46,118 nt of DNA from Deltaproteobacteria bacterium (GTDB lineage Bacteria > Myxococcota_A > Polyangia > Polyangiales > JADJMO01), in NCBI GenBank assembly GCA_025363655.1, contig JANYDK010000006.1, forward strand, positions 1 through 46,118. Reading direction: 5' to 3'. The position numbers and the translations under genes were made by a program. Of the stretch, positions 1 through 46,118 are shown piece by piece. Positions within the stretch are counted from its first letter, which is position 1. Every line of letters begins with the position of its first letter. The notes beneath the pieces were generated by a model. It was not told the DNA's origin. It worked only from the letters and a program-made list of their open reading frames with translations, and searched no databases.

Positions 1-1
1 G

Positions 2-1219
2 AAGGAGGGTGGGGCGTCGCTGAACGTGCTCGCCGGCCTCACGGCGGGCAACTTCTCCGCGTTCTGGACCGGCCTCTCGATCGTCGGCCTGATGGGCATC
101 GCGTACGGCGTGAGCATCAACGGCGTCGGGTCGATCATGGGGCACCCGGGCATCGAGGCGATCTTCGCGTTCGGCCTCGTGGCGTTCGGCTTCCTCGGCA
201 TGGGTCCGGTGACCATCGCCGTCGACTCGTACGGTCCGGTGACGGACAACGCGCAGTCGGTGTACGAGCTCTCGATCATCGAGACGCTGCCGAACATCAA
301 GGCGGAAGTGAAGAAGGACTTCGGCTTCGATCTCAACTTCGAGAAGGCCAAGCACTTCCTCGAGGAGAACGACGGCGCCGGCAACACGTTCAAGGCCACC
401 GCGAAGCCGGTGCTCATCGGCACCGCCGTCGTCGGTTCGACCACGATGATCTTCTCGATCATCATGCTCCTCACGAACCACCTCACGGACATCGTCGCCC
501 TGCAGAAGATGACGATTCTCCACCCGCCGTTCCTCCTCGGCCTCATCGCCGGCGGATCGATCATCTACTGGTTCACCGGCGCTTCGACGCAGGCCGTCAG
601 CACGGGTGCGTATCGCGCGGTCGAGTTCATCAAGGCCAACATCAAGCTCGACGGTGTCGAGAAGGCCTCGATCGCCGACAGCAAGAAGGTCGTCGAGATC
701 TGCACGCTCTACGCGCAGAAGGGGATGTTCAACATCTTCCTTGTCATCTTCTTCGGCACGCTCGCCTTCGCGTTCTACGACGAGTACTTCTTCATCGGGT
801 ACCTCATCTCGATCGCGCTCTTCGGTCTCTTCCAAGCTCTCTTCATGGCCAACGCCGGCGGAGCCTGGGACAACGCGAAGAAGGTGGTCGAGGTCGAGCT
901 GAAGGCGAAGGGCACGCCGCTGCACGATGCTTGCGTCGTCGGCGACACCGTCGGCGATCCATTCAAGGACACGTCGTCGGTGGCGATGAACCCGGTGATC
1001 AAGTTCACCACGCTCTTCGGCCTCCTCGCAGTCTCGCTCGCGCACCAGATGACGGGTTCGCAGCAGACGCTGAAGTTCGTGCTCTCGGGCGGGTTCTTCC
1101 TCGTCATGCTCGTCTTCGTCTACCGCTCGTTCTACGGCATGCGCATCGAGTCGAACCTTCGCTCGGATGACAAGTCGGAGAGCTCGGGCGGCGAGCCCGC
1201 GGCTGCCGACGCGGAGTGA
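2..1219 (+). CDS. hppA: Membrane-bound ion-translocating pyrophosphatase, C-terminal part
   Basis: The reading frame is open from the first bases, so the gene begins before the window; 405 residues remain of a family usually 660-800 long. M-PPases couple hydrolysis of cytoplasmic pyrophosphate to H+ or Na+ pumping. Hallmarks seen: the EGGASLNVLAGL segment at the left edge, the acidic motif DSYGPVTDNAQ (about 220-255), ANAGGAWDNAKK (about 850-885) and GDTVGDPFKDTSS (about 940-980), which supply Mg-PPi ligands, between several hydrophobic helices. At the position that separates K+-dependent from K+-independent enzymes there is Lys (codon 392-394, in GNTFKAT), normally a sign of K+ independence, but the residue three further on is Ala rather than Thr. 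The linker before this motif is longer than in many family members. A rho-independent terminator follows. Which ion is pumped cannot be told here. Confidence 0.95.
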   Translation, partial: KEGGASLNVLAGLTAGNFSAFWTGLSIVGLMGIAYGVSINGVGSIMGHPGIEAIFAFGLVAFGFLGMGPVTIAVDSYGPVTDNAQSVYELSIIETLPNIKAEVKKDFGFDLNFEKAKHFLEENDGAGNTFKATAKPVLIGTAVVGSTTMIFSIIMLLTNHLTDIVALQKMTILHPPFLLGLIAGGSIIYWFTGASTQAVSTGAYRAVEFIKANIKLDGVEKASIADSKKVVEICTLYAQKGMFNIFLVIFFGTLAFAFYDEYFFIGYLISIALFGLFQALFMANAGGAWDNAKKVVEVELKAKGTPLHDACVVGDTVGDPFKDTSSVAMNPVIKFTTLFGLLAVSLAHQMTGSQQTLKFVLSGGFFLVMLVFVYRSFYGMRIESNLRSDDKSESSGGEPAAADAE

Positions 1220-1265
1220 TCTCCCAGTCTGGTGACGCTCGGTTCGTCCGAGGGTGACCAGCACG

Positions 1266-1307
1266 CGCGCCTCGGGCTCGAAAGGGCCTCGAGGCGCGAG
1301 TGTTTTT
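1266..1307 (+). terminator. Rho-independent terminator of hppA
   Basis: A perfect 9-bp stem, CGCGCCTCG at 1266-1274 pairing with CGAGGCGCG at 1290-1298, is followed by AGTGTTTTT. It lies 47 bases after the hppA stop and just before the 3' end of the convergent gene. The T-run is only on the plus-strand side, so it serves hppA. Confidence 0.85.
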
Positions 1308-1308
1308 G

Positions 1309-2268
1309 TCAGCTCCCGTATTCGGGAGGGAGCTCGATTTTGCGACGCGCGGGACGGTGCACCGGGTGTTCATGCGAGCTCTTCGCGAGGTAGCCGATGA
1401 GCTGGGCGAGGGGCGCGAGGCCGACGCGGACGCCGAAGATTCGTCCGAGCGTGCCGATCTCACCGGGCGCCGACGTGGACGTCGACATCATGCTCTGGGT
1501 GCTCTCGGCGCTCTCCGCACCCTCGTCGGACGCGTCTTTGCAGCAGCGAAAGCCGGTCGAATAGTCGTTGTAGACCATCGAGTGGACCTTGGTGGCGTAG
1601 TCGCAGCCTTGGCCGAGCTCGTCGACGTCGAGGTAGAAGCCGCCGCGCATCGTCTTGTCGTCGATCCACTCGTTGACGTTGCCGACGAGGTCGTAGACGC
1701 CGTTGCCGTTCGTGCACTGCGGCGCCGATCCGGTGAGCGCGATGGTGTTCGGCAGCTGGTTCAGCCGCGGATCGTTCATGTTGCGGTTCTCGTACATCGC
1801 CTCGCCCGAGTAGAGCGACTGCAGAGGGTGCGTACGGCCGTCGTCGATGCAGAGACCGGGGACGTGGCTTGCCCCGTAGGGCCAGGTGCCGCCGGACGAG
1901 CCACGACAGGCTGCGACCCACTCGCTCGCGTGACAGAGGCGCTTCTCGGCAACCGCGCAGGCCTTCTGCGCGAGTGCCATCGAGATGTGCGCCTGCGGTA
2001 CGACCCCAGGCTTGCTCACCGCGCGGACCTTGTGCCGCACCGGCGTTGCATAAGGAGTGTATGTAATCTCCGAGCCGTTCGGGAGGACCTCGACGAGCGA
2101 GCCTTCCCAACGGTCGATGCAGCTGCCGCCGACGAGCGCCATCTCTTCCGGACAGGTCTTCGCCGCCGAGGCAGTGGACGCAGTCGTCCCGACGATCGTC
2201 GTGGCGATCGCGGCGATGGCAAGAGTGAGGGTGACGGAGCCGGAGACGAAGCGCGCGCAATGGACCAT
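1309..2268 (-). CDS. Secreted formylglycine-generating-enzyme-like (SUMF1 domain) protein
   Basis: 319 residues. An N-terminal signal peptide (residues 1 to about 36, ending ASTASA before AKTC) indicates export. The mature part has the FGE-sulfatase layout: a CPEEMALVGG start with CIDRWE, the KRLCHASEWVAACRG block, GVYDLVGNVNEW, MRGGFY and a C-terminal GFRCC. In active FGE enzymes two Cys near the GGS-x-C region oxidise a sulfatase Cys; here the segment after RGGFY is DVDELGQGC and the usual following Arg is absent, so this is probably a non-catalytic family member, common in myxobacteria. The C-terminal 70 residues are unrelated and low complexity. The frame is open further upstream (possible starts at 2322 and GTG 2382), but only the 2268 start puts the signal peptide at the N-terminus. 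Divergent from the next gene. Confidence 0.8.
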   Translation of the reverse strand: MVHCARFVSGSVTLTLAIAAIATTIVGTTASTASAAKTCPEEMALVGGSCIDRWEGSLVEVLPNGSEITYTPYATPVRHKVRAVSKPGVVPQAHISMALAQKACAVAEKRLCHASEWVAACRGSSGGTWPYGASHVPGLCIDDGRTHPLQSLYSGEAMYENRNMNDPRLNQLPNTIALTGSAPQCTNGNGVYDLVGNVNEWIDDKTMRGGFYLDVDELGQGCDYATKVHSMVYNDYSTGFRCCKDASDEGAESAESTQSMMSTSTSAPGEIGTLGRIFGVRVGLAPLAQLIGYLAKSSHEHPVHRPARRKIELPPEYGS

Positions 2269-2396
2269 CGGATCGCGTCCATGAGAGCGATCCGACGTCG
2301 AGGGAGCCAAATTTGTGTCCATCCGTGGGAGGCAGCGTGTCCACGGCGGCGAGCGGCCGACGAGACGCCAGCGCAAGGGCACGTTAGAGGGCCAAT

Positions 2397-4499
2397 ATGG
2401 ACCGGCTTGCCTTGGTGCTCGCGCTCGGCGCGCTCGGGCTCGTGGCAGCCCAGCGTCTCGCCGCGTGGCTCCGGGTCGAAGCGCGGCGGACGGGCGCGGG
2501 TGCGTCGGCGGGTACGTCGAATGCGTCCTCCAAGGTCGGGGAGGGCGCGCCGATCGCCGAGGCGCTCCGGTCCCTCCTGCTCGAGCACGCGCGCTGGTCG
2601 GGTCTCCTCGTCGGAGTGGCGGCGCTCGGCGCCTTCACGGTGATGGTGTCGATGCGCACCTCGCCGACGATCGATTCTGCGTCGCCCCGCGTCCTCGCCG
2701 CGCTCGCTGCCGGCTCGACGTTGGTGGGAGGTGCGACGTCGATCGTGGCCGCGTTCGTCTGCGCCAAGTTCGGGCTCTTCGTCGACGTCGCCGCCCCCGC
2801 AGCTCGTCGACGCGCATTTCCCGAGGGGCTCGTGGCGACGATGCGTGGAGGGGCCGCGGCTGCGCTCTTCGTCGTCGCGCTCGCGCTCGTCTCGCTCGGC
2901 GTGCTCTACGGCGTCGCCTCGCGTTTCGGTCCGCTCTCGTCGGAGGCGCGGGCGACGGGAGCGCCAATGGCGATCGTCGGTTTCGCCGTCGGTGCGTCGC
3001 TCGTCGCGCTCGTTGCCCAACTCGGATTCGGAGTCGCCGGTGTCGCTTCGGCCGCCGCCGACGCGCGCCTGCGAGCCGCGGAGCCGAATTCACCGCTCGA
3101 CGACCCGCGCAACACCCTCTCGGTGGTCACCCGCGCCGCGAGCTTCGCACGTGCGCGCATCGCTCCGGTCGCTGAGCTCTTCCAATCGGTCGCCGTCGAA
3201 GGGGTCGCCTCGATGCTCCTCGCAGCGGCGCTTTTTCAGGCGAATCATGGCTTCTTCGCGCGCGTCGGCGTCGATGCGTTCGGCGTCGTCCTCGTCCCCT
3301 TGGTGGTCCGTGCCTTCTCCCTCATCGCCACGTTCGTCGGCGCGATGGCGGTGAAGAGCGGCCCCTCCGAGTCGCCGATGGCGGCGATCGATCGCGGCTA
3401 TTTCGTCAGCGCCGTGCTCGTCATGCTCTCGGTAGGCACCGCTGCACACTGGCTCCTTCGCGGCACCTTCATCTGGTTCGCCATCGCCGGCGCGCTCGGC
3501 GTGCTCGTCGGCTACGGCTTCATGCTCGCCGCACGCTGGCAGGAGGGCGGCGCGATGGGAGACGAGAGCGCCGACGCCGAGGGCGAGAGCGATTTCGTCG
3601 CCGGGCTCGGCGGCGCCGTCGTTCCGGCGATCGTCGCGGCCCTCGGCGCGTTCGGCGCGTATCGCTGCGGGGAGGCGAGCGGGCTCTCGCACGGTGGCGT
3701 CTTCGCGCTCGCCTTGGCGGCGAGTGGCTCGCTCGGGGTCGCCGGATTCCTCCGCGCAGCGACCTCGATCGACGCCGGCCTCGAGGCGCCTGTGGTCGAG
3801 ACGAGCGTCGGAGAAAAGGAGGCGCGGGCGGCGCTCGAACGTGCAGCCCCGATGATCCGCGCGATCGGACGCGGATACGCGGCTTCCGTCGCTGCGCTCG
3901 TGGTCCTGGTCACCCTGCGCGCCGATCTCTACCGCGTCGGTGCCCAACGCGTCCTCGCCACCGGCGTCCACGCGCCCGTCGAGGTCGACCTCACCAAGCC
4001 TGCAATTCTCTTTTCTGCAGCGCTCGGCGCCACGCTCGTCTTTGCCGTCGTCGCCTTGGTCGTCCGTGGCATCGGCGCGGTCGACGAGGCGACGCTCGCC
4101 GCCGCGCAAGGAGAGCTACAGACGCTCGAGCACGACGAGACAGGCGTCATTTTTCCGATCGATTATCACCCGCCGTATCGGGTGCTCGCGCGCCAGCTGC
4201 TCGGTCGTTCGCTCGCGGCGATGGCGCTTCCGACGGGGCTCGTCGTCGTCACGCCGGCGCTGCTCGGCGTCGTCCTCGCGCGCGCCTTCGGGGTGGGGGC
4301 CGAGGGGACATTCGCGTTCGCCGCCGTCGCCGCCATCGTCGGGGTCCTCCTCTCCCTCGCGCTCGCCGGGGGTCGTCGCGATCGCGATGCGAAGAGCGCT
4401 GCCGCGACGTCGCTGCGGGAAATCGCGGCTCCAGTGCTGCCGATCGTCGCGCAACTCCTGGCGGTGCTCGCGCTCGCCCTCGGTCCCTGGCTCGCCTGA
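2397..4499 (+). CDS. Degenerate membrane pyrophosphatase-like protein (probable pseudoenzyme)
   Basis: 700 residues with about 14-16 hydrophobic helices, the size and layout of an M-PPase. Similarity to that family is visible by eye: the segment around residues 100-165 (AGSTLVGGATSIVAAF, later FPEGLVATMRGGAAAALF) matches helices 3-4; DDPRN at 235-239 followed by an aligned AELFQSVAVEGVASMLLAA matches DDPRNPATIADNVGDNVGD..ADLFESY; RAIGRGYAASVAAL matches the KGFAIGSAAL helix. However, the catalytic DNVGDNVGD stretch is replaced by TRAASFARARI, and the DNAxG and GDTVGDPxKDT motifs have no counterpart; the protein stops about where the last one would begin. I infer a non-hydrolysing paralogue, perhaps regulatory or structural. 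The frame is intact and uses the same codon bias as its neighbours, so it is not a decaying pseudogene. It lies 1.2 kb from the real hppA. Confidence 0.75.
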   Translation: MDRLALVLALGALGLVAAQRLAAWLRVEARRTGAGASAGTSNASSKVGEGAPIAEALRSLLLEHARWSGLLVGVAALGAFTVMVSMRTSPTIDSASPRVLAALAAGSTLVGGATSIVAAFVCAKFGLFVDVAAPAARRRAFPEGLVATMRGGAAAALFVVALALVSLGVLYGVASRFGPLSSEARATGAPMAIVGFAVGASLVALVAQLGFGVAGVASAAADARLRAAEPNSPLDDPRNTLSVVTRAASFARARIAPVAELFQSVAVEGVASMLLAAALFQANHGFFARVGVDAFGVVLVPLVVRAFSLIATFVGAMAVKSGPSESPMAAIDRGYFVSAVLVMLSVGTAAHWLLRGTFIWFAIAGALGVLVGYGFMLAARWQEGGAMGDESADAEGESDFVAGLGGAVVPAIVAALGAFGAYRCGEASGLSHGGVFALALAASGSLGVAGFLRAATSIDAGLEAPVVETSVGEKEARAALERAAPMIRAIGRGYAASVAALVVLVTLRADLYRVGAQRVLATGVHAPVEVDLTKPAILFSAALGATLVFAVVALVVRGIGAVDEATLAAAQGELQTLEHDETGVIFPIDYHPPYRVLARQLLGRSLAAMALPTGLVVVTPALLGVVLARAFGVGAEGTFAFAAVAAIVGVLLSLALAGGRRDRDAKSAAATSLREIAAPVLPIVAQLLAVLALALGPWLA

Positions 4500-4528
4500 C
4501 CTCGGCCCTGCTGCTAGCGTCTCGGCCC

Positions 4529-5122
4529 ATGGCGGCAGCAACCGAGGCCTTGGTCACCGATGTTCCGTACGCGACGCGCGACGTCAGGGCGCTCGTCTCC
4601 GAGCCTGGCTCGGTGCTCGACGCGAAGATGCGCGCCGGCGTCGCTCCCTCATTCGACGACCTGCGCGGCTGGGAGTTTTCGGGCACCAACGCCGGCGCGC
4701 TGACCGACCTCCTCGGCATCCGCAAGTTCAAGAAGGGCTTCTACGAAGGTGCCCCGCGGGTCCCGCGAGGGCCGACGCCGTTCATCCAAGGCTACAACGT
4801 CGTCGTCGCGCAGAACGGCATCGGCAACCCGCACGTCGCCAAGCCGAACGACGAGAGCCCGAAGCGGCACGGCTTCTATCGCGTGCATCAGGTCGTGTCA
4901 GGCGCGCGCGACGACAAGTATCCGAACGCGCTGCTGCTCGACTACGGCCTCGGGAAGAACGGCGGAAACCCAGCCGGCCTCCTGCGCGATTACCTCGTGC
5001 AGGTCGATCCCGATGACAAGGATCTGCTGCTGGGGAAGGCGTATCTGGCGCTGCTCGGGATGAGGATTCCGGTCGGCTTCTTCGTGCTCGTCCGACACAA
5101 CAAGCACGAGTTTGCCGGGTGA
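4529..5122 (+). CDS. Conserved protein of unknown function
   Basis: 197 residues, starting 29 bases after the upstream stop, so probably co-transcribed with the pyrophosphatase-like gene. No signal peptide, membrane helix or Cys is present. The middle is rich in Gly, Asn and Tyr (FIQGYNVVVAQNGIGNPHV), and the C-terminal part alternates hydrophobic residues (LLLDYGLGKNGGNPAGLLRDYLVQV, split around Gly/Asn, then MRIPVGFFVLVRHNKHEF), suggesting a small beta-rich soluble fold. The ATG at 4529 has no clear ribosome-binding site. I do not recognise the family. Downstream lies a hairpin region and the convergent LysM gene. Confidence 0.65.
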   Translation: MAAATEALVTDVPYATRDVRALVSEPGSVLDAKMRAGVAPSFDDLRGWEFSGTNAGALTDLLGIRKFKKGFYEGAPRVPRGPTPFIQGYNVVVAQNGIGNPHVAKPNDESPKRHGFYRVHQVVSGARDDKYPNALLLDYGLGKNGGNPAGLLRDYLVQVDPDDKDLLLGKAYLALLGMRIPVGFFVLVRHNKHEFAG

Positions 5123-5146
5123 GAGAGACGAGAGCTGGCTGTCGCA

Positions 5147-5179
5147 CGGGCTTTGTCGCGCAAGAGCACGAAAAGCCCG
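5147..5179. terminator. Possible bidirectional terminator hairpin
   Basis: CGGGCTTT (5147-5154) pairs with AAAGCCCG (5172-5179) around a 17-base loop, in the gap between two convergent genes. A second GC-only hairpin, CCCCGG/CCGGGG, lies at 5207-5224. Neither has a proper T-run, so intrinsic termination is uncertain. Confidence 0.35.
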
Positions 5180-5230
5180 CTCCGATTTCGAACTAGACAG
5201 TCACATCCCCGGCCGTCGCCGGGGGCCCCG

Positions 5231-6499
5231 CTAGTAGCCCTTCTTCATCACCCAGTTGTCGCCTGGCTCCATCTCGCGCTGCGAGGTGGTGACGAGGCAG
5301 GTGGCGGTGTGCTCGCGGACGCGGAGGACGCGCACCTCGGCGACGACCTCCTCGGGGTAGTCGGGTGAGTCTTCCGGCGTGTTGTAGGCCTTCGTCTCGA
5401 TCGTCGCGTTGCTGTCGGTGTTGAGTGTGACCGACGACGCCGCGAGCTCGCCGCTCGCCGAGAGACCTTTGCGCCACTGATCACCGCGGTGGACGACGAA
5501 GATGCGGTTGCCGACCTTGAGGCCTTCCTTCTCGCCCTTGTCGAGGAGGAGGATTTGGTTGGCCCCGTAGAGGATTTGCGGGTTCACCGACGCGAGGACG
5601 ACCCCGCGGAGGTCGATGCCGTTGGTGGTCGGGGGGACCACGTCGATGCGCCTTTCGATGGGCCCGACGCGCGCGCCGCGTTCGATGACGTCGAGCGCTT
5701 CGACGATGGTGCCTTCGACGAGCTTGCTGTCCTTGTCGACCTTGTCGACGCGGATGGTGCCGAGGATCTGCACCACCTTGCCCATGTCCTTGCCGTCGAC
5801 CTTGATGGCGCGCGCATGGTGGAAGACGGTGAGCGAGTCGCCGGGGAAGAGCGTCTTCACTTGCTCGGGCGTGACGCGGACGTAGACCTTGTTGAAGGTC
5901 GTGAGGAGCATGCGATCTTCGGGGCTGCCGATGACCTCGCCGGTGTCCTCGGTCTTGTCGTCGTAGACGAAGCCCATGTCGCGGAGGAAGACCGTGCCGG
6001 GCTTGACCTGCTTGGGCTTGAGCACGACGCCGCCCGGCTGTTCGAGGCCGAGCGAGAAGCCGCCCTGCTCCTTCTTCAGCTTCACGACTTCACCAGGGAA
6101 AATCCAGTGTGGATTGAGGATGTCGGGGTTGTACGACCAGACGCGCGGCCACTGCCACGGGTTGTTGAAGTAGTGATCGCAGATGTCCCAGAGCGTGTCG
6201 CCCTTGCGCACGGTGTGGCTCGGCGGGACGAGCGCCCACGTCTTCTTGCCGCTGTCGTCACCGAGCGTGACCGAGCCCTTGTTGGTCTTGGCGACGTCGA
6301 GCGCCGACGGGCCCTTCTCGACGTTGGCGGGCGGCCCGCTGGTGTTCGAGTCCTTGACGCCGGCGCCGAGGGTGTTCTTCTTCGGCCCGAAGTCGGCGGA
6401 GGCGGTCGACGAAAGCACCAGCGCGACGAGCGGCGAGCTCACCAGCCCGAGACGGCGAAATGAGACGCTCCAACGATCTCCCAGCGACTTCCTGCTCAT
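5231..6499 (-). CDS. Exported LysM-domain protein
   Basis: 422 residues. A basic N-terminus and hydrophobic stretch ending SSTASA at about residue 35 form a signal peptide. A LysM domain, which binds peptidoglycan GlcNAc chains, spans about 95-141 (SHTVRKGDTLWDICDHY ... ILNPHWIFPGEVVKL). The remaining 280 residues are a beta-rich region with repeated hydrophobic-Gly patterns, for example DSLTVFHHARAI and NQILLLDKGEKEGLKVGNRI, of unknown role. The ATG (6499-6497) overlaps the TGA of the upstream TPR lipoprotein gene (ATGA), so the two are translationally coupled. Together they suggest a periplasmic cell-wall module. The frame is open far upstream through the neighbouring gene, which is a GC-rich artefact; the chosen start gives the signal peptide. 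Confidence 0.88.
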   Translation of the reverse strand: MSRKSLGDRWSVSFRRLGLVSSPLVALVLSSTASADFGPKKNTLGAGVKDSNTSGPPANVEKGPSALDVAKTNKGSVTLGDDSGKKTWALVPPSHTVRKGDTLWDICDHYFNNPWQWPRVWSYNPDILNPHWIFPGEVVKLKKEQGGFSLGLEQPGGVVLKPKQVKPGTVFLRDMGFVYDDKTEDTGEVIGSPEDRMLLTTFNKVYVRVTPEQVKTLFPGDSLTVFHHARAIKVDGKDMGKVVQILGTIRVDKVDKDSKLVEGTIVEALDVIERGARVGPIERRIDVVPPTTNGIDLRGVVLASVNPQILYGANQILLLDKGEKEGLKVGNRIFVVHRGDQWRKGLSASGELAASSVTLNTDSNATIETKAYNTPEDSPDYPEEVVAEVRVLRVREHTATCLVTTSQREMEPGDNWVMKKGY

Positions 6500-7335
6500 G
6501 ATGCGCCCTCCGACGGGATCTTCTTCGCCGCCTCCGAGTTCGGAAAATCTTTGCGCAGCCGCGTGAAGGCTGCTTTCGCCTTCGCGTCGCTGCCGAGCTT
6601 CTTCTGCGTCAGCCCGAGCTTGAGGAGCGCATCGGGCACTTTGGCCGACGCGGGGTAGCTGACGAGCAAGCCGTCGAACTGATCGGCCGCGGCGCCGTAG
6701 AGCGCGAGCGCGTAGTAACACTCGCCGCGCCAATAGAGCGCGTTGGCCGCGTAGGGGTGATCGGGGTAGCGGACGACGAAGCCGGCGAAGGCGTCGAGCG
6801 CCTCCTTCCACTTCTTCCCCTTGGCGAGCTTGAGCGCCGCGTCGTATTCGACGTTGGCCTTCGGATCGAGCGAGGGTGACTTCGACTTCTTGCTCTTGCT
6901 GCCGGCGAACGCTTCGTCGGGATAGGTCTCTTCGACGCCGCCAGGGCCGATTTTCAAGAGGGGCCGTGGGCCGTCGTCCTCTTCTTCGGGAGGAGGCGCG
7001 AGGATCACCTTCTTGATCGGTGGCGCGTCGCTGCCGCCGGGCTCGAGCTTCACCACCTTGAGCGGCTTGGCTTCGCTGCTGACGCCACCGCCGACGTGAA
7101 CGGTGTTGTTCCCATCGTTGCCGCCTTCGGCGTCGAGCGGGTGGGCGTCGTCGTGGGCTTCGAGGTTGGCGACGCGGCGTTCGAGCGCGTCGTGCTCGCC
7201 CTGCACCTTGGCCAGCTTTTCCTTGAGGCCCGAGAGCTCGCGCTCGCCCGAAGCCCGACCCGCGCAGGCCAAGAGCGGCAGGACGGACGCGAAGAGCAGC
7301 GCGCCGAAGAGATTTCCACGCAGCACTCGAGACAT
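6496..7335 (-). CDS. TPR lipoprotein, CpoB/YbgF-like
   Basis: 279 residues. A lipobox (PLLAC, Cys24) marks a lipoprotein. Residues 31-60 (LKEKLAKVQGEHDALERRVANLE) form a short coiled coil, as in the trimerisation segment of CpoB. A disordered Asp/Glu/Pro-rich stretch follows, then three TPR-like repeats at about 155-272 (YDAALKLAKGKKWKEALDAF, YAANALYWRGECYYALALY, VPDALLKLGLTQKKLGSDA). Coil plus TPR with a KxAxxxF/FPxSxAA ending is the YbgF/CpoB arrangement, which links Tol-Pal to peptidoglycan synthesis. No tol-pal genes are seen here; instead it is coupled to the LysM gene. Conserved function with E. coli CpoB is an inference from architecture. Confidence 0.82.
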   Translation of the reverse strand: MSRVLRGNLFGALLFASVLPLLACAGRASGERELSGLKEKLAKVQGEHDALERRVANLEAHDDAHPLDAEGGNDGNNTVHVGGGVSSEAKPLKVVKLEPGGSDAPPIKKVILAPPPEEEDDGPRPLLKIGPGGVEETYPDEAFAGSKSKKSKSPSLDPKANVEYDAALKLAKGKKWKEALDAFAGFVVRYPDHPYAANALYWRGECYYALALYGAAADQFDGLLVSYPASAKVPDALLKLGLTQKKLGSDAKAKAAFTRLRKDFPNSEAAKKIPSEGAS

Positions 7336-7387
7336 GAACGAAGCCTACGGTGCGAGGAAACTTGGGGCCAACTGCACGACTAGCCTC

Positions 7388-7421
7388 AGCGGACAAAGTC
7401 GCGCGGCAATCTTTGGCGAAA
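7388..7421 (+). promoter_or_regulatory. 34-bp intergenic element, copy 1
   Basis: This stretch in the divergent gap before the zinc-ribbon gene matches, at 31 of 34 positions, the reverse complement of 39973-40006 upstream of cysE. Its core has CAAAG at 7394 and CTTTG at 7411, giving an imperfect inverted repeat around GC-rich bases, and it ends GGCGAAA. The match between two otherwise unrelated non-coding sites suggests a shared regulator site or leader element. Confidence 0.5.
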
Positions 7422-7423
7422 CC

Positions 7424-7459
7424 AGAAGCTTACGTTCGGTCAGCTCAACATAAGCTTCT
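7424..7459. promoter_or_regulatory. Perfect 9-bp inverted repeat with 18-base spacer
   Basis: AGAAGCTTA (7424-7432) and TAAGCTTCT (7451-7459) are exact reverse complements. They begin 2 bases after the 34-bp element and lie about 50 bases before the zinc-ribbon gene start. The AT-rich arms contrast with the surroundings. An operator or an mRNA stem-loop are both possible; TATGATTTTG after the right arm gives a weak T-rich tail. Confidence 0.5.
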
Positions 7460-7506
7460 TATGATTTTGCTCCGGGCGACGATGCGCTAGACCGGAAACA
7501 CCGACG

Positions 7507-8271
7507 ATGAGCTCCGCCGCCGTCTGCAGCACCTGTGGAACTCCGCTCCCGCCGGGCAGCGATCGCTGCCCGCGGTGCGGCACCTTGGCAGGCGATCACC
7601 GCCGTTGCTACGGCTGCGGCGCGCGCGCCGAGGTCGTCCAGCGTGACGGCCTCTTCGTCTGCGCCGCTTGCGGGCGTCCGCGGGTGCCGATGGAGGGCGC
7701 GGGTATCGTCCGCAGCGGTCGGGAGCGAGCGCCCCTCGCGCGCATCGCCCAGCTGAAACACGACGCCAACGTCTCGCGCTTCGTCTCCATCGTCGGCTTC
7801 GTAGTCGCCTTCTTCGTGTTGATGCTCGGCGCCGGCTTCGTCTCGTTCCTCCCCATCTTCGGCTACGCCATCATGGCCATCGCCGCGATCATCGTCGGCG
7901 CTGGCCTCGTTGGCCTCGGCCGCTCGAAATCACGGCTGAAAGAGGGGCGCGTCGCCATGGAAGAGGCGATCGCCCTCGTCGCGCACGACGTCATCCGTTC
8001 GCGCGGCAGCATCAGCGCGCAACAGCTCGCCGAGCAGATGGGGCTTCCGTACGACCTCGCCGAGCGGACGCTCGATCGTCTGCCGGCCGATCCGCAGCTT
8101 CGCGTCGAGACGGTCATCGACGAGCAGTCGACCGACGGCAAACTCCGATATCGCATCGCCGATGCCGGCCTCTACGCCGCTGCCGTAGATGAGAACCTCA
8201 GCGAAGAAGAGCAAGAGAAGCGCTCGTTCGACGCGCGCCTCGCCGCCTCGATGAAGGCGAAGAAGCCGTGA
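7507..8271 (+). CDS. Double zinc-ribbon membrane protein with winged-helix-like tail
   Basis: 254 residues. Four CxxC pairs (7/10, 21/24, 34/37, 52/55) make two zinc ribbons. Two membrane helices follow at about 92-114 and 116-134. The cytoplasmic tail has a region at about 155-220 (AHDVIRSRGSISAQQLAEQMGLPYDLAERTLDRL, broken here as seen) that looks like a winged helix-turn-helix, then a charged end. The layout would let a membrane-anchored protein bind nucleic acid or sense metal or redox state; this is inference. Its TGA overlaps the GTG of the DNA methyltransferase (GTGA), so the two are co-translated. The upstream gap contains the 34-bp element and a perfect inverted repeat. Confidence 0.82.
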   Translation: MSSAAVCSTCGTPLPPGSDRCPRCGTLAGDHRRCYGCGARAEVVQRDGLFVCAACGRPRVPMEGAGIVRSGRERAPLARIAQLKHDANVSRFVSIVGFVVAFFVLMLGAGFVSFLPIFGYAIMAIAAIIVGAGLVGLGRSKSRLKEGRVAMEEAIALVAHDVIRSRGSISAQQLAEQMGLPYDLAERTLDRLPADPQLRVETVIDEQSTDGKLRYRIADAGLYAAAVDENLSEEEQEKRSFDARLAASMKAKKP

Positions 8272-9518
8272 GCCGTCCGAACAAGCCCGGCGTCCGTGCC
8301 GCGCTCTCGAATGTCGGTGGTCCGTCGCGTCGCACCGGTGACGACGTCCTCGCTGCCATCCTCGAGGACGCCTTCGACGTCGGCGAAGATGATCACGACG
8401 CGACGCGCGCGCACGTCCACGGCTTCCATTCGTATCCGGCACGCCTCCACGCCGTGACTGCCCAGCGCATCATCGACGCGTGGGGTGGCGCGAAGAAGAC
8501 GCTCCTCGATCCGTTCTGCGGCAGCGGCACCGTGCTCGTCGAAGGGCGTACGCGCGGGATGCGGGTCGTCGGTACCGACGTCAACCCGCTCGCGATCCGT
8601 CTCTCGAAGCTGAAGACGCGTGGCGTGCCGGGGGTCGAACGAGCAGCCATCCTCGAGGCGGCGCAATGGATCGCGCGTCACGTCGAGAACCGAAGGCGCA
8701 CGCAGGCGCGCGTGACGCGACGCTATCCGGAAGAAGACGTGCGTCTCTTTCCGCCGCACGTGCTCCTCGAGCTCGACTCGCTCCGCGATGGTCTCGATCA
8801 GGTCGAACCGCTGGCGTTGCGCGAGGACGTCGAGCTCGTCTTCTCCGCCATCCTCACCAAGGTGTCGCATCGTCGCGGCGACACCGGCGTGTACATGCAA
8901 CAGCGGCGTTTGCCGCCTGGATTCGCCTCGCGCCTCTTCGTGCAGAAGGCCGAGGAGTTGGTGCGCGCGCTCGAGGCCTTCGAGAAAACGGTGCCAGTCG
9001 GCACCTCGCCGTCCGATGTCCACTCCGACGACGCGCGCACGCTCGGCACCCTCTCGGCGGGCATCGTCGACCTCGTGCTGACGTCGCCGCCTTATGCAGC
9101 CACCTACGATTACGTCGACCATCACGACGTTCGACTTCGATGGCTCGGTCTCCGGCTCGATCGTTTCAGCTCGCTCGAGCTCGGCGCGCGTCGTGACTAC
9201 GCACAGCTCGACGGCATCAAGGCGCGTCGCCGTTGGAACGACGAGCTCGGTAGCACGCTCGCGGCCGTCTCCCGCGCCCTCCGAGAAGGCGGCAAGGCGG
9301 TCTTCGTCATCGCAGACAGCGCGGCGGCAGGAATGGCCCTCCGTGCGCTCGACATCGTGCAGTCGCTCTCGGCGGGGGCGAACCTCCGCGTCACTGCGGC
9401 GGCGTCGCAGGAGCGTCCGCATTTTCACGGCGGGACGCGTCACGTGTACCGCGATGCTCCGCGCGAGGAGCACTTGATACTTCTCGAGAAGGCTCCCGCG
9501 AAGCTCGCGTCGGCGTGA
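8268..9518 (+). CDS. DNA methyltransferase (N4-cytosine/N6-adenine type)
   Basis: 416 residues. The SAM-binding motif I is DPFCGSGT (81-88), preceded by FHSYPARLHAVTAQRI, a typical lead-in for this family, and followed by GTDVNPLAIRL. The catalytic motif TSPPYAATYDY begins at 272, with a long insertion between the two, so the order is motif I before motif IV. SPPY motifs are found in enzymes that methylate exocyclic amino groups, mostly DNA N4-cytosine or N6-adenine; RNA or other substrates cannot be excluded. No restriction endonuclease is adjacent, so it looks like an orphan. It starts at GTG 8268 inside the stop of the zinc-ribbon gene. Its last 128 bases overlap the convergent hydrolase gene. 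Confidence 0.85.
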   Translation: MSRPNKPGVRAALSNVGGPSRRTGDDVLAAILEDAFDVGEDDHDATRAHVHGFHSYPARLHAVTAQRIIDAWGGAKKTLLDPFCGSGTVLVEGRTRGMRVVGTDVNPLAIRLSKLKTRGVPGVERAAILEAAQWIARHVENRRRTQARVTRRYPEEDVRLFPPHVLLELDSLRDGLDQVEPLALREDVELVFSAILTKVSHRRGDTGVYMQQRRLPPGFASRLFVQKAEELVRALEAFEKTVPVGTSPSDVHSDDARTLGTLSAGIVDLVLTSPPYAATYDYVDHHDVRLRWLGLRLDRFSSLELGARRDYAQLDGIKARRRWNDELGSTLAAVSRALREGGKAVFVIADSAAAGMALRALDIVQSLSAGANLRVTAAASQERPHFHGGTRHVYRDAPREEHLILLEKAPAKLASA

Positions 9519-10494
9519 GCTCGCGGAGTGCGCGTCGCAGATTGGCGAACGCGCGGCGGAAGAAACCTCGGGTGACGCTGGTGACGGTGCGACGACGCGC
9601 AGGCCGCGGGGCGACGTAGGCGAGGCGCGCGCGCGGACGCTCGACGTCGCCGAGGAACGCCGTGAGATCGTCGACGAAGCGAGCGGTCGCCTCGAGGTGG
9701 GGAAAATGCCCGCAATTCGCGTAGGTGGTGAGCGACGCTCCCTCGACGCGTTCGCGCGCAGAGCGGCCATGCGAGACCGGAAGGATGCGATCGCGCTCTC
9801 CCCAATAGAGCGCGAGCGGCGGCAGCGTGGTCACCGCGTCGATGTGCTCCCACGTCTGCCGATATTGACCGAACAAATCGATGCAGCCACTCACCGTGCG
9901 TTGGAAGGCGAGCCCGCTTCGAGGCGCGGTGTTCATCCACGCCAAGCGATCGATCTCCTCGGACTCGGGGTCGGCGAACTGAGACGACGCGACCCGCATC
10001 AACAGCTGGGTACCGACGCGCATCAGCGGCGGCGCGAGCAGCGGTCCGAGCACGGGAAAAGCTGCCAGACGGAGGCCGAAGCCGACCTCGCGTCCGAGCC
10101 CTCCCGCTGCGACGAGCGCGAGACGATCGACGTCGACCGAACGACCTTCCGCCGCCGCCTCGTCGAGGAGCATCCACTGCGCGACGCCTCCACCGAACGA
10201 GTGCCCCGCGAGATGGACACGCCCGAGCTCGAGGGTGGCGATCCAACCGGCGAGAATTCGCGCGTACCAATCGAGCGTGTAGGGCGCGTCCGGTCGACCC
10301 GAGAGGCCGTGGCCAGGGAGGTCGGGCATCAGCACGCGGTAGCGCTCGGCAAGGCGAGGCGCGGCGCGACGCCACGTCCGGTGTGAGTCGCCGAGCCCAT
10401 GCAAGAGCACCAACGGCGGCCCTGACCCGAGCTCACCCCAGGCGATGGTCGTGTCGTCGACCGTGGTGACGCGTGGCTTGCCGATCATTTCCAT
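9391..10494 (-). CDS. Alpha/beta-hydrolase fold protein
   Basis: 367 residues. Oxyanion-hole motif HGLGDSHRTW (32-41), nucleophile elbow GHSFGG with Ser99, and likely acid and base Asp235 (GERDRILP) and His263 (CGHFPHLE) form a complete catalytic triad. The cap region at about 130-215 is helical. No signal peptide, so cytoplasmic; the substrate is unknown. After about residue 295 the protein is basic and low complexity, and the last 42 residues are encoded antisense to the 3' end of the methyltransferase gene, so the C-terminal tail is probably a stop-codon read-out extension of little structural value. A second in-frame ATG lies at 10488. Confidence 0.85.
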   Translation of the reverse strand: MEMIGKPRVTTVDDTTIAWGELGSGPPLVLLHGLGDSHRTWRRAAPRLAERYRVLMPDLPGHGLSGRPDAPYTLDWYARILAGWIATLELGRVHLAGHSFGGGVAQWMLLDEAAAEGRSVDVDRLALVAAGGLGREVGFGLRLAAFPVLGPLLAPPLMRVGTQLLMRVASSQFADPESEEIDRLAWMNTAPRSGLAFQRTVSGCIDLFGQYRQTWEHIDAVTTLPPLALYWGERDRILPVSHGRSARERVEGASLTTYANCGHFPHLEATARFVDDLTAFLGDVERPRARLAYVAPRPARRRTVTSVTRGFFRRAFANLRRALRELTPTRASREPSREVSSAPRAEHRGTRDASRRENADAPATPPQ

Positions 10495-10617
10495 GGGTCA
10501 CTCCAGACGTTGCACGTCGTGATGCAAAGTGATACGACGTGACACAAGATCGTGCAAGGACGTTTCTGTTGCCCGTGGACATGGCCAGGCGCGACCGACC
10601 TCGGCAGAGTGTGGCCG

Positions 10618-11391
10618 ATGCTTCGCGTCACTCCGTTTCCCGTCCTGGCAGTCCTGGCGGTGCTGGCAGCTTCGATCGTGACGGGTTGTGGTGGCACCAC
10701 CTTCGGGGGACTCGGCGACGACGACACCGGCTCGATCGTAGACCTCGACACTGGCTCTGGCTCCGACACCGAGGGCGCGGACACGGAGCCGATCGACGAC
10801 ACGGGTAGCGCCTTCGACGGCACGATCGCCGATTCGACCGATGCTGGCCCCGACGCGGCGGTCGATGCAGTCGATGCCGTCGATGTGCTCGACACGGCGG
10901 TCGATGGCGACGTCGCGACCGACACCCGTGATGCCGCGGTCGACGCCGACACCGGGATCGATTCCGCCGTCGATACGCTCGACAGCTCGCCCATCGACGC
11001 GGGAAGCGACGTTGGCAGCGACGCGGGGTCCGACACGACGTCCGCCGACACGGGCGGTCCGACGTGGACCAACGTCACCGGCAAGGTCGCGTGTGAGGGC
11101 GGTCAGTGCGACAAAACGTGCTGCGGACACGACTTCTTCGGCTGGGGCTGGACCTGCACGGACACCTGCATCGCGGGCCGCACGTACGACTGCGACGAGA
11201 AGTCCGACTGCGGCGGCAAGGTCTGCTGCACTTCGAAGAACGTGTTCGGGACCATCGATGGCTCCGGCTGTAAGGACTCGTGCGGCGGTGACCTGCAGCT
11301 TTGCGCGACGACAGCCGAGTGTTCGGGCGGCAAGACCTGCAAAGCCTTCGCGCCGCCCGATCTCAAGGTCACGATCGGCGCTTGCCAGTAG
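10618..11391 (+). CDS. Lipoprotein with Asp-rich spacer and Cys-rich domain
   Basis: 257 residues. Signal peptide with lipobox IVTGC (Cys24). Residues 30-148 are a low-complexity spacer of Asp, Thr, Ala, Ser and Val (DAVDAVDVLDTAVDGDVATD is typical). The C-terminal 95 residues hold 16 Cys in CxxxxC, CC and CxxxC patterns, which would give up to eight disulfides in a surface domain. This spacer-plus-Cys layout recurs in several lipoproteins in the window. The frame is open to 10552, but the ATG at 10618 places the signal peptide correctly. The stop TAG directly abuts the stop of the convergent pdhC with no base between. Confidence 0.8.
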   Translation: MLRVTPFPVLAVLAVLAASIVTGCGGTTFGGLGDDDTGSIVDLDTGSGSDTEGADTEPIDDTGSAFDGTIADSTDAGPDAAVDAVDAVDVLDTAVDGDVATDTRDAAVDADTGIDSAVDTLDSSPIDAGSDVGSDAGSDTTSADTGGPTWTNVTGKVACEGGQCDKTCCGHDFFGWGWTCTDTCIAGRTYDCDEKSDCGGKVCCTSKNVFGTIDGSGCKDSCGGDLQLCATTAECSGGKTCKAFAPPDLKVTIGACQ

Positions 11392-12645
11392 CTACAAGAG
11401 TATCCGCGTCGGGTGCTCGACGATGTGGCGGAGCTCGCGGAGGAAGGTGGCGCCGATGGCACCGTCGACGACGCGATGATCGCAGCTGAGCGTGCAGGCG
11501 AGCCGATGACCGACGACGATGGCGTCGCCCTTCACGACCGGCTCCTTGCGCACCTGACCGACCGCGAGGATGGCGCCTTCGGGCGGGTTGATGACCGCGG
11601 CGAACTCGTCGATGCCGAACATGCCGAGGTTGGAGATGGAGAAGGTGCCGTTCTGCATCTCCTCCGGCTTCAACTTCTTCGCCTTCGCGCGCGCCGCCAA
11701 GTCGCGCACTTCGGCGCTGATTTCGCGCACCGATTTGCGATCGGCATCACGTAGGACCGGCGTCACCAGCCCGTCGTCGATGGCCACGGCGACCGAGATG
11801 TCGACGCGATTGTGGATGAGGATCGCCTCCGGCGAGAACTGCGCATTGCACGCCGGCACGAGGCGAAGCCCGATCGCGCAGGCCTTGATGAGCAGGTCGT
11901 TGAGGCTGATTTTTTCGGCCTTCTCGCCCTTGCCCGCGAGCGCGGCGAGATCGCCGTTGATCTGCTCGCGAAGCGCAACCAAGGCATCGGCGTCGAGATC
12001 GACCGTGAGATAGAAGTGCGGCACCGTCTGCTTCGACTCGGTGAGCCGACGCGCGATCGTCTTGCGCATCATCGAGAGTGGGCGTGGATCCGGCGCAGCG
12101 AGCTCACCAGGGGGGAGGGGCGCGGGGCGTGCGGCGGGGCGTGCGGCGACGGGCGTCGATGCGGCGGAGGCGAGATCGCGCTGGATGATGCGCCCGTGCG
12201 GGCCGCTGCCTTGGACAGCGTGGAGATCGAGGCCCGTTTCACGAGCGAGGCGGCGGACGAGAGGAGATGCCTTGACGCGACCGTCGGGGGAGGGCGCAGC
12301 CGCGGGTGCAGGCGCTGCTGCGGGTGCAGGCGCAGCCGCGGGTGCAGGTGCAGGTGCAGGCGCAGGCGCAGGCGCGTGCCCTGCCAACAACCCCGACACA
12401 TCCTCCCCCGGCTGACCAATGATCGCCACCGGTTGCCCGAGCACCACCATCGACCCTGGCGTCACCAGCAGCTTCAGCAGCGTGCCCTTGTCGAAGGAGC
12501 GGAACTCCATCGTCGCCTTGTCGGTTTCGACTTCGGCGAGGAGGTCGTCGATGCCGATCGTGTCGCCCTCCTTCTTGTGCCAGGTCGCGAGGCGGCCCTC
12601 CTCCATCGTCGGAGAGAGCTTCGGCATGTCGAGGATTTTGGCCAT
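11392..12645 (-). CDS. pdhC: Pyruvate dehydrogenase complex E2, dihydrolipoamide acetyltransferase
   Basis: 417 residues. One lipoyl domain (1-80) has the lipoylated Lys43 in ETDKATMEF. An Ala-Pro linker (90-120) leads to the peripheral-subunit-binding domain (about 123-158, KASPLVRRLARETGLDL), a second Pro/Ala linker, and the catalytic domain, which ends with the active-site motif CDHRVVDGAIGATFL. It transfers acetyl from lipoamide to CoA. Third gene after pdhA and pdhB on the same strand; the E3 subunit is not in the window. The linker is written in short GCGCCGGC-type repeats on the DNA. The gap to pdhB holds three tandem 10-mers. Confidence 0.95.
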   Translation of the reverse strand: MAKILDMPKLSPTMEEGRLATWHKKEGDTIGIDDLLAEVETDKATMEFRSFDKGTLLKLLVTPGSMVVLGQPVAIIGQPGEDVSGLLAGHAPAPAPAPAPAPAAAPAPAAAPAPAAAPSPDGRVKASPLVRRLARETGLDLHAVQGSGPHGRIIQRDLASAASTPVAARPAARPAPLPPGELAAPDPRPLSMMRKTIARRLTESKQTVPHFYLTVDLDADALVALREQINGDLAALAGKGEKAEKISLNDLLIKACAIGLRLVPACNAQFSPEAILIHNRVDISVAVAIDDGLVTPVLRDADRKSVREISAEVRDLAARAKAKKLKPEEMQNGTFSISNLGMFGIDEFAAVINPPEGAILAVGQVRKEPVVKGDAIVVGHRLACTLSCDHRVVDGAIGATFLRELRHIVEHPTRILL

Positions 12646-12650
12646 TGTTT

Positions 12651-12680
12651 CGGGTGATCGCAGGTGATCGCGGGTGATCG
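12651..12680. repeat. Three tandem 10-bp repeats
   Basis: CGGGTGATCG, CAGGTGATCG and CGGGTGATCG follow one another without gaps in the 41-base spacer between the pdhB stop and the pdhC start. The first repeat is 6 bases from the pdhC ATG, so the array occupies the translation initiation region and contains no normal Shine-Dalgarno sequence. Confidence 0.8.
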
Positions 12681-12686
12681 TGAAGG

Positions 12687-13676
12687 TCAGTGGACGTAGA
12701 GGACGCGCTTGCAGGCTTCGACGATGGCCGGCACTTGCGGGAGGCAGTGCTGCTCGAGCTTGGCGTTGTATGGCATCGGCACGTCCATTCCGGAGATGCG
12801 GAGCACGGGCGCGTCGAGATCGTCGAAGGCGAGACGTTGGATGCGATCGACTATTTCGGCGCCGACGCCGCCGTAGGGCCAGCCCTCGTGCGCGACGACG
12901 ACGCGGTGGGTTTTGCGCACGCTGTTCACGATCGTCTCCTCGTCGAGCGGCCGGAGCGAACGCAAGTCGACGAGCTCGGCGGAGATGCCCTCTTTCGCGA
13001 GCTCGGCGATGGCCTGCAACGCGACGTGGGTGATGCGTGACCAGGAGACGATGGTGACGTCGGTGCCGGCGTGTGGAACGTGAGCTTTGCCGATTTCGAC
13101 GAGGTGATCGCCGCTGGCCGGATCGGGCACGTCACCCTTGATGCCGTAGAGGGTCTCGCTCTCGAGGAAGCAAACGGGGTTGTCGTCGCGGATGGCGGCC
13201 TTGAGGAGCCCCTTGGCGTCGCTGGCGAAGGCGGGCGCCACCACCTTGAGGCCGGGAACGTGCGCGTAGAACGATTCGAAGCTCTGCGAGTGCTGCGAGC
13301 CGACCTGACGAGCGCTCCCGTTGGGACCGCGGAAGACGATCGGGCAGGTGAACTGACCGCCGCTCATCTGCCGGACCTTGGCCGCGTTGCTGATGATTTG
13401 ATCGAAGGCGACGGCGCTGAAGTTGAACGTCATGAACTCGATGATCGGACGGAGCCCGACCATCGCGGCGCCGATGCCGATGCCGGCGAAGCCGTTCTCG
13501 GCGATCGGGGCGTCGATCACCCTTCGCTCGCCGAAGCGCTCGAAGAGGCCCTCGGTGACTTTGTACGCGCCTTGGTAGCGACCGACCTCCTCGCCCATCA
13601 AGAAGACGGCGTCGTCGCGCTCCATCTCTTCGGCGATCGCTTCACGGAGGGCTTCACGGAATCGAATCTCGCGCAT
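12687..13676 (-). CDS. pdhB: Pyruvate dehydrogenase E1 component, beta subunit
   Basis: 329 residues, the normal family length. The start MREIRFREALREAIAEEM, the segment FLMGEEVGRYQGAYKVT (whose Glu contacts thiamine diphosphate) and APIAENGFAGIGIGAAM are typical of PDH E1-beta. With E1-alpha it forms the heterotetramer that decarboxylates pyruvate and passes the acetyl group to E2. It starts 56 bases after the pdhA stop. The frame is open upstream into pdhA on this strand, but the ATG at 13676 aligns with the family N-terminus. Confidence 0.95.
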   Translation of the reverse strand: MREIRFREALREAIAEEMERDDAVFLMGEEVGRYQGAYKVTEGLFERFGERRVIDAPIAENGFAGIGIGAAMVGLRPIIEFMTFNFSAVAFDQIISNAAKVRQMSGGQFTCPIVFRGPNGSARQVGSQHSQSFESFYAHVPGLKVVAPAFASDAKGLLKAAIRDDNPVCFLESETLYGIKGDVPDPASGDHLVEIGKAHVPHAGTDVTIVSWSRITHVALQAIAELAKEGISAELVDLRSLRPLDEETIVNSVRKTHRVVVAHEGWPYGGVGAEIVDRIQRLAFDDLDAPVLRISGMDVPMPYNAKLEQHCLPQVPAIVEACKRVLYVH

Positions 13677-13732
13677 GGTCGTGGTCTTCGAGTGTGCGTG
13701 GTGCGTGGTAGTGAGAGAAAAAAAGGCGCCGC

Positions 13733-14776
13733 TCAGCGCGCGAACGGGCCGGAGTAGGTGGTCTCTTCGAGGATCTCGGGACCGGGCTCGGGGCTCGTCT
13801 CGGCGTGCTCGATCGCGTCGCGCACGACCTCTTCGATGGCGGCGTCGAGCTTGGCGAGCTCGTCCTCGCTCTTGCCCATCGTCTTCAGCTGATCGCGCGC
13901 GCGGTTGAGCGGATCGTGTTTTTTTTGAGCCTCGATCTCCTCGGACGTACGGTACTTGCCCGGGTCGCTCATCGAGTGGCCACGGAAGCGATAGGTGCGC
14001 ACCTCGACCAGCGTCGGCTCGCTCGTCTCGCGCGCGCGGTCGACCGCCTCGCGGATGCGATGCTCGACCTCGAGGACGTCGCGGGCGAAGAAGCGATCGC
14101 GCGCCATGCCGTACGCGAGCGCCTTCTGCGAGACGTCCTCGACCGACATCGTCCGCTGCAGCGGTGTGCCCATCGAGTACTCGTTGTTCTCGCAGATGAA
14201 GACGCAGGGGAGCTTCCACAGCGCGGCCAGCGAGAGCGCCTCGTGGAAGCTGCCGATGGAGACCGAGCCCTCGCCGAAGAAGCAGAGCGTGACGCGCCCG
14301 TCACCGCGGTATTTCGAGGCGAAGGCGGTGCCGGCGGCGAGCGGGATGTGACCGCCGACGATGCCGTAGCCGCCGAGCATGCCGTGGGCGACGTCGAAGA
14401 GGTGCATCGAGCCGCCGAGGCCCCTCGAGCAACCGGTGACCTTGCCGTAGAGCTCGGCCATCACCGCGCGCGGTGGCATGCCCTTGGCGATCGCGAGGCC
14501 ATGATCGCGATAGGTGCCGATGACGTAGTCGTCCGGACGAAGCGCCGCGAGGGCGCCGACGCCGACCGACTCTTGTCCGATGTAGAGGTGGAGGAAGCCG
14601 CCGATCTTTCCCTGCGCGTACGAGCGCGCGCACTCCTCTTCGATGCGACGGATGGTCTGCATCTGGCGATAGAGCTCGAGAAGGTGAGCGGCGGCCTCCG
14701 ACTCGCCCTCGGGCTCCGCATGGGGCGGCGCAGGGCGCGACGGCGTGGCTTCGGCGACGGCTTTTTTGCGGGTCAT
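13733..14776 (-). CDS. pdhA: Pyruvate dehydrogenase E1 component, alpha subunit
   Basis: 347 residues. The thiamine-diphosphate motif starts at GEGS (168-171; the family usually has GDG) and ends with NN at 197-198, the normal spacing of about 30. The phosphorylation-loop sequence YRFRGHSMSDPGKYR is present, as is the conserved IGQESVGVGALAAL. The first 25 residues are a Pro/Ala/Glu-rich extension. First gene of the pdhA-pdhB-pdhC operon, divergent from the HARE-HTH gene across a 256-base gap in which I see no clear promoter motif. E1-alpha of branched-chain complexes is similar, but the operon composition and the beta subunit favour pyruvate. Confidence 0.93.
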   Translation of the reverse strand: MTRKKAVAEATPSRPAPPHAEPEGESEAAAHLLELYRQMQTIRRIEEECARSYAQGKIGGFLHLYIGQESVGVGALAALRPDDYVIGTYRDHGLAIAKGMPPRAVMAELYGKVTGCSRGLGGSMHLFDVAHGMLGGYGIVGGHIPLAAGTAFASKYRGDGRVTLCFFGEGSVSIGSFHEALSLAALWKLPCVFICENNEYSMGTPLQRTMSVEDVSQKALAYGMARDRFFARDVLEVEHRIREAVDRARETSEPTLVEVRTYRFRGHSMSDPGKYRTSEEIEAQKKHDPLNRARDQLKTMGKSEDELAKLDAAIEEVVRDAIEHAETSPEPGPEILEETTYSGPFAR

Positions 14777-15032
14777 CGAGGGTGGGGGAGGATAGTCGCG
14801 CGCACGCCATCACGAAAGGTCCGCGTTACGACGCGATGCGTGACCCGCCCGGAGGCCTGTGCGGCAGGACGAACTGGCGCTGGACGGCGCTCAAATGCGG
14901 TGTTACCTCTCGCTTCGCATCCGGACGCTGTGGACCGTCGAGGCGTGGGGCCCGAGGTCGCGTCGCGTAGAGCGAGATGCCTGAGGCCGTCGAATCGACG
15001 GCACCCAAGAGACACGAAAAGGGACAGCGAAC

Positions 15033-16814
15033 ATGACGTTCACCGAAGCTGCCGCAGAGGTCCTCCGCCTCGCGGGCAAGCCGCTCCACTTCAAAGACAT
15101 CACCCAGCTCGCCATCGACAAGAACCTCTTGTCCCACGTGGGCAAGACGCCCGACGTGACGATGGGCGCGCGCCTTTCGCTCCAGATCAAAAAGGAGCCC
15201 GATGGCAGCATCGTCCGGGTGAAGCCGGGAATTTTCGGCCTCCGCGAGTGGGAAGGCGGCGGCAAGAAGAAGAAGAAGGGCGAGCCGAAAGAGGTCGCCG
15301 CAGAGAAGGTCGAAGAGACCTCGGTCGACGTCGATGTCGACGCCGACGACGACGCGACCGCCGACAAGTTCGCCGCACTCGCCTCGCAGGTCGATGCCGC
15401 CGAAGTCGCCGCGCACCCGCCGCGTGGTCACAAGCACGAGGCTCCCGCGCTCGGCGACGGCAGTCCCGGTGAAGACGACGAAGAGCCCGCGCCGCTCGAC
15501 GAAGAAGAGCGCATGCGTGGTCAGCTCGCCGCCTCGGCGACCGATTTCTTCGAAGAAGAAGACGACGACGATCAGCCGCTTTTCGGCGGTCCCGAGCCTG
15601 TTTCGCAGCCGGGCGGTGTCCCGGGAGCGCCTGCCGGTGAAGGTGGTCGTCGCCGTCGTCGTCGTCGTCGTCGCGGCAAGGGACGTGACGACGGCCAGCT
15701 CGGTCTCGGCTCGGCCACGCCGACGTTCGCCGGACCGGGCGGCATGTCGCTCGGCGGTGACGACGACGAAGAAGAGACCATCGGCGTCACCATCGGCGAC
15801 GAAGGCGACGCGCAGCCCACGCGCCGCGCCATCGTCCTCGAGCGCGTCCCGTCGGCGCCTCCGCAGCACGGTCGCGGTGAGGGTCGCGGCGAAGGTCGCG
15901 GTCGTTCGCAGCAGCAAGAGTACCGTCCGCCGCAGTTCCAGCGCTCGGGCGCTCGTCCTGAAGCGAGCTTCGATCTCTCCAGCTCCCCGGTCTTCGAATC
16001 GGTCGAGCAGCTCGACGAGCTCGCCGGTCGCGATCTCGCCGACGTCGTCTTCACCATCGTCTCGCAGTCCGATCGCAACCAGGGGCCCGTGCCCTTGCGC
16101 GCCATCGCCGACGCCGCGTTCCGTCGCGGGAAGCTCGCGGGCGATCCACAGACGGCGACCAGCGCCATCGCCGCCGCCGTTCGTGGCGACAACCTCCGTC
16201 GTGCCGCGAGCAGTCAGCGCGCGCGCTTCCGCTTCGCACAAGGCGGCCGCGTCGCTCCGACCGATTGGTCCCTCGGGCCCGATCTACTCCGCATCGAGCA
16301 AGAGGCCCTCGCGGCGATCGAGCGCTACCGCGACGCCGCGCGCCGCACGCTCGCGAGCAAGCTGCAGAAAGACATGTCGGGCCCCGCGCTCGTCGAGCTC
16401 CTCTTCATCGCCCTCGAGCGCCTCGGCTTCCGCGAGATTCGCCCGGTTCGTCGCGCTGGCCTCCCGGGTGGTGAAAGCCACTTCTCGGCCGTGCACGTCA
16501 ACCAAGGCGAAGAGATCCGCACCGCCATCGTCCTTCGCCGCGACGGCCGCGAAATCGGCCGCGAGCGCGTGATCGATCTCCGCGGCTCGCTGCACCACTA
16601 CGGTCCGGCGGCGGCGGGTTGGCTCATCACGACCGGCCAGTGCCTTTCGGGCGCGCGCGAAGAGGCGTCGGCTCCCGGCACCACTCCCATCGCCCTCTTC
16701 GACAGCCTCGGCTTCGCCCGGCTCCTCGAAGAGAACGACGTCGCGGTGACCAAGACCCGCCTCGATCTCGCGTTCCCCGATCTCGAGCTCCTCGAGACCC
16801 TCCGCGGAATCTGA
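15033..16814 (+). CDS. HARE-HTH protein with Mrr-like nuclease-fold C-terminus
   Basis: 593 residues. Residues 1-70 (FTEAAAEVLRLAGKPLHFKD ... LLSHVGKTPDVTMGARLS) match the HARE-HTH (HB1/ASXL/restriction endonuclease) winged helix, a module tied to DNA-modification systems. A basic KKKKK patch and about 230 residues of acidic, Arg-repeat and Gly-rich disorder follow, then a structured region from about 305. The C-terminal 140 residues resemble the Mrr catalytic domain (LVELLFIALERLGFREIRPV, GWLITTGQCLSGAREEA, PIALFDSLGFARLLEEN), but the expected D...QxK catalytic line reads AIVLRRDGREIG, so it is probably inactive. I infer a DNA-binding reader-type protein. Start supported by AAGGGA 12 bases upstream; a strong terminator follows. 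Confidence 0.8.
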   Translation: MTFTEAAAEVLRLAGKPLHFKDITQLAIDKNLLSHVGKTPDVTMGARLSLQIKKEPDGSIVRVKPGIFGLREWEGGGKKKKKGEPKEVAAEKVEETSVDVDVDADDDATADKFAALASQVDAAEVAAHPPRGHKHEAPALGDGSPGEDDEEPAPLDEEERMRGQLAASATDFFEEEDDDDQPLFGGPEPVSQPGGVPGAPAGEGGRRRRRRRRRGKGRDDGQLGLGSATPTFAGPGGMSLGGDDDEEETIGVTIGDEGDAQPTRRAIVLERVPSAPPQHGRGEGRGEGRGRSQQQEYRPPQFQRSGARPEASFDLSSSPVFESVEQLDELAGRDLADVVFTIVSQSDRNQGPVPLRAIADAAFRRGKLAGDPQTATSAIAAAVRGDNLRRAASSQRARFRFAQGGRVAPTDWSLGPDLLRIEQEALAAIERYRDAARRTLASKLQKDMSGPALVELLFIALERLGFREIRPVRRAGLPGGESHFSAVHVNQGEEIRTAIVLRRDGREIGRERVIDLRGSLHHYGPAAAGWLITTGQCLSGAREEASAPGTTPIALFDSLGFARLLEENDVAVTKTRLDLAFPDLELLETLRGI

Positions 16815-16836
16815 GACGAAGTCGTAGAACGAGAGA

Positions 16837-16875
16837 CGCCGGTGATCCGCGAGGGTCACCGGCGCTTTTCGTTTT
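16837..16875 (+). terminator. Rho-independent terminator of the HARE-HTH gene
   Basis: A perfect 9-bp stem, CGCCGGTGA (16837-16845) with TCACCGGCG (16856-16864), a 10-base loop, then CTTTTCGTTTTG. It begins 22 bases after the stop codon. This is the clearest intrinsic terminator in the window. Confidence 0.92.
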
Positions 16876-16892
16876 GTCGGCGTGCGCGCGAA

Positions 16893-18062
16893 TCAGCGCT
16901 TTTTCCAGGTGCTCTCGTCGAAATACCAAGTCTCGCCGACGTGCGCTCCCGCCGTCGGATCGCACGCCTTCGGCTTCCCGGCGATCACCCGCACGTAGAT
17001 GTGATCGCTCTCCTTGATCATGAACGCCGTGTTCGAGCAGACGGGGCCATTGCAGGTCCCGCTGTCGGCGGTGTCGGCCCCGGCGTCGCCGATGGCGATG
17101 ATCCCAGGCACGAGCGAAGGCGAAGGCGCGACGCCGGCGTCGAAGGGAATGGCGATGACGGTGCCGAGCGCCGGCGGCGGCTTCTTCAAATCGATTTGCG
17201 GCTGCTTGATTTTGATCTGCGCGAGGGAGTCACCAGGCCCGCCGCCCTTGGCTGCGACGCAGGCCGTCGCGGTGTGGGCGACGAGCGGCTTCTGGTACAT
17301 TCCGCAGCCTTTTTCCCCAGGGATCGGGTTGCACGTGTACGGAATGCCGTTGGCGTGGACGTAGCCGTAGAAGCGCGCGCGCGACTCGCTGTGGACCTCG
17401 GTGCCGACCTTTCCCGGCTCGTCGAGGACGACGCGGAAGCCGACGAAGCTGGAGGAGCCGCGCTCGGAGATGCCGCTCATCGCCTGCACCGCGCCCTTGG
17501 GGATCGCGTAGCCCATCCAGCTCTGATCGCTCGGCACGGCGGGGATGCCGACGTAGTCGACGTAGCACTTCTCGTCGGCGTGGATGGTGATCGCGACGTC
17601 GGAGAGCACCGTCTCGCCGGCCTTGCCCCACACCGCGAGGGACGCACCTGGCTGTCCACCGGAGGCGAGGAGCTTCGGTTTTGCGCCTAGTTTTCCGGCC
17701 GGATCGGGCGCGCAGCCAGGAGGGATCGGCGCGGTCGGCGCGATGACGCCAGCGTCGAGACGTCCGCCGACGAGATCGTCGCTGACGCCGCCGGTGTCCT
17801 TCTTCGCGTCGTCGTCCTTCGCCGAGTCGTCCTTCTTTTTCTTCTTGTCGTCGTCGTCGTCCGACTCGTCCTTTTCTTTCTTCTTCTTCTTTTTCTTCTC
17901 GCCGTCGTCGTCGTCCTTCGACTTCTTCTTCTTGTCGTCGTCGCTGCCCTCGGACTTGTCCTTGTCGCTCTTGGTCTCGGGCTGCGGGCAGCCGGCGATG
18001 CCGAAGAACGGGAACGCGAGGAGGAGGAGGAGGGCGGGCGTGGCGAACGTGCGGAGGCGCAT
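16893..18062 (-). CDS. Lipoprotein with Lys/Asp-block spacer
   Basis: 389 residues. Lipobox GIAGC (Cys25). Residues 30-90 are almost only Lys, Asp, Glu and Ser, in alternating blocks (KKKKSKDDDDGEKKKKKKK), a highly charged tether after the lipid anchor. The rest (about 95-389) is a beta-rich domain with several Cys and Gly, including DEKCYVDYVGIPAVPSDQ and ACDPTAGAHVGETWYFDEST at the end. No known domain is recognised. Such proteins are common, unassigned surface lipoproteins in Polyangiales-type genomes. It is convergent with the HARE-HTH gene. Confidence 0.78.
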   Translation of the reverse strand: MRLRTFATPALLLLLAFPFFGIAGCPQPETKSDKDKSEGSDDDKKKKSKDDDDGEKKKKKKKEKDESDDDDDKKKKKDDSAKDDDAKKDTGGVSDDLVGGRLDAGVIAPTAPIPPGCAPDPAGKLGAKPKLLASGGQPGASLAVWGKAGETVLSDVAITIHADEKCYVDYVGIPAVPSDQSWMGYAIPKGAVQAMSGISERGSSSFVGFRVVLDEPGKVGTEVHSESRARFYGYVHANGIPYTCNPIPGEKGCGMYQKPLVAHTATACVAAKGGGPGDSLAQIKIKQPQIDLKKPPPALGTVIAIPFDAGVAPSPSLVPGIIAIGDAGADTADSGTCNGPVCSNTAFMIKESDHIYVRVIAGKPKACDPTAGAHVGETWYFDESTWKKR

Positions 18063-18152
18063 GGCCGATATGGAGACCCGGAGCGCTCGCCCGGGTCAAG
18101 CCTCACATCGATCTGGGCTGGACGAGACGCGGGGCCGACCCCATGACCGGGT

Positions 18153-18174
18153 CACCATACGCTACCGTATGGTG
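18153..18174. promoter_or_regulatory. Perfect inverted repeat, candidate operator
   Basis: CACCATAC (18153-18160) and GTATGGTG (18167-18174) are exact reverse complements separated by GCTACC. The 22-bp site lies 40 bases before the DUF2867 start, where a promoter would be expected, and fits the size of a TetR- or MarR-type operator. No regulator gene is adjacent. Confidence 0.55.
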
Positions 18175-18213
18175 GCTCAAGTACGAATGGAACGAATCGA
18201 AGTGGAGGTTCCG

Positions 18214-18729
18214 ATGCTCACCATTCCTGCCGCGTCCCTCGCGGAGATCCCCTACCTCGAAGGGCGCCTCGCCCTCGCCGATCACGTCGACGAGAAGGTC
18301 GTGCGTGGAGGCCCCTCGGTGCCGCGCTTCGTCGAGGCGCTCCTCGACTATCAACCGCTCTGGCTGCGCGCGCTCTTCGCCATGCGTTGGGTGCTCGCCA
18401 AGGTGCTCCGCTTGCATCATGGGTCGGACCAAGTCGCGCGCGGCGTCTCCTTCGCGGTCGGCGGTAAGGGCGCGTTCTTCACCGTCCGCGCGGCCGATGC
18501 GAGCACGCACTGGGTCGGTCGCGCCGACGATGGTCACCTCAGCGCCGATCTCGCGGTCGTCGCCGAGCCGATGACGGACGGCACCCGACGCTTCCACGTC
18601 GTCACCGTCGTCGAGCACCACGACGCGCGTGGCCCCTTCTATTTCAAGCTCATCGAGCCCTTCCATCACCTGGTGGTGGGCGCGATGGCGCGTGCCGCAG
18701 CGAAGCGAACGAGGCCGCAAGCGAGCTAG
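18214..18729 (+). CDS. DUF2867 family protein
   Basis: 171 residues. The pattern ADHVDEKVVRGGP, WLRALFAMRWVLAKVLRLHH and the C-terminal VVTVVEHHDARGPFYFKLIEPFHHLVV matches DUF2867, a START-like or lipocalin-like fold with no known reaction. ATG 18214 is preceded by GTGGAGG at a 5-base spacing, a strong ribosome-binding site; upstream in-frame ATGs at 18169 and 18187 have none, and 18169 lies inside the candidate operator. Probably controlled by the inverted repeat at 18153-18174. The helicase gene begins 22 bases downstream. Confidence 0.8.
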   Translation: MLTIPAASLAEIPYLEGRLALADHVDEKVVRGGPSVPRFVEALLDYQPLWLRALFAMRWVLAKVLRLHHGSDQVARGVSFAVGGKGAFFTVRAADASTHWVGRADDGHLSADLAVVAEPMTDGTRRFHVVTVVEHHDARGPFYFKLIEPFHHLVVGAMARAAAKRTRPQAS

Positions 18730-18751
18730 AATTGGAGAGAGTCCTGTACGG

Positions 18752-21193
18752 ATGTATAGTCTGCGCATGGCCGCAGCACCCTGGTCGCGCGAGACGGGTC
18801 TCGAATCCGTCGTCAATCGCTGGCTCGCCAAAGGAATCGTCCGCGAGGACATCGTCGCCGACGAGAGCTACGAGGCAAGGCGCGCGAGCCCGGCGCCGTT
18901 CCCCGAGAAGCTGCACCCGAAGCTCCGCGGTGCCCTCGCCGCGCGCGGCATCGAGACCCTCTACTCGCACCAGGCACGCGCGTTCACCGCGGCGGCGAGC
19001 GGGCGCCACGTGGTCGTCTCGACGCCTACCGCGAGCGGCAAATCGCTCTGCTTCCACCTCCCGGTGCTGACGGCGCTCGCCGACGATCCTTCCTCACGCG
19101 CGCTCTACCTCTTTCCGACCAAGGCCTTGGCTCGCGATCAAGAGGCGTCGCTGCGTGCGCTGATGACCGCTGCCGACATCGCCGGAAGCGGCGTCGGTGG
19201 TGCGGTCGTCTACGACGGCGACACGCCCGGTGATGCACGTCGCGCTGCCCGCGAGAAGAGCGGCATCATCCTCACCAACCCCGACATGCTTCACGCCGGC
19301 ATCCTCCCGCACCACGCGGCGTGGGCCGCGCTCTTCCAGCAACTGCGCTACGTGGTCATCGACGAGCTGCACACCTATCGCGGCGTCTTCGGTTCGCACC
19401 TCGCCAACGTCTTGCGACGATTGCAGCGTATTTGTCGCTTCCATGGGAGCAATCCGGTCTTCCTCTGCGCGACCGCCACCATCGGCAATCCGCGCGAGCA
19501 CGCCGCGCGCGTCACCGGTGTCCGTCCCGAAGACCTCGAGCTCATCGATCAGAACGGCGCGCCCGCCGGCTCGAGGCGGGTGCTCATCTACAACCCGCCG
19601 GTGGTCAACGCCGAGCTCGGCATCCGTGGCTCGTGCCCCAAGCGTGCGGTGCGCTTCGCCGCCGATCTCCTCCGCGCGCGCGTGCCCACCATTCTCTTCG
19701 GCGCCTCGCGCAACGGCGTCGAGACGATGCTCAAGTACCTTCGCGACGCGACCAAGGACGATCACCTCCCCTCGGGCGCGATCATGGGCTATCGCGGCGG
19801 CTACCTCGCCGACACGCGTCGAAAGATCGAAGCCGGTCTTCGCAGCGGCGAAATCCTCGGCGTCGTCAGCACCAACGCCCTCGAGCTCGGCATCGACATC
19901 GGCGAGCTCGATGCCGTGGTGTGCGCTGGATATCCCGGCTCGGTCGCGGCCACTTGGCAGCGCTTCGGTCGCGCCGGTCGTCGCAGCTCGCCGAGCATCG
20001 CGGTGATGGTCGCCTCCAGCGCGCCGGTCGATCAGTACGTCGCGCGCGAGCCGAGCTGGCTCCTCGGCGCGCCGGCGGAAGAAGCGCGCATCGATCCGAA
20101 CAACGTCGAGATCCTCGTCCAGCACCTGAAATGTGCGGCTTTCGAGGCTCCTTTCGAAGAGGGCGACACCTTCGGCGATCTCGACGCGCAGAGTACGCGC
20201 GACGCCCTCGGCTTCCTCGTCGATCACGGCGTCGTCCACGAAGTGAAGGGACGCTCCGGCAGCGCAGAGAAGGGCGCGGCGCCGTCACGCACGCGCTTCC
20301 ATTGGTCGAGCGATGCCTATCCGGCGAACCACGTCCCCCTGCGCTCGATCGCCTGGGACAACGTCGTCATCATCGAGCAGCGCGCCGAGCAGCCCGATCG
20401 AACCCTCGGCGAGCTCGACTGGCGCGCCGCGCAGACGATGCTCCACGAGCAGGCCATCTACCAACACGACGGCGTGCAGTACCAGGTCGAGCACTTCGAT
20501 TTCGACAACCACAAAGCATACATTCGCTATGTAGATCCCGACTACTACACCGAGGCGATGACCTACGCCAAGGTCTCGGTGCTCGAGGTCGCGAGCCGTC
20601 GCGCGAGCACGCGCAAGGTGGTCTCGTGGGGCGAAGTGCAGGTGGTCGAGAAGGTCGTCGGCTACAAGAAGATCAAGTTCCACACGCACGAGAACGTCGG
20701 CTACGGCGAGGTACGGTTGCCCGATCTCGAGCTGCACACCACCTCCTCTTGGCTGACGCTCCCCGAAGATCTGGTGCTCGCGCTCGTCGAAGAAGGCGTC
20801 GGTCGCGCGGCGATCATCGATGCGCTCCGAGGCGTCGGTCGCGCGCTCGAGGCTGTGGCGTCGCTCGCGCTCATGTGCGACCCGCGCGACTTGTCGATGG
20901 TCGTCGAAGACCAACCGACGGCCGAGACGCACGGCCACTCCGAGCATGACGGCACCTTCGCGCCGACGCTGCACCTCTACGACGCGTACGCTGGCGGCAT
21001 CGGTCTCTCGCCGCGCATCTTCGAGCAGTACGAAGAGCTGGTGCAACGCGCGCGTGCGCTCATCGCCGGTTGCGCCTGCGACAGCGGTTGCCCGACCTGC
21101 GTCGGTCCGACGATCGTCGTCATCCCAGGAAAATCGCGGCGAAACGTCGCGCTGCGCTTGATCGACGCGACGTTCGCGGAGGTCGTTCATTAG
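18752..21193 (+). CDS. Hrq1/MrfA-type superfamily 2 helicase (DUF1998)
   Basis: 813 residues. Walker A TPTASGKS (91-98), Walker B with DELH (204-207), motif III CATATIGNP, and C-terminal helicase motifs (TNALELGIDIG, QRFGRAGRR) are all present. The last third is the DUF1998 region with a four-Cys cluster (CACDSGCPTC plus a following conserved segment), which binds zinc in MrfA. Relatives are the RecQ4-like Hrq1 of yeast and B. subtilis MrfA, a 3'-5' helicase for repair of mitomycin-type DNA damage. The MrfB exonuclease partner is not seen here. ATG 18752 has GGAGAGAG 10 bases upstream; ATG 18767 is a possible alternative. Confidence 0.92.
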   Translation: MYSLRMAAAPWSRETGLESVVNRWLAKGIVREDIVADESYEARRASPAPFPEKLHPKLRGALAARGIETLYSHQARAFTAAASGRHVVVSTPTASGKSLCFHLPVLTALADDPSSRALYLFPTKALARDQEASLRALMTAADIAGSGVGGAVVYDGDTPGDARRAAREKSGIILTNPDMLHAGILPHHAAWAALFQQLRYVVIDELHTYRGVFGSHLANVLRRLQRICRFHGSNPVFLCATATIGNPREHAARVTGVRPEDLELIDQNGAPAGSRRVLIYNPPVVNAELGIRGSCPKRAVRFAADLLRARVPTILFGASRNGVETMLKYLRDATKDDHLPSGAIMGYRGGYLADTRRKIEAGLRSGEILGVVSTNALELGIDIGELDAVVCAGYPGSVAATWQRFGRAGRRSSPSIAVMVASSAPVDQYVAREPSWLLGAPAEEARIDPNNVEILVQHLKCAAFEAPFEEGDTFGDLDAQSTRDALGFLVDHGVVHEVKGRSGSAEKGAAPSRTRFHWSSDAYPANHVPLRSIAWDNVVIIEQRAEQPDRTLGELDWRAAQTMLHEQAIYQHDGVQYQVEHFDFDNHKAYIRYVDPDYYTEAMTYAKVSVLEVASRRASTRKVVSWGEVQVVEKVVGYKKIKFHTHENVGYGEVRLPDLELHTTSSWLTLPEDLVLALVEEGVGRAAIIDALRGVGRALEAVASLALMCDPRDLSMVVEDQPTAETHGHSEHDGTFAPTLHLYDAYAGGIGLSPRIFEQYEELVQRARALIAGCACDSGCPTCVGPTIVVIPGKSRRNVALRLIDATFAEVVH

Positions 21194-21217
21194 GCGTTCG
21201 TCGCATCGGCGATGCCG

Positions 21218-21706
21218 TCACCACGAATGGCGCATGCGATCGAGACCGGCGCGCGCCGTCCGAATCGCGCTCACTTGGTCGAGCAAGATGTTCTCGACGT
21301 CCGCGGAGATGGGCTTCGCCAACACGGCCTCGTAGTGGCGCAATACGCCGTACTCGCCGCGCTCGCATTCGGCGATCATCGACGTCGGCGCGGCGTGCTC
21401 GAGGACCGCGCGCGCGTCGATCAAGTGGCGATGTAGATCGCCGACGAGGCTCGCGCGCGGAGGAGAGTCTTCGCCCATCTCCTCGAGCAACGTCGTCAGC
21501 CGTCGGCCGAATGCGGCGCGCTCGTCGGCATACTGCGCGAGCAGCGAGGCCAAATTGGGGTGCTCGCCGACGCGTGCCGAGACGGCACGGAAGCCCGCTT
21601 CGCCTGCGAAGCAGAGCGCGCGGAGCTCGAGGAGATCGGCGATCAGCGTTTCGCGCTGCATCGGCCGCAGTTCACGAAACGATGGAGCGACGGGGTTGAT
21701 GGTCAT
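21218..21706 (-). CDS. DUF2383 four-helix-bundle (PA2169-like) protein
   Basis: 162 residues, almost all helical. The pattern LIADLLELRALCFAGEAGF, YADERAAFGRRLTTLLEEMGE, SLVGDLHRHLIDARAVL and IAECERGEYGVLRHYEAVL is that of DUF2383, a ferritin-like bundle with Glu/His pairs able to bind metal; function is unknown but it is often found with stress proteins. ATG 21706 has GGAG 7 bases upstream; an alternative at 21733 has no ribosome-binding site. Convergent with the helicase and divergent from the eRF1-like gene. First member of the stress-type cassette up to 24.9 kb. Confidence 0.8.
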   Translation of the reverse strand: MTINPVAPSFRELRPMQRETLIADLLELRALCFAGEAGFRAVSARVGEHPNLASLLAQYADERAAFGRRLTTLLEEMGEDSPPRASLVGDLHRHLIDARAVLEHAAPTSMIAECERGEYGVLRHYEAVLAKPISADVENILLDQVSAIRTARAGLDRMRHSW

Positions 21707-21966
21707 CGGAGGTCTCCGGTTGATTCCATCCATCGTCACAGCACGCGACGTGCCGAGGCGCGTTCGGCGAGGCGGACCCTGAATGCAGACGGACGGCGAG
21801 GGCGAGCGCGTTCGTTCGATGCGCCAAGTGCGCGTGCACGCACGCTCTGCGTACCCACGGACTCCCACGCGTCGATTGGGCGAGCAGCGCGCACCGACTT
21901 CCTGGCACGGCAATCGCTGAGAGCTCGAGTCGGAAGTCCACGGTCACCTCGAGAAAGGCTCTTGTC

Positions 21967-22341
21967 ATGACGCACATCGCTCTCTGGCTCGATCACGACG
22001 AAGCACGCATTTTTCACGTCGACCTGGAAAACGTCGAGGCCATCGCGATCCATGCGCCGCATCGTCATCTCCATCGGCACGAAATGCGCACAGCCGACCG
22101 CTCGCACCCGGCCGATGCGCTCCACTACTTTCAGGAGATCGCGCGCGCCCTACAGGGAGCCGACACGATCCTCGTCATGGGCCCGGCAGGGGCGAAGAAC
22201 GAGCTCGTACGGCATCTGCACGAGCACGTTCCCGGCATCGAGAAGAAGATCGCCGGCGTCGAGACGGTCGATCATCCGACCGATCGACAGATCGTGGCGC
22301 ACGCGAAGAAGTACTTCCTTCGCGCGGCCGGTCTTGCGTGA
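21967..22341 (+). CDS. Small eRF1-like / translation-machinery-associated protein
   Basis: 124 residues. Sequence features such as ALWLDHDEARIFHVD, HAPHRHLHRHE, ADTILVMGPAGAKNELVRHLHEH and VETVDHPTDRQIVAHAKKYF match a widespread family often labelled translational machinery protein, related to the C-terminal domain of archaeal/eukaryotic release factor 1. The His-rich centre (HAPHRHLHRH) could bind metal or RNA. These proteins usually sit with stress genes. A GAGAAAGG-like site lies upstream of the ATG. The 260-base gap to the divergent DUF2383 gene should contain the promoters of both. Confidence 0.75.
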   Translation: MTHIALWLDHDEARIFHVDLENVEAIAIHAPHRHLHRHEMRTADRSHPADALHYFQEIARALQGADTILVMGPAGAKNELVRHLHEHVPGIEKKIAGVETVDHPTDRQIVAHAKKYFLRAAGLA

Positions 22342-22464
22342 CGAGGACTCGACGGACGGCCGAGACCTCTCGCGACTCGAGCAGCGATTGAACGGAGACG
22401 AGTGGCGTGTCCGGATGCACCTAGACGAGGCCGTGGCTCATGTACTGGCGAACGGGCGTCTCCA

Positions 22465-22887
22465 TCAGCTTGCCTGCGCGACGTCGACGCCAGCGAGATC
22501 GAGCACCACGTCGACGCGTGGCCCGGCTGAAATCGTCTTCTTGACCTTGCAGCTCTCGGCCGCGCGTACCACCGCGGGCCGATACTTCTCCGGAAACGTC
22601 GCTGGCAACCGAAGGTGCAGCGAGATGCGCGTGGGGAGGTGGGTCGTGGGGTTCATTTCGACTTGCTGACGCAGCGACACGCCCTCCGTCGATAGACCTC
22701 GCGCCTGGCAGAAGCCGAGCACGTAGAGGCCTGCGCACGTCGCGATCGACGCGAGAAATAGGTCGAACGGAGCGACCGCCGTCGCCTCACCACCCGCGTC
22801 CATGGGCTGATCGGTATGCACGACGAGGTCGCCGACGTGCGCGTCGACGCGCTTTCCACCGGGAAAGGTAACGTAGAGGTCTTGCAT
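22465..22887 (-). CDS. OsmC/Ohr family protein
   Basis: 140 residues. The family's two Cys are present: Cys51 in LASIATCAGLY and Cys113 in AAESCKVKKTI. OsmC-type proteins reduce organic or lipid hydroperoxides with these residues, re-reduced by lipoylated or thiol partners. Cys60 is an extra residue of unknown role. N-terminal strands (LYVTFPGGKRVDAHVGDL) also fit. Upstream at 22900-22912 lies GCACGTGACGTGC, a short palindrome. It shares the strand with the ATPase and USP genes upstream but is separated from them by 167 bases, so it may have its own promoter. Confidence 0.85.
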   Translation of the reverse strand: MQDLYVTFPGGKRVDAHVGDLVVHTDQPMDAGGEATAVAPFDLFLASIATCAGLYVLGFCQARGLSTEGVSLRQQVEMNPTTHLPTRISLHLRLPATFPEKYRPAVVRAAESCKVKKTISAGPRVDVVLDLAGVDVAQAS

Positions 22888-23054
22888 GGCCGCTCTTCAG
22901 CACGTGACGTGCCCGTGGCTGGGGCTCGATGTACACGAGCAAATCGCGACCGAACTCGCGCGGGGCGCCCGGCGCGGCGGAAGGTGCCCTGCGCACTCCT
23001 GCCGACCTTGCGTATGCGGTGCACGATCCGCGGTCGAGTCGGAACGATGGGAGG

Positions 23055-23660
23055 CTATGCCGACGACGACCCTCGCGCGCCTGCCTCGCGCACCTCGGCG
23101 CACTCCAGGGCCAGGATCTCCATCACCCGACGCGCCTTCGTCGAGATGTCGGCAGCAGCGGGGACCGAATGCCGACGTGGGTGTCCGCTCCACGCTTCGA
23201 CGATGCGTCGGTCGATGGCAGCAGCCTCGCTCGCGCCCTCGATACGCAGCGACGACGAGCGGTAGCCCTGGGCGATCGTCGGCACGTCGAGGTGGATCAC
23301 CGCTGCGTAGCGGCCGAGCTCGCGCGCCAGCGTGGTTTGCACCGAGTCGAAGAACGTCTCTCCGCCCTCGGGCCAGTAGGCGAGCGCGTCGAGCGTTCCG
23401 CGATCGCACAGCACTAGCGGAGCGCTCGCGTCGGCGTGCGCGAGCGATTCGAGCTCTTGCTGGACGAAGTAGATCGCGCGCTGCGCGACCCGGCGCGCCA
23501 GCGCGTCCGCGCGTCGGGGAAATCCGCCTCCAAATAGGATGCTCGCGGATTCCGGGAGGACGCGCACCCCGTCGAGGGCATGCCGCACCATCTCCAGCGC
23601 GACCGTCTTCCCCGCTCCCGGACCTCCGGTGAGCACCACGAATCGAGGGGTCGTGCTCAC
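23055..23660 (-). CDS. P-loop ATP/GTPase of the AAA_28 type
   Basis: 201 residues. Walker A GGPGAGKT (12-19) lies right at the start, followed by a kinase-like LCDRGTLDALAYWPEG segment and VIHLDVPTIAQGYRSSSLRIE. This resembles the AAA_28 family, related to NadR and thymidylate-kinase-like NTPases, which phosphorylate or sense small molecules; no substrate is known. It starts at GTG 23660, which overlaps the TGA of the universal stress gene (GTGA), so the two are co-translated. That coupling suggests the ATPase works with the stress protein. Confidence 0.8.
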   Translation of the reverse strand: MSTTPRFVVLTGGPGAGKTVALEMVRHALDGVRVLPESASILFGGGFPRRADALARRVAQRAIYFVQQELESLAHADASAPLVLCDRGTLDALAYWPEGGETFFDSVQTTLARELGRYAAVIHLDVPTIAQGYRSSSLRIEGASEAAAIDRRIVEAWSGHPRRHSVPAAADISTKARRVMEILALECAEVREAGARGSSSA

Positions 23661-24319
23661 GCGCGATCGAAGCCCCAGGGCTTCGCCGCGTCCATCGACG
23701 GACCCGCATACGAGTACACGTGCGCGCGCGGATGATGCTCCGAGTGGCGCTTGCACCAGAGCTCGGCGCCCTTCGTCTCGTGGCGGCGCGCGACGCACTC
23801 CGGGCACGGCGGCTCGATCTTCGGCGGCTGATCGTCGCGATTGTGGTCTTTCGGGCGGACCACGTACACGGGGCATCCGCAGAGGCGCATCGTCGTCTCC
23901 GCCACCGAACCAAGCAAGAATCGACCGAGGCCCTTGCGACCATGGGTGCCGACGATCACGAGATCGGCGTCGAGCTCCGCCGCGAGCCGAGCGATCTCGT
24001 GGGCCGGCGAGCCGAGCGAGGCGTGGGCGACGGCGGACGAGAGCCGCGACGAACCGTACCTCGCGAGCGATGCCCTGACGCGTCGTTCGAGGAGATCACG
24101 CAGCATTTCCAGGTCGTCGCCGAGCTGCGGCGGAACGGGAATCGTCAGTGGATCGAGCACGTCACCGGCGAGCGGTCGCACGACGAGCGCGTGGATCTCG
24201 GTGGAGTCGCCGACCGCAGCGGTGTCGAGCGCGACGTCGAGCGCTCGCTCGCTCAGCTCGGAGAAGTCGATGCCCACGACGAGCTTGCGCGGACGAGTCG
24301 GAGCGGCGGGCGTCGTCAT
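23657..24319 (-). CDS. Universal stress protein with Cys/His C-terminal extension
   Basis: 220 residues. A single UspA domain (about 11-157) has the nucleotide-binding loop GTHGRKGLGRFLLGSVAE, the G2xG9xGS pattern of ATP-binding members. After it comes a tail of about 60 residues, absent from normal Usp proteins, with CPEC, further Cys and several His (WCKRHSEHHPRAHVY), which looks like a small zinc-binding module. Upstream and divergent is the CBS gene; downstream it is coupled by GTGA to the P-loop ATPase. Confidence 0.88.
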   Translation of the reverse strand: MTTPAAPTRPRKLVVGIDFSELSERALDVALDTAAVGDSTEIHALVVRPLAGDVLDPLTIPVPPQLGDDLEMLRDLLERRVRASLARYGSSRLSSAVAHASLGSPAHEIARLAAELDADLVIVGTHGRKGLGRFLLGSVAETTMRLCGCPVYVVRPKDHNRDDQPPKIEPPCPECVARRHETKGAELWCKRHSEHHPRAHVYSYAGPSMDAAKPWGFDRA

Positions 24320-24498
24320 GTCTTCTCCGTCGGTGCACCGGTCGTGCCGTTCCGCGCGCCGCTGGACGCCCGGATGCGTGCGCGATCCGCGGATGCAAGG
24401 GGTGCATGTCGGCGCAACCTTCGCGTGCGCCCTCGATGGCGTCTGGGCGCGCGGCCGCAGCCACCACGCTGGCGCGCTTCTCGCTCGAGGCCGCGTCC

Positions 24499-24879
24499 AT
24501 GCAGCCCTCGATCGCCTCGCTCATGACGCCTTCCCCTCACACCATCGGTCGCACGCAATCGCTCGATTTGGCGCACAAGATGATGATCGAGCACGACATC
24601 CGGCACCTGCCCGTGCTCGACGGCGGCCATCTCGTCGGCATCGTCAGTGAGCGCGATCTGCTGCTCCTCGAGTCGTTCGAAGGGATCGACGCGCGCAAGG
24701 TCCTCGTCGAGGAGGCGATGACGCCTGCACCTTTCGTCGCTTCCCCCGAGGCGCCCGCCGCCGAAGTGTTCCGCACGATGGCCGAGCACAAATACGGCGC
24801 GGTGATCGTCGCCGAGCATGGCAAGGTGATCGGCATCTTCACCGCCATCGACGCGCTACGCGTACTTTCGAAGGCCTGA
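24499..24879 (+). CDS. Tandem CBS-domain protein
   Basis: 126 residues containing two CBS motifs, about 7-60 (MTPSPHTIGRTQSLDLAHKM, DIRHLPVLDGGHLVGIVSERD) and 68-124 (VEEAMTPAPFVASPEAPAAE, KYGAVIVAEHGKVIGIFTAID). A CBS pair (Bateman module) binds adenine nucleotides and here forms the whole protein, as in stress-regulon CBS proteins. GAGG lies 8 bases before ATG 24499; an in-frame ATG at 24406 with AAGGGG nearby would add 31 Ala/Ser-rich residues and cannot be ruled out. Divergent from the universal stress gene. Confidence 0.88.
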   Translation: MQPSIASLMTPSPHTIGRTQSLDLAHKMMIEHDIRHLPVLDGGHLVGIVSERDLLLLESFEGIDARKVLVEEAMTPAPFVASPEAPAAEVFRTMAEHKYGAVIVAEHGKVIGIFTAIDALRVLSKA

Positions 24880-24916
24880 CGGTCCAGGTGTTTCTCGCCG
24901 CTGCGGCGTCGAGTTT

Positions 24917-26071
24917 CTAGTCCGCGTCGCCGCCGCCATCGACGCCGGCGTCGGGGTCGGCGATCTTCGGCATGCCGTCGACGAAGGCCTTGATGGCGGC
25001 GATGCCGTCGGGGTGGACGATCTTGGTGCCGATGGGAGGCATCTGATCGGGATCGCCGCGGTGGGTCGGTCGCACGTAGACCGCGCTGTCGGCGGAGACG
25101 CCGGGGACGATGCGGAACGCCTTGCCCTTGTACGAGCTCGTCGGCACCCACACCGCGGTCTTGTACGTGTTCGTGTGCTCGACCGTGTCGATGCCGTCGA
25201 CGGTGAGACGAAGCACTTGGTTGACGGTCGACCACGCGCTGCCGAGCGGCGTATGGCAATGACCGCAGTTGGCGTGGAGATACCCGAGGCCGGCGCGATC
25301 GGCGGCGGTGCCCGGGAGGGTGAAGAGCTTGCCCTTCGGCGGCGGCTTCGTCAGCCAGCCCATGTCGGAGATGGTGCCGAGGTTGATGGCGTCGGTCGTC
25401 TTCGAGAGCTGAATCGCCTGGAAGCTGTTGATGTGGCTGACGGTGCCGGCATGACACGCGGTGCAGCCGGCGATCGTCGGCACGGTCCAATCGGTGCCCG
25501 CCGCGTTGGTGGCGCCGCCCTCGGTGTAGTCGGCCTCGGTCTGGGCGTCGTTCCACACGTAGCTGCCGAGTCGGTAGCTGCCGACGTCGGTGCGCTCGAT
25601 GAGGCGCGTCTCCACCTTCTTGCCGTCGTAGGTGAACTCTTTCCAGAACTTGGTGCCGACCGGGAAGACCCAGTTGTCCATGTCGGCGGTGTCGATCTTG
25701 GTGCCTGGAGGGAGCTGGATGAAGCGCCGTTTCGTCGAACCGTCGGCCCACAGCGTGTAGACGGGCGCGAACTCGACGGCGTCGGGCGCGAATTTCTTCT
25801 TCGAAAAATCTTCGTAGAGGCTCGTCAGCGAGAGCTTGGTGCTGAAGGGCTTCGGCGCGGTGTCGGCCGGCGTCGCGTCGGTGGTGTCTTCGACGTGGGT
25901 GTCGGCACTGCTGTCGGGCGGCGGGGCCGTGTCGCGCGTGTCGGTGCCCGCGTCGGCCGTGCCGTCGGCGTGGCCCGTGTCGGCGACGGGCTGCAGCTCA
26001 TCGGTGCCCGAGCAACCCCAGAGCGTAGATAGACAAGAGACGACGAGCACCGAAGCGGGGACGAATTTCAC
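24917..26071 (-). CDS. Lipoprotein with two c-type heme motifs (SO2930-like)
   Basis: 384 residues. GTG 26071 has GAGAGG 7 bases upstream and begins a lipoprotein signal with lipobox LWGC (Cys20). An Asp/Thr/Ala spacer (25-75) leads to a domain with [19 protein letters not shown] and [13 protein letters not shown], a pattern I associate with SO2930-type diheme cytochromes. Two heme c sites, CTACH and CGHCH, follow, then a C-terminal [23 protein letters not shown], like the end of a cytochrome c helix. Probably a periplasmic or surface electron carrier; the redox partner is unknown. Confidence 0.82.
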
Positions 26072-26250
26072 GGAGTGACCTCTCTTGTTGGTCGATGCGC
26101 CCCCCAGCCCATCCGTCGCGCCCAACCCGAGAAAGATACCGCACAATCGTTCGGTACGAAACCTAGACAGAAATAGAACAAGCCCGAACTGGGGCGTGTT
26201 TGCGCCGAAGTCCGACGAATCGGAACCCTGCAGGTACGGGCGTCGGTCGA

Positions 26251-26901
26251 CTACGGATCTACCGAAAAAATTGGCCGATCCGAGTGCGTGACGGCGCTTT
26301 CCAATGCGCTGCTCGACGTCGTGAAGGACGCTGGCGCGCCGCTACCGCCCGCCGGAGCGCCCGTCGCCTGTTTGACGACACCCTTGCACGCGGCGGGGAG
26401 GCCAGTGCCGATGGCCGCGCAGTCGAGCGCGTCGAGCGCCGAGAAGCAGACGCCGATGCTGGGCGACGCACCAAGAGTGGCTTCGCAGTGGAGCGTCGGC
26501 GCGACGGCGGCGGTGCAGTCGGACTTGCTCCCCTTGCCGCACCGCTCGGCCGCCGAGCAGTAGTGCGAAATGAGTTGGTTGCAGTCGTCGATGGCGGGCG
26601 CCGGATCGGCGACGCTCTTGCAGGCCGTCGGAGTGGCGCCGCAGCCAGCGGTGGCGAGGGCATCGGTGCACGCCTTCGCCGACGCGTCGGAGATGCAATA
26701 GAGGCTCTGGAAGCCGTTGTCGCAGACCGCGCGGGTCTCGGCCTTGCACTTGTCGGCGTCCCAATCGCAGAACGATTTCTGGAACTGCAGACAGGTGGCC
26801 GAGCGTGTGTGGCTCGTGGCGCCGGAGGAGCTGCTCGAGCTGCTGCAGGCGACCGTACCGACGAGCGAGAATGCAGCGAGCAAGTGAAGGAGATGGCGCA
26901 T
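26251..26901 (-). CDS. Small Cys-rich lipoprotein
   Basis: 216 residues. Lipobox GTVAC (Cys19) is followed by a run of Ser. The mature part has about 16 Cys with regular spacing (FCDWDADKCKAETRAVC, YCISDASAKACTDAL, DCNQLISHYCSAAERC), in short helical segments, so probably a disulfide-rich helical bundle. The family is common among myxobacterial lipoproteins with no known role. The C-terminus is Gly/Ser/Thr-rich. Confidence 0.75.
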   Translation of the reverse strand: MRHLLHLLAAFSLVGTVACSSSSSSSGATSHTRSATCLQFQKSFCDWDADKCKAETRAVCDNGFQSLYCISDASAKACTDALATAGCGATPTACKSVADPAPAIDDCNQLISHYCSAAERCGKGSKSDCTAAVAPTLHCEATLGASPSIGVCFSALDALDCAAIGTGLPAACKGVVKQATGAPAGGSGAPASFTTSSSALESAVTHSDRPIFSVDP

Positions 26902-27022
26902 GGGAGAAGCGACGAGTGAAGGGCCAGAGTATTCTATGCATCCGCCGATGACCGCCCGAGCGCTTCCGCCGCGAGCTGCTGCGGGTGCTGGAAAAGTGGC
27001 GCTGAGCTAAGATCGCGTCTCC

Positions 27023-27196
27023 ATGGACGACGACGAGGATCGCGACAAGTACGACGTGCAGGCGACGCAGCTCCCGGATGGTCGATGGACGGCGCGCACG
27101 AGACGCTTCGCCGCCCTCGTCGGAGTCGGACAGACGGCCGAGGCAGCAGTGAAAGATCTCGCGGAGGCGATTCGTGAGCAGGAATCCGACGACTGA
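27023..27196 (+). CDS. Orphan HicB-like small protein
   Basis: 57 residues (MDDDEDRDKYDVQATQL..., ending IREQESDD). The pattern LPDGRWTARTRRF followed by GVGQTAEAAVKDLAEAIRE is that of the degraded RNase H-like fold of HicB antitoxins and related single-domain proteins. No HicA toxin gene is adjacent. The ATG sits in the divergent gap after the Cys-rich lipoprotein gene, with no obvious ribosome-binding site. Family assignment rests on pattern only. Confidence 0.6.
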   Translation: MDDDEDRDKYDVQATQLPDGRWTARTRRFAALVGVGQTAEAAVKDLAEAIREQESDD

Positions 27197-27216
27197 CGAG
27201 CGCTGCGACGCGAGAG

Positions 27217-28491
27217 CTAGAGCGGCGTGATTTCTTGCGGCGCGCGGACGCTGATGAGCAGGTAGAACCCGGCGCCACGAAGGGACGTGCCACCGATCGG
27301 CTCTAGCGCGTGAGGCATCGCGCGGACGTCGCCGCCCATCGCCTGCGCGACGCGACGCACGAGCGCGAGGCCGAGACCGACGCCGCCGAACTGCCGCGTC
27401 GGTGAGCCATCGACTTGGAAGAACGCTTCGAAAATCTTGTCGATCTGATCGGCGGGTACGCCAGGGCCCGAGTCGGCGACGTAGAGCTCGAAGTGACCGC
27501 TCTGCAAGGCGCGCACACGCACGCCGACGTGACCGCCGCGTGGCGCGAACTTGCAGGCATTGTCGAGGAGCTGCTGCACCGCACGCCCGAGGCGATCGGC
27601 ATCTCCATAACCAGACAATGGACCTCGCGGGAGCTCTTCGACGAGGTCGATGCCCGCGTCGGCCATCTTGTCGGCGGTGGCGGCGATGGCCCGTCGCACG
27701 GTGTCGAGGAAGTCGTAGTCCTTGTGGAAGAAGCGGATTTTCCCCGTCTCGAGGCCGGTGACGTCGAGGAGGTTGTCGATTTGTCCGCGCAGCCGCTTGG
27801 TGCAGTCGTCGACCGCGCGCAGGGCCTTTTGCTGCTGTTTGGTGAGCGGCCCGAGCTCGTCGTTGAGGAGCATCGAGAGGTAGCCGACGATCGGCGTCAG
27901 CGGCGTCGCCAGCTCGTGCGACACGTTGCGATAGAACTCCTTGCGGAGCTTGTCCATCGAGCGGAGGCGTTCGTTGGCGCCGACCAGCTCGGCGACCTTC
28001 TCTTCGAGGTGTCGGACTATTTTCTCGCTCTGCGCGCGCAGTCGCGTGTCGGCTGGTTGCGAGGGGCGCTCGCGGCGACCGGCGAGATAGGCGCGCACGT
28101 CCTCGGCGAAGCGACGCGCCTGTATCGGCTTCTGGATGAAGCCATCACAGCCGACCGCGAGAGACGTGTCGCGATCGCCCTCGGCGGTGATGGCGACGAG
28201 CGGCGTGCCTGCGAGGGAAGGATCACTCCGCAATCGGAGCGCGACTTCGAAGCCGTCGAGATCGGGGATGTTGAGATCGATCAGCACCAGATCGGGCCGG
28301 ATTTCCAGCGCGCGGCGAATTCCCTCGAGGCCTCCTTCGGCGTCGACGACCTGCATGCCATCGGCGGCGAGGAGCTTGCGCACGAGGAGCCGGTTGGCCG
28401 GGTCGTCCTCGATGTGCAGAATCACCGGCTGCCTAGTGCCGCCGACGGCGTTGTACGCGCCCGAGGGCGGACGCGAGGGGGAATTGCCCAT
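27217..28491 (-). CDS. Response-regulator/histidine kinase hybrid (REC-HisKA-HATPase)
   Basis: 424 residues. An N-terminal receiver domain (about 22-140) has the phospho-acceptor Asp72 (LIDLNIPDLDG) and Lys121 (QKPIQ). A coiled linker leads to HisKA with the phosphorylated His192 (NVSHELATPLTP), then HATPase with N box (LLDNACKFA), DSGPGVP and GGVGLGLALV. It lacks membrane helices, so it is cytoplasmic and receives phosphoryl groups at its receiver from another kinase. The frame is open upstream to about 28608, where it runs through a tandem repeat; the ATG at 28491 is the first start after that. Convergent with the HicB-like gene. Confidence 0.9.
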   Translation of the reverse strand: MGNSPSRPPSGAYNAVGGTRQPVILHIEDDPANRLLVRKLLAADGMQVVDAEGGLEGIRRALEIRPDLVLIDLNIPDLDGFEVALRLRSDPSLAGTPLVAITAEGDRDTSLAVGCDGFIQKPIQARRFAEDVRAYLAGRRERPSQPADTRLRAQSEKIVRHLEEKVAELVGANERLRSMDKLRKEFYRNVSHELATPLTPIVGYLSMLLNDELGPLTKQQQKALRAVDDCTKRLRGQIDNLLDVTGLETGKIRFFHKDYDFLDTVRRAIAATADKMADAGIDLVEELPRGPLSGYGDADRLGRAVQQLLDNACKFAPRGGHVGVRVRALQSGHFELYVADSGPGVPADQIDKIFEAFFQVDGSPTRQFGGVGLGLALVRRVAQAMGGDVRAMPHALEPIGGTSLRGAGFYLLISVRAPQEITPL

Positions 28492-28574
28492 CGGCCCGGG
28501 AGGATAGCAGGGGAGCCCGCGCGGGACCGGTGAACAAAGGCGAAGCCGCTCAGGAGAAGACGGCGAAACGGCGA

Positions 28575-28610
28575 GACTGGCCATCCGACTGGCCATCTGG
28601 CTGGCCATCC
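28575..28610. repeat. Three tandem 12-bp repeats
   Basis: GACTGGCCATCC, GACTGGCCATCT and GGCTGGCCATCC are contiguous in the divergent gap between the REC-kinase and the parvulin gene. The repeat period is 12, and TGGCCA at the centre of each unit is a palindrome. Confidence 0.8.
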
Positions 28611-28639
28611 GACGTATGCCCGATTAGCGTGCGCGCTCC

Positions 28640-29188
28640 ATGCGTGGCCTTCGCTCGACCCTCGCCGTTGTGACGTCGCTCTTCTTGCTCTCGGGCTGCC
28701 CTTCGCTCACCGAGCCCGGCGACCCGATCATCATCGCCGATCCGCCGGTGCCGGCCATCGCAGCGGTAGGCACGGTCGCTCGACCGCAGGTGTCCGCGAG
28801 TGCGACCATCTCTGCCGCGCCGCCGCCGCCCGCACCGAAGCCGCCTGCGCCGCCCGAGGCGAAGCCCGACGGTGAACAAATCCAGGCGAGCCACATTCTG
28901 GTTTCTTGGAAGGGTTGCACGCGCTCGACGCAGACGCGCACCAAGGACGAGGCGAAGAAGCGCATCGACGAGGTCGTCGCCAAGATGAAGAAGGGCGGCG
29001 ACTTCGCCAAGCTCGCTGGCGAGTACGGCGAAGATGGCACCAAGACCAAGGGGGGCGATCTCGGCCCTTTCGGTCACGGCATGATGATCAAACCGTTCGA
29101 GGACGCGGCCTTCGCGCTCAAGGTCGGTCAGGTGTCGGACATCGTCGAGACGCCGTTCGGGTATCACCTCATCAAACGCACGAAGTGA
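28640..29188 (+). CDS. Parvulin-type peptidyl-prolyl isomerase lipoprotein
   Basis: 182 residues. Lipobox LLSGC (Cys20), a Pro/Ala-rich tether (about 40-78), then one rotamase domain (about 80-182) with IQASHILVSWKG, GGDLGPFGHGMMIKPFEDAAF and the C-terminal VETPFGYHLIKR, all characteristic of PpiC/PrsA/SurA-type parvulins. It is likely an outer-membrane- or periplasm-attached folding factor. Its TGA overlaps an in-frame GTG of the LpxC gene. Confidence 0.9.
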   Translation: MRGLRSTLAVVTSLFLLSGCPSLTEPGDPIIIADPPVPAIAAVGTVARPQVSASATISAAPPPPAPKPPAPPEAKPDGEQIQASHILVSWKGCTRSTQTRTKDEAKKRIDEVVAKMKKGGDFAKLAGEYGEDGTKTKGGDLGPFGHGMMIKPFEDAAFALKVGQVSDIVETPFGYHLIKRTK

Positions 29189-30018
29189 GGCGCGGAAGTG
29201 AGGCGCGCTTGATGCGCCTCGAAGGGCGCGGCCTCCACGGCGGCCAGCTCGGCGCGGTCACGCTGCGACGCGCGGAAGGCCCGACGACGTTCGGTCGCGA
29301 AGGTGATCGCGCGCCGATCGGCGAGCTCGCTGCGCGTGGCGAAGATCGCGCGAGCGCGCTCGTCTTGCCGTCGGGTGCACGCGTCCTCTCGGTCGAGCAT
29401 CTTCTGGCCGCCGTCAACGCGCGGGGAGCGTTCGACGGCCTCGCCATCGACGTCGAGGGCGACGAGCTCCCGCTGCTCGATGGATGCGCCCTCCGCTTCG
29501 CCGAAGCTCTCGCAGACCTCGCGATCCCGACCGCCCCGGCGCGCCTCCGCATCGCGCGCGCGACGCGAATTTCCATCGACGACGCTACCTACGAGCTGAA
29601 GCCCGTCGAGCAAGGAGAGAGACGACACGTCGAAGCACGCATCGAGTTTCCCCTCGAGCGTTTCGGTCGTCAGGTGCGTGGAGTGGCTTCTTTTTCAGGC
29701 GATTTCTCTCTATTCGTTCGCGACGTCGCCACCGCACGGACCTTCGGTGCGCGGCGGGAGCTCGAGGCCTTGCGTGCGCGTGGCTTGGCGGCGCACGTGC
29801 CGGAGGGAAGCGTGGTCGCCCTCGACGTCGACGACGAACGCTACGCCCCGCGTGACGAGCAAGAGCCCGTTCGTCACAAGCTGCTCGATCTCCTCGGCGA
29901 TCTCGCGACGCTCGGCGCGGTTCTCTCGGGCGTCGTCATCGCCACGCGGCCCTCGCATCGCACAACCCGCCTCGCGCTCGCCCGCGCACTCGACGAGGGC
30001 ATCATCGTTCCCTGCTAG
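29185..30018 (+). CDS. lpxC: UDP-3-O-acyl-N-acetylglucosamine deacetylase (LpxC-like)
   Basis: 277 residues from GTG 29185, which overlaps the parvulin stop (GTGA) and gives an N-terminus that aligns with LpxC (EARLMRLEGRGLHGG); ATG 29212 is the more conservative start and would lack the first strand. Catalytic residues are all visible: Glu71 and zinc ligand His72 (SVEHLLAA), His231 and Asp235 (VRHKLLDLLGD) and His258 (SHRTTR), each at a constant distance of 7 from the E. coli numbering. ARTFG and LPLLDG are also present. It removes acetate in the committed step of lipid A synthesis. The protein is more divergent than typical LpxC, so a second copy elsewhere is possible. Confidence 0.85.
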   Translation: MRRGSEARLMRLEGRGLHGGQLGAVTLRRAEGPTTFGREGDRAPIGELAARGEDRASALVLPSGARVLSVEHLLAAVNARGAFDGLAIDVEGDELPLLDGCALRFAEALADLAIPTAPARLRIARATRISIDDATYELKPVEQGERRHVEARIEFPLERFGRQVRGVASFSGDFSLFVRDVATARTFGARRELEALRARGLAAHVPEGSVVALDVDDERYAPRDEQEPVRHKLLDLLGDLATLGAVLSGVVIATRPSHRTTRLALARALDEGIIVPC

Positions 30019-30027
30019 TCAGCAGGG
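30010..30027. terminator. Stem-loop between convergent genes
   Basis: CCCTGCT (30010-30016) pairs with AGCAGGG (30021-30027) around AGTC, forming a 7-bp stem. It includes the lpxC stop codon and ends just before the stop of the convergent lipoprotein gene. No T-run, so it may act as an mRNA 3' end structure for both genes rather than a true terminator. Confidence 0.4.
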
Positions 30028-30028
30028 C

Positions 30029-30754
30029 CTACAAGCAGTCTCCGCAGGACCACGCGTCCGTGTTGCACGCACACGGTTTGCGACAGAGCGTGCCCGAGGT
30101 GTCCCAAGAGTAGTAGAGGCACGCCGCGCTGCCCGCGCAGGCTCGGCCGGGAATCGGCGTGAAGAGCGGGCAGGTGCCGCACGCCTTGAGGTCGATCTTC
30201 CATTTGCCGTCGGTGCAGAAACCGTCGTCGCTTTCGCCGCAGCCGTTCGGCCAGCTACACGTCATGCCGTTGCGGTCGCAGGGGCTGCCGAAGGCGGGGC
30301 GCGTCGCTGGACAGACCGGCGAAGGGGGCGGACAGGGAGAGACTCCGACGAGCCAACGATCGCTCGCGTCGCACGAGCCGCGCGCATTGCCGCAGCTCGT
30401 GGGCCACTCGCAGACTCGCGCGGGCTCGACGGTGCAGGGCGAGCCGCTGGTCGGTATCACCAGCGGACAGACGCATGGGCTCTTCGTCGTGCTCCAACCG
30501 GCGCTGGTGCACGCGGACACCGTGCGGCCGCACTTGCCCGGATAGGTACACGTCGCGAAGACCGAACACGCGCTGCCATGGACGGGCGCGGCACTCGGAC
30601 ATCCTGGATCGACGACCGGCGTGTCGGACCCGCCGTCCGCGGCGTCGGCGCCGAGCGAGCCCTCGAAACCGTCGAGCGGCGTTCGCGCAGAGCAGGCAGA
30701 GAGGGCCGCGAGCGCCGCGAATGCTGCAAGTGCCGCAAAATGAAGCGGTTTCAC
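30029..30754 (-). CDS. Cys-rich lipoprotein
   Basis: 241 residues. Lipobox ALSAC (Cys21). The mature protein is a row of related short modules, each with a Gly-x-x-Cys or CxWPxxCG pattern: CTYPGKCGRTVSACTSAGW, CEWPTSCGNARGSCDASDRW and CSWPNGCGESDDGFCTDGKW. These three copies have a conserved aromatic or Trp and Cys spacing, so this is a tandem repeat domain, then a final Cys cluster. Role unknown; probably surface exposed. Confidence 0.75.
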   Translation of the reverse strand: MKPLHFAALAAFAALAALSACSARTPLDGFEGSLGADAADGGSDTPVVDPGCPSAAPVHGSACSVFATCTYPGKCGRTVSACTSAGWSTTKSPCVCPLVIPTSGSPCTVEPARVCEWPTSCGNARGSCDASDRWLVGVSPCPPPSPVCPATRPAFGSPCDRNGMTCSWPNGCGESDDGFCTDGKWKIDLKACGTCPLFTPIPGRACAGSAACLYYSWDTSGTLCRKPCACNTDAWSCGDCL

Positions 30755-30852
30755 GCTTCGACTCTAGCACCGATGCTCCGCGCGCAACTGGCGGCCGGCT
30801 CGTGTCGAACAGGTCTTGAAGCTGGATCAACGAACGACGAGAGGAGCTGAAC

Positions 30853-31452
30853 ATGAGTGGAACGATCGACAGCAAGACGAGCACGACGAGCAACACCGTG
30901 GGTACGCCGGTCCTTGGAGGAGACCTCGGGCGCATCCACGAGACCAAAGGCAAACCGACACCGAATGGCGCGAGCTTCGGCACCGTCCTCGCGGCGGCGC
31001 GTCCCATCCTCAAGGGCGCCGAATCGGCTGCGAGCGTCCTCCCCGGGGGTCCTCTGCTCGCTGCGGCGGTCAAGGGGCCGACGTCGATGCCGATGTCGGG
31101 CTCGAGCGGCGGCGTGTCCGGCGTTCCCAGTGGCGCCACCATCGTCCCGCGTCTCGGCGCCGGACCGGGTGTCGGCGCTCCCGCAGGTGGTGGACTGACC
31201 TCGGCAGCACCGACCATCGGTGGCCTCGGCGGCACCAGCGCGCTCGCTTCCGGCGGCGTGCCCGGCGTCGGCGCGAGCGGGGCCGAGGGCAGCGGAATGG
31301 AGTCGGTCATCGCCGACAGTCAGGCGTTCAACCTCTATTACCTGCAGCTGCAAGAGGAGATCAGCGCCGAGAATCGCTCGTATTCGGCGCTCTCGAACGT
31401 CCTCAAGGCGCGTCACGACACCGTCAAGAACGCGATCGGGAACATCCGATGA
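30853..31452 (+). CDS. Gly/Ala-rich protein with SFGxV motif and helical C-terminus
   Basis: 199 residues. Residues 1-150 are disordered, Gly/Ser/Pro/Ala-rich, and carry SFGTV at 41-45 after KPTPNGA. Residues 150-199 (SVIADSQAFNLYYLQLQEEI, SALSNVLKARHDTVKNAIGN) form an amphipathic helix. A good ribosome-binding site (GAGGAG, spacing 6) precedes ATG 30853. No signal peptide. The next gene encodes a smaller protein with the same SFGxV motif. I do not recognise a family; the disordered N-terminus and helical tail resemble substrates of type III-like export, but there is no other evidence for that. Confidence 0.75.
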   Translation: MSGTIDSKTSTTSNTVGTPVLGGDLGRIHETKGKPTPNGASFGTVLAAARPILKGAESAASVLPGGPLLAAAVKGPTSMPMSGSSGGVSGVPSGATIVPRLGAGPGVGAPAGGGLTSAAPTIGGLGGTSALASGGVPGVGASGAEGSGMESVIADSQAFNLYYLQLQEEISAENRSYSALSNVLKARHDTVKNAIGNIR

Positions 31453-31519
31453 GCGCCGCTCTTTCGGAATGGTCGTTGCCCTTCACGGCGATGCTAGGAT
31501 GTGAGCGAAGGAGGCGCGC

Positions 31520-31858
31520 ATGGTGAGCGGAATCGGTGGACCCCCCGGGGGGAAAATTGGCGGCCCGGGTGCTCCCGGTGCGCCTGCGCCCACCGATGGC
31601 GCGAAGCCCGTCGCCGGCAAGAGCTTCGGCGAGGTCGCGCGCACCGAAGCGCCCAAGAACGCGACGCCCCTCGAGCGTCTTCGCGCCGGCGAGATCGACT
31701 CCAAGCAGTACACCGAGCTGCGCGTGCAAGAGGCGACCGCGCACCTCGACGGCGTGCTTCCCTCGTCCGACATCGAGCGCATTCGTGCCGACCTGCACGA
31801 GCTGATCGAGAATGATCCCGACGTCGCCGCGCTCGTGAAGGCCGCGCAGACGAGTTAG
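31520..31858 (+). CDS. Small Gly/Pro-rich protein with SFGxV motif
   Basis: 112 residues. A Gly/Pro-rich N-terminus (1-30) is followed by SFGEV at 35-39 after KPVAGK, then a helical part (LERLRAGEIDSKQYTELRVQ, IERIRADLHELIENDPDVAAL). The ribosome-binding site AAGGAGG at spacing 5 is among the best in the window, so it is probably well expressed. It starts 67 bases after the other SFGxV gene and likely shares its mRNA. No signal peptide or membrane helix. Function unknown. Confidence 0.8.
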   Translation: MVSGIGGPPGGKIGGPGAPGAPAPTDGAKPVAGKSFGEVARTEAPKNATPLERLRAGEIDSKQYTELRVQEATAHLDGVLPSSDIERIRADLHELIENDPDVAALVKAAQTS

Positions 31859-31962
31859 CGGTATTTCGCGTTGCAAATTGAGCGACCACCTTGTGGGTGA
31901 TCGCTTCGTCTTCCATACCCCGCGCCCGACACGGCACCCGCCACGGCGAGGGGAACACGAAG

Positions 31963-33072
31963 ATGCAACATCACCAGCCACGCATCGCAGCGCTCGACGG
32001 TATCCGTGGGCTCGCGATCCTCGTCGTCCTCTTCCACCACGGCGTGCTCTTCGCCGCACGCAAGGCAGTCACGCCGGGGCAGGAGTGGATTCACCGACTC
32101 GCCGAAGAGTGTTGGGTCGGCGTCGATCTCTTCTTCGTGCTCTCGGGCTATCTCATCACGCGCATCCTCCTGCAAGCGCGCGGTCGGCCCGGTTACTTCA
32201 AGAACTTCTACGTGCGGCGAACGCTGCGCATCTTCCCGCTCTATTACGGGTTCGTCTTCGCCTTCTGTTTCGCGTTGCCGCTGCTCTTGCCGAGTCGGGC
32301 GTACCTCACCGAGCTCTGGCACAACCAAATTTGGTACTGGCTCTACGTACCGACGGTGGCGATCTTCCGCCACGGCGACTGGTACGTGCCGGTGGTCGAT
32401 CACACTTGGAGCCTCGCCATCGAGGAGCAGTTCTATCTGGTGTGGCCGCTGGCGGTGGCGCTCCTCTCGCGGCGACGCATCATCGGCGTCGGGCTCGGCA
32501 TCTTCGTCCTCTGCCTCGCGCTCCGCATCGCGATGGCGACTCACGGCTACAGCAACGCGCAGATTCGCGTCTTCACGCCCGCGCACTGTGATGGGCTGAT
32601 GCTCGGTGGCGCGCTGGCGGCGCTCGAGCTCGAAGGGCTCTCGACGATGTCGATGAAGCGGCTCTCGGTCCTCGCGATGGTGGCCGGCGTCGCGCTTCGA
32701 ATCTTCGCCGGTACGCCGCTCGTCGGGGCCAAGGTCGCGTGGGACGCCATCGACAGCTCGGCCTTCGCGCTCGTCTTCGTCGGCGCCGTCGCCGCCACGC
32801 TCGCCTGGCCTTCATCGGTGTGGACGCGCTTCCTCTCGATGCGTTGGCTCGGCTTCTTCGGCACCTATAGCTACGGCATCTATCTCTTCCATCAGCCGCT
32901 GCTCGTCTTGCTCTCGCCGATTCTCGGTCGTCGCGCGGCGCTGTCGACGACGGTGCTCGGCAACTGGGGCGCCAACCTCGCGGTCATCGGCGGCATCAGC
33001 GTCGTCCTCGCGTATGCCTCGTTCCACCTCTTCGAACAGCGTTTTCTCGCCTTGAAGGCGCGTTTTCAGTAA
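31963..33072 (+). CDS. Acyltransferase 3 family membrane protein
   Basis: 369 residues with about 10 membrane helices. The N-terminal signature is RIAALDGIRGLAILVVLFHHG, with the conserved catalytic His in FHHG, then WVGVDLFFVLSGYLIT and RRTLRIFPLYY. C-terminal GTYSYGIYLFHQPLLVL completes the pattern. Such enzymes transfer O-acyl groups to surface polysaccharides, peptidoglycan or lipids in the membrane. The ATG at 31963 gives a normal N-terminus. Its stop lies inside a 16-bp tandem duplication. Confidence 0.88.
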   Translation: MQHHQPRIAALDGIRGLAILVVLFHHGVLFAARKAVTPGQEWIHRLAEECWVGVDLFFVLSGYLITRILLQARGRPGYFKNFYVRRTLRIFPLYYGFVFAFCFALPLLLPSRAYLTELWHNQIWYWLYVPTVAIFRHGDWYVPVVDHTWSLAIEEQFYLVWPLAVALLSRRRIIGVGLGIFVLCLALRIAMATHGYSNAQIRVFTPAHCDGLMLGGALAALELEGLSTMSMKRLSVLAMVAGVALRIFAGTPLVGAKVAWDAIDSSAFALVFVGAVAATLAWPSSVWTRFLSMRWLGFFGTYSYGIYLFHQPLLVLLSPILGRRAALSTTVLGNWGANLAVIGGISVVLAYASFHLFEQRFLALKARFQ

Positions 33073-33086
33073 GGCGCGTTTTCAGT
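33055..33086. repeat. 16-bp tandem duplication at the acyltransferase 3' end
   Basis: AAGGCGCGTTTTCAGT occurs at 33055-33070 and again at 33071-33086 with no spacer. The stop TAA (33070-33072) is made at the junction; without the second copy the same position would read TGA, so the duplication kept a stop codon. It looks like a recent slippage or duplication event. Confidence 0.9.
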
Positions 33087-33110
33087 GAGGACGCCGGCGC
33101 GCCGAGTCGG

Positions 33111-33638
33111 TCACTCTCTCACGCCGAGCGCAGCGCGGAAGGCCGTGAGCGCGGCTCGGTCGAGCGTTTCGCCGGCGTAGACGACGCGTCCCTCGCGATC
33201 GAGGACCACGACTGCAGGAAGGCTCACGAGATCGAGCGCGCGCGCGAAGGCGAGCGAGGGATCGAGGACGTCGACGAAGGCGACGGGGCGTCGCGTGAGG
33301 AAGGCGCGCACGGTCTCCTCGTCTTCACCGACGGAGACGCCGACGACCACTCCTCCGCGCGGCGCGGCGGCGAGCGCGAGACGATCGAGGGCGTCGAGCT
33401 CGCGGACACAAGGGTCGCACCACGTCGCCCAAAGCGCGATCAAAGCTGGTTTTCCCGCGACTTCATCGCGCACCCTGAGACGACGCCCGTCGATCGACGA
33501 GAGCTCGAGCGGAGGGATCGTCGTGCCGATCGGGCAGGCGGCGCCGCTGGTCGGCCGCGCGCCACACGACGCGAGCGCCGCGAGCGCAGCGAGAGCGCCG
33601 AGAGTCCGCAGCGCTAGAAGCGGAAGCCGACCGCGCAA
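33111..33638 (-). CDS. TlpA-like thioredoxin lipoprotein
   Basis: 175 residues. Lipobox LASC (Cys25). The thioredoxin fold has the active-site pair Cys74/Cys77 in WATWCDPCVREL and the cis-Pro in LVSLPAVVVLD. It probably reduces disulfides or delivers reductant in the periplasm. The best start is a TTG at 33638, 25 bases inside the upstream DUF3570 gene, so translation is likely coupled. TlpA-like genes are a known partner of DUF3570/DUF4266 pairs. Confidence 0.82.
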   Translation of the reverse strand: MRGRLPLLALRTLGALAALAALASCGARPTSGAACPIGTTIPPLELSSIDGRRLRVRDEVAGKPALIALWATWCDPCVRELDALDRLALAAAPRGGVVVGVSVGEDEETVRAFLTRRPVAFVDVLDPSLAFARALDLVSLPAVVVLDREGRVVYAGETLDRAALTAFRAALGVRE

Positions 33639-34807
33639 GAGATCACGTCCACGTGGAGGTCGTTGGTGCGGAAGTATCGCTCGTAGGCGACGTCGAGGTG
33701 AGTCGTGCGCGCGCCGAGGAAGGTGTTGCCGGTGGGGATGTCGAAGGCGATTTTGGCGCCGAGCGTGCGCGCGCCGAGCTCCTGCAAATCACTGTCGGCG
33801 GTGGCCGGGCTCGTGCCTGGCGTGGTGCGCGTGGTGTAGAAGGTGGCGCCGCTCTGCACGTGCGCACGATACGACGCGCGTACGTAGATGGCACGAGAGA
33901 GTCGCTGAAGCAGCTCGAGCTCCATCGTGAAGGCGACGATGCCGTAGGTGTCGTCGTAGAAGCGACCGAAGACGCGCGCGGCGCCGTTCCAAGGGAGAAA
34001 CTGCGCGAGGCGTCCGACGAGCGCGTGGCGGAGGCGACGTCCAGGGTAACTCTCGCTGTCGCGATCGCCGGTGTTCGTCGGCACGCCGCCCCACGTGTTG
34101 CCGAGCTCGCCGGCCTGCACCGTGAGGCCATAGTTGAGCTCGCCGATCGTCGTCGGCGAGAGCACCTGCGAGAGCGCGAAGCTGACGCCCGACGTGCTGC
34201 GATTGGCGTGACCATGACGACGTCCGGTGACGTCGTAGACGTCGAACCAGTCGTTGGTCTGGCTGACGCCGACCGTGAAGGTGCGATCCTCGTTCTCCGA
34301 GGCGAACGACGCGGAAAGGCCCAAAACATACGAGCGAAACATGCGCTCGACGTGGACACCTTCGCGGAGCGAGAGGGTGACGGCGCGGGTCGCGCGATAG
34401 CTCGTCGTCCAGTCGAGCGCGACGGCTTGGTTGTAGCGCGAGGCGGCGCTGACCGCGTCGGGCTTGGTCACCGGCGAGGCGGCGGTGACGATGTCGATCG
34501 GCAACCACAGGCGGTGACGGATGCGATCGCCTTGACGGAAGACGACCTCGACCTGCGGCTCGTGGACGTGCAACCACTCCGAGCCTGGACCGCCCGGTGG
34601 TCCCGCCTTCGACTGATAGCCGCTGCCGTCTTGCGCGAAGTACGTGTAGCGCGCGAGGAGCGACTCGAGGACGATCGGCTCGCGTCGTCCGAGGATCGCC
34701 TCGTCCGAGATCGGCGCCATCTCGGCGCGCACGACCGCGCTGCCGGTGAGCACCAGCAACGTCGTCGTCACGAAGACGAGAACGAAGAGGACGAGGGATC
34801 GCTTCAC
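33614..34807 (-). CDS. DUF3570 outer-membrane beta-barrel protein
   Basis: 397 residues. A signal peptide (LVLFVLVFVTTTLLVLTGSAVVRA) is followed by a protein made of alternating aromatic/polar strands (LLARYTYFAQDGSGYQS, RAIYVRASYRAHVQSGATFY, HLDVAYERYFRTNDLHVDV) and ends in GFRF, the terminal-aromatic signal for BAM insertion. DUF3570 proteins are predicted outer-membrane barrels that co-occur with DUF4266, a TlpA-like protein and often ApbE. The GTG at 34807 gives the signal peptide at the N-terminus; the frame is open further to 34897. Confidence 0.85.
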   Translation of the reverse strand: MKRSLVLFVLVFVTTTLLVLTGSAVVRAEMAPISDEAILGRREPIVLESLLARYTYFAQDGSGYQSKAGPPGGPGSEWLHVHEPQVEVVFRQGDRIRHRLWLPIDIVTAASPVTKPDAVSAASRYNQAVALDWTTSYRATRAVTLSLREGVHVERMFRSYVLGLSASFASENEDRTFTVGVSQTNDWFDVYDVTGRRHGHANRSTSGVSFALSQVLSPTTIGELNYGLTVQAGELGNTWGGVPTNTGDRDSESYPGRRLRHALVGRLAQFLPWNGAARVFGRFYDDTYGIVAFTMELELLQRLSRAIYVRASYRAHVQSGATFYTTRTTPGTSPATADSDLQELGARTLGAKIAFDIPTGNTFLGARTTHLDVAYERYFRTNDLHVDVISCAVGFRF

Positions 34808-34838
34808 GCTCGGCACGGGCGGGAGTCTTCGACGTCGA

Positions 34839-35051
34839 CTATTGGCAAGCGCAGCCGCCGCCTGCCGCTGCGCCGTCTCCGCCGGCAGCGCCCTCACGCG
34901 TGCTCTCGAGCTTCTGCTTTCGATGCGTCTCCAGCGAGTCCTCGGAGAACTGCATCATCGGATCGGCGAGCTTGGCCCGACGTGCCGGCCCGACGCCGCC
35001 CACGCACGAGAGTTGGATGGCAAAAATACTGCACAAAACGAGACGTTTCAT
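34839..35051 (-). CDS. DUF4266 small lipoprotein
   Basis: 70 residues. Lipobox-type QLSC (Cys16), the segment RAKLADPMMQFSEDSLETHRKQKLESTREGA (continuous in the protein, key residues DPMM and H) and the Gly-rich end GGGCACQ match DUF4266. The tail Cys pair has been suggested in the family to carry modification or metal. Ribosome-binding site GGAGG at spacing 6. The ATG overlaps the TGA of the upstream membrane protein gene (ATGA). Next in the operon is DUF3570. Confidence 0.85.
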   Translation of the reverse strand: MKRLVLCSIFAIQLSCVGGVGPARRAKLADPMMQFSEDSLETHRKQKLESTREGAAGGDGAAAGGGCACQ

Positions 35052-35596
35052 AGCAATCCTCCGATCGAGAGACCGTACGTTCCGGAGAGCCCGGGCCAGA
35101 CGTCGATGGCGACGCGCCGCTCGTGCATGAGCACGTCGAAGATGCCGACCGCGCTGCTGGCGAGCGCGACCGCGGTGAAGATGCCCCACGGGATGCGCGA
35201 GGTGCGCGTGCCTTGGACCTCGAGCACGTCACCCTTGGGCAGCTCTTGGAGGACCGCGAGGCCGACGCCGCAGACGAAGGGCACCGCCGAGAAGGCGAGG
35301 CCGCGGCCGACCTCCGAGACCATCGCGTGTGCGACCAGCGGTCCGGCAGTGAGCCCGAGGCCGGCGACGACGACGCCCGCGTGCCTCGTGGCGCTCGGAT
35401 CACGCGGGCCGGAGGCGATCATCACGCCTCCGACGGCGAAGGGCACGATCGCGGAGAGGGTGCCGGTGACGAAGGCGAGCTCGCTCCGACGTTCGGCGTC
35501 GCTCGCGCTCTCGGCAGCGCGTGCGCTGGAGGCGACGGTGCCTGCGATCAGGCAGGCGCCGCCGACGACGAGGGCCGAGCCGAGGTTCGCGCGCAC
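35048..35596 (-). CDS. Membrane protein of unknown function, first gene of DUF4266/3570 operon
   Basis: 182 residues with an N-terminal signal or first helix (ALVVGGACLIAGTVASSARA) and about four further hydrophobic segments (TGTLSAIVPFAVGGVMIAS, AGVVVAGLGLTAGPLVAHAM, GLAFSAVPFVCGVGLAVLQ, IPWGIFTAVALASSAVGIFDV). GTG start at 35596. It overlaps the DUF4266 gene by ATGA, so it belongs to the same operon. This partner is not one I know from other DUF4266/DUF3570 clusters. Confidence 0.72.
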   Translation of the reverse strand: MRANLGSALVVGGACLIAGTVASSARAAESASDAERRSELAFVTGTLSAIVPFAVGGVMIASGPRDPSATRHAGVVVAGLGLTAGPLVAHAMVSEVGRGLAFSAVPFVCGVGLAVLQELPKGDVLEVQGTRTSRIPWGIFTAVALASSAVGIFDVLMHERRVAIDVWPGLSGTYGLSIGGLL

Positions 35597-35645
35597 CGCT
35601 CGACGCTAACAGGCGCGAAGTCGCCTGCGAAACCCGGAATCAAGC

Positions 35646-36434
35646 TCACCCGCGCCAGAGATCCCACGCCAGCTTGGCGACCAGCGCGAGGGCTACCGCG
35701 ATGACCACCCGTCGCACGACCCGGTCGCCGCCGCGCACGGCCAGACGAGCGCCGACGACGTTTCCGGCGATGTTTCCCGCGGCCATCGTCAGCGCGATCG
35801 TCCAGATGACCGTGCCACGGAGCGCGAAGGTCGCCAGCGACGCGACGTTCGAACCGAGGTTCACTGCCTTGGCGTCGGCGGTCGCATCGGAGAGGCTGGC
35901 GCCGAGGAACGTGGCGTGGGCGACGATGACGAAGGTGCCGGTGCCAGGTCCGAAGAAGCCATCGTAGGCGCCGAGCGCGAAGGCGATGACCGCCATCCAC
36001 ATCGTTCGATGGGCGACCACTTCACCGGACTTGCGCGTGCGTCGCGGTACGAGGAGCGTGACCGCCGCGATCGCGAGGAGCACCAGCACCACTGGTCGCA
36101 ACGCGCTCGGAGAGAACGCCAGCTGCGCGCGTGCACCGAGCACCGCGCCGAGCGCGCCGCCGAAGAATCCGAGCAGTCCGCGCTTGCCGTCGAGTCGCCT
36201 TGCGCGGGCAAACGTCGCCGTCGCGGCCGCGGTGCCCCAGGTGCTGCAGCCCTTGTTGGTGCCGAGCGCCAAGTGGGTCGGGAGACCGGCGGCGAGCAAC
36301 GCCGGCACCGTGAGGAGCCCTCCGCCCCCGCCGATGGCGTCGACCACCCCGGCGACGAAGGCGACCGCGACGAGCACGAGCACGACCATCGGCGACGCGG
36401 AGAACGTCGCGCTCTCGAGGCCCGCTAGGCTCAC
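35646..36434 (-). CDS. TauE/SafE-family permease
   Basis: 262 residues with about eight membrane helices. The family pattern is seen: AFVAGVVDAIGGGGGLLTVPALLAAGLP, LGTNKGCSTWGTAAATATF and the second-half copy FGPGTGTFVIVAHATFLGA with DATADAKAVNLGSNVASL (each given in parts). These proteins export sulfite, sulfoacetate or other organic anions. GTG at 36434 is the earliest start. Divergent from folK; 49 bases upstream of the membrane-protein operon on the same strand. Confidence 0.88.
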   Translation of the reverse strand: MSLAGLESATFSASPMVVLVLVAVAFVAGVVDAIGGGGGLLTVPALLAAGLPTHLALGTNKGCSTWGTAAATATFARARRLDGKRGLLGFFGGALGAVLGARAQLAFSPSALRPVVLVLLAIAAVTLLVPRRTRKSGEVVAHRTMWMAVIAFALGAYDGFFGPGTGTFVIVAHATFLGASLSDATADAKAVNLGSNVASLATFALRGTVIWTIALTMAAGNIAGNVVGARLAVRGGDRVVRRVVIAVALALVAKLAWDLWRG

Positions 36435-36521
36435 CCCGACTCTCTATCACTCCATCTCGAGCGCCGTGCGTTTTCGCGTTTGCGTTGGCCAGGAGAGGGC
36501 AGCGACGCTACGTCTCCTCGC

Positions 36522-37013
36522 ATGTTCATCGCCGTCGTCGGGCTCGGCGCCAACCTCGGCGATCGCCGCGCCACGTTGCAGCGTGCGATCGACGCGCTCG
36601 CCACGTTTCGCGGCGTGGTCGCGAGCAAAGCATCGTCTATTTATGAAACTGTCCCCGTCGGAGGTCCGCCGCAGCCGGAGTTTCTCAACGCAGCGATGCG
36701 GCTCGAGCTCGACGATTCGCGTTCGGCCCGCGCTCTCGTGCATGAGCTCCTCGGCCTCGAGCGCCAGCTCGGTCGGGTGCGCGGAGAGACTGACGCGCGC
36801 TTCGGTCCTCGCGTGCTCGATCTCGATCTTCTCTGGACGAGCGGCGCTCCGAGCACCGACGAGGACGCGATCGTCCCGCACCCTCGCTTGCACGAGCGGG
36901 CGTTCGCCTTGATTCCTTTTCTCGAGGTGACGCCGGAAGCACGCGCCACCTACGCCGCCGCGCTCGCGCTTCTCGACGTGCGCGAGGTGCGCGAGGTGCG
37001 ACGGGTCGAGTGA
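36522..37013 (+). CDS. folK: 2-amino-4-hydroxy-6-hydroxymethyldihydropteridine pyrophosphokinase
   Basis: 163 residues. N-terminal GLGANLGDR and the signature RFGPRVLDLDLL, which holds the two Asp that bind Mg-ATP, identify HPPK. It transfers pyrophosphate from ATP to 6-hydroxymethyl-dihydropterin in folate synthesis. YETVPVGGPPQPEFLNAA and PHPRLHERAFALIPFLEV are also conserved. Alone here, without folP or folB. ATG 36522 aligns with the family start. Its stop is one base from the stop of the convergent GNAT gene. Confidence 0.95.
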   Translation: MFIAVVGLGANLGDRRATLQRAIDALATFRGVVASKASSIYETVPVGGPPQPEFLNAAMRLELDDSRSARALVHELLGLERQLGRVRGETDARFGPRVLDLDLLWTSGAPSTDEDAIVPHPRLHERAFALIPFLEVTPEARATYAAALALLDVREVREVRRVE

Positions 37014-37014
37014 A

Positions 37015-38049
37015 TCAGGAGTCTTCTTCTTGCGGGTTCGCGAGCTTGCGGCTCCAGAGGAGCGCATCGATGCGCTCGCCCTTCACACGCAGGTGCTGAC
37101 GGAGGAGCCCGGTGCGACGGAAGCCGTTGGCGACGAAGGCCGAGGCCATGCGCACGTTGTCGACCGGGCTGAGCCCGAAGGCGCAGACGATCTCCGCGGC
37201 GTGGAGGCGATCGCACGTCGACTTCAGGGCGGCGCAGAGGAAGGCCCGCTCTTTGTCGTCGCGCGGCGCGGTCAGCACCTCGACGAAGGCGTTGCCGTAG
37301 CAACGTTGGATTTCGGCGCCGATGACCAGCTCGCCCAGGCCCTTGGCGGTGGCGACGTAGTCGTCGCGGGTGACGTCGCGGCCGAACGATTCGAACCCGG
37401 TGAGCGCTCGGTTCTCCTTGGTGGCCGCAGCGACGCGCTTCTGCACTTCGACAGCACCCATCGCCACCAGCTTGACCGGCAGGAGCGGCGCGAGGGCGAG
37501 CTCTTTGCCGATTTTGCGCGCGTGGATCACCGTCTTCTCGGCGAGCGCGCTCTGCACCGGCGGCGGCGCCTCTTCCTCGAGATCGATCTCGTCGTTGCTG
37601 GTCGGGAAGAGCGAGTGGCGCCCGACCGAGAACACACCCGACTCGGGGAAGCGCTTGGTCGGCGTCGTGACCTCGTGCGCCGTCGGCGGCGGGACGATGA
37701 AGCCCATGATGAAGGCATCGCTGCGCTTGTAGAAGCCGGGGATGTTCCCCTCACGGGCGAAGCCGAGGCGCGCCCAGGTCGAGCACTCGTCACGCTCGAC
37801 GAGGACGACGACTTTGTCGACGCGCTCGCGCCTTGCGATCGACTGCACGAACAGCTTCTTCGCGGGTGATGCCCCGGCGCGGAAGTCGATGACGCGCATC
37901 GTCCGCGCGCGCCGGTTGAGGAGGAGACAGAGCGAGACCGCGTCGTTGCGGACGAAAACCTCCTCGAAGGTCGGCGCGGCGATTCCCTTCGCCCCCGCGC
38001 CATTCGTTGCCTGAACCGCCGAGTGATGCGCACGAAGCTTCGTCGCCAT
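37015..38049 (-). CDS. Double GNAT-type acetyltransferase-like protein
   Basis: 344 residues with two GNAT-like halves. The N-terminal half (about 25-118) has ARLGFAREGNIPGFYKRSDAF, similar to the AblB-type beta-lysine acetyltransferase motif. A Pro/Glu linker (about 120-165) follows. The C-terminal half (about 225-335) has NVRMASAFVANGFRRTGLLR and ends LLWSRKL, a GNAT ending. A classic acetyl-CoA loop (R/Q-x-x-G-x-G/A) is not clear in either half, so at least one may be inactive. Substrate unknown. The upstream gap carries palindromes. Confidence 0.7.
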   Translation of the reverse strand: MATKLRAHHSAVQATNGAGAKGIAAPTFEEVFVRNDAVSLCLLLNRRARTMRVIDFRAGASPAKKLFVQSIARRERVDKVVVLVERDECSTWARLGFAREGNIPGFYKRSDAFIMGFIVPPPTAHEVTTPTKRFPESGVFSVGRHSLFPTSNDEIDLEEEAPPPVQSALAEKTVIHARKIGKELALAPLLPVKLVAMGAVEVQKRVAAATKENRALTGFESFGRDVTRDDYVATAKGLGELVIGAEIQRCYGNAFVEVLTAPRDDKERAFLCAALKSTCDRLHAAEIVCAFGLSPVDNVRMASAFVANGFRRTGLLRQHLRVKGERIDALLWSRKLANPQEEDS

Positions 38050-38182
38050 CGAATGCTCCCCCTATGTCTCCGACCCGCCCTCGCCTGTCCTTCAACCCCA
38101 AAGGGCAGGACAAGCGGTGAATCCGGCGTATCGCTCAGCCGGCGTCACGTTGCAATCTTGAAAGGCATTATCACGAAAAAAA

Positions 38183-38199
38183 CGACGTCGTATACGACG
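38183..38199. promoter_or_regulatory. Nested palindromes in a low-GC gap
   Basis: The 229-base gap between the DHH and GNAT genes is much more AT-rich than its surroundings. It contains CGTCGTATACGACG (38186-38199), a perfect 14-bp palindrome, overlapping a second one, ACGACGTCGT (38182-38191). An interrupted repeat TGTCCT/AGGACA lies at 38089-38115. A regulator site for the GNAT gene is a reasonable guess. Confidence 0.5.
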
Positions 38200-38278
38200 A
38201 TCGAGTGGAGATTCAGGTAGTTAGACCACCATATCTCACCTTTCGTGTGCCGATTTCGGATCTGAAAGACCGAGGCGA

Positions 38279-39190
38279 CTAGCTCGGGAGGTCTTTGACC
38301 CCGAGCGCCTCGAAGACTTCGCCGAGCCTCGTTCGCGGAACCGAGACGCGCGTCGGCATGCCGCCCGAGAGACCGAAGAGCTTGAGGAAATCGATACCGC
38401 TGTCGAAGGCGGCAGCGATGGCGACGCTGTCCCGATCGACGACGATGGAGATCTTCTCGCGCTCTTGGCCGACGAGGAGGAGCAGCGTCTTGTCGTACGA
38501 CTTGCGTGACGCCGGGAGCTCGACGTAGGCGACGCCGTGCGGTTCGCCGCGGAGACGCTGAAAGCCACGCGAGAGGACGCGGGCTTCATGTTCTTGCGCG
38601 GCGTACTCGGCCGCAGCGGCGTCGATCGGTTGCCAGAGCCCACCGTCGGCGAGCCCGGTGGTGAGGTGACGGACGATGAGACCGAAGAGACCTTCGTCGT
38701 GCGGCCGTCCTCGAATCGCCCGGTCGAAGCGATCGCCGATGGCGCTGGGGGTGCCGATGCGCGTGTCGATGGCGCGCGCGTCGTCGTCGGCGCCGGCGTA
38801 GGGCTCGGTGCCGCCCCGCATCCATTTGGCGGCGGCGCAGAGGCCGTCGAAGTCGGTGTGGCAGACGATGGTGTCGACGGGGCCGATGCGCGTGACGAGC
38901 GCGGGATCGATCATCTCGGGACACGCGCCGTGCTGCGCCTTGGTGCAGAGGACGAAGCGCGGATCGTTCGCGAAGTCGGCGTGGCGCTCGTGATCGTGGT
39001 GATCGACCCAGGCAGCGAGGCGCGGGCCGAGGCCGTCGATCAAGCGGCGCGTCACTTTGTCGAAGCGCCCGGGCTCGGTGAGCGTGTCGTAGGCGAAGGC
39101 GATGTCGAGCACCACCACGCGCCCGGCGAGGGTCTTGGTGCTGGGGAGCTTTCGAGGTGAACCGAAGGCGAGCGTGATCATCGCGGCCAT
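38279..39190 (-). CDS. DHH-family phosphoesterase-like protein
   Basis: 303 residues. Metal-ligand motifs of the DHH superfamily are present: VDHHDHE (62-68) and VCHTDFDGLCAA (109-120). A further Asp (VLDIAFAYD) lies near the N-terminus. The C-terminal part carries a DHHA1-like Gly-rich segment (IDFLKLFGLSGGMPTRVS). Members cleave oligonucleotides or cyclic dinucleotides, or phosphate esters; the substrate cannot be told here. Its ATG overlaps the TGA of cysE by one base (TGATG), so the two are coupled. Confidence 0.85.
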   Translation of the reverse strand: MAAMITLAFGSPRKLPSTKTLAGRVVVLDIAFAYDTLTEPGRFDKVTRRLIDGLGPRLAAWVDHHDHERHADFANDPRFVLCTKAQHGACPEMIDPALVTRIGPVDTIVCHTDFDGLCAAAKWMRGGTEPYAGADDDARAIDTRIGTPSAIGDRFDRAIRGRPHDEGLFGLIVRHLTTGLADGGLWQPIDAAAAEYAAQEHEARVLSRGFQRLRGEPHGVAYVELPASRKSYDKTLLLLVGQEREKISIVVDRDSVAIAAAFDSGIDFLKLFGLSGGMPTRVSVPRTRLGEVFEALGVKDLPS

Positions 39191-39954
39191 CAGCCGCCAG
39201 CCGCCGACGGGAGCGACGGGATGGCTTCGCCGAGATCGCGCTCGGGGTCGTCTTCTTCGTGAACGGGCAGATCGAGCGTGGCTTCGATTTTCGCGAGGCG
39301 GCTGCGCAGCCGCTCGTTCTCGATCGCGAGGCCGCGGATGAGGTCGCTGATCGGGTCGGGCAAGCTCGAGTGATCGAGCTGTGCTTCGAGCCGATTGTCG
39401 GCGGCGACGAAGCGGCCGGGGACGCCGACGACGGTGGCGCCCGGTGGCACCGGCTTCACCACCACCGAGCCGGAGCCGATGCGCGCCCCCTCGCCGATGA
39501 CGATGTGACCGAGGATGCAAGCATTGCTGCCGACGACGACGTTCTTGCCCAGCTGCGGATGACGGAGCACGCGCTCACGTGAGGTGCCGCCGAGGACGAC
39601 GCCTTTGTAGAGCAAGCATCCGTCGCCGACCGTGGCGGTCTCGCCGATGACCACGCCCATGCCGTGGTCGATGAAGACCCCGTGGCCGACGTTGGCGCCG
39701 GGGTGAATCTCGACGCCCGTCGTGGCGCGCGCGGCGTGAGAGAGGAGACGTCCAGCGAGCGGATGGCCATTCGTCCACAGGTCGTGGGCCAAGCGATGCG
39801 CCCAAATCGCGTGTACGCCGGGGTAGGCAAGGAGCGCCTCGATGCGCGAGCGACACGCCGGGTCGTTGCGGACGACGGCGTCGACGTCTTCACGAATGCC
39901 CCGGATCGCCATGGGGATTTTCGCGATCCATCGGAAGGGTGTGGGGAGGGGCAT
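39190..39954 (-). CDS. cysE: Serine O-acetyltransferase
   Basis: 254 residues. A helical N-terminal part (AIRGIREDVDAVVRNDPACR, AIWAHRLAHDLW) leads to left-handed beta-helix hexapeptide repeats with the catalytic His in GVFIDHGMGVVIGETA and the loop LLYKGVVLGGTS. It acetylates serine with acetyl-CoA, the first step in cysteine synthesis. The C-terminus has a helical extension with an acidic tail (HEEDDPERD) not seen in short CysE forms. A second in-frame ATG lies at 39912. The 34-bp element lies 19-52 bases before the start. Confidence 0.92.
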   Translation of the reverse strand: MPLPTPFRWIAKIPMAIRGIREDVDAVVRNDPACRSRIEALLAYPGVHAIWAHRLAHDLWTNGHPLAGRLLSHAARATTGVEIHPGANVGHGVFIDHGMGVVIGETATVGDGCLLYKGVVLGGTSRERVLRHPQLGKNVVVGSNACILGHIVIGEGARIGSGSVVVKPVPPGATVVGVPGRFVAADNRLEAQLDHSSLPDPISDLIRGLAIENERLRSRLAKIEATLDLPVHEEDDPERDLGEAIPSLPSAAGG

Positions 39955-39972
39955 CGGCGGTTCTCGTACTCA

Positions 39973-40006
39973 TTTCGCCAAAGATTGCTGCGCAACTTTG
40001 GCCGCT
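39973..40006 (-). promoter_or_regulatory. 34-bp intergenic element, copy 2 (cysE leader)
   Basis: The minus strand of this stretch matches 7388-7421 at 31 of 34 positions. On the plus strand it reads as an imperfect palindrome, CCAAAG-A-TTGC-TGC-GCAA-C-TTTGG. It lies directly before cysE in the 296-base gap to the divergent kinase gene. In the rest of that gap I see a short GAGAG/CTCTC stem at about 40187-40200 and a weak GG-N10-GA sigma-54-like match near 40219, but nothing convincing. Confidence 0.5.
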
Positions 40007-40250
40007 TCGGTCGATCTCGCGTCGCTCGGTCGCCGAGACTACCGGTCGTCGGCGATAGTCGGATGTGTGTGCGGCGGCGAACGTTTCTCGCTCCACCCTT
40101 TCGAGGGCGCGGCGGTGCACCTCGATGTGTCGAGAATTGCGCAAGGATCGCACGGCTGCGCGCTTCGGCCAAAGGAGACATGTGGGAGAGGGTTCTCTCA
40201 TGACCTGAATCGTGACCTGGCTCTTGATTTGAACTAGGCTTCCGAGTGGA

Positions 40251-42332
40251 ATGCCCGGCCTCGAAGATCCGGCCGGCCCGCCGCTTGACGGGGCCGCGCG
40301 GGCCTCTCCTAGCGGTGGGGCAAGATTGGCCTCGGGGATGGATGACGTGGGTGAAGGTACGCCGGACGATGCGCGCGTGACCGCGGAGGCAAAGCCTTCG
40401 CCGCCGCCGGCCCCTGCTCGCGACGTCGATCCGATGATCGGCACCGTCATCGCCGGGCGCTACCGGGTCGAGCGTCGTCTCGGCGAAGGCGGCATGGGTG
40501 CCGTCTATCGCGTCGAGCACACGCACATGCGCAAGAAGCTCGCGCTCAAGGTGCTGCACCGCGAGATGACGACGCAGACCGAAATCGTCGCTCGCTTCGA
40601 GCGAGAAGCGATGGCCTCGGCGCACATCGATCACCCCAACGTCGCCGGCGCCACCGACTTCGGCAAGCTCGAGGACGGCTCCTTCTACCTCGTCCTCGAG
40701 TACGTCGAAGGGACGAGCCTGCGCACCGAAATCGACAAGGGGCCATTCTCTCCGTACCGCGCCGTGCACGTGTCGGTGCAGATCCTCGCGGCGCTGCGGC
40801 GCGCGCACGAGCTCGGCATCGTCCACCGCGATCTCAAGCCGGAGAACATTCTCCTCCTCGAGAAGGACGGCGACCCCGACTTCGTCAAAGTGCTCGATTT
40901 CGGCATCGCTCGCGTGCCCATCGGCTCGCTGATCAGCGGCGGCGACAGCGGGCCGAGCCTCACGCGCGCGGGGATGGTCTACGGCACGCCCGAGTACATG
41001 GCGCCGGAGCAGGCGCTCGGTCAGGCCGTCGACGGGCGCAGCGATCTGTACGGCACCGGCGTGATGCTCTTCGAGATGCTCACCGGTCGGCGGCCCTACG
41101 ACAACAAGGACAAGGTCGCGCTCCTCGGCCAGCACGTCGCGGGGCCGATTCCTTCGCTCCGTGAGCGTGCGCCGGTGCTCAACCTCTCGCACGAGCTGGA
41201 GGTGGTGGTGACGCGGCTGCTCTCGAAGAGCCCGTCCGATCGTTACGCCGATGCCTCCGATGCGATCGACGCCCTGCAGTCGATGCCGCTCGAAGGCACG
41301 CCGGTGTTGATGCTCAGCTCGCGCAATCCTTCCCGTCGAGGTGGTGCCGTCAACGTCGCCGACAACAGCGGCCGCTACGACGTCAACATCAAATCGGGGC
41401 CTATTTCTCCGCCCGTTCACACGGCCGAGCCGTCGGTCTCCGCGGTCGCGCCGGCGCCGCAGTTCGCCTTGCCGCAGCCAGCCATCACCGAGCCCGAGAC
41501 GAAGCCGAAGTCGCGCGGTGCGCTCTTCGCGGTGCTCCTCGTGATCATCGCTGCTGGCGTCATCGGCCTCGTGCTCTTCAAGAAGCAGGGCAGCGCGCCG
41601 ACCGATACGTCGTCCGGGAAGTCGACGACGAACGCGCCGAGCACGTCGACGAGCACCGTGGCCAGCGTCACGCCCCTCTCGCCGGCAGAGCTGAAAGACA
41701 AAGCCGACAAGGCGCTCACCGCGGCCGAGTCAGGCAATCCCCAAGGGCTCGCCGATCTCGAATCGCTCGCGGCCACGCACGACGGCGATCCGGTCGTGCT
41801 CATCGATTTGGCGAAGGCGTATTCGAAATCGAAGCGTCACGTCGAGGCGATTGGGGCAGTCAAACGCCTCATCACCGCGTCACCCGAGTCGGCGACGAAT
41901 GCGGCGATCGGACCGATTCTCGACGCCGCGCTGCCGTCGTCGGCCGACACCGTCTTCAACTTGCTCACCGGTCCGATGGGCGCCGAGGGGGTGCCGATAC
42001 TCTTCGACATCGGCTACGGCAACCGTGGTCCGGCCAACCTTCGTCCGCGCGCGAAGTCGGCGCTCGCCGAGCCCGAGGTGCAGAAGGTGATGCCGCCCGC
42101 GATCAAGGGCGTGCTCGAGCTGATGAAGACAGGCTCGTGCGACGGGAAGAAGAAGGTCCTCGACACCTATCGCAAAGACCTCGACGCGCGTGCGTTGCCG
42201 CTCTTGCGACCGCTCACCGCGACGACGGGGTGTGGCCCCTTCTTCAAGAACAAGGACTGCTGGCCGTGCCTGCACGCGGCGAAGTATCTCGACACGGTTC
42301 TCAAGGAAATCGAGGCCCGCTCGAAGAAGTGA
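40251..42332 (+). CDS. Membrane-anchored Ser/Thr protein kinase
   Basis: 693 residues. A Pro/Ala-rich N-terminus (1-62) precedes a Hanks-type kinase domain (about 70-335): Gly loop GEGGMGAVYRVEH, Lys100 (LALKVL), HRDLKPEN (192-199), DFG (217-219) and GTPEYMAPEQ. All catalytic residues are intact. A membrane helix at about 418-440 (LFAVLLVIIAAGVIGLVLF) puts the C-terminal 250 residues outside: a Thr/Ser linker, helical repeats (TPR/HEAT-like) and a closing CGPFFKNKDCWPC cluster, which could form a disulfide sensor. ATG 40251 is weakly supported; ATG 40338 is an alternative. No phosphatase is adjacent. Confidence 0.92.
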   Translation: MPGLEDPAGPPLDGAARASPSGGARLASGMDDVGEGTPDDARVTAEAKPSPPPAPARDVDPMIGTVIAGRYRVERRLGEGGMGAVYRVEHTHMRKKLALKVLHREMTTQTEIVARFEREAMASAHIDHPNVAGATDFGKLEDGSFYLVLEYVEGTSLRTEIDKGPFSPYRAVHVSVQILAALRRAHELGIVHRDLKPENILLLEKDGDPDFVKVLDFGIARVPIGSLISGGDSGPSLTRAGMVYGTPEYMAPEQALGQAVDGRSDLYGTGVMLFEMLTGRRPYDNKDKVALLGQHVAGPIPSLRERAPVLNLSHELEVVVTRLLSKSPSDRYADASDAIDALQSMPLEGTPVLMLSSRNPSRRGGAVNVADNSGRYDVNIKSGPISPPVHTAEPSVSAVAPAPQFALPQPAITEPETKPKSRGALFAVLLVIIAAGVIGLVLFKKQGSAPTDTSSGKSTTNAPSTSTSTVASVTPLSPAELKDKADKALTAAESGNPQGLADLESLAATHDGDPVVLIDLAKAYSKSKRHVEAIGAVKRLITASPESATNAAIGPILDAALPSSADTVFNLLTGPMGAEGVPILFDIGYGNRGPANLRPRAKSALAEPEVQKVMPPAIKGVLELMKTGSCDGKKKVLDTYRKDLDARALPLLRPLTATTGCGPFFKNKDCWPCLHAAKYLDTVLKEIEARSKK

Positions 42333-42353
42333 GAACTGGGAGGCGCGCCGGGC

Positions 42354-43160
42354 TCACTCGCCGATGACGCGCTTCGGTGACGTGCCGTCGAGCAAATCGG
42401 TCGGGCTGCACTTGTCGATGTGACCGAGGAGGCCGCGGTAGATTCCCCAGCCGACGAGCTTGCGTAGCCGTGGTGAGAAGCCGCGCGCGACGTCGAGGGG
42501 GATGCCGAGCTGTTGGTTCTCTTGTTGGCGAACCCAGCCGGCGCAGTAGTTCATCGCCACGCCGATTCGTCGCGCCTGCGTGCGGTTCTCGCCGCCGCCG
42601 TGCCAGATGCTGCCGTTGAAGACGAGGACGCTTCCACGCTTCATTTCTGCAGGGATCGAGTCTTCGTAAACTTGGCCGAGCTCGGGCGCTTTTTCGCGAA
42701 GGTGGCTGCCAGGGATGACGCGGGTGGCGCCGTTGTCGGCCGTGAAATCGGTGAGGGCCCACATCGTGTTGCAGACGAGCGGCACGTGCGGTCGCGGCAA
42801 GGGGATGAGCATGTCGTCGGCGTGGATGGGCTGCGGCGTCTCGCCCGGGCCGATGGCGATCGACGAGAGTGAGGAAACGAGGCAGCCGCGATCGAGCACG
42901 CGCTCGACGATCGGGAGGATGTGCTCGTGCACCGGAATCTGCTCGAAAATACGGCCCCGCGCGAGGAGGTTGTAGATGCGGACCGTCTTCAGACCTTCGA
43001 AGAGGTTCTTCGCCGGCTGCGCGTCGAGCTCGGCCTCGAGCCGTGAGAGATCGGCGGCGAGGGCGTCGAGCAGCGCGGGCTCGATGGCGTTTTCGACGAT
43101 GGTGTAGCCGTCGCGGGCGACGCGCTCGGCGTGCTGGGTGAGGTCGGCGTCGGGGAGCAC
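42354..43160 (-). CDS. PhyH-type Fe(II)/2-oxoglutarate dioxygenase
   Basis: 268 residues. The HxD iron motif is His113/Asp115 (QPIHADDM), the distal ligand His187 (SIWHGGGE), and Arg at about 193-197 (ENRTQARR) would bind 2-oxoglutarate. The N-terminal RDGYTIVENAI and the middle LTDFTADNGATRVIPGSH match the phytanoyl-CoA dioxygenase family. Substrate unknown. The start is uncertain: GTG 43160 gives a normal N-terminus but lacks a ribosome-binding site. The frame continues open for 1.8 kb upstream, an artefact of base composition. Confidence 0.85.
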   Translation of the reverse strand: MLPDADLTQHAERVARDGYTIVENAIEPALLDALAADLSRLEAELDAQPAKNLFEGLKTVRIYNLLARGRIFEQIPVHEHILPIVERVLDRGCLVSSLSSIAIGPGETPQPIHADDMLIPLPRPHVPLVCNTMWALTDFTADNGATRVIPGSHLREKAPELGQVYEDSIPAEMKRGSVLVFNGSIWHGGGENRTQARRIGVAMNYCAGWVRQQENQQLGIPLDVARGFSPRLRKLVGWGIYRGLLGHIDKCSPTDLLDGTSPKRVIGE

Positions 43161-43218
43161 GTTCAAGGAGTAGCACGAGGATTCGAGCGTGCGCCCGCAC
43201 CCGCTTTTTCCAGGGCCG

Positions 43219-43267
43219 TACCCGCGTGCTCCATCCGCGTGCCCCTCCGCGTGCCCATCCGCGTGGC
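43219..43267. repeat. Imperfect tandem repeats of about 12 bp
   Basis: TACCCGCGTGCT, CCATCCGCGTGCC, CCTCCGCGTGCC and CATCCGCGTGGC follow one another, each with CCGCGTG. They fill the divergent gap between the dioxygenase and the PNGase F-like gene, and another CCGCGTG overlaps the latter's GTG start at 43296-43302. Confidence 0.75.
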
Positions 43268-43298
43268 TACGCTGCATCCTCCGCGCTAGCCTCCCCGC

Positions 43299-44444
43299 GT
43301 GCGCATCCTTCCCCTTGCTCTCCTCGCCAATGCGTTCCTCGTCGCCTGTTCCTCCAGCAGCTCGTCGCCGGGCACGGTGACCGACACCGGCTCGCCCGTC
43401 GCGGACACCAGCATCGTCGACACCGCGCCGGTCGACGCGACGGCCGACGCCTACCAGACGCTGCTCTTCGACAACGCGCGCATCGGCAGCGACTCGGCGA
43501 AGCCCAACTTCCAGAAGGTGAGCGTCGACGTCGAGCCGCTCAAGGGCGGGCCCTTCGCCAACGTGAAATTGGTGATCGACCTCACCTCGACGTGCTTCCC
43601 CTTCGACACTTGGAAGACGACGAACAAGCCGCCGGCGGGGCAGAATTGGCCGGCCGATTGTGACGCGTTCGACCGTAATTTCGAGACGATCATGGTCGAT
43701 CCTGCGGCGACCAAAGAGACGCCGACGCTCGAGCTGGTGCGCGCGATCACGCCCTTCGGTGGGCCCGAGCACATCGAGCAGGACGTCACCGACCTCTACA
43801 ACGCCCCGTCGATGGCGAAGGGGAAGCGGACGATCGAGATTCACATCACCACCTGGTCGGATGGCGCGGGGAAGGTGAGTGGATCGAACGGCGGTTGGAA
43901 CGTCAGCGCGCACCTCGAGGTGACGCCGGGGCCGGCGCCGCACAAAGTGCTGGCGGTGATTCCTCTCTACGACGGCAACTACGATTCGAAGACGGTGCCG
44001 GCGGACCTTCCCTTCACGCTGCCGGCGGGGACCACCTCGAGCCTCATCGAGTATCGGGTGACGGGGCATGGTGGCACCGATGCCTCGGCCGACACTGCGT
44101 GCATCGGACCGGCCGAGGAGTTCTGCAAGCGTTCGCACCACGTCTTCGTCGACGGCAAGACGCTCGCCGATCTCACGCCTTGGCGAGCCGACTGCAAGAA
44201 CCTCTGCACCATCGCCCACAGCGACGTCATCGCCTCGTACTGCGCGGAGAACCCTTGCGGTGCGGTGTCGAGCGTGCGTGCGCCTCGCGCCAACTGGTGC
44301 CCCGGGAGCATGACTCCGCCGATCACCTGGACGCCGGATGGGCTGAAATCTCCGGGTGATCACACGTTCAAGTTCGTCATCGACAAGATCGCCGACGGCG
44401 GCTCGTGGCGTTCGTCGGCGACGCTCTACGCATTCGGCGACTGA
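43299..44444 (+). CDS. PNGase F-like lipoprotein
   Basis: 381 residues from GTG 43299. Lipobox-type LVAC (Cys17) plus Ser run, then an Asp/Thr spacer. Two domains follow: N-terminal with DCDAFDR and ELVRAITPFGGPEHIEQDVTDL (in parts), and C-terminal with RVTGHGGTDA, WRADCKNLC and APRANWCPGSM. These match the two eight-stranded domains of peptide-N-glycosidase F, which cleaves N-glycans from Asn; the likely catalytic Asp lies in FDR. The family in bacteria may act on glycoproteins of other organisms. Whether this copy is active is not certain. Confidence 0.8.
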   Translation: MRILPLALLANAFLVACSSSSSSPGTVTDTGSPVADTSIVDTAPVDATADAYQTLLFDNARIGSDSAKPNFQKVSVDVEPLKGGPFANVKLVIDLTSTCFPFDTWKTTNKPPAGQNWPADCDAFDRNFETIMVDPAATKETPTLELVRAITPFGGPEHIEQDVTDLYNAPSMAKGKRTIEIHITTWSDGAGKVSGSNGGWNVSAHLEVTPGPAPHKVLAVIPLYDGNYDSKTVPADLPFTLPAGTTSSLIEYRVTGHGGTDASADTACIGPAEEFCKRSHHVFVDGKTLADLTPWRADCKNLCTIAHSDVIASYCAENPCGAVSSVRAPRANWCPGSMTPPITWTPDGLKSPGDHTFKFVIDKIADGGSWRSSATLYAFGD

Positions 44445-44471
44445 TTCCGACGCGCACGACGAAGGAGCTCG

Positions 44472-45416
44472 ATGGAGACGCCGGCGACGATCGCAGCAAA
44501 GGTGTGGCGACGCATCCTCGTGCCCGGCGTGACTGGAACGGCGCTCCAAATTGGTCGTCCGTTCGGTCCGCGTCGCGCGCTGCTCGCGGCCAAGTGTGGA
44601 GACGACGAGCTTCACGAGGGACAGGCCGATGCGCCCGATGCTGCGCTCGGCGAGGTGCGTGGGCTCCTCGGCGCTGGTGCGCTCGACGCCGGTGAGGCGG
44701 CGGTGGTGCGGCGCATTCAACGCCTGGTGCCCGTCGATGCCAGCGCGATCGGGGCGCGCATCGATGCCAGCGTGCTCCGGCTCGGCGCGCTCCTTCACGA
44801 CGCGGTGGCGGCGTATCACCCGGACATGGCCGGGGTCTTTCGGCCGAATGCGCCGCGCAAATTGCTCGCGGCGACGATCGCTGCGCTCGGCGAGGTTGCG
44901 CCACCGGCGACGGTCCGCGGTGCACTCTTGCGACACGCGTGGCTCGGCGAGCTCTTGCATTTTTCACTCGCGCGCGTCGACGTCGGCTGGTGGACGGGGA
45001 GCGCGCGCTTCATCGGGCGCACGCCGCCGCCGCGGCTGATGGCGTGGCCGGGCGTGCGTCGCGTGCGTCGCGATGAACGGACCATCGCGCTGATGCGACT
45101 CCCCGACTTGTTCGAAGGGATGAGCCGGGGTGAGGTCGAGCCGGCGCTGGCCGAGGCCTATCGTCGGGCGATCACGCTCTTCCTTCATGCGACGCCGCTC
45201 ACCGATCTGGTGCTCGCGGGCCGCGAGACGCCGGCGTTCGAGTGGGCCGAGCCGCACGCGCGCCTGGTCGCCAAGCCGGCCGGTGCGCGCCTCGTCCGTA
45301 GAGCCATCGCCCTCGGCGACGATCGTGGAAAACCCGCCTACGAAGCGATCACCGCCGCGTGCGGATCGTTGCCGGAAGCGCTGCGCAGCGAGTCGGGGGT
45401 TTCCTCTCCTTCGTAG
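44472..45416 (+). CDS. Conserved protein of unknown function
   Basis: 314 residues. Soluble, with no signal peptide. The N-terminal half is Ala/Leu-rich and helical (DAALGEVRGLLGAGALDAGE), the middle has LRHAWLGELLHFSLARVDVGWWTG and WPGVRRVRRDERTIALMRLPD (given in parts), and the end is low complexity. I do not recognise the family. ATG 44472 has AAGGAG at a 4-base spacing, and the gene starts 27 bases after the PNGase F-like gene, so the two are probably co-transcribed. Confidence 0.75.
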   Translation: METPATIAAKVWRRILVPGVTGTALQIGRPFGPRRALLAAKCGDDELHEGQADAPDAALGEVRGLLGAGALDAGEAAVVRRIQRLVPVDASAIGARIDASVLRLGALLHDAVAAYHPDMAGVFRPNAPRKLLAATIAALGEVAPPATVRGALLRHAWLGELLHFSLARVDVGWWTGSARFIGRTPPPRLMAWPGVRRVRRDERTIALMRLPDLFEGMSRGEVEPALAEAYRRAITLFLHATPLTDLVLAGRETPAFEWAEPHARLVAKPAGARLVRRAIALGDDRGKPAYEAITAACGSLPEALRSESGVSSPS

Positions 45417-45476
45417 CCGCGCTACTCGCCGCACTTCGAAACGTCACTTTGCGAACCCATCCTTTCAGGAGGAACC

Positions 45477-46070
45477 ATGAGCGAGCCGCAGTTCCCGCCC
45501 ATCGACGTCGCTGGCCAAGGCGATCTCTACGCCCGCATCAACACCACGCTGGGAACCGTCGTCGTCCAACTCCACGAGGACAAGGTCCCGAAGACGGTCG
45601 CCAACTTCGTCGGTCTCGCGACCGGGAAGATGGCCTGGACCGATCCGGTCAACGGCCAGCCCGGCCAGGGCCCCGCGTTCAACGGCGTGAAGTTCCACCG
45701 CATCATCCCCGGCTTCATGATCCAGTGCGGCGACCTCCGCACCCGCGCGCCGGTCGGCGGTGACAACCGCTGGGGCACGGGAAATCCGGGCTATCGCTTC
45801 GCCGACGAGTTCCATCCCGAGCTCCGTCACGACGGTCCGGGCGTTCTTTCCATGGCGAACTCGGGTCCGGGTACCAACGGATCACAATGGTTCATCACCG
45901 AAGGTCCGACCCCGCACCTCGATCGCAAACACTCCGTCTTCGGACGCGTCGTCACCGGCTTGGACGTCGTCGGCAAGATCGCCAACGCGCCCCGTGGTGC
46001 GGGCGACAAGCCGAACACCGACATCGTCATCAGCTCGGTCGAGCTCTTCCGTTCGCCGACCAAGCCCTGA
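45477..46070 (+). CDS. Cyclophilin-type peptidyl-prolyl cis-trans isomerase
   Basis: 197 residues, cytoplasmic. Catalytic Arg in KFHRIIPGFMIQCGD, the SMANSGPGTNGSQWFI stretch and HLDRKHSVFGRVVTGLDVV are typical cyclophilin features. It catalyses proline isomerisation in folding. The bacterial-type insertion MAWTDPVNGQPGQGPAF is present. A strong ribosome-binding site (AGGAGG) lies 5 bases before the ATG, which suggests high expression. Confidence 0.93.
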   Translation: MSEPQFPPIDVAGQGDLYARINTTLGTVVVQLHEDKVPKTVANFVGLATGKMAWTDPVNGQPGQGPAFNGVKFHRIIPGFMIQCGDLRTRAPVGGDNRWGTGNPGYRFADEFHPELRHDGPGVLSMANSGPGTNGSQWFITEGPTPHLDRKHSVFGRVVTGLDVVGKIANAPRGAGDKPNTDIVISSVELFRSPTKP

Positions 46071-46072
46071 AG

Positions 46073-46118
46073 TTGCTTCGCCACGCCTTCGTCGTCGTCG
46101 CGCTCTTCGCCACGCTCG
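46073..46118 (+). CDS. Possible start of a further gene, cut by the window
   Basis: Three bases after the cyclophilin stop, a TTG opens a frame that runs to the window end: LLRHAFVVVALFATL, basic then hydrophobic, as in a signal peptide. With only 15 codons and a rare start codon this is a weak call. Confidence 0.25.
   Translation, partial: MLRHAFVVVALFATL

Follow-up and report, generated by a model that had tools for sequence, protein, structure and literature searches.

Does a 34-nt sequence that stands before two unlike gene groups mark a common regulon, or does it belong to a dispersed family of small repeats? The question is raised by positions 7388-7421 and 39973-40006 of the window, which is the whole analysed stretch of 46,118 nt and corresponds to C30 among the contigs of a draft genome of 9.04 Mb. 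An initial annotation had offered both readings. Of these, the repeat family was found, with at least 150 copies, whereas a common sulfur, redox or metal regulon fits neither the unrelated neighbour genes nor the lack of pre-gene enrichment. The two sequences are probably old copies of a non-autonomous, REP/CIR-like mobile palindromic element of about 75 bp that inserts with a bias for stop codons and has multiplied in this lineage.

The pair in the window

The pair is real and inverted. 31 of the 34 bases are equal and 3 differ (91% complementary in the repeat search); the minus strand of 7388-7421 reads TTTCGCCAAAGATTGCCGCGCGACTTTGTCCGCT and 39973-40006 reads TTTCGCCAAAGATTGCTGCGCAACTTTGGCCGCT. 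The similarity was rightly taken to exceed chance, as the 23-nt core pattern occurs at these two places alone in the window and is matched in 0 of 100 dinucleotide shuffles. The CAAAG/CTTTG inverted repeat ascribed to both copies exists at 39977-40002, where it forms the lower stem of a hairpin, whereas at 7392-7417 the stem is mismatched. The 34 nt are moreover only a part of the element, namely hairpin 1 with its flanks, and beside cysE the complete unit extends over approximately 39966-40041. Domain matches bear out the neighbours named before, a cysE-like gene beside one copy and a zinc-ribbon/DNA methylase pair beside the other. The features are as follows.

39966-40041, plus strand: full two-hairpin element, copy 2 (covariance-model score 90.3 bits, E 1.2e-15, covering model positions 1-76; one of the 39 aligned copies)
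39977-40002, plus strand: hairpin 1 of copy 2, intact, GCCAAAG-A-TTGC-TGC-GCAA-CTTTGGC (DNA fold, alignment)
40004-40039, plus strand: hairpin 2 of copy 2, intermediate A/B sequence, TCGATC...GGTCGCC (DNA fold, alignment)
7388-7421, minus strand: hairpin-1 part of copy 1, with stem mismatches (sequence, repeat search)
7422-7431, minus strand: left-end remnant of copy 1, AAGCTTCTGG, where the family has AAGCTTCTCG (sequence against family left ends)
7350-7387, minus strand: expected place of hairpin 2 of copy 1, unrecognisable (not among the 150 model matches listed; fold)
39190-39954, minus strand: cysE-like gene (SATase_N and hexapeptide domains)
7507-8271, plus strand: zinc-ribbon gene (weak zinc ribbon match)
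8268-9518, plus strand: DNA methylase gene (N6_N4_Mtase domain)

Copy 2 is a complete but aged element, with the start of cysE 12 nt away. Its hairpin 1 is perfect with one bulged base, and the stem foot of its hairpin 2 is mutated, exhibiting GAGAC in place of GAAGC. Copy 1 is a remnant of the left end and the mismatched hairpin 1, with hairpin 2 decayed or lost; folding of 7350-7430 gives no stable hairpin (z = -0.02). Both spacers are divergent, that of copy 2 lying between the cysE-like and protein-kinase genes and that of copy 1 between a TPR-protein gene and the zinc-ribbon/DNA methylase pair. This pre-gene position is a minority case for the family, which two copies are too few to reveal. 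Copy 2 may possibly have an incidental influence on the expression of cysE or the kinase gene. Elsewhere in the window, at 12274-12385, a short tandem repeat of GGCGCAGCCGCGGGTGCA units lies within a coding region.

Architecture and fold of the element

An alignment of 39 copies defines a unit of about 75 bp, in which a variable left end, commonly CTTCTCG, is followed by TTTC, hairpin 1, one C and hairpin 2. The consensus is GCCAAAG-A-TTGC-TTC-GCAA-CTTTGGC for hairpin 1 and GCTTCGG-T-CAAT-CTCGCTCCGCTC-GGTTG-CCGAAGC for hairpin 2, each with a 7-bp lower stem and a single bulged base on the 5' side. Exactly these two hairpins are obtained on folding the consensus as DNA (-18.2 kcal/mol, z -3.6), and the same two on folding either strand as RNA (-29.7 to -31.2 kcal/mol). 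A conserved ORF was not seen in the element. Assignment to a known RNA family was rejected, as Rfam gave 0 matches at gathering score in the window.

Paired changes occur at four base pairs of hairpin 2 (among them GC to CG and AU to GC), and none of 500 shuffles attains its covariation score; the stem-preserving double changes (4 pairs, 12 cells) are matched by at most 1 of 500. Hairpin 1 is nearly invariant among the 39 copies, partly because the copies were chosen via hairpin 1. Within subfamilies, 15 double changes are paired and 1 is broken. Private changes per site amount to 0.62 in stems versus 0.38 in loops for subfamily A and to 0.31 versus 0.38 for subfamily B, both from small counts. 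Since private stem changes are not clearly rarer than loop changes, the fold seems to be preserved in the spreading lineage and not copy by copy, and these small counts give no sign of selection on the fold of each single copy.

Copy number, subfamilies and arrays

At least 150 copies at 139 sites were found with the covariance model in the 9.0-Mb genome. With up to 3 mismatches the 34-mer occurs 96 times (reversed control 0), and an 18-mer gives 154 matches versus 0 for its reversed control. The two main subfamilies have hairpin 1 in common; compensatory changes set their second hairpins apart, with GCTTCGG/CCGAAGC in A and GTCCGG/CCGGAC in B. A third hairpin-2 type (GCTCGCTGGATCTCGCC...) is seen in further copies, and some copies consist of hairpin 1 alone. 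Ten A copies (67-bp interior) and two B copies (65 bp) at unlinked loci are identical to their subfamily consensus. Tandem arrays with units of 72-74 bp occur at 13 sites; several of them lie at contig ends, so the true copy number is higher. The ends of contigs C48 and C61, and those of C35 and C70, have matching array variants and probably join. One copy (G000:C87:7055-7169) contains approximately 40 extra bases in hairpin 1, possibly another small insertion.

Occurrence in other genomes

The 33-mer is present in 0 of 56 relatives, and the 18-mer gives 0-4 matches each in 183 other genomes of the order. An exact hairpin-1 pattern was found neither in the 84,980 species genomes of GTDB r220 nor in viral contigs, and plasmids gave no match; the records of the source genome were possibly left out of these collections. 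The element is also absent from the orthologous positions in same-family genomes, a comparison proposed with the initial annotation, which speaks against a common regulon.

About ten diverged relatives of the element were detected in two genomes of one sister genus, and none beyond these among the 183 genomes of the order. In their hairpin 1 the upper part, A-TTGC-TTC-GCAA, is conserved, and both sides of the lower stem have changed together, to GCGAGAG/CTCTCGC or GCCGAAG/CTTCGGC; the copies lie inside larger mosaic units, and their partner hairpins differ. Each of the six sister-genus copies tested has CCCCTCA at its end; read in antisense, the TCA supplies the TGA stop of an open frame that is 93 to 500 or more codons long. 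At the sister-genus loci L219, L221-L225 and L067 the mosaic repeats combine a CTCAGGG...CCCCCTGCCGGGGGACTTGGCTCCGGCCC unit with the diverged hairpin 1, and several mosaic repeats carry (C)CTCA(G) at both ends.

Placement relative to genes and stop codons

Genes were predicted by a codon-usage gene finder in 2.2 Mb chosen around the matches, and all gene-context numbers rest on that prediction. The 139 sites comprise 8 genic, 74 co-directional, 25 divergent and 22 convergent ones as well as 10 at contig ends. About 94% are extragenic, although genes fill 87-89% of the sequence. Random, also intragenic, matches had been named as the sign of a neutral repeat; with ~6% genic sites versus 87% expected at random positions the placement is not random, but the bias concerns gene ends and not promoters. 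The suggested enrichment upstream of genes is contradicted, as divergent spacers are depleted (21% of classified sites versus 40% of intergenic sequence). Convergent spacers are enriched (18% versus 7%).

The strongest regularity concerns stop codons. At 46 of 64 eligible sites, that is, those with an opposing gene ending on the hairpin-2 side, the hairpin-2 (3') end lies no more than 5 nt from the stop codon of this gene. Random placement of each element within its own spacer gave a mean of 16.0 and a maximum of 25 such sites in 5000 trials. At 17 sites the stop consists of TA and the G with which the reversed element begins, and at most other stop-adjacent sites a TGA is found 0-6 nt away. 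A TRA trinucleotide as a simple target motif appears less likely, a TA adjoining hairpin 2 being rare at sites away from stops. GTAG at the boundary between this TA and G was counted by eye at 9 of the 17 sites, which is about the expectation from third-position G content, and no preference is claimed. For the other (5') end, proximity to stops is marginal (17 versus 12.9 expected, P 0.058), with stops on this side at a median distance of 14 nt. The 3' end was found beside a start codon in 0 cases versus 3.6 expected. In six convergent pairs the element or an array occupies nearly the whole gap between the two stops. Of the youngest A copies (0-1 changes), 15 have an opposing gene on the hairpin-2 side, and 12 of these lie next to its stop; the youngest copies are thus adjacent to stops no less often than older ones, and the age trend is weak.

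The neighbour genes are unrelated and include those for DnaE, ClpB, ParB, SHMT and UvrC. To these adjacent stops corresponds the natural end of the gene: in a family-level search with eight queries (DnaE, ClpB, UvrC, ammonium transporter, SHMT, thiolase, 3-hydroxyacyl-CoA dehydrogenase and a 4Fe-4S protein), orthologues with 54-89% identity have the same end point or end within a few residues of it, without the element. One UvrC orthologue, as an exception, extends 17 residues further. A truncation artefact, in which the element makes false stops within genes, was therefore rejected. Two further kinds of repeat were seen past stops in relatives. At the 3-hydroxyacyl-CoA dehydrogenase gene of one relative (L192) another hairpin, CAGGCCGTTGAGAAACGGCCTG, begins right after the TAG stop and may be one more stop-adjacent repeat, and a heptamer microsatellite (GTCGTCA)n lies directly or shortly past the stops of two genes in a same-family genome (L197, L193).

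Explanations for the pattern

Identical copies at unlinked loci, tandem arrays, absence from relatives and structure-preserving paired changes together point towards a small mobile element, and it is from this pattern that we infer mobility. To spread, the unit would be mobilised in the form of a DNA hairpin by an enzyme acting in trans, with insertion biased to the sequence just past a stop codon and hairpin 2 facing the stop. Landing there would harm neither the protein nor the promoter that comes next. The copies in the divergent spacers of the window would then be decayed leftovers with no common regulatory role. Since the youngest copies show no lower rate of stop adjacency than older ones, biased insertion is favoured over later deletion as the cause of this adjacency; in part it could also stem from selection for a function past stop codons. 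The family clearly illustrates how a small bacterial repeat can be fixed to within a few nucleotides of stop codons and recur in a related genus.

Insertion might even be aimed at stop codons as such (TAG, TGA or TAA), with hairpin 2 placed 0-6 nt past the stop in antisense and the bias kept in the sister genus despite the changed sequence. We put this forward tentatively, as a possibility that is rather doubtful. Targeting would then be coupled to the termination of translation or transcription and not to a DNA motif, and the substrate could be, for instance, DNA that is single-stranded or in an R-loop in the wake of the last ribosome.

A role in RNA 3' of genes, as a bidirectional terminator, 3'-end stabiliser or modulator of translation termination, with selection holding copies past stops, would agree with the 46 of 64 stop-adjacent sites, the six nearly filled convergent gaps, the enrichment in convergent spacers and the strong fold of the RNA read in the direction of the gene (-29.7 kcal/mol, z -4.5). 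We nevertheless consider it unlikely. Private mutations do not clearly spare the stems, the other end is hardly enriched towards stops, and most copies do not lie beside a stop on the hairpin-2 side. No U-tract occurs in the element on either side, and an intrinsic terminator as its primary identity was rejected for this reason.

Bacterial genomes are subject to a deletion bias. Elements inserted anywhere in spacers might thus have been left against stops by later loss of non-coding DNA, and the stops on the 5' side are fairly close as well. The frequent adjacency of the youngest copies and the one-sidedness of the effect, which concerns the 3' end only, render this improbable. A transcription-factor operator common to cysE and the zinc-ribbon/methyltransferase genes is suggested by the divergent leaders of both window copies, each with a dyad, but it was rejected as very improbable on copy number, placement and neighbours: most copies occur where genes end or in co-directional spacers, divergent spacers are depleted, the copy at 7388 lacks its palindrome, and the orthologous loci of other copies lack the element. 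A chance-defying match between two promoters can therefore reflect a repeat family and not a regulon.

Comparison with known repeat systems

The mobile element proposed here behaves like REP or CIR elements but is assigned to neither, since the REP tag, a RAYT with the same repeat and the CIR methylation site are absent. REP elements are GTAG- and CGTC-tagged palindromes which, like REPINs, are associated with RAYT transposases (PMC3733652; REPINs, PMC3116915). The likeness lies in high-copy, extragenic, short and bulged palindromes that prefer co-directional and convergent spacers, are lineage-specific and preserve their structure by paired changes; the element is a short imperfect palindrome with covarying hairpins, at least 150 copies and 8 of 139 sites genic. 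It differs in its two unlike hairpins, set in fixed direct order one base apart within an interior of about 67 bp, in the absence of a GTAG or CGTC tag outside the hairpins, and in the 3' end set against stop codons. A RAYT-mobilised REP proper was rejected because of the missing tag and because the lone Y1 transposase gene of the genome is flanked by other repeats.

CIR elements of Caulobacter and relatives are described as intergenic units of about 110 bp with two hairpin arms and a mobility mechanism that is unknown (PMC2229807). Two hairpin arms and an intergenic position, not inside genes, are likewise found here. A linker connects the two arms of a CIR, which also contains GANTC (CcrM) sites; our consensus lacks both, and a stop-codon placement is not known to be reported for CIRs (PMC2229807).

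Tandem repetition is, as in the present element, a feature of the MIRUs. These small mobile repeats of mycobacteria sit at a gene boundary, where the neighbour gene survives, and have a small ORF coupled to the start codon (PMC12548453). The boundary placement that spares the neighbour is shared, but the element described here lies past stops, mostly in antisense and without such an ORF. If its insertion is aimed at gene ends, it would represent a new 'safe landing' strategy beside that of MIRUs at start codons.

Miniature elements derived from IS200/IS605 carry subterminal hairpins around a body and show no clear target duplication. Hairpins near both ends and the lack of a clear duplication are common to our element, whereas its hairpins are adjacent, and no parent element was noticed incidentally in the ~2.2 Mb sampled.

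Element flanks and the transposase gene of the genome

As to the marks of a MITE, a weak AGCTTC inverted repeat is present at the ends of many A copies, and a consistent target-site duplication was not found; the best signal, picked among many offsets, was 8 of 86 four-base matches versus 1.6 expected. The left flank reads TTCTCGTTTC, and the right flank has no fixed tetranucleotide. No transposase linked to the element was found in the genome, whose lone Y1_Tnp gene (C70:53415) bears a different flanking inverted repeat (GGGACCGCGGGCTAGAAGCCC...) that was not seen at high copy. At this locus (L061, G000:C70:51915-55250) the IS200/RAYT-like Y1_Tnp gene occupies locus positions 1501-1836 and is surrounded by inverted repeats of about 63 bp, GGGACCGCGGGCTAGAAGCCCACGGCATCGAGATCTTCAAGACCCGGCTTCGCC. 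The locus represents a TIRtron-like unit unrelated to the element reported here, and it resembles a known kind of TIR-flanked tyrosine transposases (PMC3733652).
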